A stretch of DNA of 64,000 nucleotides from assembly GCF_000003815.2 (NCBI RefSeq), contig NC_049997.1, positions 8,645,158-8,709,157 of the forward strand. The letters are read 5' to 3'. This document shows positions 1-64,000 of this stretch, in pieces (within the stretch, counting starts at the first letter, position 1; each line of letters opens with the position of its first letter). Both the position numbers and the translations under genes were made by a program. The stretch comes from Branchiostoma floridae (taxonomy: Eukaryota; Chordata; Leptocardii; Amphioxiformes; Branchiostomatidae). The notes below the pieces were generated by a model. The model saw only the letters and a program-made list of their open reading frames with translations. It made no database searches and was not told where the DNA came from.

Positions 1-1990
1 TTCCTGGGAATGTTTGGCAGTGACAGACCACCCCTAAATTGTAATTAATGCACCAGCCCCTGGTGTTTGTTTGGCCACCACTTGACCCCTGAAGAGCACA
101 GCTGACAAAGGCCAAAGGTCATGGATGGGTAGGTCAGCGTGGGGTCAACGCCACAGGCTTATCTGGATCAACATTCGGTAACAGATTCGGGTCAGCGCAA
201 ATCACATTCCTCTGGTGGCCGGAAAAAATAGCTGAGATTCGCCAAATGGACCTTGCATGAATCCGTGCAAGAGGTGGCAAACTTTCTATCCTCTACCCTG
301 GAGACTTGTATCCCAGCCTTTTCTGTATAGAAATCTTGCAAGGAAAGGTATATCCAGGAGGAAGATTCTGATTCCAAAATTTGACAAACATTGATAAGAG
401 CAAAATATACACCTTAATGTACAATATCACAGGCTCACATTTCTTGTTTCCTTAGATTATTTTCTTTTAAATCGGGTATTTTTTTTTGCGTCACTTCTTA
501 CCTATGTATATACAGTATATATAAAGTTATAAACACGAGAAGCATAAGGACCTGAGTTTCTACAGCTATTAAGCATTTTTACAGGCCTTACATTATTTCC
601 TACTAATTATAACATTTGCAAAAACAAATATTATCAAGAAAATATAAGTTTTAATTCTTGCAAAATACCTCGCTTGTGTTACGTTCTGTATAGCTAGCTA
701 TATATACAACACTCGTACAATAACCCTTTGGTTTGAAAGTGGTATAGATTTTATATAGAATGTTGTTGTTTACTTGTCTGTGAGTAAACAATTTCAAATC
801 AACTGTATCCAAAAAAGTTGAGAATTATGCGAGGGGCGTGGATCATAAGGGGCGTTCGCGTTATAGCAGTACATGTGTATCATCACTAACAAACCGCAAA
901 CGATTCTCCCCCATCCCAGTATAAAAGTGACGTCTGTGTCGGAAGGAAGCGGCGGAAACCGCATTGTTAGCCTCTACAAGCCGAGCCCGGGGGCAGTGAC
1001 TGGAGGAATGCGGCGGGCCCCTCCGGACAGAACCTGACACGCCCCCTGTAGACCTCAAACACGAGGCTGTGATAGGAGGTTTCATGATACACCGGATTGT
1101 AAACAAAACGCTTCTTCCTGGAAGCACATTTGTACAGCGTGAAAATGCAATATACAAACGAATTAGTTCACGTTTTGTTGATTTTGAAGTTTTGAGACTT
1201 GTGTTTATGAGGAAAAACAAAAGCATGTTCTTCACACACCCCTTTGGACCGTCAACGCCCGCTGTGCCACGCCCACTCTTTAGTGACTAAACTTCCATTC
1301 TCGAGTGATTCAACCAAGAAACATTTATGTAATTCATAACATAGACCATTAAAATCAGTCACCAAAGGTCGAAGGCAAACCATTTTGCATCGCAGAAATA
1401 GTTTGGTATCAAATGACATGTTACAGTGATGATGAGGACGGTGCTGAACTTTGGATAAGTCAAGTTCGTCATACTTCAAAGCTGTGACTCTTCACTTCGG
1501 GATTTTTGAATACGCAAAGTTAGAGTTTGGTCTTGTTACACATCCAGTGAGTCAACGAAGTGTGATCTGAAAACAAATACTACACACACAAATGTCGGTC
1601 AAGTTCAATGCTTTATTACGTAAGTTTCTAATCATAATTTGTTATGATGGTGACTTATGATGACTAACATTGCATATTTGGCTCCATGTTTTGATGCCTT
1701 TGCAAATACTCTTCTCAATTTGTTTCAGCAATCTCTCTATGTATTCATAATCTTTGCAAACAGCCTACGTGTGTGTTGTGGTCTTTGAAATTGCCCGTAA
1801 GCAGTTTTAAACTTATCGTGATAGTTAACTTATTGCCATGTAAATGAATGATGAGGTTCAAGTGTTGGAATCAATGAATAGATTCATGCAATGAATACAT
1901 GGATGAATAAATATAATTTGAGGTTCAATTTGACCTTCGGTTGAAAACAATCCGGGAAGCCTGTCGGAAAGAAAAAACACCTGTTGAGGG
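1..1990. other. No gene recognised; one GC-rich patch
   Basis: ORFs here are short and give no family match. 900-1060 is clearly richer in GC (ATAAAAGTGACGTCTGTGTC, GGAATGCGGCGGGCCCCTCC) and might be a promoter or first exon of a gene outside the window, but I see no supported splice site. Confidence 0.3.
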
Positions 1991-1994
1991 GAGC

Positions 1995-2205
1995 TACAGT
2001 AAATGCAGAAACTTTCGCGGTGGTTTAATTTTCGCTGTTTTCGCGGTGGCCCCTTCACCGCGAATTTAAAACCACCGCGAGTATTTTTCCATGGCAGTAA
2101 GAGACTACAGTGCATGGTGCTACCGCGAACTTAAAACCATCGCGAAAAGTCCTTTTTCCCACTTCCGCGAAATAAAATCCCGCGAACTTAAATGCCTTTA
2201 CAGTA
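1995..2205. mobile_element. MITE-like element rich in TTCGCGG/CCGCGAA motifs
   Basis: TACAGTAAATGCA on the left pairs with TGCCTTTACAGTA on the right. Between them, TTCGCGGTGG and CCGCGAACTTAAA alternate, giving a strongly self-complementary element. A decayed relative with TTCGCGA motifs lies at about 19600-19690. Confidence 0.6.
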
Positions 2206-2471
2206 TGTCAAGGGATCGCATTGCTAGCCCTGGATTAAGATGTTACCACCGTGGCGACTGCAATAGTCATGAATGATTTCGACTCCTGTCTGAAACAGTG
2301 CTTTTAAAATACGATAGGCCATTATATATTATATTAGCAAACAATTTAACAAACTTTGGATTTCTACAGTCCTGTACGAAGTTTGAAATATTCAATTCTT
2401 ATGACCTGAAGGATTGACGAACCGATTGTGGAGAATTACTGTCCTTCAATGTAGGTCCTGAGAGAGGGCAG

Positions 2472-2620
2472 GGCGTCCCACAGGGCACAATACTGGGGTC
2501 ACTACAAGCCAAGGACGCCGCCCCACTGGCGCAAGGGTATGAACATACCTTCATATCAACGAGCGCGATCTGCACAATTTCAATGTCAACATGAATTATC
2601 ATAATGTGTCGTTGATAATG
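2472..2620 (+). pseudogene. Non-LTR retrotransposon reverse transcriptase relic
   Basis: From 2472 one frame reads GVPQGTILGS, the conserved RT motif (usually GVPQGSVLGP). About 75 bp later another frame reads HINERDLHNF, matching the usual YINDL segment that follows. The frame break between the two shows the element is dead. Too short to name the LINE clade. Confidence 0.65.
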
Positions 2621-3843
2621 GCGCCTATCAAATATTGTGATTATGGTATTTTGTATCACGTCTTACAGAGGATGGCATTTTTTGACAGGGGAGAGTTATT
2701 CCTAGAGTCTAGAGTAGGGTTTGGGATAGACGACGAGAACGATGTTTTTGACATGGCGTCGTTGTCCCCCATTATCACCATATTATGTCTGTAGAAAGAC
2801 TGGAATTCGTCTATCAGAAGAAATTACGAGAAACATGCTGTGCCTTCAGAAGAATGTTACATTTCTTCTGAGGGGAACACCACTGGGGAAACATAGACTT
2901 TTGAACCCCAAGTGGGGCATGTTGGAGCCTAGTTATTAATAACTTTCTAATTTAGCAAAGGAGGTTTTGTTATGTCATGATAACATTCGAAGTTATGAGT
3001 ACATGGGTTCTGAAGTTCATGCTCTGCACGTACTAAAAAAAGAGTGATTATCTTTCGTTTATGTCCTGATTTGAGAGCTCTAGCACATAGTGCAACAATA
3101 TCCTGTAGTGTTATGCGTTTTGTAGAAACGAACGTCCCTACTTTTCTTGTTGTGAATCTCCACAGTTGCCAGATTTTAGTGCGGCACTGTCCGACATTTG
3201 TCATCATCGTTCGGTTTTTGCAGAGTTTTCAATGGTCTTCATGCAGGTTTGCCGATGGCATCATAAGACAATATCGTAAGAGCCAAAGCAGTGTCCAACA
3301 CCGGTAAATCTCACGGAGATTAGGCAGAGAACCAATCACCAACAAGGCATTCAAGGCAGACTTTTCCGTGAGTCTTCGGTAGCAAGGCCTCTGGCCTATT
3401 AAAACTTTGTATGTCACAAGAATGACTATCCCCAGAATATTCCCTAAGCAGATGTTAGGTCGCGGGGATAGTATAGTACTGGCCGGGATTTTTAATGGCT
3501 CGCTTCCCGTATACTATAGCTACGTACTTCCCCGGGGCTCAACCTATGCTTGAATGTATCCCCCAGTTTTCAATAGATCACATGGCGGGTCCAAACCTCA
3601 AAGCAGATATAAGGATGGGAAATCGTAAAGTTTCCCGGCATGATGACGCCTTTCCAGCTTAACATCTGCTTGGAGTTAAAGCTTCCAAAAGTGAAAAACA
3701 AGTAGAGATAGGAAACATTTAATGGCAGGGAGCGGATATTACCCATCATGCGGGCAGCGTGCTTCCCGTGATAACCCAACACTGTGCGGATGTAGCAGTT
3801 TACATGCCCGAACTGACAAGGTGGCAACACACAACATATATTA

Positions 3844-4017
3844 CAGTAGAAGCCAGTTAATTGCACAACGGATTAACGCACACTTCTATTAAATGCACGG
3901 AATCTCCACATCCAAAACCAGTGTGGTCTAGCTAGATAACTTCGCAATATTGCACCAGTCGGATAATTGCACGAAATTCACTGGCAAATAGACCGTGCAA
4001 TTAAGCGGCTTCTACTG
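3844..4017. mobile_element. MITE family B copy 1 (TA target site, CAGTAGAAGCC TIR)
   Basis: A 174-bp palindromic element starts CAGTAGAAGCCAGTTAATTG and ends with AAGCGGCTTCTACTG. A TA dinucleotide lies on each side (3842-3843, 4018-4019). The CAGT start and TA target suggest a non-autonomous pogo/Tigger-like element. Confidence 0.82.
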
Positions 4018-4206
4018 TATATAGAATATGTGCCTTTACATTAAAAATCCCACTAAAGACTGAACATGTCCATATCTTGAACGACCGTTGCCCTTCACTG
4101 CCTTTGAACATAACTGATGATAAATTTATTTTGTAGAGTAGAATTGTTGCCTCCGGATGTACGAGTACATGGAGAAGAGCTGTCGAAGTGCCAGGATGTA
4201 GAGTTT

Positions 4207-4387
4207 AATCTCCAAGCAGATCATACGGTAGCATAAGATAGTATCAAAATCTGGCAGAGGAGTGAAGCCGGCCTAGGAGTGTGTTTGGCTACCAGGGCTA
4301 CATGGCAAATGGACACCTCTTGGCTGACTACACTCCTTGGCCAGTTTGGTACTTTTTTATGCCATTGTAGGATCTGCTTTGAGATTA
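4207..4387. mobile_element. MITE family A copy (AATCTCCAAGCAGATC TIR)
   Basis: Long terminal inverted repeats: AATCTCCAAGCAGATCATAC with GGTAGCATAAGATAGTATCA, mirrored by TTTTATGCCATTGTAGGATC with TGCTTTGAGATT. Internal CCTCTTGGCTGACTACACTC is shared with the copy at 18103. No ORF. Confidence 0.82.
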
Positions 4388-4764
4388 TGTAGAGTTTGCA
4401 TTTGAGCAGACATGACAGTCCGGGGCATAGGAAGAGGCTACTAATTCACAGAGGGGTAGCCTACCGGTCTGTGTTTTTAGGCGGTAATATGTTGTAATGA
4501 AATGTCCTTATAATAGTCAAATCCCTTGAATTATTCTGACCCAAAATATGAAACCTTCAATAAGGCTGTATGGCTTTGAACATAAACTTTGTTCAGAAAT
4601 TCCCTGTCAGACTACCCAACTGATCATGAAATAAAACATCTGTCTAAAAGGGATATAACAAGAATGCTAAAGCTTGTTCATAACCTTCGACCACACAGAG
4701 GGGTACTTTGTGTAGTAGTCGTTGCCATACATTGTACCATGTACAATTGTCGTGCAATAAAGTT

Positions 4765-4765
<1 letters not shown>

Positions 4766-4831
<66 letters not shown>
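4766..4831. repeat. (CT)n microsatellite
   Basis: About 33 uninterrupted CT units. Any long Ser/Leu ORF through it is an artefact. Confidence 0.97.
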
Positions 4832-4834
<3 letters not shown>

Positions 4835-5518
4835 ATAACCATCCAGTCGGACAAGAAAACAGTCGGAGACGTTTATTTCATTTTTAGGTTAGATCAACAT
4901 CACACTTTCAAATTTCTGTACATCTGTCTCCCTACATCTACGATACACTCACTACAATCAATCAAAACAATCAAAATCTACAGAAATTATAAATTTTCAC
5001 TTCACAAGCGTCGTTTCAGCATCCATGGCAGAAACAAGATGGCGGAAACACTACAGAACTTGCCAGGTCAAAGGTCAATAAGACTAAGTTTACAAGTAAC
5101 ATAGCTAATGACACTACTTTTTATTGAGCTCTCGTTTTATATCTCAAATCGCAGAGATCTGAACACTCGTGGTAAAAGAATAGCGATGCACGTGCGGAAA
5201 GAAAGCAGAAGGCACACACTGTACATACAAAATCAAGAAGTCAACAATAGGTCTTTAAAATCCTAGTTTTGTCCCCAAAACAGCTGCTAGAAATCCTGAA
5301 ATAATATCATACACTTCGACTTCTTTTGTGCGCCTCATGTTGATATTCTTAAGTTTCTTACAAACTAAATCACTGAGGGGTATAGTAGCACCAGTTGACT
5401 GACATCTATTCATTTTGTTTAACTAGCTAACTAACTAACAAATACTCTAGAGCTTATCAACATATAGATAGACTAACTGTTTGCATCGTTAGCTGAACAC
5501 AGGCTAGCAACTGTTCTA

Positions 5519-5650
5519 TAATCTCCAGGCAGATTCACCAGTGGTGTTAGATAGTGTTAAAGCTAGAATAGTCGGCCAAAGGAGTCAGTCGACTGACCGG
5601 CTATACTCAATGGTCAGCTTTGATACTATCTTATACCACCGGCATAGATA
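5519..5650. mobile_element. MITE family A copy, diverged and truncated
   Basis: AATCTCCAGGCAGATTCACC on the left and TGATACTATCTTATACCACC on the right match family A; the right terminal CTGCTTGGAGATT has been lost. Confidence 0.6.
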
Positions 5651-6769
5651 ACTATTCTACTGGTAAAGAACTGAACCAACATATAAGGTTATAATTGACA
5701 TCCCTCGCGGTATTGTATATCATAAGACACGTCATATAAAAACACTCCAAAACTAAAGCGTCACATTGACATATTCTACAAAAAATATCAAATACCAAAC
5801 AAGGATTAATATTACATACAACTTGATACAGAGTAACGCCGAAGTATTTCCATGATTTGCTTTTTGAAATTAACGGGAATATCTGTACGTTTTTTCCACG
5901 TTTTGTAGAAGGAGAATGATCCTTTTTTTTCCTTGAGCAAAGATTGCCAAAGTGAGTAAGTGTGTGGAAGATACGGATACCACATTGTTTTATTGTTCAC
6001 GTCGGACATCAAAGTCCTTGCAACAAAAATTTAACGTCGATAGCTACCAGGTTTTCGACCCGTTCGTCTCGAGCATTTCTCTCTTGTGAGCAGTCAGCCT
6101 TAAACAGAAGCAGTCGCCAGTTCGGGCTCTTTCCTCTCTGTAGGAGAACAAAGAACATCACGTCAAAAAAACGTTTATTAAACGCCAGCTTTTGTAATCT
6201 TTCCTTAAATATCAGTTATATGTAGACATGGGGTCAAACTATTCTGAACATGTTTTTGAACTGTAAATACGATAAGAAAGGACTTGGATTGATTCAAAAT
6301 TTCTTTAAGAAAGACTTGAGTTGCAGAGTCAATCGTTTAAGTAAGTCCAAATTCTAGATAAGTTGGAAGTTATTCTCAAAGCGGAAGTTGTATGGAAAGA
6401 TTATGACTTTTTCTTGATAAGCGTGTACTACCGGATGGACCGGTAAGACATAAGGAGTCTTCTCATCCAACATCTGATTGGAGAATGATTCGGGTGAACT
6501 TTCAAGTGAAACGATTTCGAGCTCGTTAGTCTTTTTAGTAACTACGTAACTAGTAACTAAGCTACCTGTATATTCATTCTCCTAATGGTTTATACTATGT
6601 TAAAAAAAAAAACTAACATTTAATCTAATTGATTTGATTGCTCACATTGTACGTCAACTTACGTTTATACACTGGCATCTCACACCGGAAAGAAACACCA
6701 TGCCAACATGTAGAAAAGTGTAAAGGAATAAAGAAAATTTGAATGTAAATGGAATTTTACAGGATAATA

Positions 6770-6942
6770 CAGTAGAAGTCAGTTAATTGCACAACGGATG
6801 ATCGCACTCTTCCGGACAATGCACAAAATCCCCAAATCCCCTGGTGGTGCGGTCAAGCTTAATAACTTCGCTTTGTTGCACCATTCGGATAATTGCACGA
6901 AATACACTGTCAAAGGGGTGTGCAATTAAGCGGCTTCTACTG
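6770..6942. mobile_element. MITE family B copy 2
   Basis: Same terminal repeats and internal GGATAATTGCACGAAATACAC as the copies at 3844 and 30058. TA precedes it; the right flank has mutated. It lies just past the 3' end of MS4A-like gene 1. Confidence 0.8.
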
Positions 6943-6983
6943 TTGTCAAATCAACGGAGCTATAAATCACCATGATAATGATA

Positions 6984-9900
6984 TCATACGCTAGCGACAG
7001 GTTTACCTAGTGTCAGGGGGACCACCTTGATGCCACCATCAGGCTGTTGGACTGCCCTCTGACCTGGTCCGAGGGGCGTGGCCTTGGTGCCGTCGTACAC
7101 AACAATGGCAGGGGCCTGGGGAGTAAAGAAATGTCATGTTTGTTTGTTTGTTTGTTTGTTTGTTTATTAAGAAATCTCCATTAGTGAGCGCATACAACTA
7201 CTACTTTTCTGTAGTCATCTTCCATAAAATATAATAAATCATAACTACTATTTACAATACTAACACTTATTATCCACCAATTGTAATACAATAAATTACA
7301 CGTTTAACATCAATCAATGACATCATTTAACTGTTGCCTCAAAATGGGACTTTATTCCCAACCAATATGGCGGACATTAAGTAACCTCATCATCACGTGA
7401 CTATATTTACGTCCAATTCATAAGTTTCACATTCCCCATAATCCATAGCGCATCCTCCCAAGTTGCTGGGCCTAACTACCTGCGCAAGCTGCCATGCGAA
7501 TATTCACCTTGGTGTATTATTGCAGCCATTAGGTACCCAATCTGAGCAACGATGCACTTTATCGAACATGGGACCACCCATTTCACGTTCCTTCCGAAAG
7601 ACGATTATGCTATAGTCTTTTTCGTGAATGAAAAGTTGAATACTTGTGGTGCATGGTGGGAATTCGTGGTTGCTAATACCAGTACTCTCCAAGCAGAGGT
7701 TTGTGGGGAAGATCGTGACCTTTTCCTTTTATTCCGTTTTTTTTCGATCAGCCTCCCCATCCTTGGTGGGAACCTCTGCTTGGAGCCTAAATACTAGTAC
7801 CATGTGCAAATGTTCACCTTAGTAGATGACAGTGCTTGATAGGAGTAAAAAGATGCATGATGGGAGTATAAAGATTACCTCGTGTCCATGGTAACCGGAG
7901 CAGATCCCTCCACACCCGATACAGGAGATGACGGCGGTCAGGATAACTTCAATCACAGCCGAGATGATGATCAGAGCTAGCAGGGCGGCGTGGTTCTCCT
8001 GCAGAGGCATCCCAGACAAATGAATAAATAAGAACAATAAATTAATAAGAACAATAAATGTCATTTAGTGCTGCAACTACTACTGCTACTATTCCAAATA
8101 CGGTCGCCATTTTTTTATTGTTCTAATGCGAGTGCAAAATCTGACCAAAGCGAGGCTGCGTTGGTTTAAGGTTCCCCTATCTTTCATCAAAGCATGGTGT
8201 CGGTAAGCATGGCAATCTAGATTTGAAAATATCATTTGCTTCATAATCTGAAAAGTGATTCTCTATTCTAAACAAAATTGCATTTTCCTTGGAAGTTTTA
8301 GATACCGACTGCCCTTCGTTTAGTCGAATCTTATTATTCTACTCTAACAAAGTTTCATACGAAGATAGCAAATACGTTCTGATATAGTAAGTCAATGAAT
8401 TAGATTGAACGTACGTAGTAGGGCCAGTAGCGACGCAACTCTGTCTTGAAGTCGTGGATCCATCCCGCCGAGGTGACGCTTTCTGCCGCGGCCTCGGTCA
8501 CTCCGCTGTCGGTGCCCATGACGGGGTCGGTCGGCGCGACAGTCACACCGTTCTCCGGCCGGCCGTTAGCCTGCCGTGCATCCCTGTACGACAGATGAAC
8601 GTCAAGGTCAACAAATAACATTGACTAAACGTCCATGTAACGTTTAGTCAAGCAATGATAAGGCCAGGAAGACACTCCTTATTCTGCTGGGTAATGATCG
8701 GCTAGGCCGGTTAGCTTTCGGGAACGAAGTGTATGATACAAAAGACACTAAACTACACAAGAAAATAGTTGTGGGCATTATTATATTTGTGTATATGTAT
8801 TGTGTTTTACGTATGCGTTTTAATTTTTCGTTTCCACAAACAGTCCGGCCATGCCCGGTTTAGAAATGTGACGTTAAAGACTGTGGCGTGTTCCTGGTTA
8901 GTTTACGAAATCTGCTGCGCTGTTCAAAGAACTTCATGGGCATTTGGAGTAACATATCGAATATTGAAAACAGTCCATATGAGGCATGACATCCAACGAC
9001 TCTAGCCAAGTTAATTTCAGCTTCAACTTCATCACTTGCAGGGCGCATTGAAAACCGCCCTAGTGGCGACATGTCGTTGCTGGGTACATAAATAAATAAA
9101 TAAAAATAAATAAATCATGTTGCATATCCACTTTTAACTTTTAAAGTTACGTCACCAGAGGCAGCCAATCACAGAGCCATATTCCGTACCTGACGGGTGG
9201 AACAGTGTACGTCACGGGGACCCTCTCAGTCACTGTCATGAAGGCGTCATCAAAGTAGTAGTCATTCACGATTCCGGACTCCGCAATCCCCACCAGCACG
9301 GTCAGCAGGGTGGTCACGAACGCAAGGATAGCGAACACCACAAAGGACGTGATCTATGCAGTTAGGAAAAATGAGACAGGTTAAAGGTCATAATAAGTGT
9401 ATATCGCCCCCCGTCGGTAGGGTGGTCACGAACGCAAGAATCGCGAACACCACAAAGGACGTGATCTAAGTGGTTAGGAAATATGAGACAGGTCAAAGGT
9501 CATGAGAAGTGTATATCGCCCCCCGTCAGCAGGGTGGTCACGAACGCAAGGATCGCGAACACCACAAATGATGTTATCTAGGGAAATATGAGACAGTCAA
9601 AGGTTGTGAGAAGTCGACATCGGCCTCCGTCCCGGATAAGAGAAGGTCGATGCACACGGAAATAAAAAATTAAGAAAAAAAAGTCTCGTATCGAGAGCAA
9701 TTGCGTAAGGCGTTTGAAGAATGAGTGATACTACATATAGATATCTGTTCAACAGTGTTATGAGCAGCAGTCTGGGATATGTAGCTTACATGGTACCCGA
9801 TACGATGATGGCCTGGATTGTAGCGTTGTTCGCTTTGGTCTGCTCCCGAAAACCTTTGGCGGACCAAAGCGAACAAGGCTGGACTCCAGGCTAACCTGAT

Positions 9901-11682
9901 GGACATCTCCAAGCAGATGTACTAGTTTGAATTTCCTTTAAGTCGTCCTATTCATTACTGTAGCTTCTTATTTCATAGTTTCAACACAAATCCATCAAAT
10001 ATCCTCAACAATTTTGGTCTGTTTTTAGTGTTGTTTTTTACTCAAGTATTCTCGTAACAGACAGAATTAAGTGTACAAAACATTGCAGACCCAGAGTCCA
10101 AGAGACAAACCAGGTGTTCTACATACTTAGAGATTAGGACATCTCAACAACTGAACCCTAAGATGTAAGGTTATAGCGTGGGACCCAACCTTGTTTAGGT
10201 CACTCAATTCCCAACAAGGGCTGGTGTGGTGCACACCCAGAAAAGGATGGACTCCAGGCAAATTCTTTATCAAGATGTCGGTAAGAAGATGAATATACAT
10301 TAAGCAGAGGGCCTAGGGGAGACGTGCCCATAGCCGGGAGGGGTATGGGCTTGTAAGAACCACCCCACCCCCTAACACATACACACTCAGGGGTCTCCCA
10401 AAAGCATGATCAATAAACCATATGGATTGTATCTTGATAGATCTGTTATCGACAGTTTCCAGTTTGTCTAAAAATGTCTAAAAGGACCCCCCAAAACAAA
10501 ATTCTGGCTACGGGTATGGAATATGGAAAAAGAATTATTTAAAGATACTCACCAAGCAGCCGTCCCCAGGGTTGTAGGCGCTGCGTATCGCCAGGATTCC
10601 CGCTAACAACACCTACAAAGTACGTATCATATCAACGTCAATCAACACAGCACCATGATACTCCATCTTACCTCACACATTCTACACATTCTGTGTCAGC
10701 TTACATCTTCTGTAATCTGATAAATATAAACTATCGTCCCTTGAAAAGAGGACAACATTTACGTCCAAATTCCGGACGTTAATCCGGTAAATAGACACTG
10801 TGTTCCCCCGCGTATTGCAGGAATTTTAGTATGTATTTTGGAATGTTCTAAACGCCTTTGAATTGTAAACAAATGCTATCAGTATCAGAACAGTTCACTG
10901 TCAGACAGATATATTTGACAGTGCACCGTACTTCACTGTCTTGTTTGTCTTTCTGACGTTATCGCTATCTATTAAAACATCAGAATTCCTTACACTGTTA
11001 TGATCAACTATGATTTGGGATATTTCACGATGGACACAAACGTGAGTTTGCTTATTTCGAAGACACATTTCTTATAATGAAAAGAATTCGACTTTGTCAA
11101 ACCATTATATATAGCCCCAAAGCAGGCTGTTGTAATGTCGTTTCAATATTGAAGTTCATTCAACAACATGGGTCATAACGGTGAATTTTAAAAAATAAAA
11201 TAGAATAAAACACAATTCTGATATCAGAAATCAATTAGTGTAGATCAATATAGTATGTGTCTACTCTATCTAGTCTAACAGATAATTATCAATTCTAACT
11301 TATTAGATAGAGCCAGTGGTTACTATAGCCTGGTATCTAGTCGATTATAGCTCTTTTAAAAATCTCTTCTGTCCTCTTAAGTACTAGTATTTACGGAGAG
11401 GACTGTCGGAAGACACGTCGGAGCTATCATGAATACGGCTGGATACCAGGCTATGATACAGAGGATGGTAACAAAGCTAAGTCGTAAGAGGGTTAAAAAC
11501 GAGAGACTTACGAAGAAGCCGCTCCATATTGGGGCACCGACGACACAGACGACCGGCGCGCAGTATCCGTAGCAGGCGCCGAGCCCGATAATGCCCAGCA
11601 GGATGCTGAAGATGCCGAGGATAACCAGGAAGATACCGAGGCAGTACGCCCCTCGGACGTTATACCCCCAGGCGTTACACAT
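6984..11682 (-). CDS. CD20/MS4A-like four-pass membrane protein, gene 1 (6 coding exons, 271 aa)
   Basis: I assembled six minus-strand exons: 11512-11682, 10553-10612, 9190-9353, 8415-8583, 7879-7998 and 6984-7115. All have GT/AG borders and compatible phases, and together they encode 271 residues. Exon 1 starts at ATG 11680-11682 and holds TM1 (LGIFLVILGIFSILLG) and the start of TM2 (APIWSGFF). TM2 continues in exon 2 (VLLAGILAI). TM3 is in exon 3 and TM4 in exon 5. A long Cys-free loop of about 85 residues lies between TM3 and TM4 and is partly encoded by an extra exon (8415-8583) that gene 2 lacks. The PIWSG...AGILAI pattern in TM2 is typical of the CD20/MS4A family, whose members act at membranes in signalling and Ca2+ handling; the substrate is unknown here. 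The tail contains PGQRAVQQPDG. The end is uncertain: reading on gives TGA at 6984-6986, but a possible donor (G|GTAAAC near 7006) matches the phase used in gene 2. Confidence 0.78.
7137..7195 (-). mobile_element. LINE 3' end fragment with (AAAC)n tail, minus strand
   Basis: A (TGTT)n run is followed by TATTAAGAAATCTCCATTAG. A related stretch (TTGTTTATTAAGAAACCTTT) occurs at 40556. Read on the minus strand this is a non-LTR 3' end with an AAAC tail. No coding part remains. Confidence 0.4.
7687..7785. mobile_element. Short hairpin element with CTCCAAGCAGAGGTT termini
   Basis: CTCCAAGCAGAGGTTTGTGG is mirrored by GTGGGAACCTCTGCTTGGAG. The first 10 bases are those of family A, but the rest differs, so this is a related subfamily. 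It lies in gene 1 intron 5. Confidence 0.7.
9300..9600. repeat. 112-bp tandem repeat (3 copies) derived from the 5' half of gene 1 exon 3
   Basis: GTGGTCACGAACGCAAG occurs at 9310, 9422 and 9534, a period of 112 bp. Each unit carries the acceptor side and first ~20 codons of exon 3 (ITSFVVFAILAF...) plus intron containing a GACAGGTCAAAGGTCA motif. The two outer copies keep a TAG acceptor but have no donor, so they are truncated pseudo-exons. The third copy is more diverged. Confidence 0.85.
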
Positions 11683-11919
11683 CACAGCTCACGTTTCACA
11701 CTCAAGCAGCTGAGAAGGAGAAATAATAACATCTTAGATGATTGGTATGAAGCTGTAAGGTGAAGATGCCGGGGATAACGAGGAAGATACCGAGGCAGTA
11801 CGCCCCTCGGACGTTATACCCCCAGGCGTTACACATCACAGCTCACGTTTCACACTCAAGCAGCTGGAATGGAGAAATAATAATAACATCTTAGATGATT
11901 GGTATGAAGCTGTAAGATG
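11611..11919. repeat. 154-bp tandem duplication covering the 5' part of gene 1 exon 1
   Basis: The segment 11611-11764 is repeated at about 11765-11919 with a period of 154 bp. The unit contains the start codon, the first ~20 codons of exon 1, the upstream acceptor and intron sequence. The outer copy therefore has a second start codon and acceptor but no exon 3' end. It is a pseudo-exon in the 5' UTR intron. Confidence 0.85.
11683..11716 (-). other. 5' UTR exon edge with splice acceptor upstream of gene 1 ATG
   Basis: Read on the minus strand, a pyrimidine tract ending CTCCTTCTCAG lies just before CTGCTTGAGTGTG and the exon 1 start codon. This is a strong acceptor, so gene 1 very likely begins with a spliced non-coding exon further upstream, which I could not locate. 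Gene 2 has the same arrangement, with CAG|ACG before its ATG. Confidence 0.5.
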
Positions 11920-12491
11920 AAATCAAAATAAGGAAGATATGATATCATTAAACTTGATACGTTTTGGAAGCTGATAAGACAGCAGGAAATGACCACTTTG
12001 TCATCATCTTCAAAATGGCTGAAGCCAAGGTCAGACCCCAATGGCAAGGTCAGATGAAGTATGAATGCTCCACTGTTGTGGACTATTTCGTTACAATGCT
12101 GCAGCTGACGGACACATCGTTATTCCAGAGACAGATGAAGTTGTTGATGATTTATTGCGCCAAGTGTACTCAACGGGGGTGCCTAGAGATGACGTCACCG
12201 AGAGCATGCGCAGTATGTAGATCATGAAGAACCAGTTGAAAACCGCAGATGTACTTTTTATACCTCATGATTTTCTTTTTAGGAGAATCTTTTAGCCATT
12301 GACGAAAGCGGACCATCGGAAACCAACTAAAAGGACAACAGGCTAAAGAATTTTGGCAACTTTTTACAAACACGACGGAGAAAAAAGAGGCAGCATTGTC
12401 AGAGCAAGGAGGTTAAAGTCAGAGCATGAAAGTATATTTGCGTCGGTTAGTAACGTCCTTGGCTAGTCTTCATAATTACCTCCATGAAATG

Positions 12492-12958
12492 TGTTTGTTA
12501 ATGGGCTTAGCTGCAAGCAGATAGTGAGGTGACAGCTGTTTGGGGAACCCCCAGTAGTTTTATTTATGTCTGCTTAAGACTGTTTGAAATATTTGTAACA
12601 GTTGGCACAGTAGTTACCTCCATGAAATGTCATGGAGGTTATATTTTCTGTTATGTGATCTGTCTGTGTACAAGATTACTCAAGAACGGCTGGATGGATT
12701 GGTTTCATACTTGTTGTGTTGGTGGGCTGTGATGAAAGCTCAAATCGATGTGATTTGGGGCGCCGTATCTGTCGTTATAATCGATGTAATAATATCAGAA
12801 ATCCCCCTATATCTGCGATATATTGGAACAGGCATCGTGCTTTAAGTGTTTGTTAATGGGCTTAGATCCAAGCAGATAGTGAGGTGAATTGTATGACAGC
12901 TGTTTGGGGAACCCCGAGTTTTTTAAATATGATAATTAGTTTTATTTATGTCTGCTTA
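12492..12958. repeat. Direct repeat pair flanking a transposon-like segment
   Basis: GTGTTTGTTAATGGGCTTAG, AAGCAGATAGTGAGGTG and TTTGGGGAACCCC occur at about 12492-12572 and again at 12846-12958. Between them lie CCTCCATGAAATGTCATGGAGG, a perfect palindrome, and TTACTCAAGAACGGCTGGAT, a phrase common in dispersed invertebrate repeats. A matching TTTCATGGAGGTATGAGG at about 13665 may be the far end. Confidence 0.55.
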
Positions 12959-12959
12959 G

Positions 12960-15900
12960 GATATCATGGAGATGTGAAGCGTAAGTATAATTGTATGAAG
13001 TTGAGGTACATTTAACGGTAATGCTTAACAGGTATGGATGTCTCACATACTGTACTGCTGATTTGAGTGACATGGTGATTAAAATGCCATTAGGTCCTCT
13101 CATCTTAGATGGGTTGGGTGTCAGAAGTTTTATGGGCGATACAGATGTTCTGATTTCGTTACGATAAGGGACAGTTGTTAGTTGTCTCTTTCGTAGCCAA
13201 TGGTACTTGTTTTTTAGCAGACGGGGTTGGCGCCAAGTATTCATCTTACAGTTGATGTAGGGCTATCAGAGGAAAGTGTGCATCTCATTTTTGTACCGTG
13301 TGAACAGCTGATGTTATGACATATTGGTGGAAAATCAAATCACCATCTGACTAAAGTTGGCCACATCCCTTCTTCTTTCTGAGTTTCCCAACTTCCTCCC
13401 ACCACACCGCTCTGAGGCACATAGTCGAACCTCAATAATGCTGACAACCTTAGACAGTTTAAATGCCAAACATCAAGCTTAAGGAACACCACGCTACCAT
13501 ATGCCGTGTCATTAAGTGTCACATCTTAATAATTACTAATCAGATGGACATCCTCTGTGTCATTAAATAAATACACCACTATTTTCCCATAACATTTATA
13601 ACCATTACTCTCAAATGCAACCGACTATAAACATACATACCATCCACAAAAAAGCAATAAATATTTCATGGAGGTATGAGGTCCCCGAACTCTAGTTCAT
13701 AATCAGTCTTTCATGTTTTCGTGAATAAAGGAGATATTCATCAATCTTCAAGTTGTAACTAAATTTAGCCCGATAAGCGTGTCTGGCGATACTAATCCTT
13801 TGTTTTCATTTTTCCGTAGATATCTCCGGGCAGGCTGCAAGTGCATGATATAGAGTTACCAGTTACCGTATAGCTTGGCCGTAAGTAGCATGGATACTTG
13901 ATACGTAGGACGGAGTATACTATTGGGCACCCCGCTGTGAGGAAGCTTTTAAGTAACGAACGGCACATTTTTTCTTGCGAAAGGGTAAATGTATGGCCTA
14001 GATATATTTTCCACTGACTTTGGTTGCAAACCGGCAATGAATGCAACAAAATGATTTATATTCTTCAACTAAGTTACGACTCCGTAAGTCGGTATATTTG
14101 AAAGTTTAGTTTAATGGAAAAAGCGTGCGATGTTTTGGAAGGGAGAAAATTTTCCTGACCCCCATATTCGGACTGCCAAATGGAATAGCCCGCAGTGCTA
14201 GAATACTCCAGATTTTACGAGAGTCAGAGTTGTGTCTGGTAACGCCCCCAGGACTGCCATTCTCGCTGGTTGTTTTTGTAAACCGCCTCGTGTTGTGGCT
14301 GCTCGGACACCTTTGATTATAACCCTTGTACTTCTACTTAATGCACAGGGTTGCTAAGGTTTACATTCAGTTCTCTTAATGTACATTGAAAGAACTGATA
14401 AATGCATTTCAGATCCAAAAATATAAATCAGCCACATTCACCAACCATTCGATTTGTTTTCCTTATAGTTGTTCTAACTTTTAGATCACTTGTGCTGGTA
14501 GGCACTAATAACGTCATAAAAGAATATGAAATATTGAAAGTAATATAGATTAATTTTGGAATATGGAACGATGTATCAAAACATCAAAATAGAAAATCAT
14601 TTAATCACTCTGCTATTTTAATCATCGATACATCATCTATGGTCAGCTTCTGTTTGAACAATGGATGAAATAAACACCACAAATTATTGCGTAAGTGGTT
14701 AATGAAGTGGGGCGTGGTAAGCAGCATTATGTTCTTAGTCGCGTTTTGTTTATCATCAATCAATTATTACAAAATATCACTTTTGCATTGCAGAGAAGAA
14801 ACATTCGACAAAACATGTGATTTTGTTCCATGTTCATGTGACCAATGCGATGTGAATATATTGATATAAACACGTATGTTCCAGTTTTGAAATAAAACAT
14901 CTCCACCTGCAGTTTTTTTTTATTTTTTATTGTGATTTGTCAATGCATCACTGAGTGTTCATGTCCATTTATCAGCCTATTTTGATATTTTATCTGCCAA
15001 ATATATTTTGATGTAATATCTACCAATAATAACATATTATTATACATTTCAATATATCTCATTGTTGTTGTCATGAGTGTTTGGGGGGGGGGGGTGCTTG
15101 CAGAGGTGACTTGGCACCTGTTTTGCCCCCAACCCCGTCACATTCTATGTGATTAAATTCTGATAAAGAAATTACAAACTAGTAAATACATGTGATTTGC
15201 GATACCCCAAACGCCCCTTACAAGTTCAGTGGGAGGGGGGCAGGACCACGCCCACTAACACATACATCATACGGGACAGATGTAAGGGTCATCCACACCG
15301 CTGTATAACCCGGTTACCGCCAGTCTGCGCAGCTGTCTCACTGGAATGTTGACATATGACGTTACACCACCTAGCCTGGATGCCAGACTCCAGGGCAAAC
15401 ACAGGCTGGCGTCTTGGCTCTAGGACCAACATGGTCCAAAGGAATTTTTTTAACGTTGGCTCTCGCAGGCTGGAAAACTCAGGCTAGGCTGCCAACTCTG
15501 GGAGCGGGACAATTTCTCCACCAGACGCAAAGGGACCGCCCAAGGGACCGCCATTGCCTTGCGCGTTGTCCGGTTTCCAGGTTAAACCACACTGGCCTAC
15601 TTGCTCATCTTTTACTTTACTTTGAGTGCAAACCTACTTGTTGTGCCGTCTTTACCATACTCCATTCCACAATAATTCTAAACGTAAACTTTGGATTCTT
15701 TAAAAAATTGAGCCGCTGGTTCAGTCTTGAACAAACAAGACTGGTGATGTTGTAGTTGTAACTTTATACAAGGTTTCACAGCGGTCAGAGACTTGCAATC
15801 CCAAAAGACTAGACGCCCGACTCCGTGCTTTATCCTTGACCATATCCTTTGTTTCGGTGAAAAAAAACAAAAAAAAAAAACATGTGCCACCAGCTTTTTT

Positions 15901-18100
15901 CAAAACAGGGGGAGGGGGCTGTGGTAAAATTTCCGCGCAGGGGGGGGGGGGGGGGGGGTTCGGCTTGACCTGAGGAGCTGGCCTGTATGGCCCCTGGAAA
16001 CAGTCTGATATCCAGGCTACATGATCGTAGTTTTGATCGTGTTTATGAGCGTTGCTTCAAATTTGGGTAAAGGGGCCAACGGTGTCCCATGAAATACAAT
16101 ATCTTGTGTCTCTCAGAGAGGTCTTATGTTGCATTGAAAGTTGTTCAATGCTTCTCCAAATGTTTGCCCGTCATTGCATCATGAGTACCAAAAACCGCGA
16201 AAGTTACCATGGAAAGTATTTCTATATTCTGTTTAAGGTACCCGATTAATCTTCACATATTTTGACGGAAAGAAGCGATAGATGATCGATATGCTGGAAA
16301 CGTCGCAGAAGTCACGTCCGTTACAGAAGCACGCGCTACATGTTAGCAGGGACCACGCCCCACCACCCACGCCGGATAGCCTCGTAACCATGCATAACAG
16401 GCCGGCTTAGGAGAATTTTAGAAGCCCAAATCTTTTTTTAGGCAGCCTACTGGTCTTACCTACTTACTGCCAGCCGGTAGAGTGAAGCAACCGATCCCGT
16501 AAAAATCCCTTGGCTTACGCTTATGAACTTGACGGGCGGGCAACACTCATGGTACCGTAGAGTTAGCAAGAACTCACGATGGCAGGTTACGAGACTAGTG
16601 TGGCCATGCCGTGCGCCTTCGTCACTTGCAAGCAATCAAAACGTCTCATGAGGATCCTACTAAGGCTACAGCGACGACCTTAGAGTAATGCACTACAAAC
16701 TAGGGTTGTTTTACAAAACGACAGTTTGGAACGTGAGTGTCCGTAGAGAGACCCTGTGCATGGCTGTATATGGCTTTATGATATAAGGCTCGTAGAACAC
16801 ACCCGTCGGACATGAAATTCTTTCCCGTCTCTAAAACTCCCTTAGAGTCTCGTAAACATGTTCTTACAACAACACCGCTCCTTTCCAACATCTAACTCGC
16901 TTCTTTACAATGATTATCACTCGTAGACAACAATTTGATCCATCTGACCGATATGTGCTTGTCTTTTAAAAAGAAGGTCAGATAACTATAGACATGTTGA
17001 TAAGTTAACGTTCACAACAAGCTAGCGAAACAATATCTACCCTCAATATATCTAAAAGACTACGCTTACACAACTTTACAATGGTATAAAGTTTGGTAGT
17101 TGTCTTACCTTAGAAAAAAATGTCGTCTTTTTAGAGATTCTAGCAGACAGAGGCGTGGACAACGATGCGGCTGTGAGGAACAACTGCTCCCAAAAGAAAG
17201 ATGGCAGGAGAGGACGAAATCTATCCGGGCTGAAGAACAGATGTTTTGTGTGACGTGACAACCCTCTCCGCCCCCTGCCTGACCATATGTGGGGCTCTCA
17301 TGCAGCTGTTGGGATCAGTCTAACGGGATAAACTTGGAGGCTCTCCATGGAGTTTTGACGGACACAGAAATAGTTGTGGTCGAATCCCGAATTAGTCACA
17401 CTCGTAGCCAGAACTCAAAGTTTTTGCCTTGGTCCAGAAACTGATATTTTCTAATTCACTGTTTGTAAATATGAACAGCAGAACAGATGCGTATATTCAT
17501 TTCTGCAGCTGGTACGTGTGTATATTCATCAAAGGTATTATGTGTGGGCAAAATACGGTGTATATTAGGTATAGACGAAAATAAGAACGGCGCTGACTTT
17601 GAACATCCTAGCGGATTTTGTTGGAACTACAGCAGACCTCCTGCTAGCTAGATTGTCTATGATCCGTCATTATTGTGGAATGATGTCAGCAAACATTTCT
17701 GTTATATAATACCACCACAAGTTAACTGACTAGATATATTTGTATAACCGTTGACTAGTATAACTAGTACAAGTGCAGTACTATGACTAATGAATAGAGA
17801 ATTGACTATGCCCACACACGTCTACTGATCTCTACTGCAAGTTTATGAGGTCGGTTTCCCGCCCAGTCTAGACACGCTAGGCCTGAGTAACAGCTAATAA
17901 AAAGAGGGCTACAAATGGAGGACTACTTTTACTTTGAACCTTTGCCAATGAGCCAAGTCACGGTAAGGCACCATGCATGGTAAGGCTCAGCCAAATCTCC
18001 TCCTTAACAATGACCGCAAGTAACCCTGAAAGTTTGGGGCGGTTGCTAAGCAACCCAATTGGTTCCCTGGCGAGCTAGCTGCTGGCCTTTGGCTGGTTGT
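12960..18100. other. Intergenic, no gene recognised
   Basis: Apart from the 15372-16019 element and G tracts at 15083-15094 and 15940-15958, only short ORFs without family features are seen. It may hold the promoter and non-coding first exon of MS4A-like gene 1. Confidence 0.3.
15372..16019. mobile_element. TAGCCTGGATNCCAGAC-type non-autonomous element, 648 bp
   Basis: Starts TAGCCTGGATGCCAGACTCC and ends CAGTCTGATATCCAGGCTA. No transposase is visible. It contains a G tract of 19 at 15940-15958. A short relative (26503-26590) keeps only the two ends. Confidence 0.65.
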
Positions 18101-18102
18101 TC

Positions 18103-18274
18103 TAATCTCCAAGAAGATCCTACGGTAGCATAAGATAGTATCAAAAGCTGGCAGAGGAGTGAAGTCGGCTTAGGAATGTGTTTCGCTACATGTGAAATGT
18201 ACACCTCTTGGCTGACTACACTCCTTGGTCAGTTTAGTATTATCTTATGCCATCGTAGGATCTGCTTGGAGATT
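18103..18274. mobile_element. MITE family A copy
   Basis: Starts AATCTCCAAGAAGATCCTAC and ends GTAGGATCTGCTTGGAGATT. Both halves can fold over about 40 bp. Confidence 0.85.
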
Positions 18275-19093
18275 AGAGTGATCAAGGCTAGGGAAATACT
18301 TTAGAATAACTCTCTAACATATCTTATTTCAATATGTTATTTTGTTACACTTACCGTGGTTTCAGAACCCCGGACTGTAACAAGTTATAACTGAAATTGT
18401 GACATTTTCAATATATACTTATCTGTGTCTTACGACTCAGGTAAAATAGTGTACAACATACGAGATGTTTGCTTGGAAACAATGAATGTGTTTATTCAAT
18501 ATCACACGTTTCTGCAGTACCAGTGGTTGCCCTGTAGTATACGATTGGCATTAAGTGTTATAACGTTATTACATTTGCGATAAATTAATCTAAAACAAAT
18601 AAGGTCAGTTTCCGTATGTCCATATAGGTACACGGTCCATAACCAATACCAAAAGCTGTGCATCAAATAACAAGGGACAACGTAAATGTTATACTAGTAA
18701 TACCATATCTTCAAAGTAGCATATACATAGATACACATGCATAGTGTAGTGTAGTAGGTAGATATAGAATTTGTTATAATAATAAAATCGACGAGCGATA
18801 CATGTACAGTTACACGATTTAACGACAAAAAGGACACATAAAGTGTTTTAAAAGAGGAGAATTATGTACGGATACACCATATATACAACAAGTTGCACAA
18901 CAAAAACAGACGGATGGTGAAACTGTCCTGTCAAAGAAATAGGGGACAGACCGATTTTTGGTCCCTTCAGTAAGCGAATAGACGGAAAAATCTTTCGGTT
19001 ATCCTACTCAGAACAAACAGCCTGATAAGATTCATTGCTCAAGATAGAAATGGTGTAAAAGAACAACAACTGCGCGGTCTTCCGAAAACCTTG

Positions 19094-20314
19094 TTACTGT
19101 TTGCCGTTTGTGCCCGCATTCGCTTGATCTGGGTAACAAATAAACAAATGCAACATTAGATAGAACAAATACATTATAAAAGGTGCCAGTGATATTGAAA
19201 AGTTAAAGATGGTCATTGCAAGTTTGAAAAAAAAAAAAACCTGATGAATCTGTTTTTATCGCAAGTTCCTTATGGTGTGAAATGATGCGCAGTCCAGTGA
19301 GTGGTATTCTGTTCTCACCTGTCTTAGCGATGACGATGGTACCGTCCGGCTGCTGCACTGCACGCTGTCCCGGCTGGAGAGCTGTGGCTTTGTTCCCGCT
19401 GTACACCACGATAGCAGGCGACTGGCAATAAAGAGATACACAGGGCAAAACACGATGATGTGAATTCATTTTAACAATATTATGGTAACTACAATACATA
19501 GCGAATGGGAGCAAGGGGTCAGTCTCTGACCTAACTAAGCAATTAGGCAAGTAGGCGACAGGATACTGAAAAAGTAATACTACAAAAGGGGAAATGTCCG
19601 TTTACAGTAAGCTGTTGAAACTGTCAGTAGGATTTTACTGTAAAATTAATGTTCGCGATTAAGGTTCGCGATGAAGATTTCACCGTGAATAATATGAACA
19701 TGAGACCACTGCAAATATTTTTTAAAGATTTTGTCCGGTAAGAAAACTGCCAAACATCATAAGCCCATACCTCGTGTCCATAGTATCCAGTACACAGCCC
19801 CCTATAGCTGACAATGTCCGTGGTAAAGAGGTCACTATGAAACGCGTAAACATATAGCCACCCCGAACATTCCCCCTGTTAAGTTTGGTGGTTCTGTCTT
19901 GATTATACAAACGGAAAACTGCAAAACATCATGAGCCCATACCCCGTGCCCATCGTAGCCGGTACACAGCCCAATACAGCTGACCATGTCCGTAGTAAAG
20001 AGGCCACTATGAAACGCGTGAAGACGTAACATTCCTATTTTACAGTATGCGACTTGTTGATTCTGTCCGGATTTGAAAGAAGAAAAAAGGAAAACTGCAA
20101 AACATCATTATATGACATACCTCGTGTCCGTGGTAGCCGGTACACAGCCCCCTACAGCTGACAATAGCCGCCACCACGCCCAGCACCAACTCCAGCACAC
20201 CCAGGATCAACAGCACCACGGCAACGGCAAGGTTAACGGTCTGTGAGAGAGCGAGAGAGAGAGAGAGAAAAAGAGAGAGAGAGAAAAAGAAAGAGAGAGA
20301 GAAAGAGAGAGAGA

Positions 20315-20385
<71 letters not shown>

Positions 20386-21830
20386 CGAAAGAGAGAGAGA
20401 GAGCGGAAATATTGTACCACAATGACTTATGTTGATATTTTAGGCGTGTCGGTTGTTTTTCTAGCCTCTACCAGGCCCAACAGGTCGCACAAGACAGAAA
20501 AGTTCAATGATGGCCGATGAGTACAGTTTGCGACCTAAGGACGCTACTCCTCGTCCATCTAACTCCTCTGGTGTGTTTTCTGTGGAATCTGGTGGAGGCT
20601 ATATGTTTTCCGACTTTGCTTAAGTTCTCAGTTAACGTTTGTGTAATTGCCTGATTAGCTGAGTTATTCTGATTATTGGGTATGAGAGAGACGTAAGCGT
20701 CAGAGACGACAGAGCGAATCGTACCCAAGTCCTGCGATTTTCTTGGTGGAACTTATCTTGTTTGTATTACTTGCCCCTTCTAAGATCGTGTTGATTAGTA
20801 TTGTGCATGATATATCATCAAATTTACCGCTGTATTGAAGCTTAGCAATACATGTACAGTTTATAATATATGCGAAAATCTACTAACAGTATCGGAGTCG
20901 AAAGCCATGCAGCCCTCGTCTGTAGGAGTGACGTCATTGCCACCTCCTGTCCCGAAAAGCGCGCATGCGCCGTATCCGTCAGCGATGATGAGCAGGATGG
21001 TGACCGCCACGAGAAAGAACAGGCCCAAGATGGCGACCATGATGCTCGTCGACAAGAAGCCGGTGATCTGAAACATATCGGTAAATACAGTATTCTGGGG
21101 GTAAACGTCTCCTCCCCTAGGCGTCGCCAAAATATGTGAAAAAGCATAGGAGTATGGCCAATGAAACCTATCATGAAACAAAGACAGTTGAACACATAAA
21201 CTTACCCGACATCCGTTGACTGGAGTCTTACCGCTGGCGATTCCAAAAGACCCTGCAATTATAGCCTATTGGAAAAACATTTAAAAACTTTTTAAAAAGA
21301 AAAACGACTCCTTGCATTGCATTCTTCAGTGTATGTCCAATCTGTATATAGCTTATGATTCATAGCAAAACAAAGTTTCTTCAGTTCAGTTCAGTTCAGT
21401 TCATTCTCCTAAGAGGTGCCAAAATGCCTAAAGTTTCTAGTCACCAGAAATCAAAACAGTTAACTAGTTACTATTGACTTGCAATTATCATGTGACGTGG
21501 TCTTTTGCTGTCAAAGATACTAGTATTACATCATTACTTATTTCATACGTGTATTAAGTCTTCAAATTATGGTTTTAAGTCCACGATAACGTCTACCGCA
21601 GAATGGTTTCAAGCGCGAACTTCAAAGTCAAATCAATTTTCAGAATGTCATGACGTACGCACCACTATGCCGGTAGCGAGCAGACTGTAGAGCCCCAGTG
21701 CGATGTGCGGGTGAACTGCAGTCTTGAAGACTGGGACAAACATGGCGACCAGACTGACGGCCACGGACACGATCCCTAGGATCACCATGGTAACGCCGAG
21801 TCCGAACGCTGTTCTCGCTCTGTACCCCAT
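19094..21830 (-). CDS. CD20/MS4A-like four-pass membrane protein, gene 2 (6 exons, 221 aa)
   Basis: Minus-strand exons are 21663-21830 (ATG at 21828-21830), 21206-21265, 20888-21067, 20121-20240, 19319-19421 and 19094-19128. They total 666 bp, or 221 residues plus TAA. The introns follow the same plan as gene 1: a short 60-bp second exon inside TM2, TM3 opening exon 3 and TM4 filling a 120-bp exon. TM4 ends in LCTGYHGHE, and gene 1 has ICSGYHGHE. The tail SPAIVVYSGNKAT...PGQRAVQQPDG is almost the same as in gene 1. The last exon adds DQANAGTNGKQ and is joined by a G|AT split codon after a good GTGAGA donor. The TM3-TM4 loop is short (about 32 residues) with two Cys, as in many MS4A proteins. 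An acceptor (TTTCAG) lies 3 bp before the ATG, so there must be an upstream non-coding exon. Length fits the family. Same strand and plan as gene 1 imply tandem duplication. Confidence 0.8.
19742..20240. repeat. ~174-bp tandem repeat (3 copies) of the 3' half of gene 2 exon 4
   Basis: GAAAACTG(C)AAACATCAT marks unit starts at 19742, 19914 and 20090, a period of 172-176 bp. The two downstream copies keep the exon end (GLCTGYxGHE) and the donor-side intron, but not the acceptor or TM4. The true exon 4 is 20121-20240. Confidence 0.85.
20243..20404. repeat. (GA)n-rich microsatellite in gene 2 intron 3
   Basis: About 160 bp of GA units with AAAG and GGGA interruptions. On the minus strand it is a long pyrimidine tract ending in the acceptor of exon 4, so it may act as that intron's polypyrimidine tract. 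Confidence 0.95.
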
Positions 21831-24800
21831 CGTCTGAAATGTAAACGTAGTTGAGCCATATTTGAATACCACAATGCGGTCTCGTGGTCTAGTTTGGTGA
21901 CTAAGAGTCTACGTTTCCAGGTCAGAATCATTGTCTTTCTTGCATGTGCCAGACATCTCTTAATATATATTTTCAACTTTCAACATGATCATACAAAGGA
22001 CAGTGCATTACCATGCCACCTGGAATTGTATGAAATAAGTAAAATAGCTTTACTGCAATTGTAGCATTTACACTGCATGGCAGGTTTGTCCGCATTGATG
22101 GTTGAACTTTTCTAAGAAAGTGATCTACTTTTACGAATAAAAAAACGCCCTTACTATACATGCTAAATTTTTGTGTAACGTACATTTCACACGACTTTCA
22201 AAGGTAACATATCACAAAAATGAAAACTATTCTTTATTGAGAAAAATGTCTGACACATTGATTGATTGATTCAACAGAAATTAGAATCTTAGTTCAAGCA
22301 TTTTGTTCAATAAAGTTTCTAAAACATTTAATTTATGATCACAATTAACAGTCAACTTTTATTTTGCCTTTACCTTATTATAGCTTTAAGAGGGCACACA
22401 GTATCCGTACATACTATCAAAACTGCCCAAAAAGAGTACCCAGGAAACAAATAGTATTGTCCATGTAGAAGGGCGGTCACTATAGGCAGTGCCAACTGTC
22501 TATGAGACCACCAACAAGCGGTAACATTGACCAAGTGGTCTTTGTGTAAAATTTGTCACCTGCACGGGTTTGGCTTTATACGTACATAAATGCAATTGAC
22601 GTCAAACTAAAATTAACAAAATATAAATCACCAAACCTATTTAAAAAATCTTACGGTGAGATTTCATCCAGATGCGCCACAGGAGTGCTATCTTGGTGGC
22701 AACGTTTTGTTCGATAACAAGGCAGCTGAAATGAGTGGGCACATAGAGCACAAAGGGTCCAGATGAACGCCTAATCTAAACCCCATCCCTCTCCCTCCAC
22801 ACCCTATAGCTCCGCGGTTGTCCAATCTGCCACAAGGACTTCAAATCAACAAGCTGGAAAATCAATTAGAGATAGCTAGTCCTCGCTCAGACGGCCGTTT
22901 CAAAGAACGATACAGAGAATCAAATTCCCTAAATACCCAATGGCGCATCACACCCTGCTTATACATATAGTCTCAACGTCACAAAAATGAGCAAAACTGA
23001 GTTAGGTAGAATTTGTAAAGGCACAGAACTTGATGGCTTTGAAGCTTTTTTGAAGTTTTTTTCTTGTGCCGACGAAAAGTCTCAGTCTTTGTGTAGTCTT
23101 TTAGGTTCGCACAAATTCAATGGGGGCAAACAAATATGGAAACAAAAGTCACCGCGGGTATTCCATGTCAATTTTGACAGTCTTTTGGTGTTTCATTGAT
23201 AACAATACTGCTATGCTCTCGAAGTTACTTTTGAAGTGAAAATGCTTAGAAATAAATCTTTTAAAAATGCCTTTTTATGAGGAGACAATGTTAAAGAAAT
23301 AATCTGTCAATTCTACGTCGAAATCAGGCGTATACTTGTACATCTGCTATAAGCGTTTGTATAGATATTGATTATATAATCGGGTAAAAACGACTTCAAA
23401 CGAATAATCAATGTTAAATAAAGACATTGATCCCAGAATGCCAATGTTTAAGTTGCTATTTATGTATAATTATTATAATTTCTTGTTTCATATACTTGTC
23501 GACACATGAATGGAACGAAAACTCTATCATTGTATCGGTCAACCATCATCTATATTGCTCGCAGAAATTTCGCTCCAAAAATCATCAGTTTTCAAGCAAT
23601 TCCCAAAACACTACCAAAGTCTAAAGCAAAGAAGCATAACCACCCACCCACTCACTCATGTATCTGGATTCTGTGAGCGAAATCAGACATCATGATCGCT
23701 AAGACGAAATGTACAAAATCATCCTTACTTCCCACTACTATACGAATACAATGACTTTACGTAACTTCCTCAAACTTAACTCCAACTTAAGGCCAGGACT
23801 GACCGTTCAAGAAGTCAAACATACGAACCTTTACGGTAACAGATGTGTCCGGTGGTATGAGCTCGTTCCTCAAACGATTCCTCCTCGGGGGCTGGAAAAA
23901 GGAGACCAACTCGAGTCACCGTGGAGAGCGCAAACAAAACGTGTCAAAAGGGCAGCGGGTTTACATTGTAAGGCGGGACCCAGGCTAGCGTTCCTGCATC
24001 GGTAATGCTGACCGCTGTTCTTTTATTCATGAAGGAAAAGGGCAGAAAGACATAATAGAGGCAGGCTATGGCTTTTTTTCATGGGGGAGGGGATGAGAAG
24101 AAAGATTTATGTATTTTGTTCCCTGAACACCTTCCTTTGCCTTCTTTATCCTCTCTTGAACTCTTTTGCCCGGCTTTCTATTTCTTCCTCTTTCTCGTTC
24201 TTAATTCCCCGAGGTTCTCTTTTCAACTTACTTACTAACTTCTTTACCTCTGTTTCTCTTTCTCTCTTTCTCTCACTCACTCACTTGCTTACTCACTCTC
24301 TCACTAACTTACTTGATCACTTACTCGTTCTTTTATTCGCTCGCCCACTCACTCACCCACTCATTATTAATTCATTAAGTTTGGCTGATTTCTTGCAGTT
24401 CTTATTAAAACTGGTAGATGTCCTTCCACACAACATGCACACATTTGAAGTCTCTCGTTTAGCACGACACAGCCTGAACGATAAGTCTTTCTCTCTGCTA
24501 TTCGTTAGCATGTTAGCATTTTTGAATATTCTAACTACTATCTTCTGTGATCTACCCAATCATTTCTCCTTCCTGTTTTATTAGCCAATACTTCCCTTTG
24601 TATATCAGGGAAAACTTACAGACATTCCTTTCATTTCCACATCTTAGGCTGCAATTCTATCATTTCTTTGGGTAAATTCTGGAATCCAACGTGCTTATCT
24701 TAAGAGATTAAATCTTTCTTTTTGACGGCGTGTCTTTGTCTTCATTTTTCATCAGTGAGTTCTTCCTTATCTGTCTGCTGTTAGGATGAAGGATGTCCGG

Positions 24801-25630
24801 ACATCACTGAAGCGCCCAAGTGCATCTCAAGTGGGCAAGGCTTTAGTTATCTTATCTTAACAAGACGTGATGTCTGTATGTTGTATGGAACTAATCCCCT
24901 TATCTTAGTTACAGTTAACGCCGTAAATGATGAAAGGTCGGGTCCACAGTGTTTTGCCTTTACTTGTTAACTGATATATCAAGACCAGTCCTTCATGATA
25001 ATAACTGCAGCTAGTTGGGCGACCTTGTCTGTCTGTAATGCTTAAAACCAAACGAATGAATAACAAATTATGTGTCTATTTCCTTAACCAACTTTTGCTC
25101 AACACTTGACAAGGTGTAACGTTTCGTGCGTCTTTCGAAGAGTGCCAGAGATCAGTCAGTCATTTCAGTTTATTTAGCCAGGTATGCACTCTCAGGACAA
25201 AAGCCCTGTTTCAGGACCAAACTTCGAAATTTGAATTCACAACCATTCAATCCTAGCATAATTACAAACTAGAACAACAATGATTGCAAATAAACTGTAG
25301 ATTAAGCTTATACGCGTTACAATTATAATCTCTACTACGGACTCAATGACTACGCTGGCTATAGGGAGAATAATTTGCCAGGGGAGTTTTGCATAGTTAA
25401 GGTTTTGCCGGCGGGGTCTTAGCGTTGACAGACTCCCCTGGCCAATTTCCCGATTTTTGACCAAATTCCCGCACCCCCATATAGGAAGGCCTGGTGGGGG
25501 CTAGTACAATGAGGTCAGTGTCGTATTTGTCGAATCATGTATATATGCAAATAAGTCTAGGTGCAATTGGCATCTAGGACCAAGACTTTAAAAACGCCGG
25601 TTTGAGATCAAACTCCAGTGAGAGATTTCA
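21831..25630. other. Intergenic between MS4A-like gene 2 and the rhodanese gene
   Basis: A possible donor for a non-coding first exon of gene 2 (minus-strand CTCACC|GTAAGA) lies near 22655. 24250-24370 is a CTCA/CTTA-rich low-complexity strip. A dispersed repeat fills 25359-25503. No coding gene seen. Confidence 0.3.
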
Positions 25631-25636
25631 TAGCAA

Positions 25637-25712
25637 CCAATCAGAACGCGTGTTTGACCCTGACCTTTGACCCTGCTTACGTGCTACTTCACCAGTAACA
25701 CACAGACGTCAC
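25637..25712 (+). promoter_or_regulatory. Putative promoter of the rhodanese gene: CCAAT box, DR1 and CRE-like sites
   Basis: Upstream of the ATG at 25758 there is CCAAT at 25637-25641 (AACCAATCAG, a good NF-Y site). TGACCTTTGACCC at 25661-25673 is the reverse of a DR1 nuclear receptor element (HNF4/RXR/PPAR type). GACGTCAC at 25705-25712 is a 7/8 CRE match. There is no clear TATA box. Order and distance suit a core promoter, but function is inferred from motifs only. Confidence 0.45.
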
Positions 25713-25757
25713 GAAACAACTTAATTTTCTACTTCAAGGCGAGAATAAGGACTCAAA

Positions 25758-28700
25758 ATGTCAGCTTTGCGAGTAGTTCTATTCTCGAGACATGCCCTCA
25801 GGTGTTCAATGAGTCTTTCAAGACATTACGCTGGGCTGTCGGCGACGAGTAATCGGTTTTGCAGGGAGAGGACGCAGCCTACGCAACTGTTCGTTCAGCA
25901 AGGTGGGAGGGGGGCGTGGTTCATTATTGTGTTTGCACTTTCTAACAGAATGACCTAAGACGGTAATTATACGTCCTTGGAATGACTCAGCAAAATCGCT
26001 GACGTTTATGGAACTGTAACCGTAAAACACAGAAATAACAGAGTATATGTAGAGCTGTATTTTCAAGTACTTTGGAGGTGGGGTGGGGGGCAAGGTACGT
26101 AAGAGGCGTTGCTTTTTCTTGGCTATTATGAGGAAAACATACATACATGGGGAAAATTGACAGAAAAATTGGTGTGACTGTTCTAACAAAATACAAATGG
26201 GTGAGTTGATAACACAAATCTGCAAACACCCACAGTCCTAATCTCCAAGCAGATAGTACGATGGCATAAGATAGTACTAAACTGGCCATTAGGAGTGTAG
26301 TCAGCTAAGAGGTATGCATTTCCCCAGTAGCAAAACACACTCCTAAGCCAGCATCACTCTTTTACCAGCTTTTGATACAATCTTATGCTACCATACGATC
26401 TGCTTGGAGAGTACCAATGCTTCAGCTCCCTCTGTTCTGCTGTCCTAATTATAAGCATTACACACACACCCCACCCCACCACCCCCAATTTCTGCTGTCG
26501 TATACCCTGGATGCCAGACCCCTAGCCCAATCTCAATAACATATGGGTATAACTCAGTAGGCCCTGGACATGGTCTGGTATCCAGGCTAGCTGTCCTACT
26601 TAAAGGATTGCAAATCTCCCCCAACCCCCTTCAATCGTCTTCCGGGAGGGACGTAAACCGGGGGTCCCGTGCTCGAGGAGGTGCCTCGACCACGTTAAAT
26701 AGCCTCATTACTCACACTTTGGGTACCTACTGGCTGCAAAATACACCCGATATTATTATTAATACTAGAACTAAGAAGTTCAGTCCTATGTCATCAGACA
26801 TCACCCCAAAAAATCAATAGTTCATGTATTTGGAATGAGCCTATAATAGTAAAAATCGAAATCTTTATTGACAGGACAAAAGTGCAGCGACTTTCCTAAG
26901 GTCGTATAACAACTACTTACAACTTATAACTAAACAGACATATATGGATATCTATACTAGTAGGTATGAATAAGTCAACAAATTGGATCTAGCATATCAT
27001 TTACACTATTGGTTCTACGGTATAAGCATTCGTGGATATATTTGCCTATCTACTTGTACACAGTGAGGATTATCGGCTACCAGAATGTAGTTGAACTTAT
27101 CTATCGAATAGAGAGTAGCAAATTCTTTAGAGCAAGCAGAAAGTAATGTGAACAGCTCTGTGCGTTTGTCATTATATCGTGAACAATCCGTAAATGTACA
27201 TGTGTGTCTCACAACAATAGGACTGTTAGGTGGCTGTCACTTTTTATTTACGGCAATGTGGTTGACCTTTTAAGTTTCACACTTCTGAGTTTGGAACATA
27301 GATTGGTCTAAACTTGATCTTTGACCCCCCAGCTCCAGCCAGGCTCTACTCCAAGGATAACGAGACTCCGTGGACAGATGTGAAGTATGACGAACTCAAG
27401 GCCTTGATTAAGTCAGGTAGGTAAGGGAGTTCTACGGAACTGTCACAGTGTGACAACACTGGGAGATTCTGAGAAATATCTGGGGTTCGTCTATTTATAC
27501 TAGGAGACTACTAGTACATTTGTAATACATTCTTAACAGTGCAATGGCTGAGTGGGTAGAGTGTTCGCCTTGCTTTCACTAGTAGGCAGTGAGTTCGATT
27601 CCCGGCAGGTCATACCAAAGACTTTAAAGATGGTAAATGCTGCTTTCTCTGCTTAGCTCTCAGCACTAATGAGGAAGAGTATGGAAGTTAAACACACATC
27701 ACTACCAGCAGACTAACCCCCAAGTCTCATCCCTTTCACTATAGTCTTTTTGTAAGGAATATTATAATTAGTCTAAATGTAGAATGGTTGCTATATTGCC
27801 AAAGATGCCATGTACATTGGACCTTGCACTTTGTATTCCTACTAGGGTATATATGTACAATGAAAGCCATCATTCATTGTTTTTCTACTGTGAGTGACCC
27901 CCAAGGTCATTAATCCTACTTGACCTTGGCTTTAACAGGCCATGTTCAGCTGATTGATGTCCGTGAGCCAGAAGAGATCGCCAGCACTGGTCTCCTTCCC
28001 GGGGCCATCAACATTCCCTGTGAGTATTACTTCCCAGGTCATCCACAACTTGTTGTTGTTTTTGGGTCTGCATTTTGAAAGGGCCCTTTCCTGCTTGTTA
28101 ACCTCTTGGTGTCACCTCCCAGAGGATAGACGGAAATTGACTGAATTGAAGTTGACGGATCTCTCCTGTTTAAGTGCTTGTTTTTAGTATATCCTTATAA
28201 CCATCTTGACCTTTCAGGGTTGGACAAGTTTTCTGAAATTCACTTGTCCTATCGGGCAAGCACATAAAACAATTACTAGTACTTGCCCGAACCAATTTTT
28301 CACTTGCCCAAAACTCAAATGTGACTGTTACTAGTAAAGGCATTTTCACTACCAGCAACAGAATTCTCTGTTGACCATTGCTTGATATCATAACAGTAAA
28401 AAGTACAAGTATATCAAGTAATCAATGGAGAAGTCTTACTTGCCCAATTGGACAAGTCGAGTAGGACATTATTGCACTTGCCGGAACAGCACTTTCACTT
28501 GCCCTTGGCAATCGGACTAGTGGACTTGAACAACCCTAACCTTTTCTTATAATTCGTAGACTTCCTGTCTTGTCGTCATTACTCCCAAACCCATACTTTA
28601 AGAAAAAGTAGCAATTACTGTAACCTCCTGTTTGTACCCAGCTGTGGCTATTCTAATGATATTGTCAGTCATTGACCTTGTTGACATTATCCTTGCCCTG

Positions 28701-31700
28701 TCTTGCCCTTTTTCTCGTTATATGCCAGGCTTAGTTCTAGATGACCAGTATGATTATTTAAAGCAGTGTGTATCCTTCTGTTAATGATGTTTTCTGAGTT
28801 ATTTTCCCATGAAGTTTTTTGTGTGTCCTTGCCCTTTGTTGCCCTTTCTCTCCTTATATAATGATGGATTGTTAACCTTTATCCTACTATATTGGTCATA
28901 ATGTTGGGCTCAACCCATGATTTGAAAACTTTTCACCCTTTTATCAAAGGAAACAAATACTAAAATTATGCAACTTACACAGTCATACATATCCCAGACC
29001 AAACGTTTCCAAGTTGATTGAACATTTTCCTTTAAAATCTTGTATGTATATATATATGTACATGTACTTGTTGGATCTGTCATCCCATTGCTGTACTTTA
29101 AATTAATCTATTTGTTTGTCCTTTGTTTATTTTATTTTCAAATGTCACAGTGGTAATGTTAATATTAGCTCTGCTAGAGTGCATTCACCACCATGTCTTG
29201 TATGATATGTATACCAATAAAAAATAGATAAAATAAATTTAGGGCAGCAGATATTTATATTATATTTAGCATGATGCACTGTGTAACAGTGGGCTTCAAG
29301 CACAGCAAACCGACCATGCCAAATGGCTTTGAGCTAGGTTGATGGTCTAGACTAGTGGTAAGGATTTGGCACTCTCACTGCCAAGGCCTGGGTTCGATTC
29401 CCGGTGTGGGAATCAGTGTAAGAAAGGAGTAGAAACAGACTATGTGGACTGAGATAGAGGATGATGGAGTATATATTTATTAGGGTACAGACATAGAAAT
29501 GTCGTGTCTGTTAACCCTTGTGGACTAAGACTTGGCTATAACTGTAAGGTTTGGGAAAAATATAGAGTATTAGCACTGATCAACACACACATAGAAATCC
29601 CTTCTTAGTTAAGCCTATGTGGACTAAGACTTTGCTAAGAATCAGGTTCAGGGTTCAGTGGAAGGTTCAGGGAAAATACAAATGTAACACTGATTGATAC
29701 ACACACTTAGAAATACCTTGAAGTTCATAGTTAACCCTATGTATACTGTGTGTTCCACATACAGTGGGGAGGCTACACCAGGCTCTTAATTACATGTCGG
29801 ACCAGGCTTTTCAGAACAAGTACAAGAGACCGCAGCCCAAGAAGTGGGACAATAATATCCTCCTGTATGGACAGGACTTTGACAGTGTCCGAGCCAGTGC
29901 AGCTCTGGAACTCTTACATAAGTGGGGGTTTATCAAGTGAGTGAAAGTTAGGCCCCTTTTCTACTACAGTACAACTACTAGACAGCGACTGCTGAGAGAC
30001 CGTATGGTGACTAGATTCAGTTTTGTTTAACTCTTGATTTCAGATTTGTAATATATACAGTAGAAGCCACTTAATTGCACAATGTCAATGGATTGTTATC
30101 GCACACTGTTGTTAGCTGCACTGAATCCCCAAATCACAAACCAGTACGGTCCAGCTGGATAACTTCGCATTTTTGCAACAGCTGGATATAATTGCACGAA
30201 ATACGCTGGTGAATAGGCTATGCAATTAAACGGCTTCTTGTATATATATAAAATGCAGCATGTAAAAATTTGATGCAAAAGATAGCAAAACACAAAAAAT
30301 GCAAAAAGAAAAATTGTTCTTTGTCTCTAATAAGTCTAAAATTTGTAAAATTTTGCTCAATCAGTGATCACTCAGCAGTCAAAGTCTACAGTGGAAAGAG
30401 GGCGGAAAGAAACAAATATTACTTATTAATATCATCCACTCTTTTGAAATGATTTTTCTCTGATGACCCAGTGAACAGGCTACACATTGACTTGAAGATG
30501 CCTGAGGAAGATTTCAAGGAAAAATATGGGGTGGAGAAGCCAGGAAAGGACAATCTCATTCTTCACTGTTTGGGCGGGATTCGCAGTCGCGGGGCCCTCG
30601 CTATCGCCCATGCATTGGGATACGAAAAGTAGGGACCTTTCCACTTATTGCCCCCTTGATAACATGGCATTTTCACCTCACTTTTTACTACTCTGTTTCA
30701 ATCTTGGTGAATGGTAACCTGTATACCATCATTGTTTGGCTTTGGCTTCCATATCAAAAACCAGAACACATGATAGGAAATAAAAGTTCTCCCAACACCA
30801 AAGAAAGTAGCCAAAAGTTCCTTTTGAAATATCTAGAGCCAGACCTAGATTTAAACCAAATTTCATTACAATTGGTCCATAGCTTCTTGAGTGGTGCTAC
30901 TGGACCACAGACATTCATACAAACAATACTAGAAACTTTCTGGTGACTTTCTTGGCTACAAAAGTACAATAATGAAGTGACCAAACGAAGCAAGGGTGGT
31001 ATTCAGTGTCAGGTTTTCTTTTCGTAGACTGCAAGTTCCTTAGATCTTAGACTATTAATCTGTTTCAATTTAATTTCATCTCAGTGCATGTGCATGTTTT
31101 ATTTTTGCACTGACACAATTACTAACCTGTGTTGAGAAAGATTTAAAATATGGACGTTTCTGCATCAAAATGATTCTTAACTTTAGTTTCTTTGCAACTA
31201 CATGTGGTAGCTGTTGGAGAGGTCTCTACTAAATGTTCCTTTGTAGTGGGACCTTGTAGTTTTTACTGTATGTCACAAAGATAATGCATTTGGTGGTGTT
31301 GGGTTTGAGTTGTCAAAGGCATCTTCAAGGCAAGTTGTAGCATGTACACATGGCAATGGCATGTATACTGTTATTCTACGTTGATGTGTTCAATCTTTGG
31401 CCTTCTACGGTATAAATTGTATGCTGTTGTTTCTGCATATGTCTGTTATGTCTGTTATGAGTGACCTGTACCTAGCCCTTCCAGGCATGAATATACAATA
31501 AAGGTCTTTCCTTCATTCATTATAAAGTTGACTAAAAAAACAACAACAGCGAAACTTGTTAGAATTAGAGATTTAGACTTGTTAGAACAATCTGTTTCAA
31601 GGACAGACTGAAAAATGTGGCACCCGGCCACCCTGGGGGTTCCAAAATGCTCTCCACAGAAATTTACACAAGATTTATCTTCACTATGTTTAACAGGGTA

Positions 31701-32664
31701 GTGATGATAAAACGTACTCCCCCTCAAATGCACTCCAAAACTTGCAAAAGATGGGTCCTTAGGGCTCCAATATACTGCTGACAAATAGACACATCTGTCA
31801 TGTTTTCTCCTTTCCGTACCCAGTAGTATTGACCTTGGATGTTCAGGCTGCATAACCTTGAACTACCCACAAATTTGCATCTGTATCTGTAAGGCCCTTT
31901 GGTGCAACACACCAGCTTTCTCCATGTTCAAAACTTTTGCATATAACAATTCTTGCAGTGAAATACTATCTGCAAGTGTTTTTTTAAATCTACCTAATGA
32001 GTGTGCTTTTACACTTGATGGCAATTACTTCCATTGCACGATAGTACTAGGAAAGTGCAAACTTGGGAACATTCGTTTCAATCCTAGGTTGGTAATTCTG
32101 GTACTAGAAGACATAACTTAATTTCTCTGTGCTTTGCTGTGTGGTATTAGTCTCAATTTCTGTGGAAAGTACTTTGGAACCCCAGCATGACAGGGTACTG
32201 CATTTTTCAGACTGACCTTAAAACAGATTATTCTTATTTTTAAGAACTTGGTAAAATGGTATTTCTAATATCATTTGCAATACTGGAATGTAAACTAGAA
32301 TGTAGACTGTAGGTGGACTTACATGTGCCAGAGAGTGAGTTATAGGACCTGTTGTAAGTGCACCTTATTTTGCCATGTCTGAGGGCTGTTGGTGTTATCT
32401 TCATCCAGAATAATTCCTTCACACCAATTTAAAGAGTAAGTAAATCCTCCCTGAGTAAGTCCATTTTCAGACTATTGGACATACTGTGGGTGAAAAGTCG
32501 TTCAAAAGGCCAAGGTTTGCAATAAAGTATAATTGTTTGATGCCAACTTTTTATGCAGCCTTACAGCATTGATGATATTGTTGATGTCTTGTATTTGTTT
32601 TTATCATAGGGCACGGCACTACATCGGTGGGTACGCCGAGTGGGCAGCAAAGCAACAGAGTTAG
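25758..32664 (+). CDS. Mitochondrial-type single-domain rhodanese (TSTD1/TSTD3-like) with two alternative middle exons
   Basis: Exons are 25758-25848, 27333-27416, 27939-28019, then either A (29765-29936) or B (30472-30628), then 32610-32664 (TAG 32662-32664). The B form is 155 aa and the A form 160 aa. Exon 1 (MSALRVVLFSRHALRCSMSL) is Arg/Ser/Leu-rich with no acidic residue, as expected for a mitochondrial presequence. The rhodanese domain follows: KYDELKALIKSGHVQLIDVREPEE, then PGAINIP, then the variable half, and ends with RHYIGGYAEWAAK, the usual GGW/Y-x-x-W ending. The B form has the loop CLGGIR, which fits the C-x-x-G-x-R sulfurtransferase active site. Family members move sulfane sulfur from thiosulfate to glutathione or other thiols. 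All phases match across the splices. The gene is divergent from MS4A-like gene 2. Exact orthology to TSTD1 or TSTD3 is not settled. Confidence 0.85.
26240..26411. mobile_element. MITE family A copy in rhodanese intron 1
   Basis: Starts AATCTCCAAGCAGATAGTAC and ends ATACGATCTGCTTGGAGAGT, with the shared TTTTGATACAATCTTATGC arm. Confidence 0.82.
26503..26590. mobile_element. Short TAGCCTGGATNCCAGAC-type MITE
   Basis: CCCTGGATGCCAGACCCC against CATGGTCTGGTATCCAGGCT, about 85 bp in all. Related end fragments occur near 9808-9896 and 11328-11450 in gene 1 introns. Confidence 0.6.
27537..27725 (+). mobile_element. tRNA-derived SINE (family 1) in rhodanese intron 2
   Basis: A tRNA-like head has an A-box region (TGGCTGAGTGGGTAGAG) and a B box (GAGTTCGATTCCCGG). 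The family 1 body follows: GTCATACCAAAGACTTTAAA, then TGCTGCTTTCTCTGCTTAGC, then AAGAGTATGGAAGTTAAACA. The 3' end is truncated. The body is shared with the copies at 38.5, 46.0, 51.9, 57.9 and 58.9 kb. Confidence 0.8.
28216..28536. mobile_element. MITE-like palindromic element in rhodanese intron 3
   Basis: The element starts AGGGTTGGACAAGT and ends ACTTGAACAACCCT, near-perfect terminal inverted repeats. Inside, ACTTGCCC and its reverse recur several times. There is no ORF. Confidence 0.6.
29341..29412 (+). pseudogene. tRNA-Glu(CTC)-like pseudogene or SINE head in rhodanese intron 3
   Basis: GGTCTAG, TAGTGGTAAGGATTTGGCA, a CTCTCAC anticodon region and GGGTTCGATTCCCGG closely follow tRNA-Glu. 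However, 3 extra bases sit in the D arm, and the 5' side does not pair with the 3' acceptor strand (TGTGGGAATC). It is therefore a degenerate tRNA or a tRNA-derived SINE head, not a working tRNA gene. Confidence 0.6.
29765..29936 (+). other. Rhodanese alternative exon A (catalytic Cys lost)
   Basis: This 172-bp exon has acceptor CACATACAG|TG and donor ATCAA|GTGAGT. It enters in phase 1 (CCC T|TG) and leaves in phase 2 (AA|G). It encodes LGRLHQALNYMSDQAFQNKY, a Lys/Pro-rich linker, ILLYGQDFDSVRASAALELL and HKWGFIK. It lines up with exon B along its whole length. Where B has HCLGGIRSR, A has YGQDFDSVR: the catalytic Cys is Gly and the Arg is missing. The reading frame is intact, so it looks maintained and is probably not a dead duplicate. 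Confidence 0.8.
30058..30240. mobile_element. MITE family B copy 3, between rhodanese exons A and B
   Basis: Terminal inverted repeats CAGTAGAAGCC...TTAATTGCAC are present and TA flanks both ends (30056-30057 and after 30240), as in Tc1/mariner/pogo-type insertions. Related to the copies at 3844 and 6770. Non-coding. Confidence 0.8.
30472..30628 (+). other. Rhodanese alternative exon B (catalytic Cys present)
   Basis: This 157-bp exon has acceptor TTTTTCTCTGATGACCCAG|TG and a weak donor GAAAA|GTAGGG. It has the same entry phase (1) and exit phase (2) as exon A. It encodes LNRLHIDLKMPEEDFKEKYG, then VEKPGKDNLILHCLGGIRSR and GALAIAHALGYEK. C-L-G-G-I-R is the expected sulfurtransferase loop. 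It joins the last exon as K|ARHYIGGYAEW. Confidence 0.85.
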
Positions 32665-33831
32665 CTAGAAGAGTGACTCAAGCATTCCTTTGATAGCCTT
32701 CAATGTCTTTGACTACTATATTGCGAAGGAAAACTCCATTTTTGTGTTCTGTTTGTTATCTTTGTGAAACATGAGTAGTTTATGAAGTATTCAGTTGGTA
32801 TGATCAGATATTTAACTCGTCAATTGATTTATTCCATGATTGTTTGTAACACAATCAAACTTGTACTTCCTCAGAGTCTAACAGGGTACTATGTTCTTAC
32901 CTTTGCTTATACCCTATGTTGGACACCCCTTAACCCTAACTTTCTAACTCTAACATAGGGATGTCAGAATGTTGGGGTATCTGAACATAGGGGTGTTGTA
33001 GCATACTTCAGGGCTCTCCCTGTTGCCATTCCTAATGAGATTATATATCATACACTCTTACTCAAATACTTATCCACTTTGTCCCTGGAGAGGCATAAGG
33101 CCACTTGCACTCACTGCACTGATACCTTAAATGTTGGAAAGTCATTTTGCACAGATGTGTGTGCCAATCTAAGTCAGTTTGTATAAGAAAGTTGTAATTG
33201 TCATCCGCACATCCACCTTTTGCTGTCTCTATATCTTTCACAACATGCAAGGGACCGGCAAAGATATATTTTACTTGCTAAGGACTACAACAGGTTATTC
33301 GGTTTACATGCCAAAATAGAGATATGTTTAAGCCTACGATAGTTGAAAGATATTCTCAATCTCATGGTACACATTAAGTTTTAAATTCAACTTTAAGTTT
33401 AAACTACAACGCAAACACTCCATCCTCTGGTCCTATGATGGATTGCCTAAACAGTAACCAGGAAATACTTATTGATTTGTTCTTTATTGAGTCTGTTGTA
33501 GTTCAATGGTAGTACAGTCATACATGTACATGTACCATTGTCTGAACTAATGCCACTACAATTAAAAACTCTTCAACATTCCTTATATTTTGGTACATCT
33601 TTAAATAAAGATTTGAGTAGAGCCTTTCTTTTCTTTTGGTTTGGTAAAAGTGCATGAATATGATTTACTCATACCTGTCTAATTAGTGAAGTGATACTGT
33701 ACAGGAAATTAATAGGTCATTTATGTTGGGATTACTCTGGGGGTATTTTTTGCTAGCTTTGTTGAACCGAATTGAGGCTTGTAGAACGCAGAAGATTACG
33801 TTTTGTATAATGTGAACAAAAGAGAAATAAA
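32665..33831 (+). other. Likely 3' UTR of the rhodanese gene with AATAAA signals
   Basis: No ORF or exon of another gene is seen here. AATAAA occurs at 33604-33609 and again at 33826-33831. Either could end the transcript, giving a 3' UTR of about 0.95 or 1.2 kb. An imperfect inverted repeat (CCCTATGTTGGACACCCC against GGGTATCTGAACATAGGGG) lies near 32920-33000. Confidence 0.4.
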
Positions 33832-34159
33832 ATACATTTGTTCATTCCTACATGTTGCCTGTGTATTATGATGATCACCAGGTGTATTTTATACTTAAAT
33901 CATCATCAACATCATCGGTGGACGTGATCACACATGTTCGCATATGTTTACACACGACGGGGTTATACCGCCCCTTACAGGGTGACATACTAGTACCCTT
34001 TCGCTGGCTAATTACTGCATGGGGATGCGCCAGGTCTCCCATCCGGGTGATTGATGTAAATCACCATGTGGCTGATACGAGACAGAGGTTCGCCAGGCCT
34101 CCATCCGGGTGATTTGTAGTGAATCACCAACTTCCGACAGCAGGATTTGCACCAACGCA

Positions 34160-34312
34160 CACCGCACCATCGCACGTGTGGGGGTTCTTTAACGTGCATG
34201 GGGTATGTCTCTCCCCAGACACGGGACCCCCATTTTGCGTCCTATCCTATCGAGGGACGGCCCTAGCCGAAGCTAGGTACTCATTTTCACCCGAGTAAAG
34301 TTTATACTAATA
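34160..34312 (-). mobile_element. tRNA-derived SINE family 2, 3' part, minus strand
   Basis: Reverse of the family 2 body: GTTCTTTAACGTGCATGGGG, CCCCAGACACGGGACCCCCA, CGAAGCTAGGTACTCATTTT. The same blocks occur at 46.9, 54.9 and 62.2 kb. Confidence 0.7.
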
Positions 34313-34859
34313 TGATTTACAAATAAGTGCCACTGTTGGCTAACTGCACTTGAACTTCCACTGATGATAGAGTACAAACATAAAGTGAATTGATATACCA
34401 GTGAAACAGTACAGAAAATGCATATCTCTTGGTATGTCTACCTGCTCACCGAGTCACGTGTTCTATCCGCATAACGTGACGTCACAGAAGCAGCCGGTTG
34501 ACAAAGTTGATCAGTGGAAATTTTTTGTATGTTCATTTCTTTGTGTGCTTGAAGTTACGGTTAAACATTGATTCATAATTTCACCAACTGTACAGTGAAC
34601 CCTCAAGCTGGAATAATGTTCAAAATTTTACACCACAAAAAGCAGAAAGAGGTACAATGTATATCTTACTCATTGCAGTAGATTTTTCTTAGCTAGCAGT
34701 AGTCTATTTCGAACCCTTTAAAAGTTATGTATACGTGCAAGCATTACTTAATCTTAATTGAACTTAAACAATTGGTTGGAAGTCAATATCGCCCCCCGTC
34801 CTCATGAAAAAGAGGCTTGCTCACGTCACAGGTGCGGAAAGTCTCTTGTGTACACCGAT

Positions 34860-35017
34860 TGTTAGACAGATGGAAATCAAATTATAAAGCCACGTCGATG
34901 TAGGTTAGACATCCAGGTAATAAGATACGCCAAAAAAATAGTTACTCAAGCAACTGGATATGGTTTTGAAACGGTCAGACGTTTCGGATAGAATCCACTA
35001 TCCTTCGTCAGTGACGA
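34860..35017 (-). mobile_element. Penelope-like element terminal repeat with hammerhead-like motif
   Basis: On the minus strand CACTGACGAAGGATAGTGGA runs into TTCTATCCGAAACGTCTG. That is CTGANGA, a 6-bp stem (GGATAG/CTATCC), GAAAC and GTC, laid out like the hammerhead cores of Penelope-like elements. It is followed by GTTGCTTGAGTAAC and CCTGGATGTCTAACC, shared with the 45.4-kb and 60.4-kb copies. One extra A after CTGANGA departs from the strict consensus. Confidence 0.6.
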
Positions 35018-35199
35018 AGCCAATTGAAAATTCCAGTGAGTCCAGTTTTAGGATTGGAGAACATTTTATCTCTTCATAAAGGATTTTGCCAAGTTGACTG
35101 GAATTGACTTTCTTGCTAGGATATACATATTCTAGCTGCCAAAGAGTGAAGGATGTCACTGGAAACGTCCGGAAGTGAACACTTAATATATCCACCCAC

Positions 35200-35491
35200 T
35201 CACTCCATCAGTCTCAGTCTGAATCTCACCATGATAAGTTGTCTCCAGAACTCTGTCTCCATAACTTGTCGCCCATCGCTGCAGGTAGTACATGTATGTT
35301 CATACTGCTGTTAACTTTAAGCTGCTTAATGCATGTCTAACGCGCCTTCCACTGTTTCCATGCATGATGCGGGTTCCATAGTAACCCGAATATTATTGAT
35401 ATTGTTTTTATACTTTGTCTGAATCTCTCATGTTACCTGCAATTAGCCCATGGGCAAGAATTTGCAATAAACTTTATTTATCTATTATTCA
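35200..35491 (+). mobile_element. LINE (CR1/L2-like) 3' tail
   Basis: TGCAATTAGCCCATGGGCAA then GAATTTGCAATAAACTTTAT, a typical non-LTR 3' end with a short hairpin (TTAGCCCATGGGCAA) before the AATAAA-like tail. A related TGCAATTAGCCTTCGGG lies at 53794. Confidence 0.5.
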
Positions 35492-35758
35492 GTTGTAATT
35501 CTCTTTATATGGATGTATAACCTTTATCTACGTGCCCCTTGTCTTGCGATCTTATACGAGATATCAATAGATACATCTTTTGAATTGCTGATTTTGTCTT
35601 AGTTTCTATTGTTTCGCTGTCGCGACAGTTTTCCTGTTTTCGAACTGATAAAATTACCGTGAATAAAGCACCCTTATCTGTTTTGTGAGAAAATTGGATA
35701 CTGCATATTCATCTGACTCCGAAACTCATGCATGACTTCACGGCTTCTAGTCGAAAGT

Positions 35759-35894
35759 AATCTCCAACCAGATCCACGGTGCGTAATGTATAGTATCAAA
35801 CTTACCGTAGGTGTCTGTTTGACTCCCTTAGCCGACTTTACTCCCTGGCCAGCTTTGATACCATCTTATGGCACCGTAGGATCTGCTTGGAGAT
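35759..35894. mobile_element. MITE family A copy, short
   Basis: AATCTCCAACCAGATCCACG on the left, CACCGTAGGATCTGCTTGGA on the right. Shorter middle than the other copies. Confidence 0.75.
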
Positions 35895-38004
35895 AAGTCG
35901 AAAGCAGGCTTGGGGTGAATGACACGTATGGAAGCTTTGCATACTAAACCCCAGATGTTCACTTAAACTTTGATCTACAACATGTACAATGTGAAGTACA
36001 TTCATACGTCTCAGCAGAGGCGTTCCCGAAAGATTCAATCAGGCTAGTTGTGCTTTATAGTTCATTTACTACCCGTCCAAAGGGTTGTAACTTTGAAAGT
36101 GATCCCTTTGATGCACTTCCAGCAACATAGTTTACTACAGCTAATTTACACTACCTTTCCGTTAAAAGCTACAACATCACATTGATCTCCGGCCAGATCC
36201 GAGCGACCAAAGATTTTACAGATCGTTCAAAGAATTTTGATTTTGTTCTTTGTGTGTTTTCCATTCTTCTTGATCGTACTTTCACATCATGTTCCATATC
36301 AAAGGTCACTCAAATTCAATTTTAGTTGTTTCATATGTGCGGTCGCTTAATAGCAATCGCCTTCGCGGTTGTCTTTGTCGTGGTTGTCGCCATACAGCTA
36401 GCCGCTCCTTGTCCACTTGGACGGCGCTCTCGCCGCGCTCTCTGCGACATGGATTTTTCCATATCGCTCAACGAATTATTTAGAAAAGAAACGGATCTTT
36501 TTACACTTTTTTGTGTGTTTTGTTGTCCTTTCAGTCACTTTTACGTTTTTGTATAATATACTCAGTGTGAAACCGAAGGTTTTTCAGGAGTTATATAACA
36601 TTTGAGCGGGTGACAGAAAGCAAAAACGTATATTAAGAAACAGATCGATCGCAAGTGTAAAACAGCATCGTTACCAAAAAATGAATGTAATCAGCTCGGG
36701 TCCATGGATTCAACCCCGAGTCAAAAAGCCGAAATTCCAACCCCCAACGAACTACGTCAAGAAACATTACGCGTAGACAAAGCTACTCTCCAATCAGACG
36801 GTAAAAAAATAGAATGCCCGATAAAAAGCCGGAGCCTCCCCTGTACTTGCACAGTAAGACAGAGCGCAACAAACCTACTTAAATTGACGGAGCGTTTTAT
36901 GTATGGTATTACATGTATAAGAAGGCGTCTACAGTTTACGAGGCGAAACTTAACATCACCGATAAGTGGAAAGAGTACATTACATGTATCTCAGGGGATT
37001 AGTAAAAAAAAACCTGTCCGGACATTTTCCTGTTATCCTATTCAGCAGATTGTCGACCTTGTGACTGCTAATGATGTGACTGATGTGTGAAAGCCAGCCA
37101 CATCAGATAGCGCTATCTGACTGCCGGCCAAACAAAACCTGGCCTTGCCGCGCCGACATATCGTCAAGTGATCTCAAGCTCGCTTGACTTGCCTTTGGAT
37201 TTATTTACAAGAAACCTAGGCATGCATCTACTTTCTTAAGAAGACAAATGTTCCATCTAAAGTATATCTGTATAGCAGGTGTAACTGCCCTTCAGCGTAC
37301 CACACGAGCACAAACGACCTGCTAAAAGCGATGTTCAAAGCCATCTAAAAGTAATGCTAGTCCCTATCACGCGGCGTTCCCTAGCCGGATATACTTCTCT
37401 GGCCGGCTTACTCCTCTATTTGTTCAATTTCTACGATTTTCCAGAGACCCGGAGTCTGGTTAGAGAGACTAAAGTAATGCCCCCTTCCCACTAGGTGATC
37501 GCGCTGAGCTCTTACTGCGATACCCAAATGTAAAAGTGTGACAGAAACGACAACAAAACACACAAAGTGTAAAAAGATCATTTTTTTAAAGACACAATTC
37601 GTTGAGAGATCTTTCAAATTTGAGGTAACAGACAGAGCGCAGTGAAAGCGCCATCCTCGTGAGAGGGGTTGTGTGTTGGCATCCGTCTGTCTCAGAAGAC
37701 AATGGTAGGCAGACGGGTTTTTAAATGGACCCGTCTGCCTGGCCTGCACTTGGGTTTTTAAGGTGAAGGAGGGGTGTGTACGTCCTTCTCCACCCTCTCG
37801 TCCACTGTACTGGCACACTAGTCCTACAAGGGCAACTGTATGCAACGTGTAAGACGGCCCCAGCAGATGCAGGTTTGTTGTTTGGAGTTTCCGTCTCCTA
37901 GGAGGACTTCCGACCAAGGATGAAAGGGGTTCCTCCTACCCCTGACTCGTGCCATGGCGGGTGCGTCATGCCCGAACATGCCTCTATGGCCTTTTACCAC
38001 CACC

Positions 38005-38150
38005 AAGGTCCGGGGTTCAAATCCGCTTGCCGTGTCACCGATCTTGTGCCCTTGGGAAAGGCACTTTACACGACTTTCCCCACTTAACTCAGGTGTGAAT
38101 GAGTACCTAGCTGAAGAGAGGGGTTGTAAAGATGCCCTAAATGTACTTGG
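38005..38150 (+). mobile_element. tRNA-derived SINE family 2
   Basis: B box GGGGTTCAAATCC, then CACCGATCTTGTGCCCTTGG, AAGGCACTTTACACGACTTT and AATGAGTACCTAGC. The tRNA-like 5' part has decayed. Confidence 0.7.
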
Positions 38151-38489
38151 TAGCTATGTGCTACGAGTTAAGAAAAAACACACGAATGTTTATACTTGTA
38201 CATCGAAATCTTGTACTTAAATAGTTATTTCGTGTTCCCTTCTTTGCAAGCGTTAAGCATTAGATATTTTGTAATCGCTAAATGTACGCCCGCGATTTTA
38301 AATGGATCCAGAGGAAACTAAAAGCGTCGTTTGATGAAAAGACTCATACGCCATTCTAAGTATGGCCCAAATGTCAAGTTCTTGCAATCGTGAAACGTCT
38401 TCGGGAGTTGCAAATGTTAATGACAAAATAAGACGTAGTGGTACAGTATGGACCAAGACATGAGTTCGGGGGTATATTTCGGGGGTAAG

Positions 38490-38878
38490 TGACTGGTGCA
38501 ATAGCTGAGTGGATAGAGTTGTTCGCCTTGCATTCGGTAGGTCTTGAGTTCGATCCCCGGCCGAGTCACATCAAATACTTTTTAAAAAGTACATACTGCT
38601 TCCTCTTCTTAGCACTCAGCACTAAATAGGAAGAGTATGTCTCGAGTTCGTCTCGAAAACTTCCCCAAGCTAATTGAACTTTAGTTGTGTGTATGTGCTT
38701 AAATCTTTGTCAAAAGAGTATGGGATTTAAACACACATCACTACCAGCGGGCTAGCTAGCCCCCTGATGTTGTGGATTGCATAAATGTGTGGCCCAAGGG
38801 CTAGTCGAAATGGAGATGGGTGCCACCCGAAGCATCTGCACAGATATACGGGCAACTTCAACTAAAGTTACTTAAATA
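38490..38878 (+). mobile_element. tRNA-derived SINE family 1, with internal insertion
   Basis: Head GGTGCAATAGCTGAGTGGAT and B box GAGTTCGATCCCCGG, then the family 1 body. About 90 bp are inserted after AGGAAGAGTATG before the phrase resumes as AGAGTATGGGATTTAAACAC. It ends ATGGAGATGGGTGCC...GGCAACTTCAACT. Confidence 0.8.
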
Positions 38879-38879
38879 A

Positions 38880-41870
38880 GGTAGGCTTTCAGCCGAGCCT
38901 GTTAGTTTTCCTTTGACATAAGTCATTGCCTTCGAGTGACATCCACTGTTATTCTGTTTTCATTTTAGCGACGCTGGAGGCCAGCGTAGGTGTACAGTGC
39001 AAGTGATATGATTATGCAGGACATACAGAGTCCACAAAGCTTCTTTATTTCGTGTCGTCGACCTATAATGCATGTGAAGGCAATTTTCTTTTATCACCTT
39101 TCCAGACCTCTAAATTCATTATGGCAATTTTATTTTTATCTAACACAATTTTCTTGGAAATGTTTTGGCAGAAACCGTCTTATCTAAAGGCTAAGGTCAA
39201 TATCTTTTTTTATATATGCCAGAAGGTTCTGTCGGCTTTCAAAACATTCATCTTTCTACACTGGTGTGACTATTTCATCTACCGCAGCAAATTACATCCA
39301 AAAAGCCGCCTATCTCTTATGTTATACCTTCCTACGGAAAAGTAATTTTTAACCCAACAAGATGACTGATAAATTTGTGGACATACCAACTACTTACGTA
39401 TCTAAGTGTCTAATACCAGCGCAAAAAAGAAAAAAAAAATCACTTTAATTTTGTAAAGTGACGTCAAATCAGAATTAATACATTCAAAAAATCTTTTTTC
39501 CCTATTACTATCGATGATTCAGAACGCTTTTGTCAGCTTTGACACATCAAGGTTTCAATCATGCAAATCAGCAGATATCTTGTAAACTCACTGTGTTCCA
39601 TGATATAACTTTCAAACATGTAGCATATCTGATAGTAGAGTTTTCTTTCACGTATACACAACCAGTTAGTATTGCCTACTGACGTTTCGATGCCTATCAG
39701 ATATCTCCCAAAAAGCGCTGAGGAGATGTCCTATCACCTACAAACCTGAGAAAATCATTTTCGGATGTAGCATATATCATTGAGAAAAGTCGATAGATGT
39801 CAATTATATACGAAGGACCCATAGTGGTAAAAGACGAGAGTTTCTACCTGCATCGGTGGTAAAAGATAATGTTTTGTTGAAGGTAAGGGGTCATGGAACT
39901 CTAGCTTATCATGGTATCAGTACAGCCGCAGATGAAGATAACGCCTTCTCAAACGAGAAAAAAATGTCCCTGGCCTTCACCCTTAAAACTTGTGCCAGTG
40001 AGAGATTAGAATGCCTGTTTTTATGCAGCCCTGACCTTACAGGGAGTTAACGATACTTTTGCCAACTTTGGCGTCGTTTAAGATTCTGTTCGGATCCGTA
40101 CTTCACTCTTTAAATCCATAAGAAGGCCTTACAAGCCTATGGGGAGGTCGAAAAATCTGTTATAGTGCTGTCCGGAGTTCTTTTTACTATTCCTCGCAGA
40201 TTTATGTTTTGAACATGGTGACCTTAATAGGCATTGCAAGGTATGCAAGCTACAAGCAAGGTCTCAGAAAAGCAATTAGTCAAAGCTGAGAAGACCCGGA
40301 GATGAGCTTCGCTGTTTCAGTTATGACAAAGGAGATGGTATAGATTGCAGTCTCGTTTACCTTTTAAGTAGGTAACAGATCACTTAAGGTAAAGAGTGTT
40401 TGTAATAGATAACCCAGTGTGTGTTCGTTGCCTCAGTATTTGCTGCATATAGTTACCTTCGCCAGAAGGTCATGTTTTGAGCGTGTTTGTCTGAACTGAT
40501 GAAAAATAGAACACAATGGAAGCAAAACTATGTGAATGCTTCAACTTGTTGTTGTTTGTTGTTTATTAAGAAACCTTTTAGCCCTTACGGGCTAATCTTC
40601 CAAGGTTCAATCAACATGAATCAACATTACAATCAACATGAATACATACATTTTTAAAATATAACAATCACAGAGTATTTACAATAGAGCACAGTGTCTA
40701 GGGGTCAGAGGTCTAGTTGACAATGTTTGAATTGCTAAAATCAAGTAGGAATATGTATTTATGTATGTATGTTGTCTGTGTGTGTCGACATGTCTGTTTA
40801 CAGCATAACCCGAAAAGCCTTGGATAGATACTCATGATATTTGGTAGGTGGGTAGGGATCATAAAACGATGGTCAAGTCCAATAATGGGCCCCTATCGGC
40901 GTCCTAAGGTACTGCAGCAAAACTTTAATTTTTGATAACTCTTGTTTTGGACATGATGTGGTTTTGCCCTTGGAGCAAAGAGTAAGTGTTGAAAGTTTGG
41001 GCCCCCATAGTGGCTTTTTTTAGACTGCAGGTGCGGATTCCCTTTCAAACTTTGGACGAAAATAACACGAGAACGTGTTGACGGATCGTCATGATTTCTT
41101 TTTTTACGTTTTAAACTTTTTTTTAGGTTTTCTTGCAGTAGCGCGTGTTGTCCAGTGGTTAGTGGCCCTGCTTCTTGACCTAGAAGCCGTGAATTAAGTT
41201 CAAGTTTCTCCTGGGACTCCCCCGGGTTGCGCTCTACTGGAAAGTGTCACAGTCCTAAGGACAGAACGTTCAGCCTGGTTTCATGTGCTGGCCGAAATTG
41301 TAATTTTCCTCGTACATACATGTAACGGTAGTCTTCCCTGACACGACCAGCAAACGAGCACATCTTCAGGAAGCTAAACTTGTTCGGGATCGCCTTTCCT
41401 TTTTTTTTTTTTTTTGGTTCAGTGCTTTTCCAATGTAGAGTTTGAATCAACTTTTGTCAGTTGATGGAAATTCAGATGTGCCACTCTCTTTTCTTTTGTG
41501 TATGGTCAGTGAGTAGTCTAGGTTTGAAACTATCGAGTCGGAAACTACCTGCCCCTGGCCAAGAATATAAGGTGAGGGTTAGTCATTGCCAATCATAGAC
41601 TTGGTCTCAGTCATCATCTAGAAGGCAGTACAAGGAAGTTCTTTCAGGTATTTGGCAAAACTCCCAGAAAAAGAACATGACGGGCTTTTGATGCGCTACC
41701 GGCTTCATGCAGGGATTCAATTCCATGGATGATGGATCCAATTCCTGGGTTATTGAGTATGAAGCTTTTTTATGAATATGGACAGAAATTCTAAGTAATT
41801 GTGTCAGGCAACGAACGCCCTTTTGAAAATCTGTAACATTATGTGAGAGAGAAGGAAAGACCATTGACAA
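38880..41870. other. No gene recognised; dispersed repeat fragments
   Basis: Around 40450-41100 lie phrases typical of dispersed invertebrate repeats (ACCTTCGCCAGAAGGTCATG, AACTCTTGTTTTGGACATG). TTTGGCAAAACTCCCAGAA at about 41655 recurs in variant form at about 44673 and 44875, so these belong to one unknown repeat. Confidence 0.3.
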
Positions 41871-41871
41871 C

Positions 41872-42293
41872 TCAGCTATGACATCGTTCATGTACGAGGG
41901 CCTCATCAATGGCAGAAGAGGAACGACCAGGTCTGGGAGCTGTTTCCACAGACTTCCGGCCATGTTTGAATTCAGGATGCCAGCGTTTTACAAGGTCATA
42001 TGATGGGGCATCATCACCATAAGTTTCTTTCATTTCATCAAAAGTCTCCTTTGGTGTGCGTCCTTTCAAATACAAAAACCGGATCACTGCGCGACACTCA
42101 AATGGCTCCATTTCACACCTGGTCCATTTCACACCTAACTCAGTTCAAACACCAGTAAATCAGAAACCACAATTAGTTCAGAGCTTTTGTTTGCAACATA
42201 AACTATAGAGATATGAATCATTACACATGCAAAATTTCATTTAGATCAAACAACTGGAAGTGGGTCAGAGTTATTACTTATTGAACGCCCCTC
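41872..42293 (-). pseudogene. mariner-type transposase relic with 5' terminal inverted repeat
   Basis: The minus strand begins TACGAGGGGCGTTCAATAAG at 42293, a mariner-style terminal repeat. About 160 bp later an ORF reads MEPFECRAVIRFLYLKGRTP, then KETFDEMKETYGDDAPSY, DLVKRWHPEFKHGRKSVE and PRPGRSSSAIDE. This is the N-terminal helix-turn-helix (Mos1-type HTH_48) of mariner transposases. It stops soon after, at a TGA (ERCHS*). The catalytic DDD region and the other terminal repeat are missing, so it cannot move itself. Confidence 0.82.
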
Positions 42294-42363
42294 GTAGCTG
42301 AGGTGTGTGGGACAGGGCTCTCCCTGCTCTGCTGAAAGTCACTTATCTTTTTTCGATTCATTA

Positions 42364-42553
42364 TACCCCCGTCACATTAGTCGAAAATCGATCGGACGAC
42401 GAGTCTGCAAGCCCTAAATTACAAGGAGGCATGACCCTGCTGCCGACGAAGAAATGGTAGAGTTCCCCTCTTCCCGTCATGGTCATGCCTCCTCGTAATT
42501 TAGAGCTCGCAGACTCGTCGTCCGATCGATTTTCGCCTAATGTGACGGGGGTA
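42364..42553. mobile_element. MITE family D (TACCCCCGTCACATTA TIR, TTA target site)
   Basis: A 190-bp element starts TACCCCCGTCACATTAGTCG and ends CGCCTAATGTGACGGGGGTA. About 60 bp of each arm pair. TTA flanks it on both sides (42361-42363, 42554-42556), as for PIF/Harbinger insertions. A half-copy lies at 43314-43370. Confidence 0.82.
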
Positions 42554-43402
42554 TTAGGGATACAAGAACCCACACAGTGTGTCTTCCCTGCACATGTTTT
42601 TCCCTCTGAAGTCATTTTCCGAGCCTACAGGGGAATCCATCATCCCCCACAGACTGTCAAAAGGAGGAAGCCTATAAAGTAAAGCCAACAAGCTATGTAG
42701 TTTTGGTGTATGTCATGTATATTTATAACGTATAAGTTTATACTTTATATATGTATTTATATGAAACCCTAGTTGTGCCCCCTGTTTCTTGATGAGGTGA
42801 TGATGTGTAGAACGTATTAAAGACCCCTCGTATCTTGTAGGCCACTGGGATATAGAATACAACACGGTGTATTCCGTATCACCCGAGGTTCCAGCCCGAC
42901 CGCGGGTCGGATCGCCCGACGGCCGAAGTGGGTATTTATGTCATACCCACCTTAGAAAATCCATGTTTTGATACGAAATGTGCCAGAAGTTAAACAAATT
43001 TGGTGCCCTCGAACAAAAAGTGTTACAACAGCAATATTCCAACGTCCGAATCAGATATAATTTTCGACCGTGCCGCACTCGGCCGGCTCGAAATAGTTCG
43101 ATTTTCTCGAAGGAATTCGAAGCCCGTGTAATACAACTTAGAACCCCCCATGGCCCAGTGATGCAGAAAGTTGTCACGTGGTCCAGAACACCTGTATCGA
43201 ACGTTTTCGCGGCCCAGGCATGACATAAACCCTTTTTTATTGAACCTGATGCAGTGGCCTGCAAACGCCGACTGATATGAAAATCGCGCGATGACCAAAA
43301 GAGCCTAGCGTATCACTGTCGAAAATGCAATTTAGAGCCCATAGACTCGTCCTATCGATTCATCTGCTGCGTGACAAGACTATAACCAAGGAGAAGACTA
43401 CA

Positions 43403-43561
43403 GGTTCTATCAAGGATGATATGTTTTCACTTCAGCCAAGTTGTAAAAAAAAAAGTATTTGAAGTTCAGCTACTACATACGGGGTTCTATCAAGGATGAT
43501 ATGTTTTCACTTCAGCCAAGTTGTAAAAAAAAAGTATTTGAAGTTCAGCTACTACATACGG
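43403..43561. repeat. 80-bp tandem duplication
   Basis: GGTTCTATCAAGGATGATAT begins at 43403 and again at 43483. The two units differ only in the length of an A run, so the event is recent. Confidence 0.95.
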
Positions 43562-43885
43562 TAACCTGACACTAGCAAACTTTCTTAAGTCTCAAAACTT
43601 TAGAAACTCTCTAAAGTCTCTCAAGCTTTCTTAACTCTTTTATAAAGTCTCAAAGTCTCTCTCAAGTCTCTTCTAAGTATAAAGAATGATCAAGTGAACA
43701 TTCTGGCAACATTCCCAGAAATAAATAAAAAAGGACTAACGCAAAAAATCCATTTTCATAAAAGGCAAGTCCACTGTGCTCACTTCGTTTCCTGTCTGAA
43801 GACAGCGAAGGTTAAGTCACCTGCTATTTACGATTTTGACATTCAGTCAAGTGAAAATGGCTTGTTTGGCAACGCTCCCGGCACG

Positions 43886-44072
43886 TAGCGCAACCGGCAG
43901 CACGTTTGACTCAGGTCCGGAAGGTCCTTAGTTCGAACCCCGCCGTGTCACCAATCTTGTGCCCTTGGAAAAGGCACTTTACACGACTTTCCTCACTTGA
44001 CTCAAGTGAAAAATGAGTATATAGGCTACAAAGTTCTTCAGCAAGTTGAAGTTGGTAGCCTCAAAACGAAAG
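43886..44072 (+). mobile_element. tRNA-derived SINE family 2
   Basis: ACGTAGCGCAACCGGCAGCA is the A-box region, TTAGTTCGAACCCC the B box, then CACCAATCTTGTGCCCTTGG and the rest of the body. It ends in a GAAAGAAA-rich tail. Confidence 0.75.
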
Positions 44073-45349
44073 AAGAAAGAAAGAAGAAGACGACCCGCAT
44101 TGGTACTGCTCTCGAATCGCCATCGTTTGTTAGGAAATAGCTGCAGTTGAGATTTCAGTTGCTAATAACTTTACAGAACTAATTTTTCATAATGAACGCC
44201 ACGGGCTTTATCAACTGAAAAAAAGAAAACTTGGTTATCTTCAGGGAAATTGTAAAATAGTATTACTTGTTATCCTCAATAAGATAAGACTTGGCAAATG
44301 TTTGGCAAAGGTCCAGAATAGTGAGCCTCAGATTCTTCTTCTTCTTTCATACTGCCTAGCCTCAATTTTTTGAGATTATTGGCAGACTACACATGGGTTA
44401 ATTACAATACAAGTGACCGGTACAAATAGACATGGGAAAATGAAGGAAAAATGCTAAGGGAAATGAAAACAAACTGATTTTCTGTGTGCAAAAGACAGGA
44501 CAGGTGAATTAAGTGGGTTAATAGAACACATATTTACATATATACAAGACGTGTGGGGGTGGCTCAATTTAGGGTGTGTAATCCCTGTGCTCCTGTTAAA
44601 CGTAGATAACATAAACCTGTTAGTCCTTCCGTGGTCCAGGATTCTATTTTATTAAACGTCGTCAATCTGATGAGATATTTGGCAAAGTCCCCAGAAGTAT
44701 GATGCTTAGATGGACACATTATGCCTAGAGGAATCCTACAGTGTTGATTGTAATGGAAAATGCATTTGTCAAATTCCATATCCCTTCACAGTTCACTAAG
44801 GCACTAAGACGTACTCTCATGATGTCAGTAAATAATGAAGTCTGGTCAATGAAGAATTTCTAGCTGGGCAAAACTCCCAGAAAAGTTGTACCCCACTGGC
44901 TCTTCACTCATCGTCTGACGCAACAGTTAATTAAATCCTACGTTAGTCTCCTTTGTACGTTTCTACTTTCAGCCCTTACTATACTACTTTTTCTAATGTG
45001 TGCCTAGTACGGGTATGTCAAAGGCCAAGAAAAATGAACTTGCTTCCCTCAGGAGGTATCAACTTATCCACCCACACTAAAGGCTTTCTCTTTTTGTTCA
45101 ACTTCTTCTTAAAGTTATCTTTTAGTCTGTAGTAGCTTGTTGGTAGCTGCTAGTATACCGTAACTTACATACAAAGAGAACGCACGTGTTCTATAGGGTA
45201 GACTTTGTTGACAGGGCACCTTACAAACTTCTAGTTGATATTTACATAGACGAACGCGTAAGGAAAGATTCACACATAAAAATGCAGCGGCATTGATTTT
45301 ATTTGACGCAAAGGGTACTTCATGCGCTATGTTTTTCATATTATGTAGG

Positions 45350-45545
45350 TGGCAAAAGATATTTTGGTCGACACGCTTAAGGCCCTATACTATACGAATA
45401 TGAAAGTTAGACATACAGTAATAAGTTACGGAAGATAACATTTACTCAAGCATTTGTAGATGTTTCAGAAACAGACGTTTCACGTAGCCTGAACAAGATC
45501 TGTTAGTCAACAGGATTATGAGTAAACAAAAGCTACGAATTGATA
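45350..45545 (-). mobile_element. Decayed Penelope-like terminal repeat
   Basis: TTAGACATACAGTAATAAGT, TTTACTCAAGCATTTG and CAGACGTTTCACGTAGCCTG match the 34.9-kb copy, but the stem of the hammerhead-like hairpin is broken. Confidence 0.5.
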
Positions 45546-45630
45546 TGTAAATAAGCTAAGTGTTACAGAACACCGATTATAGGCTAGATTTACTGACGCA
45601 TTTTGCAGTCTACTCGGATTCGACTCAGGA

Positions 45631-45856
45631 ATGTACTATGCAATCTCCACTCAAGTAAAAGTAGCGTTTACTAGTAGTCAAATTCCACGTGAGCAGCCCA
45701 AAGTTCCACCCACACAGTCCAAGTCTGGAAACCTGACTGCTGTATGTACTATGCAATCTCCACTCAAGTAAAAGTAGCGTTTACTAGTAGTCAAATTCCA
45801 CGTGAGCAGCCCAAAGTTCCACCCACACAGTCCAAGTCTGGAAACCTGACTGCTGT
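45631..45856. repeat. 113-bp tandem duplication, units identical
   Basis: 45631-45743 and 45744-45856 show no difference by eye. Either very recent or an assembly artefact. Confidence 0.97.
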
Positions 45857-45944
45857 ACAGATAGACCCTGTCCTTAGTGCTGAAACTATAGCATCCATGC
45901 ATAATTAGTGATCAGATGATACAGTAGATAGACAGGTAGTGGGC

Positions 45945-46257
45945 GTGGCCCGTTGGCACACCCGATCCCTCGATCTCGGAAGTTGAGCAACGTGGAGTCC
46001 AAACAGTAGTTGGATGGGAGACCACAAAGGAAGACTGGATGTTGTAGCCGGGTCATACCAAAGACTCTTAAAAATGGTACATACTTCTTTCTCTGCAAAG
46101 AGGAAGAGTATGGAAGCTAAAACACTTCACTACCGGTGGACTGCCCCCCTGCTCTAGTGACTTATATATGTGTGACCCCAGGGCTTAAAAACGGAGATGG
46201 GTGCCGGGCCTACGCATCATAATGTGATGTATGGCAACTTTAGCTTTAGCTTTAGTG
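45945..46257 (+). mobile_element. 5S-rRNA-headed SINE sharing the family 1 body
   Basis: The head carries ATCTCGGAAGTTGAGCAACG and GTTGGATGGGAGACC, the 5S rRNA internal promoter region (boxes A and C). GTCATACCAAAGACT, the family 1 SINE body, follows directly, down to ACGGAGATGGGTGCC and a short TTTAGC-repeat tail. Confidence 0.8.
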
Positions 46258-46927
46258 AGATAGATATCGACGCGTACGTGATGCATTATCAGATAATTTT
46301 CACAGCATGGGGACAGGTCACGTAAGTTTGCATCACAAATAGAATGCCGAATAAACAAATCTGACATCCCCCCACTTAAAAGTTTTAAAAAATCCATAAC
46401 CCACTGAGAAACTGTTAAATACATTTTGAGAAAATTTTTGTGGGAGTTAATCTTCCTCTCTTTTCAGCCTCAATCTAAAGCCAGATTCCAACTTTGAAAG
46501 ACATGTGAATGGTCCCAGCGTTTTCCGAAAAAAAACCCTAACCCATGCCGGTTGACATACATTTTAGAAGCCAAAATTACAGCATTGGGGTCCTAAATAC
46601 AGTAAATGGTCCCTGACTCAAATGGTGCCATCTAGAACACTTAATCAGCATTTCTGTTGTAAAAAGTACGGACTCGCTGGTGCGTTTTGACTTTTAGATG
46701 CAATTGTAAAGGGTCCTCAGTGTTCAAGGCCACACCTGTACGTTCGCCTCATGGGGCGAATAGTTGTCCCTTGTGTGTACCTATAACATCTTCTCCTATT
46801 CAACACGCTGGGTCTAAGCACAAGACAAATTTTCTATGATAATACTGACATGTTGTACAAATAGAGATTGGGTGAGTAGGTGTGTAGCTAAGGGCTCGAG
46901 ACAGGAGATCGAAAGGTCGATATTTGT

Positions 46928-47165
46928 GGGACCGTATAGCGCAGTGGGTCCGTGTTTGCCTCGAGACCAAGAGGTCGCGGGTTCGAATCCGGCTGCCGTT
47001 TTACCGATCTTGTGCCCATGAGAAAGTTACGACTTTCCTCACTTTACTCAGGTAAAAATGAGTACCTAGCTTTGGCTAGGGCCGTCCCTCGGATAGGACG
47101 TTAGATGGATGTCCCGTGTCTGGGGAGAGCCATACCCCGGGTACGTAAAAGAAAGACGAATATTT
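46928..47165 (+). mobile_element. tRNA-derived SINE family 2
   Basis: GACCGTATAGCGCAGTGGGT (A box) and CGCGGGTTCGAATCCGGC (B box) are clear. The body continues through AGTACCTAGCTTTGGCTAGG to GGGAGAGCCATACCCCGGG. Confidence 0.8.
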
Positions 47166-47506
47166 GTGTCTTGTGCCATCGTCTAAGCAATTCACTGCCC
47201 ACTCAGAAGACAAGGGGAGAAGAATAAGAACATACGCTTCTATATCTCTGTAAGACCACCGAGAATTTCTAAGGAAACTAAATGGTGTCAAACGATCCAA
47301 ACAATTTTAGTTACCACATACGATGATGAAAATGGACTCCTCTGTTCATGTTCAACATAGACCTACAATTGAGAACTTGCCAGTATCCAGTAATTGTACA
47401 ATTTTGCATGCACTGGTCACCCCCGATTTTTAACAGGCCGTGTCGTTGACCGCTCTTAATTGACCGATCAAAGTCAAGACCGACATTTTGTCACCCACGC
47501 TTTATT

Positions 47507-47732
47507 ATGGTGGTATCTCACTGCACTTGGGGCACCGGTGCGGCACTGCTTCGTTATTTTCGCGATTATTTGTAACCATTTAGATATTGCTTGGTACGTA
47601 AGCTTATGACTCAGAAGACAACAAGATACACAAAACGAAAGACAATTCGTTGTTTATCTCTGAAATTCGTTGAGTAATCTCCCGAACCCCGCAGTGCCAC
47701 ACCGGTACCCCAAGTGCAGTGAGAGTCCACCT
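47507..47732. mobile_element. Harbinger-like MITE family C copy
   Basis: TGGTGGTATCTCACTGCACT on the left is mirrored by AAGTGCAGTGAGAGTCCACC on the right. The core TTCGTTGTTTATCTCTGAAA with TTCGTTGAG is shared with the copies at 53.9, 57.9 and 63.2 kb. Confidence 0.75.
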
Positions 47733-47857
47733 GAACAGGCCGTGTCGTTGACCTCGCTAAGCTGACAGATCAAAGTAGAGACCGTAAACTTGCATGCGCG
47801 GCTGCAGTCCAATCACCCTGAACCCCGGGGCTGACAATCGTTTGATCCAAAAGATCA

Positions 47858-49125
47858 AGAAGTCGAGTCTGATGGCCTAGAAGTGGTTGCTGGCCGACTG
47901 TGATGAATAACAGAAAACATATACGAGTCAGAGACAAATTCCTTTCAAATTTGATGATCAAATGCGTTATGATCTATCAGTATCATTGAGCCGACAGCTA
48001 CAGTGATGGATAACAGAAAGAAAACATATTTGAGTGAAACAAAGGCAAATTCCTTTTGAATTTGATGATCAAATGCGTTACGATCTATCAGTGTTATTGG
48101 GCCGACACTGGTAAATAACAGAAAACACATATAAGTCAAGCAAAGACAAATTCCTTTTGAAGTTGATGATCAAAATCTTTGAGTACAGTCAAACCTGCAT
48201 TACCGGCCACCTTTGCATAGCAGCCACTCTTTGTCGGTCCTTTGGATTCGTAATGATTAAGAAACAGGCTTAGCGGCCACCTGTCCAACGCGGCCACGGC
48301 CACACGATTTCCGGTCCCGTTGATACAGCAACACTGCCTGTTGCAACCATACTGTAGCCTTATGTCACCCTGCACCGAGTTTGAAATTGTAATTTGCGAG
48401 GATTTGGAGTTCCTGACGGGATCATTTTGGCGGTAGCAGAAGGTATGCATGCCTTGAGCATTAAAGTGCAAGTCTTTGTCGGTGAATTTACCGATCGAGA
48501 CAATGTTACTTGGTCAGAAAGATTAGTGGGAACTGAAATCATGTGTAGCTTGCTCATTGTCAATTGATCAATATTTTCTCTATAGTGGCCACCTGTCTAT
48601 AGTGGCCATATTTCTCCAGTCTCTTGAGCGGCCGCTATAGACAGGTTTGACTGCATCATCATAGTTTTAGAGTCGAGTCGGATGCCCTAGAAACGGTTGC
48701 TGGCCGACAGTGAGAAATAACAGAAAAACATATGAGCCATACAACGACAAATTAAATTCCTTTTACATTTGATGATCAAATGCGCTGTGATCTATCAGTA
48801 TTATTGGGCCGACAATGGTAAATAACAGAAAAAAACATATATAAGTGAAACAAAGACGATTTTCTTTCAAATTTGATGATCAAATGTGTTGTGATCTATC
48901 AGTATCATAGGGCCGACAGCTACAGTGAAAAATAACAGGAAAAAAACATATATGAGTGAAAGAAAGACAAATGCCTTTCAAATGTGATTATCAAATGCGT
49001 TATGATCTATCAGTGTTATTGGGCCGACAGTGGTAAATAACAGAAAACACATATAAGTCAAGCAAAGACAAATTTCTTTCAAATGTGATGATCAAATGCG
49101 TTGTGATTTATCAGTGTCATTACAG
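47858..49125. repeat. ~105-bp tandem array, split by a pogo-like MITE
   Basis: TTTGATGATCAAATGCGTTATG followed by GATCTATCAG recurs about every 101-111 bp, with three units before 48180 and four after 48665. Both blocks start with the same GAGTC...CCTAGAA...GGTTGCTGGCCGAC leader, so the whole array was duplicated as a block as well. No ORF. Confidence 0.85.
48186..48653. mobile_element. pogo/Tigger-like non-autonomous element
   Basis: CAGTCAAACCTG on the left mirrors CAGGTTTGACTG on the right, with TA before the left end. Sub-terminal GGCCACCT...GCGGCCGCT repeats continue the inverted arms. 468 bp, no transposase. Confidence 0.75.
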
Positions 49126-49352
49126 TTTTATCTCCTCTCTCGCAATGAAAGTCACAAAGGTGGAGCCACTTCGAAGTTTTTTCTCTAAAACAGTTTGTAA
49201 TTTGTAAAACTATTGTTTAAGTTTCAGTAGGTATCATCAGAGTGACACAATGCTCCTGATCGGACACTTACCTGTGGCCTACACAGCATTCTTCGGGGAA
49301 CCTTTGCTAAACCGGGCTGAAGTTTTCATTTTTGTGAGCATGGCCTCTAACC

Positions 49353-50683
49353 TCATCCTCCGTAGTAACCGCTGGCTCACGACTTTCGCTTGCTAACCAC
49401 AGATTATCAAGGATTCCGTGGTTAAGCCGGCTTTACAATTCATGCGGACGCCGGCCGAATTTGTAGATCGGTCAGAGCTCGCCGAATTTCAACATCGCCC
49501 GAGTATCGGCTGTATTTTCGCTGAAAATCTGCCCCCTTTACAAATGGACGGAGCCCGTCCGACGTCCGTCCAACACAACTGATTATAATTTGTTAATGAG
49601 ATTGTACTATGTCTTGAACATGGACGAAGTCAGAACTGACTAACCTTGTAAAAAGCCAATATTTGTGTAAAATTCAATTTCTGAGTTGCGGGATATATGT
49701 AGGACATGAGTGGAGTGGACGGGCACACTGAAAACAATGATATCAACAGGAATATTGTAACACACCAGTCCAAAAACTACCACAAGAGCCACAAAGTGCA
49801 CAAACCAGTCTGATTCACCATAATACAATAATATTGACAAAGCTGACATCGGGCGAACCTCGGGCAAACCTCGGGCGAACCTCGAGCGAAGGCCGGCAAA
49901 GGCCGTCTGAGTTTCAAACTTGAAGCCTTTAGACATGAAGAATATATGATCTAACACATTCAAACCAATAGCAAAAAAAAATAGATAGGAAGTACTGTCT
50001 TGGTGTCCAATTGCCTTACATTATAAATAAAAGGTACGCAGCTTTTTTTAGAAAAGTTCATACAGTAGTCTTTATTTATCTTATATTTCGGAACAAACTT
50101 TTTATTAAAGATGAAAGGCCAAAACAAAGGGCACGTGTTCAACACAGGTATCAAATTGATTTGGTGACAGTTAAAATTCTGCCGGAGCCCTCCCAAGCTC
50201 CCAGCGACACCAGCACAACGCTCGCCCAAAGCACGCCAAACTAGTTTAAAGTCGGACGGAATATCGTCCGGTTATTGCAGGAAGCCCGAACGAGTCTGGC
50301 GCGAGGCTTAAGAGTTCGGGCAAACTCCGACCGAAAAAAGAGAGTTAAAAACCGTCGGTTTGCCGCCCGAGTATTGGCCAAGTCTTGGCCATTGCTCGGA
50401 CAAGCTCCGGTCGATCTACAGGCAACCCATCGACGAGCTCTCAGAGCTCAATCCTCGCCGCCGAGGCCTCGCTGAAATTAAGCGCAGCTGCAAGTGCCCC
50501 GCAAACGCCGGCCGAGCTGCAAAAATTCGCTCGAGGTCCGCATAATCGCCAAAGCGCCGGTCATACTCCGGCCGAAAATGCCCATTTGGAGCTCGCCAAC
50601 AATTCGGCCGAGCTAAATTCTTGATTTGTAAAGGGGGCTTTAGCAAGCGAAAGTCGTGAGCCAGCGGTTACTACGGAGGATGA
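49353..50683. mobile_element. Fold-back element copy 1 with perfect 44-bp terminal inverted repeats
   Basis: 49353-49396 is the exact reverse complement of 50640-50683. Just inside lie AAGCCGGCTTTACAA and its counterpart TTTGTAAAGGGGGCTTT. The interior is GC-rich with repeated CCGGCCGA and CCGAGCT motifs. No transposase is recognised; the 107-residue minus-strand ORF at 49640-49963 matches nothing I know. Confidence 0.7.
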
Positions 50684-50812
50684 TAATCAGGCTACTCTAA
50701 CCCACTGTTAGGTAGTCGATTTTACTGAAAGAAAATGAATAGGCGACTCTTTAGTTGGCCTACAGGTTTTTAGAAGCCACGTCAACAAAAGCGAAATCCT
50801 CAGCTCTGTTAA

Positions 50813-51890
50813 CCCTATGCAGACCGGGCTTTTTTGGTCATCCCGGGACCTGATGGGGGGGGGGGGGGGGGGCTTTGAGGCCTACCACTACTAAGTCCTA
50901 TAACTCTTAAACAACGACATATAGATTATGATATAGACATAATATGAGACAAGAAAAAAAAATTGACCTTACGATGACGTTATATGGCGTAATTATGACG
51001 TCACCCATGAAAAAGGGGTATCCTCATTAAACTTCAAGTTTTGCTCCAAAAATATAACAGCAAGGGCAGATAACAGAAATATCTTGTTTGTTTCAACTTG
51101 TTTTGCTAATAGCACCATCAATGACGTAAAAATGACGTCATACAATGACGCCATGCACATCTAAGATACCAGTTGGCCTCCACCATATTATATCCACCAT
51201 CTTGAATTTTCAAAAATACTTTTTTTTTGCAACAAATAATCACAAAAGGCAATGGAAATAGACTAAATACATTCATTTAGATGTTTTTGATGGAAAAATA
51301 CCAGGTAGTTGCAAATTCTAAGGGATAATAAGCGAGTTATTCTTGATCTGGCCATACGGTCTGCCATCTTGAAATTAGGGCTGATGACGTCATCAAATTA
51401 GCATAAGTTATGCGAATATAATTATGAAAGATATTCTAAATAACATAAGATTTTATCAATCATCCGTAGCACATCAAATTAGCATAAGTTATGCCAATAT
51501 TATTATGAAAGATATTCTAAATAACATAAAATTTATTAATCATTCGTAGCTTGGAAAAATGACAGCTCAGAGACGACGGTATTCTACCGGTTTCGACTTT
51601 AATTTGTCTTTCTCAGGAATGAAGGATTTTATTAATGTAACAAAGTAGCAGTAATATAGCAAATAAACATGAAAAATACATTGCTAGAACCGAAATTAGC
51701 GTTTTTTGGCAAAACTGCCTTTCAATAAACGGTTGCCATGGCCACATGAAAAACTGGAAAATTTGTCACACTTCGTAACAATATTTTAGGAAAACTCATC
51801 AAACTTGGTGGCTTAGGCATAAGCCGTTCTGGCGTTATACGACATCAAAGTTGGCGCAGGCCTCAAAAGCCCATGGTCGTCTGAATAGGG
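50813..51890. mobile_element. piggyBac-like non-autonomous element (TTAA target site)
   Basis: TTAA lies at both ends (50809-50812 and 51891-51894). Inside, CCCTATGCAGAC on the left mirrors GTCTGAATAGGG on the right. TTAA duplication and CCC...GGG ends define the piggyBac type. 1,078 bp, AT-rich, no transposase. It contains a G tract at 50855-50872 and an 81-bp tandem duplication (51391 and 51472). Confidence 0.78.
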
Positions 51891-51904
51891 TTAACTCCCC
51901 CGAT

Positions 51905-52037
51905 TATTACTGATTGCTAAGCAGAGAAAGCAGCATGAATCCTTTTCAAAGTCCTTGTTATTACTCGGTCGGGGATCGTACTCACGACCTAACGAATGCA
52001 AGACGAACGCTCTACCCACTCGGTCATTGCACTGGTT
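51905..52037 (-). mobile_element. tRNA-derived SINE family 1, minus strand
   Basis: Read in reverse: GTGCAATGACCGAGTGGGTA, CGTCTTGCATTCGTTAGGTC, GAGTACGATCCCCGACCGAG, then TGCTGCTTTCTCTGCTTAGC. Truncated in the body. Confidence 0.8.
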
Positions 52038-52177
52038 ACTAAGGACCACTTTTACCTCACCCTTATTAAAAACAACGCCTCCTATCAACACACATGCTCA
52101 AATTGCAACCACCAGACGCATTGGCCTATTTCAATAATGTCATGCTGTAGAAAGATGAATATAGGGTTAAAGACCTC

Positions 52178-52745
52178 TTTTTAGGCCTTTACAAATAAAA
52201 CATGTAGCTCGGACGACTTGATAGTGAGTTCCAAATGAGCATCTTCGGCCGGTGTATTCCCGGCGTTTTTGTCATTACGTGGCCTTCGGACGATTTTTAC
52301 CAGCTTTGCCGGCGTTTGCAGGGCAAATCCAGCTGCGCTTAAATTCAGCGAGGCCTCGGCGACGATTTTAGAATTTTTTTCGTGATATTTTTTATTGGTC
52401 TATCGCAAAATTACTGTTAATATTATTGTTTCTAGACCCTTAATACACGGTGCCCGTCCACCCCACTCATTCCCTACATATTTCTCAAAACTCAGAAGCT
52501 AATGTTGATCCAAATAGTGCCTTTTTACCGGGTTAGTCACTTCTCACTTCGATGCTATCATCTCATGAGGGATATATGATCCTTAGTGTTGAATAGATGT
52601 CGCTCGAGCTCCGTCCATTTTTTTACAGGGGAAGATTCTCAGCGGAAAATACATCCGATACTCGGGCGATGTTGAAATTCGGCGATCGCGAGCTCTGACC
52701 GATCTACAAATACGGCCGGCGTTCTCATGAATTTCTTAATGAAAA
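52178..52745. mobile_element. Fold-back element copy 2, inverted and internally deleted
   Basis: 52600-52745 reverse-complements 49424-49570 (GACCGATCTACAAAT, GATGTTGAAATTCGGC). 52178-52380 reverse-complements 50440-50640. About half of the interior is missing and the 44-bp outer repeat is absent. Confidence 0.7.
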
Positions 52746-53299
52746 TATGTCAAAATACAGGGCAGCGACCGGCACCCCGCGGTGCCTTGGGCGGGGCAAA
52801 TGACCTGACAACGCGGACAAAAGCATAGCAACCGTACAACCGTACCACAAACTGCAATTTGGGGGAACATATTAGCCCCCAAGGATATATAAGCCCCCAA
52901 GGACACACCTACGGTCTCATGAATTGTAAAGCTGGTTTAAGCAGAGCCTCTCAAAGGTATGTGGTAAAGCACGCGGGCGAAGTGAATGGTGTCCAACTCT
53001 ACTGCTTAAAGTTTGCCAAAGAGGAAATCTACATGCCGGTTCTTTACAAGGGGTGGCGTGAGCGGCATTACTCAAGGAATAGGAAGCCTAATGAGTTGGA
53101 GATGCCTACTCATCACTAAGCTATATAGATTGGTTTACTTGATTTGGTCGGTGAACACTAAAATACATACATGATGCTGGGGCTCCAAACTGGTGCAGTA
53201 TATAAGTAGGCCCTGATAGCTAGAGAATTCAAGGACATCTTGCATGGATAGGGACATTCTAGATTTTTTTTGCAAGAAATTATATGCTCAACGAGAATC

Positions 53300-53812
53300 G
53301 ACCTTATTCCCAACTACTCAGAATTGTTGGATATTCCGCCTATGATGCAAGAAGGCCAAACGGGCAACACCCCTCTTGATGTACGCTAAAAGGGCTAACA
53401 TAGAAACGATATTACTGGTTGATAGAAGAGACATGTTACAGGTAAATGATTTCCAATATGATATTACGAGTAGCCCAGTAGCTTCTATGGTAGAAGTTTG
53501 GTAATTCTAAGTTGCGTGAGTTAACCAAGGCTGTTACGGCTAGGACATACAAGATTGCCAAACCTCTTATATGATTTAGGAATCAACTTGGAAACATCCT
53601 GTTAACGATAGAATATGTAAATAATGTACAGAGAATACAATGGAAGATGAAATGCACCTTATTTGTCATTGAGCTCATTACCTAAAGATGCAACCTATTT
53701 AATCTAGTCAGAAAAAAAGTTCCCCAGCTTTGCACATCTTATTATTATTTCTATCATTATTGTACATGTATTCCCGTGTATACATGTATACATGCAATTA
53801 GCCTTCGGGAAG
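53300..53812 (+). pseudogene. LINE relic, ORF2 C-terminus and 3' tail
   Basis: From 53640 a frame reads MEDEMHLICH, the end-of-ORF2 motif (C...EDEMHFLLxC) of CR1/L2-type LINEs, followed by stops. The tail TGCAATTAGCCTTCGGG is at 53794. Several frameshifts make it dead. Confidence 0.55.
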
Positions 53813-53903
53813 AAAGTGATTTCCCAGTGCTGGCGCTCGACGTCAATTTTGCCCTTTCACGAAGAATTGTCGTTTCATTTTAATTGTACTAAAAAAAAAC
53901 ACT

Positions 53904-54124
53904 GCACTTGCGTCAAGCTTACGTCACTGCGGGGATCCTTCACTGTGTCACTGTTTTGTTACTTCTCCGATTTTTTTTTATAACTTAGATATTGGTAATA
54001 CAAAAAAAGTATGAATTAGAAGACGCAAAATTCAAAAAAAATAAGAATATTCGGTCTTGTCTCTGAAATGAAATTTGTTGAGTATCTTTCGAACCCCGCA
54101 GTGACGCAAGCTTGACGCAAGTGC
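53904..54124. mobile_element. Harbinger-like MITE family C copy
   Basis: GCACTTGCGTCAAGCTTACG with TCACTGCGGGG mirrors CCCCGCAGTGACGCAAGCTT with GACGCAAGTGC. The core (TGTCTCTGAAATGAAATTTG, TTGAGTATCTTTCGAAC) is the family C core. Confidence 0.75.
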
Positions 54125-54473
54125 CTCGAGAAGACACCTTTAGAGCTTGAACCTTCGTGATGTCATTGAAGCTACGACAGTTCATTATGCATAAACGTAG
54201 TACTGTTTTGAAAATCACATTTTTGCTTGATATCACCACACTTAATCTCCTCATTTGCTTGAAATAGCCTCGCACCTTTTTTAATAGTCCCACACTACGT
54301 GGATATAACGTTATCCTCAGAAAATGGGGGCTTTGGTTGAGGATAGAAGCCAGCCATGGCTTAGGAAGAATAACCCTCTATTGACTCACGCTTGCGCGCT
54401 TTGTGTCTAGAGAGCCTGCTCTACGTCTGGTGTCAGACAGAATTGGGAATGTAACATGACTTGCAATCATTTA

Positions 54474-54772
54474 AGGTGGGGTCACACATGCGATATATGC
54501 AAGTCCGTTTGAGGTGCGTATAACGCTCTTAGTCTCTACCAGGCTCCACAGGTAGCGGGGGAAAATAGTACAAATTTGACAAATATAGATACATAACATG
54601 TCTCTTAGCTGACCGAGAAGTATGGTTAGCGACCCAGCTAACTCGTCTAACATGTTACCTGTTTACATTTGTCCAATTTCTATTACTTTTCCAACGACCT
54701 GAGGGGCCTGGTGGAGACAAATACTCCCATGCGCGCCTCATACGGACTATATACTCAGGTGTGACCCCACCT
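54474..54772. mobile_element. Harbinger-like MITE family E (AGGTGGGGTCACAC TIR, TTA target site)
   Basis: AGGTGGGGTCACACATGCG on the left mirrors CAGGTGTGACCCCACCT on the right. TTA flanks both ends (54471-54473, 54773-54775). 299 bp, non-coding. Confidence 0.82.
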
Positions 54773-54934
54773 TTAGATAAATGAGGAAAATTCAAAGGCT
54801 ATGTCCCTTCCACCCCACGCCCTCATGATTTCTCGGCAAACTCACAATCAAACGAAAGGTGAACGTCTGTTTGATCACAATGCCCAGGTATCGCACGTGA
54901 AGGATTAGGGTAGCAAATCTATTTCGAACGTGTG

Positions 54935-55175
54935 GTGGTTCTTGAACGTGCATGGGGCGTGGCTCTCCCCACACGCTGGACCTCCATTTAACGTCCTATC
55001 TGAGGGACGGCTTTAGTCGAAGCTAGGTACTCATTTCAACCTGAGTAAAGTGAGGAAAGCCGTGCAAAAAGCCTTTCCCAAGGGCCCTTTACAAGAAAGG
55101 TGACATGGCAGGATTCGAACACGAGACCTCCCGGTCTCGAGCTAAACACGCTGCTGCTGCGCCACGCCGTCTTAC
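54935..55175 (-). mobile_element. tRNA-derived SINE family 2, minus strand
   Basis: In reverse: GGCGTGGCGCAGCAGCAGCG (A box region), GGAGGTCTCGTGTTCGAATC (B box), CTTTCCTCACTTTACTCAGG, GAGTACCTAGCTTCG. Nearly complete. Confidence 0.8.
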
Positions 55176-55199
55176 TTATTTCATGCTAACTTGGATGGA

Positions 55200-57330
55200 A
55201 CTGCATTTAAGGCAATTGCCTTAAGCTTGTGTTGATTACGTTCACTTACTAATAGGTAAAAACAAAAGAGAGATGAAATATGCTTTTTTTGTCTTTGATG
55301 GGTTTGATCAGTTACTGTACTCGGTTGGACACCCAGCTTCCAATATACGAGTATTAACCACAAAAAGGCCAGATGCAAATTATAGTTTTCAGAAAACCAG
55401 ATCAACTTGAAAGAGTTAGAGAGTCTGGTCTTTAAGGATCAATGTTTCATAACCTTTCAAATTTTCCATTGACGTTGGACCGCCTTAGGCACTATCGTTC
55501 GACTTTTCAACTGTATAGAAGCCGGGGGCAAATGAGATGTGTTTTCAGAATTGAATTTATCATTGCAAAGACCCTGTGTCCCCAGGAACCAATGTTTTTC
55601 TTTTTACACTTTCAGATTTCCCGTCTGCAAAATGTCACTAGGCTTTACCAGACTGATCAGATCGTGGCTTATTGCTTAGGGTGGTGCGGTAGAGGCTAAT
55701 ACATGCATGTCTTTCAATGAAGGGCTGTGCGACACACGTGTCGATAGCACAGCGCCCTATTAACATTCATATCGTAGCCAGACTCATCCAGACGCTCTTC
55801 GTACGTGAGGTCTTGCGGCGCATGCAGGCAGGCTCTCCGCACGGTAAGATCATTCTCACAGTCTTTCCTTACTCTATCAATGCGTTGTCTTATACTAGCT
55901 TGTTTCTACCTAACCAGAACAGAACCTACCTATGAAAGCTGGAGTCAATATTTTATAACTCATGGACGGAAAATTATCAATTTCTTGAGGACGGATTCTT
56001 TTATACATGTAGAGTTGCATTATGTTTGATTTGCCTCATTCAAATAGAATCAATAGTACTCACAGTCTCTCCTTCTTCTATTATTATTTCAATGTGTTGT
56101 CTTATGTTAGCATGTTTCTACAGGGCACGTTAGATACTTCGAAATATTTGTGAAAGTTGGAATCAATGCTTTACAAGTCATAGAGGGGAAAATATCAATT
56201 CCTTTAAGGCGACTCCGGTTAAGGTAGTTTTTACACCTGTAGAGTTGCAATATGTTTGACTTTCTTGGTAGATTAGTAATAGAATAGAGTGAATCATAGA
56301 ATCATACATGTGCTATGTAAATCTTGTGATACTATCATGCGACTGATATGAACACATATTTGCAAAGAATGTTACTGTTTCCCTTTAATTTGCTTGAGCT
56401 ATTTTATGTCTCGCCGGTGACGTGACGACTTAACTGCCAACGCTGCTTTTAGCGCAGTAGTGCAAGTCACTCCTACTACACGTACTCTGTAGTTTTCATT
56501 GGAAAGAGGACTGCTCCGGTCACCCATTAGGAAACAACTTATAGCTCATCTACAGTCATATAATGCATACCAAGAGCTTCCTTTGCATGAGGAAAAGGTT
56601 GGGATGTCTGAAGCAAGCTTAGTCAGTCTCCAATTAAATGTTCAGTACACGTACAAGGATTCATACTCAACTTTTCGGTCGCAAACCGCGAGCGGCTTTG
56701 ATACACGTGGTTTCAATGGTGGCTTCTGGTGCATACAGGTGGTTTCAATGGTGGCATCTAATGCATTTGAATCGCTGTTCCCTTCGATACTACATGTATA
56801 CACTTTAACTAGAACTATTGCGTGGGTGTTGATATGCATGCGCGCGTGTTTTCCACTAATGTCGGTTAACTTTATTGAAGAAACTACAGTTAGCTAAACA
56901 TTCTTTAAAATTTGCTTGACGTTGTGTATTTGGGCTAGCGTCTTTTTTATCTTATTTTTTCTATCCACATATGTTTATTGAAAAAAAAAGCAAAATCACG
57001 ATGCTTATAAAATTTTTAAAAGCCCGGCCCTATAATCAGAAACATACATATAAAACTATAACATTGAGTTAAACACTTATTTACTTAGCTAGGTCTTTTG
57101 AATTCATGTTTGTGTGTGTAGCAATCGTCGGAAACGCATTCGGCAGTAATTCAAGACGGAGCTCTAAGGATAATACAACGTTGGGAACTATCAGAGAGAG
57201 TATGTAAGCCAGACAAGCTATCGAGAATTTGCAAGGTTGTTAGGTTGTTGAGGAAGTTTGTTCTGTGCTGAATGAACACAGGTGTATCACGATTGACTTC
57301 AACAAGCCTCTGCCAGACGGACTATGCAGG
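55200..57330. other. No gene or clear element recognised
   Basis: Two diverged copies of one segment are visible (about 55860-56030 and 56060-56250; shared CTATCAATGCGTTGTCTTAT and ATACATGTAGAGTTGCA blocks). ORFs up to 132 aa show no family features. Confidence 0.3.
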
Positions 57331-57333
57331 CTA

Positions 57334-57490
57334 TTATAGGGAGAATAATTTTTAGGGTAGCTTTGCTACCAGAGTTGGTCGGAGGGGAAACATGCATCTA
57401 AGCGTGGACTGGCTCCCCTGGCCAATTTTCGGATTTTTTGCCGAATTCTACGATCCCCACACCACCGTAGAAAGGCATGGTGGAGGCTAG
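57334..57490. repeat. Dispersed repeat, second copy at 25359-25503
   Basis: Both copies begin TATAGGGAGAATAATTT, carry GGCTCCCCTGGCCAATTT or GACTCCCCTGGCCAATTT, and end AAGGC(A/C)TGGTGG(A/G)GGCTAG. Class unknown. Confidence 0.6.
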
Positions 57491-57927
57491 AATCCAACTG
57501 ACCAAGCCTGTTTCATACTAACAAGTCAGGTGCGTGCCAGCAGCCCACATGTGTCAGAACCATGCACCCACATTCAACACATACCAAAGACGATAAAAGA
57601 CGTCTAACTAAAGGACGGTAGAAAATATGAGCGCGAAATATTGGGGATACTGTAACGATAGTTCACTAGTATTGGTGCATGTGTAGATATTTTCTAATAC
57701 ATACAGCTTCTTAGTGATGATTGTTTCTTGTAATTGTATCCTGTGTGTTTCATTGCTCGTCGGCGTAAGTTGTATTTCACACACTGTCGACTCTCTGTCA
57801 TTGTTACATTTTAAGTATTGTTTAACTTTTAGAATTAAATTTAATTAATAATGCATTTTTGTGAACTGTAATCAATATCTACAAAGAATTTTATACCATG
57901 TAATTTGTTGGCCGGTGCAATAACCGT

Positions 57928-58385
57928 GACCGGTGCAATGGTCTAGTGGGTAAAGGCCCCCTCTCACTTGACGTGCGGCACGCTTGCGGCATTGCTGCGT
58001 TCGTTCACTGCGTCACTGTTTTGTTGTTTTCTTCGATTTTTTATGATTCAGATATTGCGCAATACGTAAAAGTATAACATAAAAGACGACAAAATATACA
58101 ACAAGTAAGAAAATTCGTTCTTTATCTCTGAAATTCGTTGAGCATCTTCCGAACGCAGCAATACCGCAAGCGTGCCGCACGTCAAGTGAGAGGGGGCCTT
58201 AAAGTGCTCGCCTTGCATTCGGAAGGTTGTGAGTTCGATCCCGGCCGAATCATACCAAAGACTTTAAAAATGGCACATGGTGCTTTCTCTGCTTAGCACT
58301 CAGCATTCGGGAAAGAGTATGGAAGTTGAACACACACCACTACCAGTTGACTAGCCCCCTGCTGTAGTGATTGCTGTAGGGTTTA
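57928..58385 (+). mobile_element. tRNA-derived SINE family 1 interrupted by a MITE
   Basis: GTGCAATGGTCTAGTGGGTAA is the A-box side. After a 246-bp MITE the SINE resumes at AAGTGCTCGCCTTGCATTCGG, then GAGTTCGATCCCGGCCG (B box) and the body. Removing the MITE and one TAA restores the normal head. Confidence 0.85.
57954..58199. mobile_element. Harbinger-like MITE family C copy nested in a SINE (TAA target site)
   Basis: AGGCCCCCTCTCACTTGACG with TGCGGCACGCTTGCGG mirrors CCGCAAGCGTGCCGCACG with TCAAGTGAGAGGGGGCCT. TAA is duplicated at 57951-57953 and 58200-58202. Confidence 0.88.
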
Positions 58386-58928
58386 ACTTTTTTTTAACTT
58401 CTGAGTTATATGGGCCAGGCATTTATGAATGGAAAAAGGAAACAAGAAAAACTTGCTGGATATGATAACAGGGGAAAAGGTTGTTTGTTTATTGTTTTTT
58501 TGTTTAATTTGAATAATAAGCAAAAAATGATAAGTAATACAACAGTACGTGAAATGAAGTCAAGAAGATTAACAGCTTATATATCTATCTTATTTTTTTA
58601 TTTGCCACCGAGCAAACATTTTATAGCCAAAATTGAAATAAATCAGATCAATCTATAATGTCCTGATACGTCTGCTACATCACCAGTGAGACTGGCTGAA
58701 TCTGTTGACCAACTCCCGAGACGAAAAGAGCCGAGAGAAGAGGTACATCTGATACACACACGTCTGCATTCTTCAGCGGACAAATCCATTAAAGAAGTTT
58801 TGCAGACGCACGTAGCCAGCGTAACACACGTATATGGTCTCCTACAGCGTTGGACAGACTTCACATGTTGCCGTACGTGGTCTGGATCATTATGCACAAC
58901 TTGGAGATTTTGCAGCAAACTTCTGAGC

Positions 58929-59195
58929 AGTGTTCGCCTTGCATTCGGTAGGTCGTGAGTTCGATCCCCGGCCGAGTCATACCAAAGACTTTAAAAATGG
59001 TACATGCTGCTTTCTCTGCTTAGCATTCAGCATTCGGGAAAGAGTATGGAAGTCGAACACACACCACTAACAGTGGACTAGCCCCCTGCTGTAGTGATTG
59101 CACAAAGTTGTGTGGCCCAGGGCTACTGAAACGGAGATGGGCACCGCCCTATGCGCCATCAGGCTCGGGAAGCTTAAGGACTTTGACTTTGATTA
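58929..59195 (+). mobile_element. tRNA-derived SINE family 1, 5' truncated
   Basis: Starts at GTGTTCGCCTTGCATTCGG, with an intact B box (GAGTTCGATCCCCGGCCGAG) and full body to AAACGGAGATGGGCACC and a GACTTTGACTTTGA tail. Its body is the best-preserved copy here. Confidence 0.85.
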
Positions 59196-60067
59196 ATCTG
59201 TTCGCACATTTCATGTGGCATTTAGCATGCCATATGCCAAGCAAAGGATCATTAAAGCTGAATATGAAAAAAAAAAAAATCTGTTAGCCTTGGCTATTGT
59301 GCAATCGATAGCCAGGCGGGCTTCCTTGAAAATATGTGGGCGGTTTTGGACTTAAAAGATGCCAAATTGCTGCTGCCTTCGATTACATTTAAAAAATCTT
59401 AAAACAGCCATCTTGGAGATTTTCAGGTAGGCAATTCATCATAGTCAGAGGCAGTGTATGGGGTTTAAACACATATTTAAAAAAATCGAATAGAGCAAAA
59501 TCGTTCGGTTTATCCAAGAATTCCTCTCAAAATGCTTCTATATGTTTAGTTGAGGGATAAAGAATACACTTATACGAGTGAGAATAATGAAATATGATTA
59601 TATAGATTCTTTTCTTCATATCAAATAAGCAAGTTGACAAAAAATGTAGAACAATTAGAGTAAATACCCCTCCAACACAATTCCATAATATGTTACCATA
59701 CTCGAATCGTAAAGAACGAAATGCGCAAAACCTGCACATCGCAAAAAAAAGGAAAGCGAAACTATTGTGTGTTTTGAAAATTTATTTTTTATACGTGTCC
59801 CCCTGGATAAGATTAAATCAAAATAGCTAAGCCAATGATACAATACAAAAATGAAATAAGATATCGGCGCTCGTGATTGTCTAGACAATAATCGGGTGTT
59901 ACGGAATGAATAACAGTAGCGATAATTGTATACAGCAATGGTATAAAAAGCCAATTAAAATGAGAATTATGTATCAAAAAGAGATTTGTGTATGAAAAGC
60001 AGATATTCTACCAATAATAAAAGAGTGTTTAGGGATATTTCTTGGCGTGTAAGACTAGGAATGTCGC

Positions 60068-60239
60068 AATCTCCAAGCAGATACTACGGTAGCATGAGAT
60101 AGTATCAAAAGTAGCCAAAGGAGTTTAGCAGGCATAGGAGTGTGCATTCCGTGGCCTACGGATACTCAAAATTCTAGGCCGGCTTCACCTTTACCAGCTT
60201 TTGATACTATCTTATGCTGCCGCAGGATCTGTTTGGTGT
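60068..60239. mobile_element. MITE family A copy
   Basis: AATCTCCAAGCAGATACTAC on the left and CTATCTTATGCTGCCGCAGG with ATCTGTTTGGTG on the right. Confidence 0.8.
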
Positions 60240-60501
60240 TCCTAAGCATAGGTAGAAAAAACAACATATTCTCTTGATGGACCGGTTCAAGAAAAGGACC
60301 TGGAAAATCAGTGGATCGTATATTGGACCGACTAGAAATTGAACCGATCATATACGGCGGTAGGCGTTCATATGTTTGGGGGCTTATAGGTCCAAGAAAA
60401 TAACACGATCGAGGAGGTCCGTTTGTGAAGGTTAGACATCCAGGAATCGTTAAAATTGAAGACGAATAAATCTTTACTTCTGGATACTTTATTTTTATAC
60501 A

Positions 60502-60538
60502 GACGTTTCGGAAGGCATCCGCCTTCCTTCCTCAGTGA
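60502..60538 (-). ncRNA. Hammerhead-ribozyme-like motif, minus strand
   Basis: Exact inverted copy of the motif at 61111-61147 (seen as CAGACGTTTCGGAAGGCATC then CGCCTTCCTTCCTCAGTG), in the other arm of the same element. Confidence 0.5.
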
Positions 60539-61110
60539 AAAGAAAATGAAGACAAACAATTTCTTGGAACAAGGAATAATTCTTATGTTCTAAATAAACA
60601 AAAAAGGTAACGGCTAAGGTGTTCTAAAATAAACAACACAGGTAAACAATAAAATTAATAAATAAACAACACGATAAAATAAATAAATAAACAACACGAT
60701 CATTCATTCTCCTTAGATACTACAGACATCTTAGACAGAGAATCTCGCTGGTTTGCGAGGGGGGTAAGGGAGCCAATTTATGAGCGGATTCATCGTCCTT
60801 CGCTTAACCGTAGGGGTGGGTTACGAACTGAGCTTTCTTGTGCTTGCGATACTTTATTGAACTGATTGATGGCTTTATGTATACACTTATCATGTTCTAC
60901 TATCTTACTCCTTGTTACTTCATTTTACTTTGCTTGAATTATTCTAGAACCTTGTCAGTTACCTTTTTGTTTGTTTAGAACATTGTTAGAACACCTCAAT
61001 AGTTACCTGTGTTGTTTATTTTAGAACACCTTAGCCGTTACCTTTTTTGTTTATTTAGAACATAAGAATTATTCCTTGTTCCAAGAAATTGTTTGTCTTC
61101 ATTTTCTTTT

Positions 61111-61147
61111 CACTGAGGAAGGAAGGCGGATGCCTTCCGAAACGTCT
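61111..61147 (+). ncRNA. Hammerhead-ribozyme-like motif, plus strand
   Basis: CTGAGGA (61113-61119), an extra A, stem GGAAGGC/GCCTTCC with a 4-nt loop, GAAA (61139-61142), then CGTC, where cleavage would follow C61146. This is the layout known from Penelope-like elements. The extra A and the very short stem III leave activity uncertain. Confidence 0.5.
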
Positions 61148-62225
61148 GTATAAAAATAAAGTATCCAGAAGTAAAGATTTATTCGTCTTCAATTTTTTTG
61201 ATCGAGGAGGTCATATCCCATATCTACCTCCTTGTATACAATGGTCAATTTTGCTATGCAGGGGAGCAATCTACAATATTTCAAAGATCCTGTGAAAGGT
61301 GGACTCTATTTATGTTCATGCATACGTACTTTTTTCTTTATTTAGACTTCAGCGGCTTCTGTTACAATGTGTCTGTTGTCCCATTCAGTCGAGGCTACAA
61401 AGTACTACATGTTGTACTATAGGCTATACAATAGTGAATGGACCTAAAATATTGCTATTAGTAAGCATTAACTCCTAAGGACATACTTGAAACGTATTGA
61501 AAAAGGCTTTATAGGTATTAAAGGGAAAAGGTCTTTTAATTGTGGTATATCTTAGAATGAATACGTACAATAGCAAAGTTTAACGTATACAGTAGAAACT
61601 GCATTATATGTATTTCACGTGCGTACTTTACACCTTTTATATGGCACTGTTTCTTACCTTTCTCACTGGACGAGTGAAGACCTTTCCCTTGACCTTTCAG
61701 TCTTTGTCCACCAGCTTTTAGTCCTGAAAGCCTGGTGAAAGGATAGGGAAACAATCATCCCACCATTGAAGTCTCTCTGGCCGTGCAGCATAGAAGTACG
61801 ACCGGCAGCTTTGAGTCGTAAATACGGGGATACTGACACCTATAATTTTGCATTCATGTTCGCTGTAAAGACCTTTTACCCCGCATTGCCGATGAAAGCT
61901 TTCTCCACATTTGTAGACGTAGCATTACGGAGCAAAGCATGCAGATGAGTTTGATGTCAAATGTGAAAAAAGTCTCCCTCTATCTCTCTAAGTATTGCCT
62001 ATATGTAGGAAAATCCAAAAGGGTTTTCTTTTTCTTGAATTGTACATGTGTCTATTTACAAAGAACAGGTAAGAAAAGATAAAGTGGACCACCTCAAACC
62101 AAGGACAAAGCATGGTGATGCCTTTAGTTAGCTATAGTTGAAGTTCAATGCGGCTTCCCTCCGACTTCGCACGTCTACTCTTATCTTATGTTTTTATTTT
62201 TTATTTTTTATTTTTTGGTGCCACA

Positions 62226-62465
62226 TGCGGCGCCGTGTGGCGCAATCGGTAAGGTGTTCGGCTCAGAACCAGGAGGTCCCCAGTTCGAATCCTGCCATGC
62301 CACCGATGTTGTGCCCTTTACAAAAGGAACTTTACAAACTTTTCTCACTCAACTCAGGTGAAAATGAGTACCTAAGCGGATATGGTTGTTCCTTTGATAG
62401 ATAAATGGAGGTCCCGTGTTTGGGGAGAGCCACACCCATGCACGTTAAAGAACCCACCACACTTA
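62226..62465 (+). mobile_element. tRNA-derived SINE family 2
   Basis: GCCGTGTGGCGCAATCGGTA (A box), a CTCAGAAC anticodon-like loop, CCAGTTCGAATCCTGCC (B box), then CACCGATGTTGTGCCCTTTA and the body to GCACGTTAAAGAACCC. This is the most tRNA-like head of the family. Confidence 0.82.
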
Positions 62466-63218
62466 TCGAAAAGAGTAGGGGTCCTTCCCGGTGTGAGTGG
62501 ATCAAACCTTACGGTCTGGTCTCCGAGTTGACATCTTGTAGAGGTGATAGTCACCTGTTATGCCGATCCTTCCTCAAACGTGGTAAACCTTCAATAGATG
62601 AAAATAAGAATAAAGTCCGGAAGCTGCAGTACCATAAAAAGCCGCTGAGAGGCTCAAAATCCAATTATTTTCAGGTCTCATCATGACCTACTCACATATA
62701 TAGAATATTGATATAATCCTTCTAGTCTTTCTCAAGTCTCATACAGACAAACGCTACCCAAAATATAACCTTCTTGGCGAAGGTAACTAAAGTGGTTAGC
62801 GGCACAACTGAGAAATCAATGAAACCGAAACTGGCCAATTTACGGTACTGTGACGATTTTCGGGCCCTCTTCGTTACATTGTAATTTTGGCAACTTTTTT
62901 TTTTTTGGCAACATTTCAAACTCTACCTGCGAGTTTCACATTTACCCCTTTAACGGTAGGAATGACGCACATGCAATTAGATCGGGTTACAGATATGTGC
63001 CCAGTCTGACCCTATGGTAACTCAATTCAATGAACTTTAACACTTAAAAACATTTTTCACAAAACAAGTTTAAAATCTTTATGCCAAATCTCTTCCTTCT
63101 TTTTCAATGACGCACACGAAAATCTGTGGGTTAGCACGGAAAGACATATAAGTGATTCAGAAGTTCGTGCACTTCATTCGATCGGATAAAACTTCGTGCG
63201 TTCATATCAAGTACGTAA

Positions 63219-63463
63219 AGGTGGTATCTCACTGCACTTGTGGCACTGCTGCGGCATTGCGGCGTTCGAAAGATTACCCTACAAATTTCAGATCAAGGAC
63301 GAAATTCCTTACGTTTTGTATTTTGTTGTCTTCTAAGTCATACTTTAACGTATTACGCAATATCTAGATTTTTTTTTAAATCGGCGAAAATGAAACAACC
63401 GTGCCGAAGTGAATGAACCCCGCAGTGCCACACCGGTGCCCCAAGTGCAGTGAGATACGACCT
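63219..63463. mobile_element. Harbinger-like MITE family C copy (TAA target site)
   Basis: AGGTGGTATCTCACTGCACTT mirrors AAGTGCAGTGAGATACGACCT. TAA at 63216-63218 and 63464-63466. 245 bp, the same length and core as the copy at 57954. Confidence 0.85.
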
Positions 63464-64000
63464 TAAAGGGGCAATGGCCTACAACCATTTTCACACGTAC
63501 ACGTGAAGGCCCTAAGCCTTACGACGAAATTTTATCACGAAAAGACGCCATGTCTCCACGAAAGCGTAATCCTATCGGTTTATTCGCGTTTAGTGTAAGC
63601 ACAAAACTGATTCACTCGGCTGATTGGCTACAAGCATGCCCAGTGAGGTTATGACTGCGTGATGATATAACATAGATAATGCACCGAACAACCTTTACCC
63701 CGAAACCGTCTTTTTGGCACTGTCGTAAAATGCCAACGTCCGACAAGTGTAAAAGAAGGTAATTAAAATTTGACGGTGTGATCTAGCAGAAAATACAATT
63801 TCCAATATGTTAGGAGATGTGTAAAGTGTTTGTGACGTTCTCGCAATCCTCTATGAGACCTGATTCTTCAAGTGAACGTTTTCGACTTTCTAATCTCAAT
63901 GTTGCTAATTTGCAGTGTTTCATCGATGCGGCATCGCGGTAACGCTGGTTCACCTTTATCCGTTGGGCGACCTATATGCGTTGTTTATAAAAACAGGATA

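Follow-up and report, generated by a model that had tools for sequence, protein, structure and literature searches.

Introduction

Tandem homologous exons that are used one at a time, with decay of the double-inclusion products, are well described, as far as the accessible portions of two reports go (PMC5224494, PMC6071210). Long-range base pairing at such exons is likewise known (PMC6071210, PMC10790352, in the parts available). In vertebrates, exons 3 and Ab of U2AF1 are homologous exons in tandem. According to the available text of PMC5224494, inclusion of both or of neither results in stops and decay lowers the transcripts, and nearby inverted repeats have been tentatively proposed to loop out one exon. 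The docker-selector clusters are found in Dscam, 14-3-3zeta, Mhc, MRP1, and ATE1, and in several of these the docker lies in the right-hand intron (PMC6071210, PMC10790352, accessible portions).

On the enzyme side, the closest described gene is that of human TSTD1 (KAT), which has four exons and gives rise to splice isoforms (PMC10135228, available part). The same part of that report defines active rhodanese domains by a cysteine in the active-site loop, with the motif Cx4R/T or Cx5R, and considers the domains lacking the cysteine to be mediators of protein interaction (PMC10135228). Among the titles and abstract beginnings searched, we did not find a rhodanese gene or an amphioxus enzyme in which exon choice decides the presence of the catalytic residue. 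Here we describe a TSTD1-like sulfurtransferase gene of Branchiostoma floridae, in which two tandem homologous exons are probably used as alternatives, one encoding the enzyme and the other encoding a version without the cysteine.

Results

Structure of the gene

The window, which is the whole stretch of 64,000 nucleotides analysed, corresponds to C19:8645158-8709157 in a genome of 513 Mb and 431 contigs. The gene lies on the plus strand and was assembled from the following exons, with either A or B in third place.

27333..27416, plus strand: upstream coding exon (not the first), encoding PARLYSKDNETPWTDVKYDELKALIKSG, from the assembled exons
27939..28019, plus strand: shared exon, encodes HVQLIDVREPEEIASTGLLPGAINIP with half one of the rhodanese domain, phase 1 at its end, with homologous exons in three paralogues
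29765..29936, plus strand: exon A, one of two alternatives for the second half of the domain, Cys replaced by Gly and loop longer by two residues, donor GTGAGT
30472..30628, plus strand: exon B, the other alternative for this half, with C-L-G-G-I-R as its active-site loop; donor sequence GTAGGG
32610..32664, plus strand: last coding exon, encoding ARHYIGGYAEWAAKQQS followed by the stop, from the assembled exons

All splice sites of the assembled exons are GT-AG. Exon A has 172 nt and exon B 157 nt, the difference of 15 nt being a multiple of three. The donor of exon A matches the consensus at eight of nine positions, and that of exon B at six of nine. The GC contents of exons A and B are 0.49 and 0.50, compared with 0.36-0.38 for the three surrounding introns. 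The open frame that holds exon A (29731-29940) is little longer than the exon itself, and searches of the genome with exon A gave a single match at the DNA level and likewise at the protein level. Exon 27333-27416, by reading of the sequence, has a possible second acceptor 6 nt further in, the use of which would leave the phase unchanged. The first coding exon was not located; four candidate ATG codons were considered at or upstream of 23967, none of them convincing. The protein length of 155-160 aa given at first pass depends on this exon and was not confirmed.

Elsewhere in the window, the minus strand carries a helix-turn-helix of the Mos1-type transposase at 41872-42144 (PF17906, E 1.3e-9), which is probably a mariner remnant. 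Between 7819 and 21908, also on the minus strand, are several open reading frames whose hydrophobic segments resemble those of membrane proteins; a GLCTGYxGHEV-like string recurs in them. Six of these frames gave no Pfam match at 0.01.

Homology of exons A and B and absence of the catalytic cysteine from exon A

The first-pass annotation regarded the gene product as a sulfurtransferase and exons A and B as homologous, exchanging the catalytic half of the protein. The family assignment is right, as the product is a TSTD1-like single-domain rhodanese. Isoform B matches human TSTD1 (PDB 6bev) with an E value of 8e-20, and 6bev is the nearest by sequence of the solved proteins, 21 PDB sequences being found at E of at most 0.01.

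The homology of A and B also holds, as judged by a family profile, although direct BLAST was not significant. The profile was made from seven related middle exons, namely exon B, those of the three paralogues in this genome, human TSTD1, yeast RDL2, and YOR285W, with exon A left out. Searched against 1743 open reading frames of at least 25 aa, it recovered exon B at E 2.5e-25 and exon A at E 7.4e-9, and the next best frame had an E value of 1.6. The alignment spans residues 1-57 of the 58 residues of exon A, that is, almost end to end. Exon A scored 32.9 bits, and the best of 2000 shuffles scored 6.3 bits, with 1602 matches reported in all for the shuffle search. Direct tblastn of exon A against the window did not recover exon B at E 0.5. 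The two exons share 33% of residues over 51 codons and 49% of nucleotides, and nucleotide identity is 65% at second codon positions and 33% at third positions, as expected for coding sequence. With Pfam Rhodanese, isoform A scored 61.0 bits and isoform B 67.3 bits; putting eight shuffled versions of exon A into the isoform gave 35.2-47.9 bits, and leaving the exon out gave 34.8 bits. Taken by itself, exon A matched nothing in Pfam at E 1 or in the PDB at E 10. We infer that isoform A folds as a rhodanese domain.

We then inspected the active-site loop. A glycine of exon A (YGQDFDSVR) occupies the position where exon B (HCLGGIR), TSTD1, and the three paralogues have the catalytic cysteine. The replacement recurs in three alignments, and the loop of exon A is two residues longer. 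From its sequence, isoform B with its rhodanese domain and Cys-x4-Arg loop is predicted to be a TSTD1-like sulfurtransferase; isoform A has no loop cysteine. Since the loop cysteine is missing, isoform A falls among the inactive rhodanese domains as defined in the available part of PMC10135228, and it is predicted to be catalytically dead. The swap of catalytic halves proposed in the annotation is correct as a description of the two exons but incomplete, because A lacks the catalytic cysteine and the predicted exchange is that of an enzyme for a non-enzyme.

Frame arithmetic and its origin

Both exons are entered in phase 1 and left in phase 2, each having a length of 1 mod 3. When the exons were assembled and translated with the first exon left out, A alone gave 129 aa and B alone 124 aa, and the two isoforms ended alike in ...KARHYIGGYAEWAAKQQS. 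With both exons, translation terminates at ...INEQATH*, and this stop lies 138 nt before the junction between B and the last exon. When both are skipped, the last exon is shifted in frame and the stop ends 59 nt beyond the junction, within the last exon. Thus the phases, the retention of the frame on single use, the immediate stop on joint use, and the shift of the last exon on use of neither, all of which had been proposed at first pass, came out of the translations as described. Premature stops usually trigger decay if they lie more than 50-55 nt upstream of the last junction. By this rule the product with both exons is a good target for decay, its stop being 138 nt before the last junction, and the doubly skipped product is not exposed to decay because its stop falls in the last exon. 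In sum, A and B are adjacent, homologous, and compatible in phase, and double inclusion and double skipping each break the protein. Judged by intron length and terminal dinucleotides, steric exclusion by too short an intron or by mixing of U2 and U12 sites is not indicated, as the intron between A and B is 535 nt long and all sites of the assembled exons are GT-AG.

The genome contains three further TSTD1-like genes. Two are located about 12 kb apart on C10 (C10:19198461-19211283), the second being referred to as C10b, and one is located on C13 (C13:22189266-22191702). For the C10 pair, only two exons were found, one for each half of the domain; for the C13 gene, there is in addition a weak last exon. 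Of five Pfam Rhodanese matches listed for the genome, the pair on C6 was examined, as a control. In all three paralogues, the exon corresponding to A and B begins after one codon base and ends after two. As the unequal phases were already present, tandem duplication of such an exon yields copies that exclude each other by frame from birth. The mutual exclusion had been described as enforced by the reading frame; the arithmetic stands, but it is a by-product of duplicating an exon of unequal phases, such as all three paralogues have.

A tandem copy is also present in C10b. It lies at about C10:19210940-19211050, approximately 175 nt upstream of the intact exon, and has an acceptor AG. About its first two thirds align, followed by a frameshift and a TGA. 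It is a decayed duplicate exon or, possibly, a poison exon. Within a single genome, two paralogues have thus each acquired a tandem duplicate of the same exon, and the fates of the two duplicates were opposite. The three best trees, which are within 1.4 log units of each other, place exon A with the C13 exon, at the central node, or with exon B.

Constraint on exon A and alternative readings

We infer that mutually exclusive splicing is the best reading of exons A and B. By their sequences the two appear to be old, strongly diverged versions of one exon, both intact. Exon A has no stop and no frame-shifting indel despite a DNA identity to exon B of 49%. In a rough simulation of neutral evolution, for which the indel rate was assumed, the frame remained intact in 0.08-0.28% of runs, at branch lengths of 1.16 and 1.35 substitutions per codon, which are the ends of the range of neutral fits on the three best trees. 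That these fractions are so small depends on the rate assumed for indels, freedom from stops alone having a probability of 0.23-0.28. In nearby sequence taken as non-coding, 496 of 10515 overlapping frames of 57 codons were free of stops. A codon-model branch test did not reject omega = 1 on the branch of A with any of the three trees, the gain being less than one log unit; the control branch of B behaved likewise (change below one log unit), as the sequences are saturated and the test is without power. We read exon A as having probably been coding for most of its history.

An unlikely alternative is that exon A is a relic, an old former alternative exon that is no longer spliced in and happens to be briefly open. 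Tandem copies of the same exon do decay, as the frameshift and stop in C10b demonstrate, and a recent loss of constraint looks the same as continued use within one genome. Against this, the C10b copy shows what an unused duplicate looks like, whereas exon A has an acceptor AG, a better donor match than B, an open frame hardly exceeding its borders, and resemblance to the family along its whole length at high divergence. A less probable reading takes exon A mainly as a poison exon, the joining of A to B lowering the amount of active enzyme through decay. The stop of the joined product is well placed for this, and the good donor of A could make the joining frequent; yet a poison exon needs no conserved rhodanese protein sequence, and exon A keeps one. 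It is highly improbable that A and B are not one splicing unit and that A belongs to a separate overlapping transcript, since, even if the exon-level data are compatible with an alternative promoter or last exon and a poly(A)-like ATTAAA is found at 30225 in the intron between A and B, exon A has to be joined to a phase-1 exon on its upstream side and to a phase-2 partner on its downstream side, and further copies of these partner exons are absent from the window save for one weak match at 56114-56221 (E 0.018).

Predicted base pairing at exon B

Two intronic strands complementary to the ends of exon B were found in the last intron.

31317..31353, plus strand: candidate for a regulatory helix, complementary to 30468-30503 (the acceptor of exon B with the first 32 nt of the exon)
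31216..31260, plus strand: weak candidate, complementary to 30600-30642 at the donor end of exon B, with one genomic match

The first strand, 846 nt downstream of the start of exon B, pairs through 31317-31349 with 30471-30503, i.e. the last acceptor base and the first 32 nt of the exon. The pairing is ungapped with 28 of 33 Watson-Crick pairs, and none of the five mismatches in this core is a G-U pair; the best match in 300 dinucleotide shuffles of the region was 21 of 33. The duplex has an energy of -44.0 kcal/mol, which was equalled by none of 100, 250, and 60 shuffles. The helix is present in the minimum free energy structures of 1.2 kb and 2.4 kb of pre-mRNA with a mean pair probability of 0.83-0.84. 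The strand has one match in the genome, in a search that skips very common words, and was accordingly rejected as a repeated element. The idea that it belongs to an inverted copy of the complete exon B was rejected too, since no similarity was seen in the middle (166 of 300 shuffles were as good or better).

Shuffled sequences proved to be a lenient yardstick, because three of 12 pairing tests on the paralogues beat all 40 shuffles, the strongest being at the acceptor of the C13 exon (-42.1 kcal/mol). Seven other tests of sites and regions within the gene were ordinary, with at best 10 of 100 shuffles as good. We then compared exon B with real sequence. Within 2 kb downstream, -43.5 kcal/mol was reached by eight of 874 sampled sites and by three of the 362 sites of similar GC; -40 kcal/mol was reached by eight of these 362, including the two ends of exon B. 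Inverted clusters of at least 27 of 33 within 1.5 kb number fifteen in the window, that of exon B included, and one in 58 kb elsewhere. The pairing of exon B is therefore unusual, not unique in kind.

The predicted effect of the helix on the splice site is mixed. In the fold of 30300-31500, the acceptor AG has an unpaired probability of 0.12 with the helix and 0.35 with the intronic strand masked; in the fold of 29700-32000, the corresponding values are 0.15 and 0.12, which amounts to no effect. For the first 32 nt of exon B, masking the strand gave 0.45 and 0.35, against 0.16 in both folds. Masking worsens the ensemble energy by 21-22 kcal/mol, a value that is an upper bound because the strand is then denied all pairing. 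It is equally conceivable that the helix is used by editing enzymes or that it reflects an inverted segment present by chance.

The donor-side duplex has an energy of -45.0 kcal/mol in isolation, and none of 100 and 250 shuffles was as good. In three folds of 1.2-2.3 kb containing both strands, its pair probability is 0.0 to one decimal. A two-sided clamp on exon B was rejected, the donor-side duplex being about 6 kcal/mol worse in context. A docker common to A and B was rejected as well: strand 31317-31353 pairs with B at -44.0 kcal/mol and with A only at -20.6 kcal/mol, and 128 of 1547 windows pair with it better than exon A does. Pairing at the acceptor of exon A was matched by 18 of 100 and 23 of 100 shuffles. 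With the tested site moved 10 nt upstream, this acceptor pairs at -36.6 kcal/mol with 29376-29420 upstream. Over four registers, the exon A acceptor was equalled by two of 60 shuffles, which is marginal, and exon B by none of 60. Segment 29376-29420, in the intron before exon A, looks tRNA-like by reading of the sequence.

Two other elements were seen in the last intron. One is a long inverted repeat (31581-31671 and 32150-32234), possibly a foldback element. The other is a pair of neighbouring TGCATG motifs at 31085 and 31091, which we take to be of the Rbfox type; about 1.5 such motifs are expected per 6 kb.

Discussion

In the mechanism that we propose, exons A and B would be spliced as alternatives. 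The mRNA with exon B would encode an active, persulfide-forming sulfurtransferase, and that with exon A a folded rhodanese domain incapable of carrying sulfur by the usual chemistry. Isoform A would probably serve as a binding partner or scaffold, or compete with the enzyme. Transcripts with A joined to B would be removed by nonsense-mediated decay. The choice of exon is perhaps tuned by splice-site strength, exon A having the better donor, and, more speculatively, by the RNA helix that would form at long range across the beginning of exon B. That the gene switches between a persulfide enzyme and its dead twin by means of the helix strand, which would hide exon B so that exon A is taken instead, appears doubtful to us.

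If transcripts bear out the alternative use of A and B, the gene would be a clean case in which exon choice sets the presence of an active site in a one-domain enzyme. It is small enough for complete testing by minigene and recombinant protein. Two paralogues carry a tandem duplicate of the same exon, which is intact in one gene and has decayed in its relative, and this provides a natural experiment within one genome.

Compared with U2AF1 as described in the accessible part of PMC5224494, the frame and decay logic of double inclusion is alike. The two U2AF1 versions differ by seven residues, whereas A and B differ at about two thirds of the aligned positions and one of them lacks a catalytic residue. 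With the docker-selector clusters, as far as the available portions of PMC6071210 and PMC10790352 describe them, the gene has tandem duplicated exons and long-range base pairing in common. It differs in that the strong partner found here pairs with exon B itself and a matching site at exon A was not found. If functional, the helix would be an exon-intron pairing, unlike the intron-intron pairing of the classical cases.

Human TSTD1 is, like isoform B, a single-domain rhodanese. Its isoforms, according to the accessible part of PMC10135228, arise by loss of exon 2 and use of intron 3, whereas the amphioxus gene has two homologous exons. Inactive rhodanese domains share with isoform A an active-site loop without cysteine, and the inactive rhodanese listed in that part of the report is a domain of a larger protein (PMC10135228); here, the predicted inactive domain would come from a one-domain gene by the choice of an exon.
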